Virus record (IMG/VR): IMGVR_UViG_3300010430_004505
Span: 1-26,808 of that record
DNA length: 26,808 nucleotides
From: a virus
Reading direction: 5' to 3' (one strand)
The notes beneath the pieces were generated by a model. That model did not search any database. It was not told the DNA's origin and worked only from the letters and a program-made list of their open reading frames with translations. Below, piece by piece: positions 1-26,808 of the stretch; the stretch's first letter is position 1, and every line of letters begins with the position of its first letter. A program made the position numbers and the translations under genes.

Positions 1-78
1 GCCAAAAGTTGGTCTAACGAAGACATTACCATCAATAAGCTTGACAGTTGTACCACTGGTTGTTGCTTTTCTTATCAT
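1..78 (-). CDS. Partial hypothetical protein cut by the left edge
   Basis: From an ATG at 78 the minus strand stays open for 26 codons to the window edge (MIRKATTSGTTVKLIDGN...), so this may be the first part of a gene continuing to the left. No good Shine-Dalgarno sequence precedes the ATG. The frame is also open a little upstream in a hydrophobic stretch without a start codon. It lies downstream of the membrane-protein gene ending at 144 and could be co-transcribed with it. There is too little sequence to assign a function, and the reading itself is uncertain. Confidence 0.3.
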   Translation of the reverse strand, partial: MIRKATTSGTTVKLIDGNVFVRPTFG

Positions 79-143
79 CGCTAAAATTAGGACAGCTGAA
101 CCGCAAAATATATCGGCTCAGCAGATGAACCGCACCCTGAGTG

Positions 144-626
144 CTAAATAAGACGTTGAAAAGATTTGAAGCGAGCTCCAATCTCTTTGTCTTTCTCAGG
201 CTTTAATTCGCGTCCTATTCCTCTATAAATAGTTCTAAATGTAAAAAAGTTTGGTATCGTTTCATCTGGTCTCTCAATCTTAAAGAATACGAGAGCCATA
301 ACTTTACCTTTGAATTTTCTTGCTTTAACTTGGATAACATCACCTGGCGCTGGCTGGTCTTGCTCATCAAGGTATCCATATCCATATCCTCTGTTCCAGT
401 CAACCCATTTTATGCTATCGCTGAGCTCCCAATAATTATAAATAAATTTCCTTGGTCTCAGCCTCATAAATAAATATTTTAAGCTGTCTGATACTATACC
501 TAACGGTGGTTTACGCATCATTAGTTTATCTGCGTTAAAAAACTTAGTCAATATGATTATGGTTAAGATAGAACCAATCCCTGCGCTCGTAAGGTGAGCT
601 ATGATTTCCAGATAGTTGATATCCAT
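144..626 (-). CDS. Hypothetical membrane-anchored protein
   Basis: A 160-residue protein of no recognised family. A hydrophobic segment at about residues 6-27 (ending ILTIIILTKFF) predicts one N-terminal membrane anchor. The rest is soluble and basic, with a Gly-Tyr-rich patch (GYGYGYLDEQ) and a beta-looking section around PGDVIQVKARKF that could be a small barrel. I chose the ATG at 626 because AAAGGTGGG lies six bases ahead of it; an in-frame ATG at 662 would overlap the upstream gene and has no ribosome-binding site. It follows the TerS-like gene after 13 bp, so the two are probably co-transcribed. Function unknown. Confidence 0.7.
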   Translation of the reverse strand: MDINYLEIIAHLTSAGIGSILTIIILTKFFNADKLMMRKPPLGIVSDSLKYLFMRLRPRKFIYNYWELSDSIKWVDWNRGYGYGYLDEQDQPAPGDVIQVKARKFKGKVMALVFFKIERPDETIPNFFTFRTIYRGIGRELKPEKDKEIGARFKSFQRLI

Positions 627-639
627 AAGGTTCCCACCT

Positions 640-1446
640 TTAATTGATAGTTTGGACGCCAAGCTCAGGAGGTGTGACCTCTCTGAACTGTGCTTCTGCG
701 ATTTCAGCTCTGTTCCGTTTGTCTGTCACTTCGACTATACCTAAAACTTTACCGAAGAACTCATAGCTAAATCTAGCTAGAGCAATCTGGTCCTTCAGGC
801 TAGTTGGTTCGGCAACCAATAGTCTGGCAGTCTTGTCAATAAACAATTCTTCCATACTTTTGAAGTTGCTTAACTCCATAACCTTTAACTGGATTTTATG
901 CATATACGGTTTTAGAACATCCATGAGCTCCTCCTGAACCTGTTTGTCCATTAATAATTTGTTAACTTGCATAGTAACATTGGGCAATGTGGTTAAGCGT
1001 TTAACCTTATATGCCTTGAGATATGCAGAATACGGGTCAAAGCCCATACCCATTAGAGTGATGAACTCTCGCTTCTCGATAGTTAAATATTTCCCGAGAG
1101 CGGAAGTGTTACCCAAAGAGGACTTGTTGTTATTCGTTACCTGAGCATAAAAGTTTTTGGTTATTTTCTTCTCGCCCTTAGCATCATAATAAACACCGAA
1201 GATGCCCATCGGGAATCTAAAGGTGTCAGTGTATTGACCTGACCTGTGACGTTTATTAACAAGTGTTCGGCGATGTAAACACTGCACAACATATCCATCG
1301 TCGGATACAACCCAATCACCTACTTCGATATCTTTACGATGCCAAGGGGTCTTGGGTTCTATGCTATGTTTAACAGCCTCGTCTGAAGAATCATATATAA
1401 TATGTTCTCCTTTGAAATTTCCTCTTCGTACAGTAAACTTACGCAT
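640..1446 (-). CDS. Terminase small subunit-like protein
   Basis: A 268-residue protein. Residues about 120-190 resemble the DNA-binding domain of phage terminase small subunits (Terminase_2 type). They show the pattern REF-ITLMGMGFDPYSAYLKAY, then a helix MQVNKLLMDKQVQEELM, matching the family's 'F...G....AA..AGY...... A..LL.n..V.e.i'. TerS recognises the packaging site and hands DNA to the large subunit. The N-terminal 110 residues (VGDWVVSDDGYVVQC) look like a separate small beta domain, which is unusual for TerS. No large terminase is visible beside it, and it sits on the opposite strand from the head genes. It could instead be another helix-turn-helix DNA-binding protein. The assignment rests on pattern recognition only. 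Confidence 0.5.
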   Translation of the reverse strand: MRKFTVRRGNFKGEHIIYDSSDEAVKHSIEPKTPWHRKDIEVGDWVVSDDGYVVQCLHRRTLVNKRHRSGQYTDTFRFPMGIFGVYYDAKGEKKITKNFYAQVTNNNKSSLGNTSALGKYLTIEKREFITLMGMGFDPYSAYLKAYKVKRLTTLPNVTMQVNKLLMDKQVQEELMDVLKPYMHKIQLKVMELSNFKSMEELFIDKTARLLVAEPTSLKDQIALARFSYEFFGKVLGIVEVTDKRNRAEIAEAQFREVTPPELGVQTIN

Positions 1447-1456
1447 CTCGGAAACC

Positions 1457-1660
1457 TTAAAAAATTAAATTAAATGTGGTATAGAATAAGCTAAAAACAG
1501 CATATGATGCTAAAAGGCATAAGCCTATGAACATAAAAATTCCACAAAGCCACGCAAATGGCGCTATAGCCCACTCTAAGAGCTCTTCTTTTACCTCTTT
1601 AATCGCTTTCCTTAGCCTCTGACTTCTTGTCGTCTGGTTTATCGTCGCGAATTTTGTCAT
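1457..1660 (-). CDS. Small single-pass membrane protein
   Basis: A 67-residue protein with a basic amphipathic N-terminal half (QRLRKAIKEVKEELLEW) followed by one or two closely spaced hydrophobic stretches (FAWLCGIFMFIGLCLLASYA, then VFSLFYTTFNLIF). The start at 1660 is preceded by AGAGG six bases upstream; the ATG at 1675 has no ribosome-binding site. The gene begins inside the end of the upstream gene, overlapping it by about 60 bases in another frame, and stops 11 bp before the TerS-like gene. Small membrane proteins in phage early regions are often host-takeover or lysis-related factors, but nothing here shows a specific role. Confidence 0.55.
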   Translation of the reverse strand: MTKFATINQTTRSQRLRKAIKEVKEELLEWAIAPFAWLCGIFMFIGLCLLASYAVFSLFYTTFNLIF

Positions 1661-1913
1661 CTTCAACCTCTTCATCTAGTATGGTTATACTTTTCTTCTT
1701 CCCTTGTTTGATAGCGATTGGCTCGTCTATCTCATCAAAGGAAGCTGAGAAATGTATTGCCTTGGTATCCGATTCAAATTTACCGATACTTGTACCCTCA
1801 AACTTAACTAGCTCTTTCTTATCATCGACAGTAATAGATAAAATTTTATCATTATCGGCAATAATACTGTTGCTAATCAAGAATGCGGATAGCTTTTTTG
1901 CTTGTATTCCCAA
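1599..1913 (-). CDS. Hypothetical acidic protein (TTG start)
   Basis: A 104-residue protein. The first 80 residues look like a small beta-rich fold (ILSITVDDKKELVKFEGTS). The last 25 are a highly charged Asp/Lys/Glu tail that is probably disordered. It starts with TTG, supported by AAAAGGAG seven bases upstream. A sigma-70 type promoter lies just ahead of it (1935-1963), so this gene is likely the first of a local transcription unit that includes the membrane protein and the TerS-like gene downstream. No family recognised. Confidence 0.65.
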   Translation of the reverse strand: MGIQAKKLSAFLISNSIIADNDKILSITVDDKKELVKFEGTSIGKFESDTKAIHFSASFDEIDEPIAIKQGKKKSITILDEEVEDDKIRDDKPDDKKSEAKESD

Positions 1914-1934
1914 GATAATACTCCTTTTACTGTT

Positions 1935-1963
1935 AAGATAACTAAAAACAGTTCAAATGTCAA
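1935..1963 (-). promoter_or_regulatory. Sigma-70 type promoter
   Basis: On the minus strand TTGACA (1963-1958) is followed after exactly 17 bp by TATCTT (1940-1935). The -35 is a perfect match and the -10 matches four of six consensus bases. It lies in the only gap between the genes at 1967-2587 and 1599-1913, about 20 bp ahead of the latter's start. An ACTGTT...AACAGT inverted repeat spans the spacer and the -10, which could be an operator. Confidence 0.6.
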
Positions 1964-1966
1964 GCG

Positions 1967-2587
1967 TTATTTAATTTCTGTTGCTTTACTATTATCATCT
2001 TTTCTTTGATGAGTCTCTTTGTTTTTAGTCTTATCATAGAAGTGTTTCTTCTTAGGATGGTGCTCATTTTCTGTTTTCTCACCTCTTTTGGGAGCACCTA
2101 CACGAGTTTTCAGCTGAATCATATTCTTTGGAGAGTTCATAGCTTTCACTATATCCATTCCAGTGATTGCAACTGTAGACCTGTGCCCACCTCTTTGTGG
2201 AAAGTCACCCAGAGGATTGCCAGAGATAATAGTATTAACTATATCTGCTAGCTGGTCGGGGTCAAATTGAACGGGCTCATCATTTTGGAACTCACCCATA
2301 TCATATTGGTCACCTTCATCTTCGCCTTCTTGGACAATGATGCCGATGTCAACATAATCAAATTTCAATTTCCCTAACATTACATTTCGGACCTTCTCTT
2401 TAACACTCTCAATGACGAGACCTAAAGTTGCCTCTAAGTCGTCCATCTTTGAGATAGAGTGGTCCTTCTTCAGGATATTATCCTTGAGTAGAAACCCTGT
2501 GTCCATCTTGAATAGAGTTAAATCAACTCTACCAGTCTCGTTAATATCGAAAAACGGGATATCAGGATTTTTGTTTTTCTCGCTCAT
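1967..2587 (-). CDS. Hypothetical protein with charged C-terminal tail
   Basis: A 206-residue soluble protein of no recognised family. Residues 1-110 are acidic and mixed alpha/beta (MDDLEATLGLVIESVKEKV, FDYVDIGIIVQEGEDEGD). The middle holds a Gly/Pro-rich stretch (NPLGDFPQRGGHRS). The last 45 residues are Lys/Glu/His-rich and probably disordered. It begins at an ATG. Upstream lies a 140-bp gap with a long hairpin (2633-2720), and downstream a sigma-70 promoter starts the next unit. Several neighbours share the plan of an acidic core with a charged tail. Confidence 0.65.
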   Translation of the reverse strand: MSEKNKNPDIPFFDINETGRVDLTLFKMDTGFLLKDNILKKDHSISKMDDLEATLGLVIESVKEKVRNVMLGKLKFDYVDIGIIVQEGEDEGDQYDMGEFQNDEPVQFDPDQLADIVNTIISGNPLGDFPQRGGHRSTVAITGMDIVKAMNSPKNMIQLKTRVGAPKRGEKTENEHHPKKKHFYDKTKNKETHQRKDDNSKATEIK

Positions 2588-2632
2588 ACCTATCCTAACT
2601 TTTATGAAATTGGCATTGATAAATATAGAGAA

Positions 2633-2720
2633 ATAGCTATAGCCTGATATTTATAGCTTGTGCGGGGTTCTCGATTCTGTTTTGCAACCTAAACGAAAAA
2701 CAAGCTATGACTATAGCTAT
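2633..2720 (-). ncRNA. Long two-part hairpin in a 140-bp intergenic gap
   Basis: Two complementary blocks face each other: ATAGCTATAG (10 bp) pairs across the element with CTATAGCTAT, and inside this ATAGCTTG pairs with CAAGCTAT (8 bp). An internal loop of 2 nt on one side and 10 nt on the other separates the helices. The apical loop of about 40 nt can form a further GGTT/AACC pairing. It lies between two minus-strand genes and is not followed by a T-run, so it is not a plain terminator. It may be an mRNA processing or stability element, or a small RNA. The coding strand is inferred from its neighbours. Confidence 0.45.
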
Positions 2721-2729
2721 CCTCTTAGG

Positions 2730-2993
2730 CTATTTGATTTCTATCAGTCTTCGCTTTTTACCTGGGAAGATTTGAATTGTATCTTGACAATTATCTTTCA
2801 ATAGTAAATTCACGGGCATATCTTTTTGATAAACTCTTACGTGTTGTTTATCTACTATTATACAATCATCTTCACCAACTTCAACTTGACTGATAATTCC
2901 TCTCTCTGTCTTACGATTCCATAACCATATGATTAAACCTATCAATATGATTACTATAAATCCTAAAATCCAGAGCGCTGTGTGATTCTCCAT
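2730..2993 (-). CDS. Small N-terminally anchored membrane protein
   Basis: An 87-residue protein. Residues 6-25 form one clear transmembrane helix (LWILGFIVIILIGLIIWLW) followed by positively charged NRK, so the remaining 60 residues are predicted to be cytoplasmic. That domain is beta-rich (DDCIIVDKQHVRVYQKD). The gene starts 2 bp after the preceding membrane-protein gene, in the same operon. No family recognised. Confidence 0.6.
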   Translation of the reverse strand: MENHTALWILGFIVIILIGLIIWLWNRKTERGIISQVEVGEDDCIIVDKQHVRVYQKDMPVNLLLKDNCQDTIQIFPGKKRRLIEIK

Positions 2994-2995
2994 AA

Positions 2996-3367
2996 CTACC
3001 TCTTCTTCCCTGGATTCCTTTTCTTGAATCCGTGGTCGTTGTCCTTCTCCTTCTTAACCTTAACTTTAGTTTTCTTAGGCTGAGGCTCGGTAGGTTCAAC
3101 TTTAGCTTTAGTGTCTGGAGGCTCACCCAATGGTTCATTGTTCTCGTAAGCTTTAATTGCCTTATACAGGGCTGACTTAACAAGAAAATACCATTCATCT
3201 TTATCTGCTTCCCTCATAGGTTCAAACCGCTTATTGGATTTGAATGCGTAATAAATAGAAACAGATATCCATACTATCACGACTACTATCAACGCTATGA
3301 GTAATACTTGAAGTATACCCTCAACTACAGAGTCGTGAGGTATGAGTTGAGTGAATGTTAGATTCAC
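2996..3367 (-). CDS. Membrane protein with Lys/Pro-rich tail (GTG start)
   Basis: About 123 residues: a short N-terminal part, one strong transmembrane helix (ILQVLLIALIVVVIVWISV, about residues 18-40), a short helical domain (WYFLVKSALYKAIKAY), then a 50-residue Pro/Lys/Glu tail ending in a basic cluster. Two in-frame GTG codons at 3373 and 3367 could start it. GAGGTGAT is placed five bases ahead of the second, so I prefer 3367. It is directly followed by another membrane protein, and the two could form a membrane complex. Function unknown. Confidence 0.6.
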   Translation of the reverse strand: MNLTFTQLIPHDSVVEGILQVLLIALIVVVIVWISVSIYYAFKSNKRFEPMREADKDEWYFLVKSALYKAIKAYENNEPLGEPPDTKAKVEPTEPQPKKTKVKVKKEKDNDHGFKKRNPGKKR

Positions 3368-3414
3368 TATCACCTCGCTATTAGTGTGATTTAGTATTAT
3401 TACCCTTTGTAGGT

Positions 3415-3456
3415 AAAATATAAAAGTAAGTGCCCAAGCTTAGCCTGAACACTTAC
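3415..3456 (-). terminator. Intrinsic terminator after the 3997 gene
   Basis: On the minus strand GTAAGTG pairs with CACTTAC (7 bp). Inside it CAGGC pairs with GCTTG around a TAA loop, and the stem is followed by the T-rich run TTTTATATTTT. It starts a few bases after the stop codon of the gene at 3464-3997. Confidence 0.65.
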
Positions 3457-3463
3457 ATTAAAC

Positions 3464-3997
3464 TTATCTCTTCTTTCCGAAGCCAAAGTTTGTCTTAGAA
3501 GCTTGAGCCTCTTCTTCATTATCTTCATCTCTGTCACGTTTCTTAAAGGATGTAACTCCACCCTTAGCACTTGTGACCTGATGCTCAACTTCAAGAGCAA
3601 ACGTTAATCTACGCTCATCGTTGACCTTAATCAACCTGCCGACACCTTTAGTTTTACCATATCTGATGTCATATGTAGCATAAATAGCTTCACCAGCGTC
3701 TTCAGCGAGTTCAGTGAGTTCGTCCATAATATCTTCTGCAACTTCACCAACATCGTTGAAGCCCTCTGGCATTTCTTTAGGACTTTTAGGTGTTATGGTA
3801 GCATACTCACCATTGTCCTGACCTGTCCACTGTCTGATGTAACCAAATTGGTTTGACAGCCAATCAATCTTTGCATCGAGCTCATCTGATATCTCAAAGT
3901 TCTCGTGAGATTGATTCTTAGGCTCAGCAGTTTTAGTTTCTTTCTGCGTGTTCTGCTGATTACCTTTATTGTTTTTCTGACCTTTTTTTACTCTCAA
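3464..3997 (-). CDS. Hypothetical acidic protein (TTG start)
   Basis: A 177-residue soluble protein. Residues 1-35 are a Lys/Gln/Asn-rich, probably disordered arm. Residues 36-145 form a folded acidic core (DVGEVAEDIMDELTELAEDA; DIRYGKTKGVGRLIKVNDE). The tail is charged and ends GFGKKR. TTG is the start codon, with AAAGGAG correctly placed upstream. It is bracketed by hairpins: one in the gap before it and an intrinsic terminator after it. The layout (basic arm, compact core, acidic stretch) is seen in some nucleic-acid-binding phage proteins, but no family is recognised. Confidence 0.65.
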   Translation of the reverse strand: MRVKKGQKNNKGNQQNTQKETKTAEPKNQSHENFEISDELDAKIDWLSNQFGYIRQWTGQDNGEYATITPKSPKEMPEGFNDVGEVAEDIMDELTELAEDAGEAIYATYDIRYGKTKGVGRLIKVNDERRLTFALEVEHQVTSAKGGVTSFKKRDRDEDNEEEAQASKTNFGFGKKR

Positions 3998-4051
3998 GGG
4001 TATTCTCCTTTATGATTAAATACTGGTTAATGATAAAACTCTGTTAAGAAG

Positions 4052-4077
4052 CTCAAGCTAAAGCTAATTAGCCTGAG
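4052..4077 (-). terminator. Stem-loop overlapping the stop codon of the 4423 gene
   Basis: CTCAGGCTAA pairs with TTAGCTTGAG (10 bp with one G-U) around a six-base loop. The TAG stop codon of the upstream gene lies inside the hairpin. The G-U pair forms only in minus-strand RNA. Downstream sequence is only moderately T-rich, so this could be a weak terminator or a 3'-end stabiliser. Confidence 0.45.
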
Positions 4078-4423
4078 TCTTCACCTCGGACTTTCCATCT
4101 TTCTCTTTATCTTTCTCATCCTCATCGGGGTCAATTAAGAAATAGTAGAATATCTCACCCTTTCTAACTTCTCCAGAGTGATAACGCAATAACATAATAT
4201 CATCGCTTTCTTCCTCTACTACCTCGCATTCAAAGATTTCTTTGGTCTCATCATTCAGGACATACCCAATAAATGGTTCAGCAAGAGATAACTCTTGATT
4301 AGTTCTGGGTATGTGGACTTCGAGGCAATCCATATCGTCTTTCTTAACGACACCCTCGGCTTCACAATCCTGTAGAAAGTTTGCCAGCCGTTCTACAAAC
4401 CTTACAGCTGATTTTCTTCTCAC
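4064..4423 (-). CDS. Hypothetical acidic protein (GTG start)
   Basis: A 119-residue protein with a GTG start supported by AAGGAG six bases upstream. An N-terminal amphipathic helix (SAVRFVERLANFLQDCEAEG) precedes a beta-rich core (LEVHIPRTNQELSLAEPFIG; SDDIMLLRYHSGEVRKGEI) and an acidic/Lys tail. It is the first gene behind promoter-motif copy 4461-4472, 38 bp upstream, and ends in a hairpin, so it may be its own transcription unit. No family recognised. Confidence 0.65.
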   Translation of the reverse strand: MRRKSAVRFVERLANFLQDCEAEGVVKKDDMDCLEVHIPRTNQELSLAEPFIGYVLNDETKEIFECEVVEEESDDIMLLRYHSGEVRKGEIFYYFLIDPDEDEKDKEKDGKSEVKTQAN

Positions 4424-4460
4424 TTGCGCTCCTTAAGATTAATTAATAAAATGTAATATC

Positions 4461-4472
4461 AAGTACGACGCC
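4461..4472 (-). promoter_or_regulatory. GGCGTCGTACTT promoter-like motif, copy 1
   Basis: Exact minus-strand GGCGTCGTACTT in the gap between the tRNA-like gene and the gene starting at 4423, 38 bp upstream of that start. It is one of five copies in the window, each at the head of a transcription unit and pointing in the direction of transcription. Confidence 0.6.
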
Positions 4473-4491
4473 GTTGCGTGCTAATAAAATG

Positions 4492-4614
4492 GGGCAATGA
4501 AGAGATTTGAACTCTCATCTACTGATTCCGTTATGGGTCAATTAATTAACAAATAGGAGTTACTATGCTTATTATAAGCGGAACCAGCGCTTTAACCAAT
4601 TAAGCTACACTGCC
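4492..4614 (-). tRNA. tRNA-like gene with a 56-nt anticodon loop (intron-like insertion)
   Basis: The minus strand gives a good cloverleaf. The acceptor GGCAGTG pairs with CATTGCC. Next come TA at positions 8-9, a D-arm GCTT-AATTGGTTA-AAGC, and an anticodon stem CTGGT/ATCAG. A 5-nt variable loop and a T-arm GAGAG-TTCAAAT-CTCTT follow. CCA-like bases follow the acceptor, but the discriminator position is ambiguous. The anticodon loop (4527-4582) is 56 nt rather than 7. Its ends are complementary (TCCG/CGGA), extending the stem to 9 bp, and it contains the hairpin GCTTATAATAAGC. The anticodon cannot be fixed without knowing what is removed, if anything. It could be an intron-containing tRNA, a decayed tRNA or a tRNA mimic. 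Confidence 0.65.
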
Positions 4615-4625
4615 CGTGTAAATAC

Positions 4626-4744
4626 AGCGGAGAGGCTGATGAAATTTACTTAGCGAATCCCTGCAGATAATCACTGGCATCCTTGTGGGACTCAAGCTAA
4701 GCTGTACAGATGTTAACCCAATTAACGGTATGTACCTCTCCGCT
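4626..4744 (-). ncRNA. Multibranched structured RNA just upstream of the tRNA-like gene
   Basis: A 10-bp stem (AGCGGAGAGG on the plus strand at 4626-4635, complement at 4735-4744) closes a domain of 119 nt. On the minus strand it holds two hairpins. One is GTACA...TGTAC with inner GTTAA-TTGGG-TTAAC. The other is CTTAGC...GCTAAG with inner GAGTCCC...GGGATTC. It ends 11 nt before the tRNA-like gene and has no open reading frame of note. The acceptor-like stem and the AATTGGGTTA loop recall a tRNA, but no T-arm can be formed, so I do not call it one. Confidence 0.5.
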
Positions 4745-4754
4745 TAAAATAGGT

Positions 4755-4807
4755 GCCCCAGTTCACTTATAGTGGCTATCATTGATAGTTGCCGTGATTG
4801 CTGGGGC
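4755..4807 (-). terminator. Long imperfect hairpin after the YkgJ-like gene
   Basis: GCCCCAG (4755-4761) pairs with CTGGGGC (4801-4807). Further in, TCAC pairs with GTGA, GGC with GCC, and TATC with GATA around an ATT loop. It lies about 40 bp beyond the stop of the Cys-rich gene and 24 bp beyond promoter-motif copy 2, so it may be the 5' end of the RNA unit or a terminator. No T-run follows on the minus strand. Confidence 0.4.
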
Positions 4808-4830
4808 TTTGATAAAGAGCCGACAAAGAT

Positions 4831-4842
4831 AAGTACGACGCC
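4831..4842 (-). promoter_or_regulatory. GGCGTCGTACTT promoter-like motif, copy 2
   Basis: Exact copy on the minus strand, directly after the stop of the Cys-rich gene and ahead of the two structured elements and the tRNA-like gene. The only thing downstream before copy 1 is RNA, so this copy would drive an RNA-only unit. Confidence 0.55.
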
Positions 4843-4845
4843 AAG

Positions 4846-5277
4846 CTATCTAAATAACTTGCTGAGTACGTTATCTCTTTTGGTATTGCACACCGATGAT
4901 GTACAACCTGAACCCATCATTGGGCAATCAATTAGTTCTTGGTCACTACGTATCTTATCATATATCTTGCACTTACGCTGACCGATAGCATTCGGTTCAG
5001 CTAAGTGTTCACATTGATAATCTCTTGTCTTCTTCATTATAGTGTATGGACAAGGTCCTTGCTCACAACAGAATCCACATTGAACACAAGGTATTTCATT
5101 GAAGCCAAAGTAGCTATCCATAGCATCTTGGACTTCAGTAGCTTTAGCTTTAAGCTTAGCCTCAACTGCTCGTTTATGTCTTTTGCGGTTAAACTCTTCT
5201 TCAGACATAGGTGTTGTATCTCTATGTAGACTTACATCTGATTCTGCAAGCTTAAGATACTCTTCATAATCACTCAT
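4846..5277 (-). CDS. YkgJ-like Cys-cluster (CxxCxxCC) metal-binding protein
   Basis: A 143-residue protein whose C-terminal half carries ten cysteines: PCVQCGFCCEQGPCPY at residues 63-78, then C89, C103 (RKCKIYD), C118, C125 and C130. The CxxCGxCC opening followed by spaced single Cys is the signature of the YkgJ/UPF0153 zinc- or iron-chelating family. The family's biochemical role is poorly known. The N-terminal 60 residues are helical and charged. The start at 5277 is chosen because GAGGTGATT precedes the ATG; a GTG two codons upstream lies inside that site. It is the last gene of the RNase H unit. Confidence 0.6.
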   Translation of the reverse strand: MSDYEEYLKLAESDVSLHRDTTPMSEEEFNRKRHKRAVEAKLKAKATEVQDAMDSYFGFNEIPCVQCGFCCEQGPCPYTIMKKTRDYQCEHLAEPNAIGQRKCKIYDKIRSDQELIDCPMMGSGCTSSVCNTKRDNVLSKLFR

Positions 5278-5284
5278 AATCACC

Positions 5285-5422
5285 TCAATTTAGATTAATA
5301 TAAGAGTGATGAGCCAATACTTTGATTGACTCATCATCTATGTTATTGTGACCTATCACTAAGGCAGAGATATTGATATCTATCACTTGCATCTCATCAA
5401 CCTCTTTGCCTAATATCCACAT
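5285..5422 (-). CDS. Small hypothetical protein (45 aa)
   Basis: A short open frame of 45 codons starting MWILGKEVDEMQVIDINISA, 11 bp after the RNase H stop, with an AGACAGG-like site upstream, and ending 7 bp before the next gene's start. The frame is open further upstream inside the RNase H gene, but that part is a shadow. Coding status is supported only by tight fit in the operon. Function unknown. Confidence 0.4.
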   Translation of the reverse strand: MWILGKEVDEMQVIDINISALVIGHNNIDDESIKVLAHHSYINLN

Positions 5423-5432
5423 ACCTGTCTCT

Positions 5433-5873
5433 TCAGCTTGAACTGCGCTTATTCTTGCGAGCTTTACGCTTTCTTTGAACAATCTCAAGCTCCTTGCCCG
5501 CGAGATTCTGACTTCTCGGCACCCATAACAAGTGGGCACGCTCAAATACTTTATTAATGTGGCTAAGATGGGTATTAACCACTTGAATAGCTCTTTTAAT
5601 ATGAACATCTCTTACTTTCCAATCTCCATTAACTTGGTTCTTCACAAGCTGTGAATCTGTTTTAATGCGTATCTTATCCCTATGTTTAGTATTCTCTTTA
5701 ATCCACGCTAATGAATGAATAAGTGCTTTATATTCCATTTGATTATTAGTGTGCTTACCTTCATAGTAGTGATAACCTATAGCTATCTCTTTCCCAGCAT
5801 TATCAGTAACAATGAAACAAGTCTCACCGATGGTAGCATTATTACTACCACCGTCTACATAGATTGTATACAT
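5433..5873 (-). CDS. rnhA: Ribonuclease HI-like protein
   Basis: A 146-residue protein of about the size of RNase HI, which cuts the RNA strand of RNA-DNA hybrids and can remove primers during phage replication. The fold motifs are present in order: YVDGGSNNA with catalytic D7, NNQMEYKAL with E47, TDSQLVKNQVNG with D73, and the late WVPRSQN motif near residue 115. The usual fourth carboxylate (N..AD.LA) reads NLAGKEL here, with Gly in place of Asp, and the protein ends in a basic run. Three of four metal ligands remain, so activity is uncertain. It starts two bases away from the upstream membrane-protein gene's stop, clearly in one operon. Confidence 0.85.
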   Translation of the reverse strand: MYTIYVDGGSNNATIGETCFIVTDNAGKEIAIGYHYYEGKHTNNQMEYKALIHSLAWIKENTKHRDKIRIKTDSQLVKNQVNGDWKVRDVHIKRAIQVVNTHLSHINKVFERAHLLWVPRSQNLAGKELEIVQRKRKARKNKRSSS

Positions 5874-5874
5874 A

Positions 5875-6318
5875 TCAGTTCACCGTACTATCATAGAAGA
5901 TAGATGTTACCCTGATAGGACACTCATCCTTATCACACTGCTCACACTTATCATACTGCTCTTTAGTTGCAAATGCCTCTTTCCCTTTCTTTGCTAACTC
6001 TGGGTCTATCATTTCCATCAGTTTAAGCTCTTCAAGTGGTGTGATTGGTGTGATAACATTCATCTTCTCTTTTAACTCATCAAATAGCTCATTCATCTCT
6101 CTCATTGATTCATTAAGCTTATTATCAAGCTCTTTGTTCCTCTTATGGTGCTTATAATGAGCGTATAGTTGATGTATGCAAAAGAAGGTGAATAAACCAT
6201 TGGTTATTGATAGGACTATAGCACCACTCAATGTTAACTCATTGATGTTGAGTATTATAGCTATCCACATTAATACTGTGAGTGCTATAAAGAATGATAA
6301 TAAATGTATTTGTTTCAT
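5875..6318 (-). CDS. Two-helix membrane protein with coiled coil and Cys motifs
   Basis: A 147-residue protein. There are two transmembrane helices near the N-terminus (about residues 4-22 and 29-48; LSFFIALTVLMWIAIILNI and IVLSITNGLFTFFCIH). A cytoplasmic charged helix follows (HHKRNKELDNKLNESMREMN) that looks like a coiled coil, then a tail with EQCDKDECP. The ATG at 6318 has GGAG seven bases ahead; a TTG two codons upstream is too close to that site. It is the first gene after promoter-motif copy 3. Function unknown. Confidence 0.65.
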   Translation of the reverse strand: MKQIHLLSFFIALTVLMWIAIILNINELTLSGAIVLSITNGLFTFFCIHQLYAHYKHHKRNKELDNKLNESMREMNELFDELKEKMNVITPITPLEELKLMEMIDPELAKKGKEAFATKEQYDKCEQCDKDECPIRVTSIFYDSTVN

Positions 6319-6368
6319 TGTCAAGCTCCTTAAAATAATGATAGTATAAAGTAATTAATTACAACATA

Positions 6369-6380
6369 AAGTACGACGCC
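6369..6380 (-). promoter_or_regulatory. GGCGTCGTACTT promoter-like motif, copy 3
   Basis: Exact minus-strand copy, 51 bp ahead of the ATG at 6318 and just downstream of the strong hairpin that ends the SpoVG-like transcript. TATACT lies 20 bp after the motif and could serve as a -10 box. Confidence 0.6.
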
Positions 6381-6410
6381 GAACTAAATAAAATGACATA
6401 GATAATAAGA

Positions 6411-6442
6411 GGACAATACAAGCTGTGTAGCCTGTACTGTCC
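6411..6442 (-). terminator. 14-bp stem-loop after the SpoVG-like gene
   Basis: GGACAGTACAGGCT pairs with AGCTTGTATTGTCC on the minus strand over 14 bp (two G-U pairs) around an ACAC loop, 12 bp after the stop codon. The G-U pairs favour the minus-strand RNA. No continuous T-run follows, so it may be a terminator of limited strength or a 3'-end protector. Confidence 0.55.
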
Positions 6443-6453
6443 ACATATACTTA

Positions 6454-6726
6454 TTACTCTATCTCGGCAAGCTTATCTTGAGCCTTGGAGAGTAACAGTT
6501 CAGAGAGAGCAGGTGAACCATAGTAGTGAGAGTAGTACTTATCAGTCTTCTCATCCTTACGCTGAGGGACACCAAGGAAGTCTTCCTTACCCTGTTTAGA
6601 CTTGACTATCTTCAAGCCGTACAAGGTGATGCGTAGACCGTCGCCACAATCCAGTTCAGCACTGAAGAAGGCTTTAATGTTCTCAAGGTCTACAGGGTTG
6701 AGATTGATGATAGTTATAGTTGGCAT
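6454..6726 (-). CDS. SpoVG-like regulator
   Basis: A 90-residue protein matching the SpoVG family in length and pattern: NIKAFFSAELDCGDGLRI, then LYGLKIVKSKQGKEDFLGVP followed by QRKDEKTDKYYSHYY and a C-terminal helix (ALSELLLSKAQDKL). This compares with the family's 'a.asi.ld....v..ikvi.g..GlfvamPs.r...g...di..p'. SpoVG proteins bind DNA and RNA and act as regulators in several bacteria; phage versions are known. The start at 6726 has AGAGG upstream; an earlier ATG at 6870 would run through the control region. It is the first gene leftward from the divergent region, 40 bp behind motif copy 4, a typical place for an early regulator. Confidence 0.7.
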   Translation of the reverse strand: MPTITIINLNPVDLENIKAFFSAELDCGDGLRITLYGLKIVKSKQGKEDFLGVPQRKDEKTDKYYSHYYGSPALSELLLSKAQDKLAEIE

Positions 6727-6765
6727 AGTAACCTCTAAGATTGTGATAGAATAGTGACCAAGATA

Positions 6766-6776
6766 AAGTACGACGC
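6766..6776 (-). promoter_or_regulatory. GCGTCGTACTT promoter-like motif, copy 4
   Basis: Eleven of the twelve motif bases on the minus strand, 40 bp upstream of the SpoVG-like start, facing left. With copy 5 it frames the divergent control region, the two copies pointing away from each other. Confidence 0.6.
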
Positions 6777-6923
6777 AAGCTAAAGTTGAAGGGGGGGTAG
6801 GTGTTGGTGGATAATATGATAAATAAAAAAAGTATCCCTCTATATTTGCGCCAAAATTTTTCAAAAACACTGAGCTCTGAGCTGGGAATGTCGGTTTTGT
6901 GTTGTTTTTCGTGTTTTTTGTTG

Positions 6924-6935
6924 GTCGTCGTACTT
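6924..6935 (+). promoter_or_regulatory. GTCGTCGTACTT promoter-like motif, copy 5 (rightward)
   Basis: One mismatch from the minus-strand copies, on the plus strand, 43 bp ahead of the ATG at 6978. Both this copy and copy 4 are followed after 14-17 bp by TATCACAA, which may be part of the same promoter. It would start the rightward early operon. Confidence 0.55.
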
Positions 6936-6977
6936 GTTTTTGCGTTTTTTATCACAAATCCTTCGAAAGGAGGACTT

Positions 6978-7238
6978 ATGTCAATCAGGAAAGTTTGGAT
7001 TCACATAGCCATTTCAGCCGCCTTGCGGTATGATACAGTGAAATGGACGGCTTATGCCATTTTGGTAGCCCTAGGTGTAATCCGGACGCTAGAACCAGTA
7101 GGGAATAGCGTGATTCCCGAAGTAATCCATTGGCTCAAATGGAAACCTGAAGCTTCTGGTTCGTTAAATAAAGCTATCGCGGACGTAATACGTCGGAAAG
7201 CACATTTAGGAATGAAGCTAATGGTGAGAGCCCCTTAA
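6978..7238 (+). CDS. Small hypothetical membrane-associated protein
   Basis: An 86-residue protein; residues about 22-42 are hydrophobic (KWTAYAILVALGVIRTL) and may form a membrane helix. The remainder is basic. I start it at the ATG with GAAAGGAGGA upstream rather than at the earlier in-frame codon at 6801, which would run through the promoter motif. It is the first gene rightward of the control region and is followed by an unusual hairpin cluster. Function unknown. Confidence 0.6.
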   Translation: MSIRKVWIHIAISAALRYDTVKWTAYAILVALGVIRTLEPVGNSVIPEVIHWLKWKPEASGSLNKAIADVIRRKAHLGMKLMVRAP

Positions 7239-7245
7239 TTTTTAT

Positions 7246-7288
7246 AACCTTCTTTGTGAAGGTTAATACCTTCAAGGTAATGTTTTTT
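7246..7288 (+). terminator. Overlapping alternative hairpins ending in a T-run
   Basis: AACCTTC (7246-7252) can pair with GAAGGTT (7258-7264). The same GAAGGT can instead pair with ACCTTC (7268-7273), and ACC(TT) with (AA)GGT just before TTTTTT at 7283-7288. The pairings exclude each other, as in an attenuator. It lies between the first and second rightward genes. Confidence 0.45.
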
Positions 7289-7311
7289 AACATAAAAGTC
7301 AAGAGGTAAAA

Positions 7312-7824
7312 TTGATAAGCCATAGAGATTTTTTAATATCTTACGATATCACGCATAGATATGGGACAACGTTAGAGTTTAGACTCAATCATATGAGCGC
7401 TTATTTACTAGATTTTCTTGACGAACGTAAAATATTCGTCACAACGGAAAGCGTATTCATTAAATACATTGGGTCACGTCTTATCTTAGAACCTCGGGAT
7501 AGTCCGAGCGGTACACCACAGGGCATTATTTTGCCACGACTCCTGAATCAAGTAGGGCCGAGCGAGAGAAGTAACCGGTTTACGGTGGATTTTGCGCCAC
7601 GACCAGATATGAAGAAGAGCAAACTCAATTCATTACCTGCGAGCGAAACTGAACGAGGTGAATGGTCCGATAATTTTACTTTTTCAGATAGCATCTCCTT
7701 CAGAGATGAGGGAGAGCTACTTGAATATACCAATGGTATCTGCAGAGCAATGCTTGACTTAGTTCAAGGATTCTTAGATACATTAGAAAAACCAGATAAA
7801 GCAATCACTCTATTTATGAAATAA
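7312..7824 (+). CDS. Hypothetical protein (TTG start)
   Basis: A 170-residue soluble protein that starts with TTG, five bases after AGAGG. No family recognised. Its length and its ending helix (ICRAMLDLVQGFLDTLEK) resemble the two genes that follow it (7835 and 8371), which are clearly related to each other; the link to this one is weak. It begins just after the alternative hairpins, so its expression may depend on them. Confidence 0.55.
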   Translation: MISHRDFLISYDITHRYGTTLEFRLNHMSAYLLDFLDERKIFVTTESVFIKYIGSRLILEPRDSPSGTPQGIILPRLLNQVGPSERSNRFTVDFAPRPDMKKSKLNSLPASETERGEWSDNFTFSDSISFRDEGELLEYTNGICRAMLDLVQGFLDTLEKPDKAITLFMK

Positions 7825-7834
7825 CGGAGGACTC

Positions 7835-8305
7835 ATGTCTGAACATAATCAAGACCAAAGCGGTAGCGGTGAGAACCAAAACCAGGGTGGTCAGAATAAA
7901 CAGCAAAACCAAGGAAAGAAAGGACTCTTAGAGTACTATTTTACACCTTATAAAAGTAATGCTGTCTTTCAGTTGATTACTCAGCACCCCGCTGTTACAC
8001 GTTTTATAGAGCAACAACCAGGTCGTGTCTTTAGAGCCAGCAATGGCTACAGGATAGGGCTTGGATGGCTATACCCAGAATGGAAGATGTCTAACAACAT
8101 CTTATACCTTGACGGAACAGGTGGCGAGGAACTTGACAAGAACGATGTCACAAGATTTCCTGTGGATGGTGAAGTTTACAGAGATGGTCAAATGACACTA
8201 GTCAAGACTGCCCTCGTTGAACTTGTTAATAATGTCAAGAAAACATTCGGTGATGTCTTAAGGCTCAAACCAGAACGTCGTAATCCGCGAATTGTGCTGG
8301 CATAA
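7835..8305 (+). CDS. Hypothetical protein, paralogue of the 8371 gene
   Basis: A 156-residue protein. Residues 1-28 are Gln/Asn/Gly-rich and disordered. The rest is a compact domain with RVFRASNGYRIGLGWLYP, NNILYLDG and a late helix ALVELVNNVKKTF. The gene at 8371 shows the same sequence of blocks (GVFEASNGWRV, NKVIYLQG, ALAEMVKEAK), so the two arose by duplication. A strong GGAGGA site precedes the ATG. Function unknown; the tandem pair suggests subunits or specificity variants of one small phage protein. Confidence 0.65.
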   Translation: MSEHNQDQSGSGENQNQGGQNKQQNQGKKGLLEYYFTPYKSNAVFQLITQHPAVTRFIEQQPGRVFRASNGYRIGLGWLYPEWKMSNNILYLDGTGGEELDKNDVTRFPVDGEVYRDGQMTLVKTALVELVNNVKKTFGDVLRLKPERRNPRIVLA

Positions 8306-8370
8306 TTGCTGAATTTTTTGTATATTCCTTAATTAACTTATTCTATTAATCGAATAAAAGGAGGACACTT

Positions 8371-8799
8371 ATGTCCAAAATCACACATCTCGGCTATCAT
8401 CTGGACCAATATGGAAGAAATTTCATATTCCAGATTGAGGAGCAGAGTGACCAGGTAATCAACTTTATCAAAAGAGTTGGTGTCTTCGAAGCTTCGAACG
8501 GTTGGAGAGTCATGATTGACAAACAACCTGAGATAGACCTTGATAATAAGGTTATCTATCTTCAGGGTCGGAAGTCAGGAAAAGACGACTACATCCACAG
8601 GAACCAAAAGGTTGGGCCTGAGAAAGAAGTTAAGAAGATTTGCGGAGCGATTGACAGAGCGCTCGCAGAGATGGTCAAAGAAGCTAAGTGCGGAACTAGA
8701 AGACCGTTCAAAACCTATGACACTATGGTTATAGACTTGAGCGAATTCGATATGTTCGCACCTGTTAGAAGAGAAAACCGTATAATTATTTATCGGTAA
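8371..8799 (+). CDS. Hypothetical protein, paralogue of the 7835 gene
   Basis: A 142-residue soluble protein lacking the Gln/Asn-rich arm of its paralogue at 7835 but sharing its core: VGVFEASNGWRV at about residues 36-47, DNKVIYLQG at about 58-66 and RALAEMVKEAK near 100. It ends RENRIIIYR. It has an excellent AAAGGAGGA site. An intrinsic terminator follows directly. Family unknown. Confidence 0.65.
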   Translation: MSKITHLGYHLDQYGRNFIFQIEEQSDQVINFIKRVGVFEASNGWRVMIDKQPEIDLDNKVIYLQGRKSGKDDYIHRNQKVGPEKEVKKICGAIDRALAEMVKEAKCGTRRPFKTYDTMVIDLSEFDMFAPVRRENRIIIYR

Positions 8800-8808
8800 T
8801 TTTCAGTA

Positions 8809-8840
8809 GGGCTCCCTTAACAGGGGAGCTCATTTTTTTT
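8809..8840 (+). terminator. Intrinsic terminator
   Basis: GGGCTCCC pairs with GGGAGCTC (8 bp, one G-U) around a 7-nt loop and is followed by A and eight T. It ends the first rightward operon, only 14 bp before the next gene, for which no separate promoter is visible, so read-through or antitermination is likely. Confidence 0.8.
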
Positions 8841-8853
8841 ATATGGAGTAATG

Positions 8854-9222
8854 ATGCGATTAAAACATTGTAACAGCTACGGCTGTACGCAAAAGCTCCA
8901 GACTGTCGAAGAAGTCAAAAATCGCATTTGCGAAACCCACAGAGACGCCCTTCAATACGAAGATTCCTATGTTGGAATATGTTGGCACTGTGGAGCTATC
9001 ACTCTAGTTGAAGATAGACAGTGGTGCAGAAAGCAAAAAAAGTACTATATTGAAGCAAAAACGGTCTTTAGTAAAGGGTGCAAGCTCTGTACTGGAGACG
9101 AAGAGAATAACATAAAGTGGATGAATATCCCACCAGAGATAGGAACCCACGCTATCACAGAGATTACGAATCAAAATGATAGACTAATCGTAGATTATCA
9201 ACCATCAATATCACCCAGTTAA
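8854..9222 (+). CDS. Hypothetical zinc-binding protein
   Basis: A 122-residue protein with two likely zinc sites: C6, C11, C26 and H29 (CNSYGC...CETH), and a ribbon formed by C43-x2-C46 (CWHC) with C76-x2-C79 (CKLC). The second ATG is used as start because GGAG lies five bases ahead of it; the one at 8851 is too close. It sits just after a terminator and 20 bp before the annealing-protein gene. It may be a small DNA-binding regulator or a replication accessory, but that is inference. Confidence 0.6.
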   Translation: MRLKHCNSYGCTQKLQTVEEVKNRICETHRDALQYEDSYVGICWHCGAITLVEDRQWCRKQKKYYIEAKTVFSKGCKLCTGDEENNIKWMNIPPEIGTHAITEITNQNDRLIVDYQPSISPS

Positions 9223-9244
9223 TTTATTAACCCAAGGAGGATAA

Positions 9245-10015
9245 ATGGCAGATAAAGAACAACAGCAAGGTACAGCCTTCTCTCAGGCGTCCGCATTGGT
9301 TAAAGCACTCGCAGACTTATCAATAATGAATGATGAAAATCTCAGAGGCGCAGTGACGGAACACATTACGTCCATTTACGATGTGCGTACTCCGAAGGAG
9401 AAGATTAAGTTGAGACCTGATGGGCTTGATTATATTGAGTCCAGCTGGATGGATAAGACTTGGAAAGGGTATGCCCCACTATATGAGTATAACCTACTCG
9501 TACATAACGAGTCTTTAGGGTTTATAGATATAATCGTAAGCCTAACTGATAGAATTACTGGAAATAAAGAGCTTGGAGCAGGCTCAGCGCGTATCCAGAC
9601 AAAGAGAGATGACCCAGATTATATACTGGATAAAGGTAATAATCTAAAGGCAGCTCTTACTAACGCGATAAAGAATGCTCAATCGAAATTCGGTGTCGGT
9701 GCCGACGTGTATGGCAAACGTGAAGAAACCAAAACTGACGAAGAGAAAGCTAGATTTACGTCTATGCTGACTGATATCAGGCGAATCAATTCTACCCGTG
9801 CTCGTCTATTTGAAGAGCAATGGAATGAACTAGGTGTCGACTTCACGGAATTTCTCGACCAATGGGATATCTACCTACGTCGAAACATAACTTCAGCAGA
9901 AAAGTCCAGTGGACACGCTGCTACTGATGACAGCGTAGTAACTGGAGTGTCATCAAATAAAAATCAAAACAACATCAAGCAAAATGCTGCAGATACAAAG
10001 AAACAAATTCTTTAA
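9245..10015 (+). CDS. Rad52/Sak-like single-strand annealing protein
   Basis: A 256-residue protein whose pattern matches the Rad52-like phage annealing proteins (Sak/DUF1071 group). A beta-rich section YAPLYEYNLLVHNESLGFID leads into TDRITGNKELGAGSARIQ, then a helix LKAALTNAIKNAQSKFGVG ending in ADVYG. That is the family's '...A..DA.KRA...FGiG..lY' signature. The C-terminal 50 residues are Ser/Asn/Lys-rich and likely disordered, as in SSAPs that bind SSB. These proteins anneal complementary single strands during phage recombination and replication. A GGAGG site precedes the ATG, and it heads the replication block. Assigned from patterns only; a RecT-type protein is the main alternative. Confidence 0.5.
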   Translation: MADKEQQQGTAFSQASALVKALADLSIMNDENLRGAVTEHITSIYDVRTPKEKIKLRPDGLDYIESSWMDKTWKGYAPLYEYNLLVHNESLGFIDIIVSLTDRITGNKELGAGSARIQTKRDDPDYILDKGNNLKAALTNAIKNAQSKFGVGADVYGKREETKTDEEKARFTSMLTDIRRINSTRARLFEEQWNELGVDFTEFLDQWDIYLRRNITSAEKSSGHAATDDSVVTGVSSNKNQNNIKQNAADTKKQIL

Positions 10016-10036
10016 TTACTATAAGGAAAAAACTTG

Positions 10037-10810
10037 ATGTCTAATTTAATAAATCCGTGGGAAATGGTTAGCGACTTAAATGAAGCAGTCATCCCACAAT
10101 TTACTCAAGCCAAGTATATGATTCTGCGTATCGCACCGCCGAAAGGCAAGGACATACATGCAGGACTATTAGCCACTTGTGGTTTAGTCTCGTATATTGG
10201 TGAGAACGAAACAGAAGTGAAGATGATAGAGGCCTCAGAGGGCCCATCTGGATATGAAATTACATTTCCAAATGGAAAGCGTGGATTAACTGCTACCAAA
10301 TATCGTGGTCCTAAATCATGGTATAGATTCCGCAAGGCTGACGGTAGCTGGTTTCAAATCGGTTCAAACAACCGTGACACTGGTATAAACGAAAAATTTA
10401 CACCAGCTTACGCTGAAAAACACCTAGCATCTTCAATCAAAGGTTGGGACCAGATGAGTGAAGCTGACCGCGAAGGCTCGGTTAACGACTATCTTTACGA
10501 TATGTTTATGTTTGCCTTAGCGCTTGATTTCAACTTAAAGGTTGAAGGAGATAACATAGAGATGCCATTTGTAGGAATGGTGTCAGACTTGTATCGTCGG
10601 TATACTCCACCTAAAGAGGGCGAGAAGTACGGTAACACCGTAATTACAAAGTTCGCTCCTTCTGAAGGTAGAACTACTCTATCTGGAGATTACACAAAGG
10701 TTGACGCAGAAATAGCGGTCGCCATCCATGAAAAGATTCAGGAAAGAAGTGAAGCTCGCTTTAATCCTGCTGATTTCACGGAGAAAGAAGCAGAGGAAGA
10801 TGTAATCTAA
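10037..10810 (+). CDS. Hypothetical protein of the recombination block
   Basis: A 257-residue soluble protein with no recognised family. It is mixed alpha/beta with conserved-looking stretches KAYMILRIAPP-like at residues 27-37, RGPKSWYRFRKADGSWFQI near 95 and VNDYLYDMFMFALALDFNL near 155. The tail is acidic (TEKEAEEDVI), as in single-strand DNA-binding proteins that recruit partners. The ATG at 10037 directly follows a TTG; I use the ATG. It lies between the annealing protein and the helicase genes and overlaps the next start (TAATG). An SSB-like or annealing partner role would fit the location but is not shown by the sequence. Confidence 0.6.
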   Translation: MSNLINPWEMVSDLNEAVIPQFTQAKYMILRIAPPKGKDIHAGLLATCGLVSYIGENETEVKMIEASEGPSGYEITFPNGKRGLTATKYRGPKSWYRFRKADGSWFQIGSNNRDTGINEKFTPAYAEKHLASSIKGWDQMSEADREGSVNDYLYDMFMFALALDFNLKVEGDNIEMPFVGMVSDLYRRYTPPKEGEKYGNTVITKFAPSEGRTTLSGDYTKVDAEIAVAIHEKIQERSEARFNPADFTEKEAEEDVI

Positions 10811-11145
10811 TGCCTAATTTCCAAGAGAATAAGGCTTTTGAGGTGGCCCCGAAAGGGGCTGCCGAACTCGTGGAAGTTATAACCTTGTACGAGAGGTCCG
10901 GAAAGAAAGTGCCGCCAGATACGGCTGCCGATTTATGTAATGAGCTAAATGACATAAATATTTTTGTAATCAAGATAGCATTAAGGGCTTATAAAGCCAA
11001 GGTAGCTCGGGAAAGAAAACCATATCATCCCAAGTATTTCATCAATTTGACTAAGAAATTAGCCAAGCGAATCAAGAACATTCCTGAGTCGTTTCACGAA
11101 AGAGAAGAAGACTTAATAATACCAAATTTAGGTAGGGCAATATGA
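10810..11145 (+). CDS. Hypothetical protein, possible helicase loader
   Basis: A 111-residue, largely helical basic protein (ADLCNELNDINIFVIKIALR, then HPKYFINLTKKLAKRIKN). It is joined by a TAATG overlap to the gene before and an ATGA overlap to the DnaB helicase gene after, so it is translationally coupled to the helicase. Phages often place a small helicase loader or initiation factor in exactly this position (for example G39P of SPP1, of similar length), which is the basis for the suggestion. I see no sequence motif that proves it. Confidence 0.5.
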   Translation: MPNFQENKAFEVAPKGAAELVEVITLYERSGKKVPPDTAADLCNELNDINIFVIKIALRAYKAKVARERKPYHPKYFINLTKKLAKRIKNIPESFHEREEDLIIPNLGRAI

Positions 11146-12551
11146 TTTTTACAAACTCTTTGCATAGCTTAGAGGCAGAGCAAAAAGTGCTGGGGTTCTT
11201 CTTTAATCGCCACATAGAAGAAGATAAGAGGATGCAGTTGCTGCAACTCGTTCAACCAGAACACTTTACCGATACTCGTGCATCATTTCTTTATGGAGTG
11301 ATTAAACGTTATCGTGTTTTTGACCGAATAGTGTTGTGGGATAAAATCAAGTCACTCAAAGAGGTAGAAGAGACCGACATTGAGTGGAAGGACCTTGAAG
11401 ACATTAATGACCTCACTGGAACTGAGGATATCGACGGTTATGTCGAGATACTCATAGATAGATACCAGAAGCGTGAGATGCACTCTTTCGGGAAAGAGAT
11501 ACAGCACGCTATGACAACTGGTGAAGACCAATATGAAATAGCCTTAAAGGCGCAATCGTTATTGCAAAAGATTAGCTCTAACGTTGCTATTGACACTAAT
11601 GAAGAACTTCTAGAAAAAGTTCTGAATGAAGACCCTGGAGAAGTAATATCAACAGGGTATAGGCAAATAGATAATTATATCGGAGGATTCGCCCGAGGTA
11701 TGATTGTTTCAATTGCTGGCGATAGTGGTCATATGAAAACGACACTGGCTTTAGACCAATCGTTTAAGATGGCTGAACTAAACCCGTCGCTAAAGATTGG
11801 TATCTTTTCGAAGGAGATGTCATCAGAGAGCTTAGTTAAGAAACAAATCTCTCGCATCTGTAAGATTCCAATAGCTAATATTTTCTCGCAAGATTATGAC
11901 AAGGAGTATGTCAAAAGGAAAATGATGGAAGTGCCTGCCTGGAGGGAGAATAGGGTTCGTATAATCAACCCGAATTCGTTTTCTGGCGTAGGGGACATAG
12001 CCCGTATCCAGATGACCCACAGGTTTGACATATGGTTTCTCGACTTCATTCAATTGCTGGAGTTTGCAAGACATGCGAATTCCTCATCTGATTATAATAT
12101 CCAGATTGGGCAGAATATGCGTAATCTGCAGTCGCTTGCACTAGCGACAAAGTCCGTGGGTATTATTCTAAGTCAGGTGAAGAAGGGCATTGAATATCGG
12201 AAAATCAAAAGGCCTACTATCTCTGACCTTGAATGGTCGGGACTAATCAAGCAGTTATCATCCTATATATTCTTCTCATATTATCCTGGGAAATACTATG
12301 GATTTGACAAAATCGCTGATGACCATTACTATCTCATAGCTGAGAAAACACGGTTTTCAGAAACTTTTGTTTATCCTATGCAGGTCAATCCTGCACTTGG
12401 TATATTCACCGAGATAGAAGATGCTACTGACAGACGAGCCCGTGTTAAAGCCTTACGAGATATCACAGAAAATCAAACAACTTTTCAAAAGAAAGGAAAC
12501 GCGTATGACGACATCCAAGCCTCTAATCCAAGAGCAAGTACTCTCTGGTAA
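11142..12551 (+). CDS. dnaB: DnaB-like replicative DNA helicase
   Basis: A 469-residue helicase of the usual DnaB length. The N-terminal domain carries LHSLEAEQKVLGFFF and FLYGVIKRYRVFDRIVLWDKI, as in DnaB. The RecA-like domain has Walker A GDSGHMKT at residues 193-200, Walker B-type IWFLDFIQLLE at about 297-306, and QVKKGIEYRKIKRPTISDLEWSGLIKQ-type sequence of the family's C-terminal motifs (QLSR......P..SDLR.SG.IEQ). Here the usual S-R after Q reads V-K. It unwinds the replication fork as a hexamer. It is coupled to the upstream putative loader by ATGA and overlapped at its end by the next gene. Confidence 0.9.
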   Translation: MIFTNSLHSLEAEQKVLGFFFNRHIEEDKRMQLLQLVQPEHFTDTRASFLYGVIKRYRVFDRIVLWDKIKSLKEVEETDIEWKDLEDINDLTGTEDIDGYVEILIDRYQKREMHSFGKEIQHAMTTGEDQYEIALKAQSLLQKISSNVAIDTNEELLEKVLNEDPGEVISTGYRQIDNYIGGFARGMIVSIAGDSGHMKTTLALDQSFKMAELNPSLKIGIFSKEMSSESLVKKQISRICKIPIANIFSQDYDKEYVKRKMMEVPAWRENRVRIINPNSFSGVGDIARIQMTHRFDIWFLDFIQLLEFARHANSSSDYNIQIGQNMRNLQSLALATKSVGIILSQVKKGIEYRKIKRPTISDLEWSGLIKQLSSYIFFSYYPGKYYGFDKIADDHYYLIAEKTRFSETFVYPMQVNPALGIFTEIEDATDRRARVKALRDITENQTTFQKKGNAYDDIQASNPRASTLW

Positions 12552-13377
12552 GAAGTTACCTCTTAATACGCTCTTAACATATAATATTGACCGAGACTCT
12601 CTGGTAATCCCAGATGAGATTCGCGATAAAGTACTCGTAAAATTACGCAATGCCTGGACGAAAGCCGCAGGTAACACTTTAGATAAGTTCCCAAATATAG
12701 CGCTGTTGTCTGATATTGATTGGCGCTGGATAACTGACCGAGGTAAGCTCCCAAAACGTATTAGGAGCTTCATGCACAAAGAATTTGATTTCGAAGTGTC
12801 TGAGTATATCCAATCTGAAATTGGCAATATATGTCTCAACGAACTTCCAGGTAGTCAAGATTATTACTTTGACATAGCTACTAAACTAAACTGGAGAAAT
12901 GGTGATTTCGGCGACCACCAGAGTTGCTTTCTTAATGTAAGTGGCTCTCCAACCTCCGAGGTTAGTACTATGCAACGCGATGGCAGATTCAAAGCTTTGA
13001 GGTTCTTTAGACCTTTTGAGTCTGATGTAGCCCAAAACCATGCCAATGCCTATGATGGTGTATCTTATACACAAGATGGGCAACTATATTTGGGAGTCTC
13101 TAGAGCTTGGCTCTTTAGAGCTACCGATGACTCCACCGTTTTATTTAACTCCTATGGCTATAATATGTCAATGTCTGCTGATATACTCAGTAGATATTTA
13201 GGAATGCCTAAATATAGTGTAGGAATAGATGAGACAGATATAGGTGTTAACGGTTCTCATGGTTATCTTATAAGCAAAGATAAACCTACTAACGAATGGA
13301 TTGACTTCGACGTCTGGGATGGTGACCATTATGGTGAGTATCCTGATGACGAAGAAGGCGAACCACTTTATATGTAA
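12505..13377 (+). CDS. Hypothetical protein, 290 aa
   Basis: A soluble protein of unknown family. I start it at the ATG at 12505, behind AAAGGAAA, so it overlaps the helicase end by 47 bp; a longer frame from 12421 has no site. Residues 1-105 look helical. Residues 135-260 contain a run of conserved-looking blocks: NGDFGDHQSCFLNVSG, GRFKALRFFRPFE, YLGVSRAWLFRATDD, VLFNSYGYNMSMSADIL. A lone Cys in DHQSCF and a following R-F pair recall a cysteine-active-site or nucleotide-fold enzyme, but this is speculation. The C-terminus is very acidic. It sits between the helicase and a pseudo-hydrolase. Confidence 0.65.
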   Translation: MTTSKPLIQEQVLSGKKLPLNTLLTYNIDRDSLVIPDEIRDKVLVKLRNAWTKAAGNTLDKFPNIALLSDIDWRWITDRGKLPKRIRSFMHKEFDFEVSEYIQSEIGNICLNELPGSQDYYFDIATKLNWRNGDFGDHQSCFLNVSGSPTSEVSTMQRDGRFKALRFFRPFESDVAQNHANAYDGVSYTQDGQLYLGVSRAWLFRATDDSTVLFNSYGYNMSMSADILSRYLGMPKYSVGIDETDIGVNGSHGYLISKDKPTNEWIDFDVWDGDHYGEYPDDEEGEPLYM

Positions 13378-13407
13378 TCATAATTTTATCAAAGAAAGGA
13401 GGAAGGT

Positions 13408-14826
13408 ATGCCACCTAACAAGAGTTCTAAGTCGAGGGTAAAAGATTTTATCAAACTTAGAAAAGGTCTGCCTCCAGTCGATTACAAGTTTTTACAAAAG
13501 GTCTGTCGGGCTCCCGTCTCTTATTTTAAGATTCACGGGGATTACGGACTAACTCCAGGCGGTCCCCTTATCTATAAAGATAATGGTTCAGACGTCTTGG
13601 CAGTTGCCCACCTAGGTATAGTTGAGAAAGCTCGACACTTTTCAACTACCAAATTATCGCACGATGAGTATGTCAACTGCCCTACCCTTAACGGGCGTAT
13701 GGGAGCATATACCATTTTGCAACATCTCAAAAGAATGGATATAGTCCCCGACATCCTGCTAACTACAGGCGGGGATAAGTGTCAGAGTACAGCAATGTAT
13801 TTCACACCTCCGAAGGGTAAGACATATAACTGGGTCTTTTCCTTTGATAATGAAGGAGGAGACGTGGCTTTATATGAATATTTTGACTGGGAGATGAGAA
13901 CTATTTTAGAAAGAGCAGGATGGAAGGTGAATCACGGGGACTATAGTTGTATAGCCGAGTTGGAACACATGAGAGTTAAGGGCTTTAACTTTGGTTGTGG
14001 TATCGAAGATGCCCATAGCTTAGATGCTAGGGTTTCTCTCAATACTTATCTTACGAGCATGAAAAAGTTCGAGAGATTTTACAAACAAAACTTTAACACT
14101 CACTATCCTCATTTACCAAAATATAATATATGGACTCAAGATGAAGGGTTCGCTTTTATTCATAAACCAGGAGCTGTGCCTTATCAGGATACTTTCACAG
14201 AAGAAGAAATCGAGCTCATAGAGCATATCGATAATGATAATTTAGTGCCAGACCATATGACTAGAATAACACCTTTTGATATTAAAGAGACCATACACCA
14301 CCGCGAGAACATCGCAAAACAACATTTCGTAACTGAACCATCACTCTTTGATGATGTTGGAGTGGATAAACAGAAAAACAAGGAGAAGGAAACTTCAAAG
14401 GAACAAGCCTCAGGGATTAAGTTAACTGGAGAAATCGAGTTAACATTTGAGGAGACAAGTTCCGTAGTACATCCGGGAAGTGAAGATGACCCAGATGGAA
14501 GCCTGATGCAGGCCCGTAAGCCTGACGAAACAGTTCGTGTTATTCATTCTGACTCAGAGGACTTAGAGAAAGCTATCAAACTAGCGGAGCAAGAAGAATC
14601 GAAAGGTAAACAAACCATAGGTCCCACGATTAACTCAAATCAAAGAGAAAACAAATCATCTAATTTTATCATTGTTAAACCTAAGGGACGAGTAGTAAGT
14701 ATTATACCATTAGGAAAGATAACAGAAGATGAACAAGAATATGACTACATCCAGCGAGACGACGGAGTTTGGGAGTGGAGACCAGTTAAGCGACTCAAAA
14801 CCGCAGAAACTGAGCTCGTCTTCTAA
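13408..14826 (+). CDS. M28/M20-like metallopeptidase fold, metal ligands degenerate
   Basis: A 472-residue protein. The first 250 residues follow the plan of M20/M28/M42-type zinc hydrolases: VLAVAHLGIV (about 64-73), NGRMGAYTILQHLKRM (about 94-109), ILLTTGGDKCQSTA (about 116-129), YNWVFSFDNEGGDVALY and GIEDAHSLDA (about 198-207). The usual zinc ligands are H-x-D, D-x-R/G, D-E-E and a late H. Here the first Asp is Gly, the bridging Asp is Asn, and the Glu pair is Gly-Gly; only His positions and one Asp remain. Catalysis by the usual mechanism is therefore unlikely. Residues 260-472 form an acidic, probably flexible extension not found in simple M28 enzymes. A strong GGAGG site precedes the ATG. 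Confidence 0.6.
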   Translation: MPPNKSSKSRVKDFIKLRKGLPPVDYKFLQKVCRAPVSYFKIHGDYGLTPGGPLIYKDNGSDVLAVAHLGIVEKARHFSTTKLSHDEYVNCPTLNGRMGAYTILQHLKRMDIVPDILLTTGGDKCQSTAMYFTPPKGKTYNWVFSFDNEGGDVALYEYFDWEMRTILERAGWKVNHGDYSCIAELEHMRVKGFNFGCGIEDAHSLDARVSLNTYLTSMKKFERFYKQNFNTHYPHLPKYNIWTQDEGFAFIHKPGAVPYQDTFTEEEIELIEHIDNDNLVPDHMTRITPFDIKETIHHRENIAKQHFVTEPSLFDDVGVDKQKNKEKETSKEQASGIKLTGEIELTFEETSSVVHPGSEDDPDGSLMQARKPDETVRVIHSDSEDLEKAIKLAEQEESKGKQTIGPTINSNQRENKSSNFIIVKPKGRVVSIIPLGKITEDEQEYDYIQRDDGVWEWRPVKRLKTAETELVF

Positions 14827-14842
14827 GACACTCCACCACCTC

Positions 14843-15382
14843 ATGCTTGAACAACTACTATTAAACACAGAGTTAGAAGAAAGCGGGGGAGATATTACTG
14901 ATGGGCAAGACTTAATTTGGCTATCGAAAGATATAGAGATTAAGGATAAGCTTGATTCTTACGGATACCTAATTGATGAGCTAGCCGCCGAGAAAAAGAA
15001 ATTGGCTTATATTAAGGCTAATGGCGTCCAAAGAGTCTCAGAGGCAACACGAAGAGTTGAGAAGCTCACTCAGAAGCTAAAGTCCAGGCTTAATTATCTC
15101 TCTAAAGGTGAGCCCTTAAAAGGGCATTTATATTCGTTTCACCCATTTAATTCAAAAACGCGCACTGCCGATGTTGAAAAACTATCATCAAGTGAGACTT
15201 ACCTCACGATAGAAATAAGGCAAGACTATTGGAATGACCTGATTACGGCGTGGAATACGGAATCGCCAAGACAGGGAGCAATTCCTCACTCTATCAAGAA
15301 GAGAGCTGGGAAGGTATCGGAACTCCCCGAAGACCACTCAGCTATAGAAACGGTTTTAACTCCGAGCGTGCGAGTAAGTTGA
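14843..15382 (+). CDS. Siphovirus Gp157-like protein
   Basis: A 179-residue protein (counted from 14843) that shows the Gp157 family pattern: a short helical start (LEQLLLNTELEESGGDITDG), then IKDKLDSYGYLIDELAAEKK and a long coiled coil of alternating Glu, Arg and Lys (RVEKLTQKLKSRLNYLSKGE), and finally a beta strand HLYSFHPFNSKTRTADVEKL. The family is best known from streptococcal phages, where its members occur in replication modules. The start is not certain: no ribosome-binding site precedes 14843, but a longer frame from 14729 would overlap the previous gene by 98 bp with low-complexity Ser/Thr sequence. A translationally coupled start is likely. Confidence 0.6.
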   Translation: MLEQLLLNTELEESGGDITDGQDLIWLSKDIEIKDKLDSYGYLIDELAAEKKKLAYIKANGVQRVSEATRRVEKLTQKLKSRLNYLSKGEPLKGHLYSFHPFNSKTRTADVEKLSSSETYLTIEIRQDYWNDLITAWNTESPRQGAIPHSIKKRAGKVSELPEDHSAIETVLTPSVRVS

Positions 15383-15478
15383 CCCCACAGGGGCTCAAGG
15401 TGTTGATAGCCATAGAGTCCATAGGACATATCGTTATCATTTAGTATGCTATCACATTAGAAGTATTCTCAGTGACGA

Positions 15479-15551
15479 GCGCCACGAATTGTCGGCAAGG
15501 GTCTAGTTAGACACAGTAACCACCATAATTGTTGGTCTGTGCATTTGGCGC
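15479..15551 (+). ncRNA. Three-way-junction RNA element abutting the second tRNA
   Basis: GCGCCA (15479-15484) pairs with TGGCGC (15546-15551). Inside are the hairpin GTCT-AGTT-AGAC (15501-15512) and a longer one, CACAG...CTGTG with inner ACCA/TGGT (15512-15541). The closing stem shares four bases with the tRNA's 5' end, so the two foldings exclude each other. Sequence from 15383 to 15478 has no gene or clear structure except a CCCC-ACA-GGGG hairpin near 15384. Confidence 0.45.
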
Positions 15552-15677
15552 GGTTCGTCTAGCGGAGCTATGGAGATGATTTCCAGTCATATCGTCTGAT
15601 ATCAGAAAGGACAATCAAGCAAGGACATTAGGCCCCTCAACCTGATAACTGGGGTTCGAATCCCTGACCGCGCACCA
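15548..15677 (+). tRNA. tRNA-like gene with a ~54-nt D-loop insertion
   Basis: The acceptor GCGCGGT/ACCGCGC is perfect (7 bp) and followed by an encoded ACCA. The T-arm is TGGGG-TTCGAAT-CCCTG and the linker TC. The D-stem GTCT pairs with GGAC, but between AGCGG (15561-15565) and GGAC (15623-15626) the D-loop is 62 nt instead of about 8. The anticodon arm is TTAGG/CCTGA with an eight-base loop, CCCCTCAA. Compared with tRNA-Glu (GTCTAG, TAAC, TTCGAAT), the anticodon may be CTC, but U33 is missing and the loop is one base too long. The inserted stretch can form ATATC-GTCT-GATAT. It could be an interrupted tRNA or a tRNA-derived element. Confidence 0.65.
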
Positions 15678-15703
15678 ATCCATTAATCAAGAAAGGAATC
15701 AAA

Positions 15704-16234
15704 ATGAAACTACAGGATTGTTTCTTTGTACGTTCAACCTTAGCTGATTTAACGCAAACTGAAAGGGAAAACTTCGATGGCAATAGATATGTAGGGTGTT
15801 ATGCACTTTACATACCCGTAGACCTTAAAGACTATGGCCCACTTAGAATAGCTGGAACAACCGTAGATATAGGAGATATGGTTCTTATTAGGTCTTGGGA
15901 AGCTCCCTATTCTTATAGCAACGATAAATTAGGTCAGTTCAGGGTAGGCCCAATACATTCTCTTGACCCACAAGACTTTAGGAATAATGTTAATGCAGAG
16001 AATTTTATGATTATTCCAAGAGATAAGCAAGGGCTTATTGATGAATATAATAAGGCAATCGAGGCAGCTGAGGAGATAGATAAACGAATAGGGTGGATGG
16101 AAGCTCGAGGGGAAAAGCAATTTTCTGAGAAAGATTACAAGACAGAGGAAATTATTTTAGCCCTAGATTGTGGGCTTTCAGAGGAAAATGAGGACAAATT
16201 GAAAGATTTACTAAAAATAAACATAAAAATTTAA
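15704..16234 (+). CDS. Hypothetical protein, 176 aa
   Basis: A soluble protein of no recognised family. The N-terminal 110 residues look like a beta-barrel (TVDIGDMVLIRSWEAPYSYS, QFRVGPIHSL). The C-terminal part is helical and charged (YNKAIEAAEEIDKRIGWMEA) and ends in a Lys/Ile stretch. AAAGGAA precedes the ATG. It lies between the tRNA and the late promoter, apart from both replication and head modules. Function unknown. Confidence 0.6.
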   Translation: MKLQDCFFVRSTLADLTQTERENFDGNRYVGCYALYIPVDLKDYGPLRIAGTTVDIGDMVLIRSWEAPYSYSNDKLGQFRVGPIHSLDPQDFRNNVNAENFMIIPRDKQGLIDEYNKAIEAAEEIDKRIGWMEARGEKQFSEKDYKTEEIILALDCGLSEENEDKLKDLLKINIKI

Positions 16235-16242
16235 CAACAGTA

Positions 16243-16271
16243 TTGACTTTTACTGTCCTTTTGATTATATT
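16243..16271 (+). promoter_or_regulatory. Late sigma-70 type promoter
   Basis: TTGACT (16243-16248), 17 bp, then TATATT (16266-16271). It lies just after the preceding stop codon and about 120 bp before the portal start, with nothing coding in between, so it should drive the head operon. No copy of the early GGCGTCGTACTT motif is present here. Confidence 0.7.
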
Positions 16272-16340
16272 CCCGCGCGAGCGGAAAATATTTTATTCTA
16301 TAGTATCGGCATCTCTGGTTCATTTCCCGCGCCATCGGGA
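16270..16340 (+). repeat. Paired GC-rich inverted repeats, operator-like
   Basis: TTCCCGCGC-GA-GCGG (16270-16284) and TTCCCGCGC-CA-TCGGG (16324-16339) are near-identical words spaced 54 bp apart, each able to form a hairpin. The first overlaps the end of the -10 box and the likely start of transcription. Such a pair is typical of repressor operators that may loop DNA; the second also lies inside the leader hairpin. Confidence 0.5.
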
Positions 16341-16358
16341 TTCTCCTACCAGAGGTGC
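16309..16358 (+). promoter_or_regulatory. Structured leader of the head operon
   Basis: GCATCTCTGGT pairs with ACCAGAGGTGC over 11 bp (one G-U). Inside it TCCCG pairs with CGGGA around CGCCAT. Downstream lies TTGGTACTTAATC and seven or more T (16372-16379), so the structure could act as a terminator or attenuator 10 bp before the portal ribosome-binding site. Confidence 0.55.
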
Positions 16359-16388
16359 TTGGTACTTAATCTTTTTTTTAGGGAAGCA

Positions 16389-18377
16389 ATGATAAAATTT
16401 TATAGAGCCCCAAGGTACATCCATAACAATTATGTGTCCTGGAAAAGTGACACTAAATATGGTAGAAAAACGTTTATTAATAGGGCAGAGGACTCAGAAG
16501 AGAAATACTTTAACGATGTGGATGATACAGGGACTACTTTTACCAGTAGCCAATATGGACGTATATTGGAAACTACAGGGATGCCGTTCTCGGCGAATCT
16601 TATACAACCAGTAGCTAATCAGAAGCTTGCAATCTTAACTCAGACTAAGCCTTCGACTAAGGTTATGTCCTTAGACGGTAGAGCTAAGCAACATGCAGCG
16701 GTCTTAGATAAGATGAAGTTTGCTGTAATGTATCACGGTAAGGCTCAAATGGAAATAGAGTCTATGATTAGGGATATGCTCATAACAGGAATGGGCCATC
16801 TCATGGTAGTGCCTATGAGCGCATATCAAGGTGGGCTATTTAATACTGGCATAACCTATGTCCCATTTGATGAAGTTATACTTGATATAAATGCTAAGAA
16901 GAAAAGCTTAGAAGATATGGAAGGTTTCTTTATAGAGAAAGCGTTCACAGAACCTAAGTTCTTAATTCTATACGCAGATATTATGGCTAACCTTACTGAC
17001 CCAGCTACAGGTGAACCTGTCAGCCATAAGACTTTTACTAATACAACTTGGATGGAAGATAGGTTATCAGATAAGCAAAAGGTTACCACTACTATGTGGA
17101 ACCAAGACAACTTTGTTGTTGTCAGAGAGTATTACGAAAAGATTTTTAGTACTATGTATGTAGTACCAAATCCTGAGACAGGTATATACCAATACTTATT
17201 CCAGGAGAATATGGACCTAGACCAAGAGAGTTTATTATCGATGGCAGTACAAACCTTTCCAGGTATGTACATCAAGAAGACACTTGTATTCGGTGATTTT
17301 GTAACGTGGGAAGAAACTATGCCCGTAACAACCTGGCCACTTGTGACTTCATTCTTCGAGTGGGGAGGTCGCCCATATCGTTCATATGGAATGGTGCATT
17401 TTACTAAAGGCATGTCAGATGCCTTCGAGAAATCTATGCAGATAATGGTTCTCAATGGAATCCTTGCCAATAACTCCGGCTGGAAAGCCCCTAAAGGCTC
17501 AATTGCCGAGGAGGATAGACCTAAATGGGAAGATTATGCTAATAATCCTAGAGTTATCAAAGAGTATGTACCAGTGGTCAGGGAAGGGCAGGTATTTATA
17601 CCAGAGAGAGAAACCCCAGCTCAGATTGGGAACTTCTTTCCTTACCTTCTAGACTTATTGAAAAGTGGTATAGAATACTCTACGGGTATAACCCCTATAC
17701 TTCAGGGTGATGCTAGTGAGAGTGGAGTTGAAGTATTCAGCTCATTACAGCAATATCAGAACGCTGCGATGCAGCGGATTATGCTAAGTACTACACATAT
17801 AAACCAGACTATGGTTGACCTTGGTCAGGTTCTTATAGAGTACTTAACTTATAATATTGGCCCTGAGAACTATACATTCTTTGATGAAAAGGGTAACCTA
17901 AACGAATTAGACCTAGCAAAAGAAATTGCTAATGATATTAAGTTGCATAGGTATTTATCGGTAGCAGTGCCTTCAACAGCAATGCCTACCCAGAGATTAG
18001 CCACAGCAACAGAGCTTATGAAAATAGCTCAATCATCTCCTGACCCTGTAGAGCGTAGCCTGTATACACAGACCGCCATGGACTTGTCGGAGATACGAGA
18101 GTTTGACGATTTACGTGAGAAACTGGATGTAGTTAAGAAAACAAATGCTCAACTGGCGCAACTACAACAGGCTTACGAAAGACTAGAGGAAACATCAAAA
18201 CAGATGGAAAATAAATATATCAACATATCCCTCGAGAATAGGATTCTTAAGCAAATGATGGGTAAAGAAAAGCAGATAGCGGAAGCTTATGCTAAGATGG
18301 AAACTAAAATATCAATTGCTGAAGACCTTGCGAACAAGGATTCGCAGGACAAACAAAAACCGAAAGAAGGTAAATAA
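16389..18377 (+). CDS. Portal (head-tail connector) protein
   Basis: A 662-residue protein of portal size and pattern. The dodecameric portal sits at one capsid vertex and is the DNA channel. Recognisable stretches are the N-terminal RAEDSEEKYFNDVDDTGTTF and ANLIQPVANQKLAILTQ, a central beta region, and the conserved late EYSTGITPILQGDASESGVE followed by long helices (SLQQYQNAAMQRIM). A coiled-coil tail rich in Gln/Lys/Glu covers about residues 575-662. It resembles the large portals of podovirus-like phages, though tail type is not certain. The start is the ATG behind AGGGAAG; an upstream TTG lies in the leader hairpin. It ends in a TAATG overlap with the scaffold-like gene. Confidence 0.75.
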   Translation: MIKFYRAPRYIHNNYVSWKSDTKYGRKTFINRAEDSEEKYFNDVDDTGTTFTSSQYGRILETTGMPFSANLIQPVANQKLAILTQTKPSTKVMSLDGRAKQHAAVLDKMKFAVMYHGKAQMEIESMIRDMLITGMGHLMVVPMSAYQGGLFNTGITYVPFDEVILDINAKKKSLEDMEGFFIEKAFTEPKFLILYADIMANLTDPATGEPVSHKTFTNTTWMEDRLSDKQKVTTTMWNQDNFVVVREYYEKIFSTMYVVPNPETGIYQYLFQENMDLDQESLLSMAVQTFPGMYIKKTLVFGDFVTWEETMPVTTWPLVTSFFEWGGRPYRSYGMVHFTKGMSDAFEKSMQIMVLNGILANNSGWKAPKGSIAEEDRPKWEDYANNPRVIKEYVPVVREGQVFIPERETPAQIGNFFPYLLDLLKSGIEYSTGITPILQGDASESGVEVFSSLQQYQNAAMQRIMLSTTHINQTMVDLGQVLIEYLTYNIGPENYTFFDEKGNLNELDLAKEIANDIKLHRYLSVAVPSTAMPTQRLATATELMKIAQSSPDPVERSLYTQTAMDLSEIREFDDLREKLDVVKKTNAQLAQLQQAYERLEETSKQMENKYINISLENRILKQMMGKEKQIAEAYAKMETKISIAEDLANKDSQDKQKPKEGK

Positions 18378-19237
18378 TGCCAGAAAACACATCTACTAAT
18401 GCCGCGACATCTGACTCTTCGATAGACATAGACGCTATCTTCGGACCAGAGCCAGGTAGTGAAGGCTTAAAAGATGCAGTTGACACGCCATCGGGTAACG
18501 ATGGTTTACCTCCAGTAGAGTCTGAAATCTTCGACGGAGTAACGAACGTCGGACGAACAAACTTTAAGGGACAAGATAATACGCCTAGAAACCCTCAGGA
18601 AGTGATTGCGCGATTACAATCTGAGAGAGATAAGGCGCTGTCCCAAGTGAAAGATTGGGAAACTCAGGCCTCCAACTGGAAAACTGCAAACGATTTCCTA
18701 GGAGAGCTTGAATCAGATGCTGATGTCAGACGTGCATTTATGCACGAATTGGACCCTGAATTAGTTAAACCAAAGAACCCTTATAGTCTTATTAAAGAGA
18801 CGCTCGGGGAAGAGTTTAAGGACTTTACTCCTAATCCTGATGAAGCGAATGTATTTGGGTCGAAGACCTGGATGTACAACCAGAGAGCTAATGACCTCTT
18901 AACAGAGGCCAAAACTAAATGGGCCATACCTGAATCCTTAAAGGGTCTCAGGGAAAAGCGTAAGAAAGATTCAGATACAGCTAATGCTGCAGCTTTGAAA
19001 GAAAAGCAAGATATAATGACGGGCATGAGCTGGGATGATAATACATGGAGCGGATTTGCTACGTGGATGCAGTCTTCGAAAGGAGAGGATTTCGCAAAAA
19101 TCTATTCTTATATCTTACGTAAAGGTGGAAAAAAACCAGGTAACTTAGCGACTCAAAGAGGATATAATATTAATAGTAACGCCGCTGGTCATTTCTCAGA
19201 ACTTGACCCATTTTTTGGCGTTACCAATCCACATTAA
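18377..19237 (+). CDS. Putative capsid scaffolding protein
   Basis: A 286-residue, acidic and largely helical protein between portal and major capsid protein, coupled to the portal gene by TAATG. That position and composition fit a scaffold. A disordered Ser/Thr/Asp-rich start (SDSSIDIDAIFGPEPGSEG) is followed by a helical region with a coiled-coil stretch (VIARLQSERDKALSQVKDWE) and a more conserved C-terminal part (MSWDDNTWSGFATWMQSSKG). Scaffolds have little sequence conservation, so this is a call from context. An alternative is a head protein of another role. Confidence 0.6.
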   Translation: MPENTSTNAATSDSSIDIDAIFGPEPGSEGLKDAVDTPSGNDGLPPVESEIFDGVTNVGRTNFKGQDNTPRNPQEVIARLQSERDKALSQVKDWETQASNWKTANDFLGELESDADVRRAFMHELDPELVKPKNPYSLIKETLGEEFKDFTPNPDEANVFGSKTWMYNQRANDLLTEAKTKWAIPESLKGLREKRKKDSDTANAAALKEKQDIMTGMSWDDNTWSGFATWMQSSKGEDFAKIYSYILRKGGKKPGNLATQRGYNINSNAAGHFSELDPFFGVTNPH

Positions 19238-19255
19238 ACTTTTAGGAGTTAAATA

Positions 19256-20629
19256 ATGCCAACTGCTAATGATTATACAATTACGTATTATCAAGGGCAA
19301 CCTGTCGTAGACAATATTCCTAGTACGTTTAGGGAGTATGACCGAAGAACTGCGCTGTTAACTTACATCTCAGAAGGTCGTGCTAACTTACTTAGACTAC
19401 TTTGGGAATATGCTCGTCGTTCTGGCGCATATGTATGCCGTGACACTGAAAGTCGCTGGGGTATCGAATATGGAAGGCTTGCAAAAATCTTTCATGCTGC
19501 AGATTCAGAAGAATCTTCAGGAAGCGATGACCTTAACGATATCTTCGTACTCACAAATGCTGAGGCAAGAAGATTACAACCTAGTGATATACTCAATAAT
19601 ATGGGTTTCTGGGTTAAGATGGACGCGTCCACGGGACGTACAATGGCTGCTGGAACTGGTGAAGGAATCAGAGCTAAAACCTCTGTTTACTCACTACCAG
19701 AGCAGGTAAAGGTTGTAGAGAATTTTGGAGATGACTCCCACAGTGCTGGTAAGACTAAAATAAGAGTTCGTAGAAACTTTGGTGGAGCAGCCCCAACAGG
19801 CGTCGGCCATGCAGATACTACGGTTGACTTATCAAGTCCAAGCCCAGCATACTCTACAGATGTCGGCGTTCCATTCTTATGGAAAGCTGGTAACTCTATC
19901 CCAGAAGGTCGCGATGACCAATGGACATACAATGATGTTGATGAATACGATTACAATTATGCTCAGATAGTTATGAGAAAGTGGTCAGCCACTGAAACAG
20001 AGCAGAATGTAGACCGTTTCTTCACTAGAGAAAAAACCTTTCAGAGAAATGCAAGACGGACCCTTGAAGAGTTTGCTAGAGAACTTGATTCTATAGCAAC
20101 TTTTGGAACAAGAAAAACTGAAACAGAGAATGGTCGTAGAAAATGGTACACTGGCGGAATCTTGGAATTCATTCCTGAATCCAACAAAATACCTTATGAC
20201 GATTCATTGTTCCAGACTAAAAACTTTAACAACCAGCTAAAGGATATGTTCTACTATGGCTCTCAGACCAAACTAGTCCTCTGCGGTGCTGATTTCTATA
20301 CGAAATTCAGCAATATGATTGATAACAAAATCGTACTTCCTGCAGCGGTTAATGGCTGGGGAGTTGAGCTTACAAGATTCTCCGCTACAAACGGTGGAAC
20401 CTTATTGCTTGCTCCTTCTGATACTCTATCCTTACATGGAATGTCAGATTATGCTATCGTAATTGACCCTGCTCACTTTCAGTATGGACACTTGCAGAAC
20501 ATGGACATCAAGACAATTGCTGTCGAAACTGTAAACCCACACGAGATGGAAGGCGAGATTTATGGTCAGATTATATTTAAGAGAACAAATCCACAAGCAC
20601 ATTGGTGCTTTGTAAGTGCTGCTAGCTAA
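19256..20629 (+). CDS. Major capsid protein (HK97-fold-like)
   Basis: A 457-residue protein in the canonical slot after the scaffold. The C-terminal part shows the end of HK97-type capsid proteins of the SU10-like type: LKDMFYYGSQTKLVLCGADF, then GVELTRFSATNGGTLLLAP, YAIVIDPAHFQYGHLQNMDI and EGEIYGQIIFKRTNPQAHWC. The middle has a helix typical of the spine region (NARRTLEEFARELDSIATFG). No N-terminal cleavage site is visible. A GGAG site precedes the ATG and the reading frame is uninterrupted. It forms the capsid shell. Confidence 0.75.
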   Translation: MPTANDYTITYYQGQPVVDNIPSTFREYDRRTALLTYISEGRANLLRLLWEYARRSGAYVCRDTESRWGIEYGRLAKIFHAADSEESSGSDDLNDIFVLTNAEARRLQPSDILNNMGFWVKMDASTGRTMAAGTGEGIRAKTSVYSLPEQVKVVENFGDDSHSAGKTKIRVRRNFGGAAPTGVGHADTTVDLSSPSPAYSTDVGVPFLWKAGNSIPEGRDDQWTYNDVDEYDYNYAQIVMRKWSATETEQNVDRFFTREKTFQRNARRTLEEFARELDSIATFGTRKTETENGRRKWYTGGILEFIPESNKIPYDDSLFQTKNFNNQLKDMFYYGSQTKLVLCGADFYTKFSNMIDNKIVLPAAVNGWGVELTRFSATNGGTLLLAPSDTLSLHGMSDYAIVIDPAHFQYGHLQNMDIKTIAVETVNPHEMEGEIYGQIIFKRTNPQAHWCFVSAAS

Positions 20630-20650
20630 TAAATAACGAAAGAGACAAAA

Positions 20651-20983
20651 ATGGCTGATATAGGAACAATACAAAAAAATGTCAACAAACCCTTAAGAAT
20701 GATGGGTATGAAGTCTACTACCGTTGAAGGCCCGATTTTATATTATGAGTATGGTACATTCACAATAGCTAATGCAGCTACTACAGGTGAGCTACCAACT
20801 GATTTAACTAGAGTTATTGGTCTCATTTTGACACCAATGAATGCTTATACAGCGACAGCTTTAGCTTACTCAGACCTCGTTATAACATCGAGTGCAATCA
20901 CTGTACAAAACGTAGACCCAGGCAATGCCGCTGGCGCTGCCTACGCTTATCTTATGATAGGTACTGTTGAGAATGAAAGTTAA
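20651..20983 (+). CDS. Small beta-rich head protein, possible capsid decoration
   Basis: A 110-residue protein in the position of a capsid cement or head-completion protein. It is rich in Thr/Ala/Val with a clear strand pattern (TIANAATTGELPTDLTRVIG, LVITSSAITVQNVDPG, GAAYAYLMIGTV). The gene after it has a similar composition and strand layout (see there). No family was recognised. A role stabilising the capsid is inferred only from location and fold type. Confidence 0.55.
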   Translation: MADIGTIQKNVNKPLRMMGMKSTTVEGPILYYEYGTFTIANAATTGELPTDLTRVIGLILTPMNAYTATALAYSDLVITSSAITVQNVDPGNAAGAAYAYLMIGTVENES

Positions 20984-20994
20984 GGAGGTAATTC

Positions 20995-21339
20995 ATGGCT
21001 AATAGAAGAAGTAAAGTTATGGATGCTCCTGTAAATCCAGCAATAATGCCAGGATTCGTTATGATAGCTGACACCGTTACTTTAACGGCTACTAAGGCTC
21101 TGACAATCGTTTTCCCTGCATATACTATAGTTGCAGTAGTTGCCTCGTCAACTGCCGATACTGATGCAGAGAAGATTGTTTGGACCTCAGCTGTTTCCAG
21201 TAATGTTGGAACTGTAACGTTTACTGCAACATCAGCTGGTGCAACCAATAAATTTAGCTATATCATCTTAGCGTCAGTGACAGAAACAGTTGCTGCTAAC
21301 GCTATTACGGATGATACAAGCGAAACGCCTATAACTTAA
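20995..21339 (+). CDS. Small beta-rich head protein, possible decoration (second)
   Basis: A 114-residue Thr/Ala/Val-rich protein with the order ADTVTLTATKALTIVFPAYT, AEKIVWTSAVSSNVGTVTFT, NKFSYIILASV. The block 'G-T-V-T-F ... F-S-Y-I-I' matches a beta-sandwich with the same general plan as the preceding gene, suggesting an old duplication, though identity is low. An AAGGAGG site precedes the start, 12 bp after the previous stop. Probably a structural head protein. Confidence 0.55.
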   Translation: MANRRSKVMDAPVNPAIMPGFVMIADTVTLTATKALTIVFPAYTIVAVVASSTADTDAEKIVWTSAVSSNVGTVTFTATSAGATNKFSYIILASVTETVAANAITDDTSETPIT

Positions 21340-21348
21340 GGAAAGACT

Positions 21349-22035
21349 ATGGCAACACCCAACTTAATACAGTTAAGTCAGGATTTAGCCTATAAGTTAC
21401 AGGACCCCGCTGGTAGTGGAACGCTACCTGGGGAACGTTGGACTGCAGATGGAAGGCTCGGGTATATCACTCGGGCCTACCGTCGCTTTTATAGGATACT
21501 GACACAGCTCTACCCAGAGCTAACATTTATGGTTTTTAAGTCGAACTACAAAGTAAGGTCGACAGATACCACTGATACCAGTGGAACCTTCGATGTCTCA
21601 GCTTACGAAGAGATATACGAAGTTTTTTGTAAAATGCCCACAGACGAAGAGTGGAATAGGGCGACATATATTACCCCTAAGGATTATGTCAGCACCTTTA
21701 CTGGCTATAGTGATTTCTATACCCCAGATTATAATTCCTCTACTTTTTATTGGAGCGTGATAAGTAATAATATATCTATTTTGCCCCAAATACAGTACTC
21801 AATCTTCTATTCTTATAGAGAAGATGACTCTTCAGACTTCGTCTACAACACAGGAACAGACCTAGTTATGGACCCCACCTTTTGGGATATCCTTCTAAGT
21901 TTAGCTGCCGCTGAAGCATACATGGACATAGGCCAAATGGATATGGTAAATATGTACAAAGCAGATGTTAGTGAACAACTGCAAGTTTTAGCAGTCGATA
22001 AACAACAGAAGGAAAAAACTGATGAAATGGATTAA
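21349..22035 (+). CDS. Head-tail adaptor protein
   Basis: A 228-residue protein in the normal place for a connector or adaptor, after the capsid genes. The start (LIQLSQDLAYKLQDPAGSGT then RWTADGRLGYITRAYRRFYR) is typical of adaptors that dock below the portal; the rest has beta-rich then helical parts (FWDILLSLAAAEAYMDIGQM). The family match is by pattern and place, not by a known motif. It overlaps the next gene by 14 bp. Confidence 0.6.
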   Translation: MATPNLIQLSQDLAYKLQDPAGSGTLPGERWTADGRLGYITRAYRRFYRILTQLYPELTFMVFKSNYKVRSTDTTDTSGTFDVSAYEEIYEVFCKMPTDEEWNRATYITPKDYVSTFTGYSDFYTPDYNSSTFYWSVISNNISILPQIQYSIFYSYREDDSSDFVYNTGTDLVMDPTFWDILLSLAAAEAYMDIGQMDMVNMYKADVSEQLQVLAVDKQQKEKTDEMD

Positions 22036-23833
22036 ATATGTTTTACTTGGGCTTCTCCTTACAACTTTAACTGAACCTATTTTCGCTCAGAAAATAAGGT
22101 TCCCTACTAACGTTAGATATGTAGCGGGAGGTTACACTACAAACAGAACACCATATTTTAATTCCCTAGAGTATACATTAAATAACGTAAAACCCTTCGC
22201 TACCGCAGAAAACCCTTATGTATTTTGGGTTGATAGCGATACTTTACAAATCCATGACTGGGATTCAGTGTTTACTGCATCTGGTCTAACTATGAAAGAT
22301 AGCATTGATATATACTATGTTGCAACAGGCAAGGTTAAATGGGGTGGTTTTGCAGCTCAGGGCACGGGAGGCGGTGGTGGAGCTGTTATTGTCGCTCCAG
22401 AAGGACTTACTACCCATTACAGTCTGTGGACTTGGACCGGTCAGTCTAGTCTTGCCACCTGGCAAACACGTCTGGGACTCAATGCGGACTCTATCGACCT
22501 TAAGCTATGGGAACTCATTGTTTATACCGATTCGGTCTACCTTTATATCGAGAATGATACCCTTAAGTTCAGAGCGGGTTCCTTGTCGGCTAGCGGGTGG
22601 AACCCAGATACAACTACAGTGGTTCGTACCACAGGTAATCAAAGTATAGCTGGTGATAAAACGCATACAGGTGGATTACTAATGGGGGTAGGTGGTTATT
22701 TAAGGTCACCATCTGCTTATAGCGCAAGCTATCATTGGTGGAGAACAGCTAGTGGGTTATATTACTATAACGCAGTAGATACGCTTCTAAACCTATTTAT
22801 TGATAATGAAACTGGTGAGCTAAGCAATGATTCGCTTATTACTTGGCAGAATATAAATGATGCAGTTAAAGATAGTATGTCTACTAAATGGTGGTTACAG
22901 TTCTCACTGGACTCTGACCCAGCGCATAGCGAGGGTAGAATATTCTACGATTCTAGTGCTCATGCTTTATCAGTTTATAATGATGAAAGTGAGGTAAAGC
23001 TAAGTGTAGGCTCAGAGATATATATTAGAGTTTATAATGCAAGCGCTACAGATACCATCTTTAATGGTTATCCTGTGTATCCTTCAGGAGTAGCTGGAGT
23101 AGAAACAGGTGCAGTAAGTATAGCAAAGGCAGATGTCGATGCTACTTCTAATGTAATCGGTTTAGCTACACATGATATTGAACCACAAACATTCGGGTAT
23201 ATAACCAGATTTGGTTATGTGCATGACTTAGTGACAACTGGTATGACGCCAGGCGGAACGGTATATTTATCTGCTACAATAGCAGGAGGTTTAACAACTA
23301 CTAAACCTGATGCCCCAAATACTGCAGTACCCCTTGGTGGGGTCACTAGGGTAGATGATGATTCAGGTTCTGTGTTTATTGTAATGGATAGATTTAATCC
23401 TATCAATGGCTATACAGCCATAGGGTTTGTAGATTCATCTTATACTATAGACCTTACAGTTAGCACTCCTCTACAGATTACAAATGCTAGCAATAACTTA
23501 TTTATAGAGAACTCAGATATAGCGCATGATGTGACTTTATCTGGTGATTCATTAACGCTAGTTGATGCTGGTGTATACATTGGTGTGATAAGCCATAGTT
23601 TCCAGGGAGCTAATACAGGTATATATAAGTTTTTTGCTAAACTAGATGGTACAATTATACCAAATGCTGCAGCTAATAGATTAACCTCGACAGCAGATGT
23701 AGGAAATGTTGGATATAACTTTGCGGTTAAGTGTACTGCAGGACAAGTTCTTACCTTTTGGGTTGAGAACACAAATAGTTCTACAGACGCTACTATGATA
23801 TCTTCAGCTGTGATAGTATATCAGGTGCGGTAA
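22022..23833 (+). CDS. Fibre-like virion protein with a signal peptide
   Basis: A 603-residue protein. Residues 1-22 form a textbook Sec signal peptide (MKWIKYVLLGLLLTTLTEPI, then FAQ). A Gly-rich stretch (GTGGGGGA) near residue 115 precedes a beta-rich body. Residues about 340-455 contain a domain common in phage fibres (NGYPVYPSGVAG, NVIGLATHDI, GGTVYLS, PLGGVTRV). The last 140 residues look like a C1q/TNF-type jelly roll (VYIGVISHSFQGANTGIYKF, GQVLTFWVENTNSSTDATM). This fits receptor binding at the tail. A cleavable signal peptide is not expected on a protein assembled in the cytoplasm. Confidence 0.65.
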   Translation: MKWIKYVLLGLLLTTLTEPIFAQKIRFPTNVRYVAGGYTTNRTPYFNSLEYTLNNVKPFATAENPYVFWVDSDTLQIHDWDSVFTASGLTMKDSIDIYYVATGKVKWGGFAAQGTGGGGGAVIVAPEGLTTHYSLWTWTGQSSLATWQTRLGLNADSIDLKLWELIVYTDSVYLYIENDTLKFRAGSLSASGWNPDTTTVVRTTGNQSIAGDKTHTGGLLMGVGGYLRSPSAYSASYHWWRTASGLYYYNAVDTLLNLFIDNETGELSNDSLITWQNINDAVKDSMSTKWWLQFSLDSDPAHSEGRIFYDSSAHALSVYNDESEVKLSVGSEIYIRVYNASATDTIFNGYPVYPSGVAGVETGAVSIAKADVDATSNVIGLATHDIEPQTFGYITRFGYVHDLVTTGMTPGGTVYLSATIAGGLTTTKPDAPNTAVPLGGVTRVDDDSGSVFIVMDRFNPINGYTAIGFVDSSYTIDLTVSTPLQITNASNNLFIENSDIAHDVTLSGDSLTLVDAGVYIGVISHSFQGANTGIYKFFAKLDGTIIPNAAANRLTSTADVGNVGYNFAVKCTAGQVLTFWVENTNSSTDATMISSAVIVYQVR

Positions 23834-26454
23834 TGAAGAAATTTTTAGCAATATTGTTATTAACAACCACCAGCCTATTTGCACAGATAGGAGGTTCAGG
23901 TACATATGCTGACCCATGGGAAATAAGTACCCCTGGTCAGCTTGACACCGTACGTCTCTTTATCCAAGATAGTACTGGATATAAAATATTTGAGCTTATA
24001 AATGATATTGATTGTGATGGGGTTACTTGGATGGATGGTGACACTTTATTCCAAGGGTACATGCTTGCAGCATCAGATACATTTCAATTTGGTGGCAATA
24101 ATTTTACTATCTCTAATCTTGACTTAAGGTGGGACACTACGGCGCATGCTATAACTGGAACAAAAACTGGGGGGCGTACTGGATTTATTGGTAGAAAGAT
24201 ACAAAGAAGTTATTCAGATGAGGATACCTTATTACATGATATCACTTTCGATAATGTTAGAGCGTTTTGGGATAGCACTCAAACTAATTCTGCTGCCGAA
24301 CAGCCAAGAGGTGCGATAGGAATTGGGGAACTACCATCTAGTTCAACTTTCTGGGCTGAAAATATGCTTTATAATGTTAAGTTTATTAACTGTGTGATAT
24401 GGTGCAATGCACCACTTGCATCTACTGCCAATGGAGTCGCAATAGTTATTGGAAGCCTTGCCGGAGGTAGTGCAGCTAATGGATATTGGGAGTTTATAGA
24501 AGTAGGTGTAGAAAATTGTATATCATATACGTACATAGGTAATCAGTTTAATGGTATGAGAAGTGGTGGTTTTGTTGGTTATCAAACTGCTGGAGCACAA
24601 AAATATACAAGATGTTATGTAAAAGATAGTTATATCTATCAACATATGAACCCTGCAAGATATGAGTTTAGTAAAGGAAGTCTTGGTATTTTTGCTGGTA
24701 TTGTCACTTATGCTAGTATAACCCAAGATTGTTATATGTATGGAAATACTCTTGTAAGTAATGGGACTTATGGTGGTAACTCTGACCCAAGTGAATCTGG
24801 TGGATTCTGTGGGGCACAAACAGGAGGTGGGACTGGGAATGTATCTAGGATATATTTAGCTGGTAATACATATATAAGACAATTTGCTGCTGCTGAAACA
24901 GATTACAATTGTTGGTTTTCTCCTAGGTTCGCAGCTGGGCAGACACTTGTTGAAGACCATTATATAGATACCACTGGTTTAGCTGCAAGTGATTGGAACG
25001 ATTTATATGAGGCTGCAACAGGCTATGCTAATCTAACTAGTGTTGGTGATACAGTTACTTCTCTTAACTCAGCAGAAATGAAGGTTGAAAGCAATCTTAA
25101 CAACTTTAATTTTACTACCACTTGGCGTTATACTGCTGGTATAAATGATGGATTCCCACATCTGTTATGGGAATTACCAGCGATTGAGTTAACTGCTCCA
25201 GCTGGAGGAGAAAGTTTCGCTTATCCAGATACAATTGATATTGAATGGAGTGGTCAGGTTGATACAGCTTTAGTATATTATAGTCTTGATAATGGTTTTA
25301 CTTATACTTTAGCTCCAGTTGACACTATCATTGGTGATACAATATGGATACCAGTTGGGTTAAGTAGTCAAGAGTTTAAGATTAGAATTACTACATTAGA
25401 TAGTGCTTCTGTCAGCTCAAGCGGTACGTTTGAATATTTAGGGGTAACTCAACTTACTATATTAGAGCCTATAGGTGTTACTGGTATAGTAAATGATGGT
25501 ACTTATGCAGATTCTATAGTGGTACAGAGCATCTTAGCTGATTCAGTTAATCTATATTATAGTTTAGATTCTCTTGATTGGGTATTAATAATAGAGAATG
25601 TCCCTCAGCCAGAGACTGTTGATACAGTGTATTACTATTGGGACCCTATCCCTCAAGTGTCTGGTAATATATGGATTAGAGCTACAACAGAGGCTGACAC
25701 AAATAAATATGGTCCATTTGACTCTACCACAGTCGCTTTAAGTGGGGCCATGAGACCTTCTCAACCAGCGATATGTTGGACAAATGGTGGTATTCACAGT
25801 GCATTAAGAAGAGATTTTCGTTTAGATGTAAGTTGTGGTTGGTCTAACCCTACAATTCAATTAGTAACAGGATATGTTAATGATGATGGTGATGGTTTTA
25901 GTCATGTATATGTAGGATGTGCTAATCCTTGTCCTATACCAGTTTGGAGTACAATAGGGCATGTATATATATTCGATGCAGTGGATACAATAGAAACTAC
26001 TTGGACTGAGTTTTATGATGAGGAGGGGACTACAGTTACCTATAAACAAAGATTATATTGGATAGGTGATTCTACATTATATATGAATGACCTGAGGAAT
26101 GACATAGATAGCATTGCTTTAGTGGACCTTTCAACATATTATGCAGCTGTAAGTGGTACTGGTTGGACTGAAAACCCCAGGCTAGGTGTTTATAATGTAC
26201 AATGGTCTAAGATATCGGGTGATACATTAGCGATAAATACAGATTTTGAGAGCTTAAATGATGTTGGATGGGCGCCTAAATTAATCATGACTGGTCAAAG
26301 GATACCTAATGCTCAATATGATGGGATAAGTTATGATTTGTTAGCTGCTCCCCCAAGTGGAGAATATGCAGAAGATATAGTGCTAGCTTATAGCGCTTTT
26401 AGTTACTTAAGATATTATTTTAGAGGAATACATCCAAAAATAAGGAAACATTAA
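23833..26454 (+). CDS. Exported protein: GLUG-type beta repeats and Ig-like domains
   Basis: An 873-residue protein with a signal peptide at residues 1-18 (MKKFLAILLLTTTSLFA, then Q). Residues 20-55 (GGSGTYADPWEISTPGQLDT then FELINDIDCDGVTW) match the 'GT-ADP-xI.t..dL..v.....y.l.nDIDl.g..W' opening of GLUG-type exported proteins, and the section to about 445 continues as a beta-solenoid. Two Ig-like repeats follow: about 450-536 (LTAPAGGESFAYPDTIDIEW) and 540-635 (LTILEPIGVTGIV...). Residues 640-873 form an unrecognised Cys/Trp-rich end. Such architecture is known from surface proteins of Bacteroidota and relatives. It overlaps the previous stop (TAATG), so it belongs to the virion operon and may be an adhesin or fibre. 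Confidence 0.65.
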   Translation: MKKFLAILLLTTTSLFAQIGGSGTYADPWEISTPGQLDTVRLFIQDSTGYKIFELINDIDCDGVTWMDGDTLFQGYMLAASDTFQFGGNNFTISNLDLRWDTTAHAITGTKTGGRTGFIGRKIQRSYSDEDTLLHDITFDNVRAFWDSTQTNSAAEQPRGAIGIGELPSSSTFWAENMLYNVKFINCVIWCNAPLASTANGVAIVIGSLAGGSAANGYWEFIEVGVENCISYTYIGNQFNGMRSGGFVGYQTAGAQKYTRCYVKDSYIYQHMNPARYEFSKGSLGIFAGIVTYASITQDCYMYGNTLVSNGTYGGNSDPSESGGFCGAQTGGGTGNVSRIYLAGNTYIRQFAAAETDYNCWFSPRFAAGQTLVEDHYIDTTGLAASDWNDLYEAATGYANLTSVGDTVTSLNSAEMKVESNLNNFNFTTTWRYTAGINDGFPHLLWELPAIELTAPAGGESFAYPDTIDIEWSGQVDTALVYYSLDNGFTYTLAPVDTIIGDTIWIPVGLSSQEFKIRITTLDSASVSSSGTFEYLGVTQLTILEPIGVTGIVNDGTYADSIVVQSILADSVNLYYSLDSLDWVLIIENVPQPETVDTVYYYWDPIPQVSGNIWIRATTEADTNKYGPFDSTTVALSGAMRPSQPAICWTNGGIHSALRRDFRLDVSCGWSNPTIQLVTGYVNDDGDGFSHVYVGCANPCPIPVWSTIGHVYIFDAVDTIETTWTEFYDEEGTTVTYKQRLYWIGDSTLYMNDLRNDIDSIALVDLSTYYAAVSGTGWTENPRLGVYNVQWSKISGDTLAINTDFESLNDVGWAPKLIMTGQRIPNAQYDGISYDLLAAPPSGEYAEDIVLAYSAFSYLRYYFRGIHPKIRKH

Positions 26455-26455
26455 A

Positions 26456-26620
26456 ATGGCAAAGAAAAGAGCAAGTTTTGCTTTACCAGGTTCGTTTAAG
26501 CAACGTTCAACATCAGGTGGTGGTGGTAAAGTTGTTAAAAAAAGTGGTGGGAATAAAAAGAAAAGCACTAGACCTATCACGGTTAGACCTTCTACCGTAT
26601 TAAGGATGAAGAAAAAATGA
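26456..26620 (+). CDS. Small Lys/Arg-rich protein (54 aa)
   Basis: A 54-residue strongly basic protein (MAKKRASFALPGSFKQRSTS, then four Gly and a Lys-rich tail ending RMKKK). It starts at an ATG with AAGGA eight bases ahead and ends in an ATGA overlap with the next gene. The tight packing on both sides supports that it is real. The basic and Gly/Ser-rich make-up suggests nucleic acid binding or a virion packing protein; that is inference. Confidence 0.6.
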   Translation: MAKKRASFALPGSFKQRSTSGGGGKVVKKSGGNKKKSTRPITVRPSTVLRMKKK

Positions 26621-26808
26621 GTCAATTATTAACATTGTTAGCTCCAGCAGGTGGAGCGTGGAACGGTGACCCAGAAACTCTTTCACCTACCGAGCACTAT
26701 AATGAACTGACTTGGACAGGTACTACTCCAAATGAATTCTGGACAGATGCTAAAGGTTTAACTAGAGGGTGGGATTTAGAAGCTGGTAGTAGGACTGCTT
26801 CAACTCAA
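26617..26808 (+). CDS. Virion-region protein, cut by the right edge
   Basis: The first 64 residues of a longer protein (MSQLLTLLAPAGGAWNGDPE...), open to the window edge. It starts within the stop of the preceding gene (ATGA) with AGGA upstream. It is Trp/Thr-rich with a hydrophobic start but no clear signal peptide. Given its place it is likely a tail or virion protein. No family recognised. Confidence 0.55.
   Translation, partial: MSQLLTLLAPAGGAWNGDPETLSPTEHYNELTWTGTTPNEFWTDAKGLTRGWDLEAGSRTASTQ

What the first reader, a model, noticed from the sequence alone, without database searches (positions are those of the whole stretch)
22022..26454. Two consecutive virion-module genes encode Sec signal peptides
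Both long proteins after the head-tail adaptor start with typical signal peptides ending FAQ. Virion proteins normally assemble in the cytoplasm and need no export. Either these are host-type adhesins captured by the phage, exported to act on the cell surface, or the phage has an unusual assembly or release strategy.
Basis: partly seen in the sequence, partly recalled or inferred. Interest (0 to 1): 0.65.

Follow-up and report, generated by a model that had tools for sequence, protein, structure and literature searches.

The report
Phage tail fibres carrying export signals
Two neighbouring tail-fibre-like genes of this uncultured phage start with genuine bacterial export signals, and the same oddity occurs in cultured marine phages whose export-tagged proteins were detected in purified virus particles, so some phages seem to send part of their particle out of the cytoplasm before it is finished.

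Summary
P7 (22022-23833) and P8 (23833-26454) have textbook Sec signal peptides (SPs) ending FA|Q. In the one long relative (L018, portal 60% identical) both homologues keep an SP, and three more consecutive SP-bearing genes follow. A third relative (L010) has an SP gene in the same module. For P7 the SP sequence drifts while the domain behind it is conserved. Glutamine follows the cleavage site in 7 of 8 SPs, matching the 'Q-rule' of Bacteroidetes signal peptidase I substrates.

In Cellulophaga phages phi10:1, phi18:3 and phi19:1, eleven SP-bearing genes (10 with +1 Q) are annotated as structural from virion MS/MS. Other Cellulophaga phages carry the same lyase body on SP-less proteins.

P7 is a tail fibre by homology, not a captured host adhesin; P8 is a modular protein placed by position. 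Best reading: tail appendages exported and trimmed, then joined to particles at or after lysis. Export is well supported by sequence; the joining step is inferred. SPs on such phage proteins have been mentioned in passing, but I found no account of an SP-bearing fibre module or its assembly problem. AlphaFold models were too poor to use.

The parts
22022..23833 (+). P7: tail-fibre-like protein, 603 aa, with Sec signal peptide
   Evidence: ORF; residues 291-464 match phage tail-fibre proteins; BppL_N motif at 199-218; homologue L018:11037-12389
22022..22087 (+). P7 signal peptide MKWIKYVLLGLLLTTLTEPIFA, cleavage before Gln-23
   Evidence: SP scorer 10.77; corresponding SP in L018 diverged but same architecture
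22088..22585 (+). P7 mature N-terminal domain (residues 23 to about 188), the best-conserved part
   Evidence: Dense identity to the L018 homologue across this stretch, in contrast to the diverged SP
22616..22675 (+). Short BppL_N-like motif (phage lower baseplate protein N-terminal domain)
   Evidence: Pfam PF18338, E 1.1e-6, above its cut-off; weak matches to TP901-1-type baseplate proteins in PDB
22892..23413 (+). P7 domain shared with tail-fibre proteins of phages of other hosts
   Evidence: tblastn to Roseobacter phage CRP-6 (44%), phage zth2-2, Pseudomonas phage Rollin and others; those checked have no SP
23833..26454 (+). P8: 873 aa modular protein with Sec signal peptide; N-terminal body differs between relatives, C-terminal part shared
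   Evidence: ORF; homologue L018:12383-14494 shares the SP type and the C-terminal part ending FRGIHPKI.K, but not the long N-terminal body
23833..23883 (+). P8 signal peptide MKKFLAILLLTTTSLFA, cleavage before Gln-18
   Evidence: SP scorer 11.14
16392..18377 (+). P22-type portal protein (context; ORF listed from 16359)
   Evidence: PF16510 E 1.4e-33; phrog_156 E 7.9e-38; no SP
18377..19237 (+). Probable scaffold protein (context)
   Evidence: Position between portal and capsid genes; no convincing profile hit; no SP
19256..20629 (+). SU10-type major capsid protein (context)
   Evidence: PF17236 E 1.3e-21; 67-72% identical in three relatives; no SP
21349..22035 (+). Adaptor-position protein, 228 aa, overlapping the P7 start by 14 bases (context)
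   Evidence: Position and conserved order in L018 and L008; no profile hit; no SP

Best explanation
P7 and P8 are late virion-appendage genes. P7 is a tail fibre; P8 is a fibre-associated or surface-binding protein with exchangeable N-terminal bodies. Their products are real substrates of the host Sec pathway. They are threaded out of the cytoplasm, cut by signal peptidase I before a glutamine that is probably cyclised to pyroglutamate, and fold in the periplasm or on the cell surface. Heads and tails assemble in the cytoplasm as usual, and the exported appendages dock by their trimmed N-termini when lysis brings the two compartments together. Shown here: convincing SPs, their conservation, the +1 glutamine, fibre homology of P7, and, in analogous cultured phages, record annotation of SP-bearing proteins as MS/MS-detected structural proteins. 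Inferred: export and cleavage during infection, docking at or after lysis, and extension of the proteomic evidence to this phage.
For: SPs sit on 2 consecutive genes here, on 5 consecutive genes in L018 and on 1 in L010; in all three contigs that read far enough past the small gene P5, the module holds an SP gene. In P7 the SP diverges while the mature N-domain is conserved. +1 Gln in 7 of 8 SPs, P about 1.6e-10 at the measured 3% Gln; the Q-rule is published (PMC5837995; PMC10653852). P7 matches tail fibres. In Cellulophaga phages phi10:1 gp91-94, phi18:3 gp85-87 and phi19:1 gp101-104, 11 SP genes, 10 with +1 Gln, are annotated structural from MS/MS. In gp93-type proteins the SP plus first 55 mature residues are 96-100% identical in two phage families, while bodies can be as low as 15-19% identical. 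The first gene of the cluster has a family-specific mature N-terminus but a shared downstream stretch, as expected if mature N-termini dock.
Against: No experiment on this phage. The MS/MS annotations do not tell whether N-termini are cleaved, and purified phage can carry envelope debris. Cellulophaga SP proteins are not detectable homologues of P7 or P8. SP-less phages of the same host species carry the same lyase body without export, so export is not required for such a body to work. No protein is known here that would bring fibres and tails together after lysis. Sharing of N-termini between families with different virion core proteins could also mean that they anchor to something other than the tail.
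Confidence: 0.5

Rival explanations
1. The exported proteins act on the infected cell, not on the virion: they coat or digest the surface to block superinfection, mask receptors, or loosen capsule before release. Their presence in virion preparations is carry-over.
For: SPs and +1 Gln indicate export. Lyase bodies in the Cellulophaga set could act on the cell's own polysaccharide. P. gingivalis phages encode Q-rule SP proteins of unknown function for which surface modification was proposed (PMC10367356). N-termini are shared by phage families with different core virion proteins (PMC8776804).
Against: P7 is a fibre by homology. The genes sit inside the virion module in every phage of the lineage that reads that far. 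The same set was annotated as structural by MS/MS in three different Cellulophaga phages. P8 and P7 carry no type IX sorting domain, so surface display has no visible route.
Confidence: 0.22
2. The N-terminal hydrophobic stretch is used uncleaved in the virion, as a docking peg or as a peptide that enters the membrane during infection; the resemblance to a Sec signal is secondary.
For: Virion presence despite an SP would be explained without export. Hydrophobic N-termini on phage capsid proteins are reported, with cleavage by the prohead protease proposed (PMC10367356), and one is seen in BF1-TP2.
Against: A peg would not need a -3/-1 cleavage motif, nor Gln right after it in 7 of 8 and in 10 of 11 cases. 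In P7 this is the most diverged part of the N-terminal half, whereas docking parts are usually conserved.
Confidence: 0.13
3. P7 and P8 are host-type adhesins captured by the phage and exported as in the host.
For: P8 is a mosaic with an exchangeable N-terminal body, and many bacterial surface proteins are built that way (inference).
Against: No relative of P7 in 84,980 species genomes (limited by its pattern search); the P7 middle domain is from phage fibres; gene order is conserved in relatives.
Confidence: 0.07
4. The SPs are chance or annotation artefacts (wrong start codons).
For: Metagenomic contig, no expression data.
Against: No other start is available for P7; the homologues in L018 have SPs too; 0.5% false-positive rate of the scorer on internal segments.
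Confidence: 0.02

Closest known systems
SP-bearing structural genes of Cellulophaga phages (Assiduviridae phi10:1, phi19:1, Nekkels; Pachyviridae phi18:3, phi19:3, phi13:2, phi46:3; Duneviridae Ingeline)
   Same: Runs of consecutive virion-module genes, nearly all with an SP followed by Gln; fibre or lyase bodies; three phages with MS/MS virion annotation
   Different: No detectable sequence homology to P7 or P8; different virion genes; phi10:1 and phi19:1 show no Shine-Dalgarno use, unlike the window lineage
Q-rule SP genes of Porphyromonas gingivalis phages, 'Nixviridae' (PMC10367356)
   Same: Phage-encoded proteins with Q-rule signal peptides
   Different: Reported as five genes of unknown function in phages that insert into tRNA genes; not described as tail fibres
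Tail fibres of Roseobacter phage CRP-6 and Pseudomonas phage Rollin, and the related protein of Acinetobacter phage phiAC-1
   Same: Share the P7 middle domain
   Different: No signal peptide at their N-termini
Lyase-bodied structural proteins of Cellulophaga phages phi14:2, phi4:1, phi17:2
   Same: Same body as the SP-bearing gp93-type protein
   Different: Start with SP-less N-terminal domains
SAR or signal-peptide endolysins and spanins
   Same: Phage late proteins using Sec (general knowledge; also PMC7143992, found)
   Different: Lysis proteins, not virion-module fibres; no lysis domain found in P7 or P8

Membership tests
Phage tail fibre or receptor-binding protein (P7) | Homology to known tail-fibre proteins | tested here: met
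   Residues 291-464, up to 44% identity; BppL_N motif
Phage tail fibre or receptor-binding protein (P7) | Part of the virion | not testable with these tools
   No virion proteomics of this uncultured phage
Phage tail fibre or receptor-binding protein (P8) | Homology to known tail-fibre proteins | tested here: not met
   No phage hit, no Pfam, PHROG or PDB hit; assigned by position and module only
Sec/SPI substrate following the Bacteroidetes Q-rule | n-, h-, c-region SP with -3/-1 motif | tested here: met
   with a rule-based scorer; SignalP not available
Sec/SPI substrate following the Bacteroidetes Q-rule | Gln at +1 | tested here: met
   Both window proteins; 7 of 8 in the lineage
Sec/SPI substrate following the Bacteroidetes Q-rule | Cleavage and pyroglutamate in vivo | not testable with these tools
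   Needs N-terminal mass spectrometry
SP-bearing virion module as in Cellulophaga phages | Two or more consecutive SP-bearing genes in the virion module | tested here: met
   2 in window, 5 in L018
SP-bearing virion module as in Cellulophaga phages | Sequence homology to the Cellulophaga proteins | tested here: not met
   No Cellulophaga hit for P7 or P8
Type IX secretion cargo | C-terminal sorting domain | tested here: not met
   No Pfam or NCBIfam hit at the C-termini
Captured host adhesin (P7) | Relatives in bacterial genomes | tested here: not met
   No confirmed relative in genome contigs, limited by pattern seeding

The most novel reading that the evidence does not exclude
Tailed phages of Q-rule bacteria build their particles in two compartments: core head and tail in the cytoplasm, and a set of Sec-exported, signal-peptidase-trimmed, pyroglutamate-capped fibres outside it that are joined at or after lysis. 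This would be an extracytoplasmic step in tailed-phage assembly, present in at least two phage groups without detectable homology in these genes.
Probability: 0.42. Interest if true: 0.85.

Novelty: new variant of a known kind. Interest (0 to 1): 0.62.

Why it matters
Tailed-phage fibres are assumed to be made and attached in the cytoplasm. A conserved run of export-tagged fibre genes, backed by virion proteomic annotation in cultured phages with the same arrangement, makes the question of where fibres are attached directly testable in Cellulophaga baltica. If export is real, it would explain how fibres that bind surface glycans are kept away from core assembly, would give the infected cell a way to alter its own surface before lysis, and would change which phage proteins annotators call secreted host factors. 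It also gives a sequence flag, an SP followed by Gln in a tail module, for finding more.

Tried and rejected
AlphaFold models of P7 and P8 from two-row alignments had pLDDT 32 and 30, so no fold search was run. PDB profile search gave only weak baseplate matches for P7 and nothing for P8. Genome scans with the capsid and P7 alignments found no bacterial relatives, hence no prophage and no host. Phage-collection searches with P8, the L018 homologue of P7 and two further L018 SP proteins found nothing. The portal alignment gave no further long relatives. Type IX cargo was considered and rejected (no sorting domain). Cysteine content is high in P8 (12) but low in most other SP proteins, so disulfides cannot be argued in general. 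crAss001, phi14:2, phi38:1, phi4:1, phi17:2 and phi18:1 served as controls without SPs on the fibre-type proteins examined.

Full report
OBSERVATION. The window is a linear 26.8 kb IMG/VR virus contig. Its right half holds a P22-type portal, a probable scaffold, an SU10-type capsid protein, two small genes and an adaptor-position gene, followed by P7 (22022-23833) and P8 (23833-26454). P7 begins MKWIKYVLLGLLLTTLTEPIFA|Q and P8 begins MKKFLAILLLTTTSLFA|Q. Both are accepted by a rule-based signal peptide scorer that rejects the other intact proteins tested from the same module and accepts only 0.5% of internal segments. P7 has no other usable start before its conserved domain.

RELATIVES. Portal, capsid and P5 searches of viral contigs gave about ten related contigs, but only two others read clearly into the region after P5 and its neighbour. 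L018 (IMGVR_UViG_3300027881_000014, 59.4 kb, portal 60% identical) has homologues of P7 and P8, each with a signal peptide, then three further consecutive signal-peptide genes (14500-14934, 14946-17039, 17039-17803), before two genes without one. L010 (IMGVR_UViG_3300024518_003872) has a signal-peptide gene immediately after P5, MLKKLILTACLCLLGIGVSYG|Q, cut by the contig end. In P7 the signal peptides differ strongly in sequence while the mature domain behind them is well conserved, which is how signal peptides usually evolve. P8 homologues share the signal peptide type and the C-terminal part ending FRGIHPKI.K, but have different N-terminal bodies.

Q-RULE. In Bacteroidetes, most signal peptidase I substrates have glutamine right after the cut, later cyclised to pyroglutamate; the mean species value is 71%, most Chlorobi are below 9%, and Ignavibacterium album reaches 77% (PMC5837995; PMC10653852). 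Seven of the eight signal peptides in this lineage have +1 Gln; with 3% Gln in these proteins the chance is about 1.6e-10. This says that the sequences are tuned to a real peptidase pathway, not merely hydrophobic. The window, L018's contig and L010 also have Shine-Dalgarno-like sites before 50-56% of long ORFs against 7-8% background, while Cellulophaga phages phi10:1, phi14:2 and phi19:1 are near background. The host may therefore be a Q-rule bacterium outside the typical Bacteroidia and Flavobacteriia, for example Ignavibacteriota (inference).

WHAT THE PROTEINS ARE. P7 residues 291-464 match tail-fibre proteins of phages of other hosts. Those examined have no signal peptide. A short BppL_N motif of lactococcal phage baseplate proteins scores above its Pfam cut-off, with weak agreement in PDB. 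P7 is therefore a tail fibre by homology. P8 has no convincing hit anywhere and is assigned by position and modular build. Neither has a type IX sorting domain. The structure models failed.

CULTURED ANALOGUES. Scanning annotated Bacteroidota phages gave the most useful result. Cellulophaga phage phi10:1 gp91-94, phi19:1 gp101-104 and phi18:3 gp85-87 are consecutive signal-peptide genes annotated in their records as structural proteins 'based on experimental MS/MS proteomics analysis'. Ten of these eleven have +1 Gln. phi19:3, phi13:2, phi46:3, Nekkels and Ingeline have the same arrangement. In contrast crAss001, phi14:2, phi38:1, phi4:1, phi17:2 and phi18:1 have none on the fibre-type proteins examined. 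The lyase body of phi10:1 gp93 occurs in phi14:2, phi17:2 and phi4:1 on proteins that start without a signal peptide. So the same kind of body is used with and without export.

MODULARITY. In gp93-type proteins the signal peptide and first 55 mature residues are 96-100% identical between Assiduviridae and Pachyviridae, while bodies can fall to 15-19% identity. The first gene of the cluster has an N-terminus specific to each family but a shared stretch further on. Bartlau et al. report that core proteins are mostly not shared between these families (PMC8776804). One reading is a chain: the first fibre docks to the family-specific tail through its trimmed N-terminus, and the others dock to the first. 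This is inference.

MECHANISM. The simplest account that respects the signal peptides, the Q-rule and the virion proteomic annotation is export, cleavage and capping, then docking at or after lysis. Export is inferred from sequence; virion presence is supported only for the Cellulophaga analogues and only by record annotation; docking time is inferred. The main rival is action on the infected cell surface with carry-over into virion preparations. An uncleaved hydrophobic peg is less likely because the cleavage motif and +1 Gln are kept.

KNOWN OR NEW. Prior notice exists: five Q-rule signal-peptide genes of unknown function in P. gingivalis phages (PMC10367356), and lyase-containing proteins 'also carrying signaling peptides' in Ingeline and Nekkels (PMC8776804). 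A survey of phage DGR target proteins found no signal peptides and took that as support for phage origin (PMC6199706). In the searchable library I found no paper that describes a run of signal-peptide tail-fibre genes in virions or asks how they reach the particle. The primary proteomics paper for the Cellulophaga phages is not held, so it may comment on this. The feature is a new variant of a known kind: tail fibres with a Sec signal.

Noticed in passing
L025 19113-20549 (Bacteroides phage BF1-TP2, DUF5309 capsid protein): The annotated capsid-type protein starts with a signal-peptide-like segment, MRSKSFFNYLGGLVLTVLAVMLGATTGCG; capsid signal peptides were also reported for P. gingivalis phages (PMC10367356).
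   Followed up: no
window, L010 and G004 (L021-L023): Strong Shine-Dalgarno-like sites in this lineage against near-background levels in Cellulophaga phages phi10:1, phi14:2 and phi19:1, despite a shared +1 Gln pattern; points to a host outside the typical Bacteroidia and Flavobacteriia.
   Followed up: partly
window 23833-26454: P8 has 12 cysteines, unlike the other virion-module proteins of the window (0-3), including close pairs 187/191 and 696/700; could form disulfides outside the cytoplasm.
   Followed up: partly
window 5433-5870, minus strand: RNase H gene (PF00075, E 3e-11) in the leftward gene block.
   Followed up: no
L002 (IMGVR_UViG_3300010392_002526): An 11.5 kb contig whose portal, capsid, P5, P7 and P8 products are 100% identical to those of the window; it ends at about the same place, so it does not extend the sequence.
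   Followed up: yes
L018 17803-18504: A second adaptor-like protein without a signal peptide closes the signal-peptide cluster; the cluster thus sits between two adaptor-position genes.
   Followed up: no
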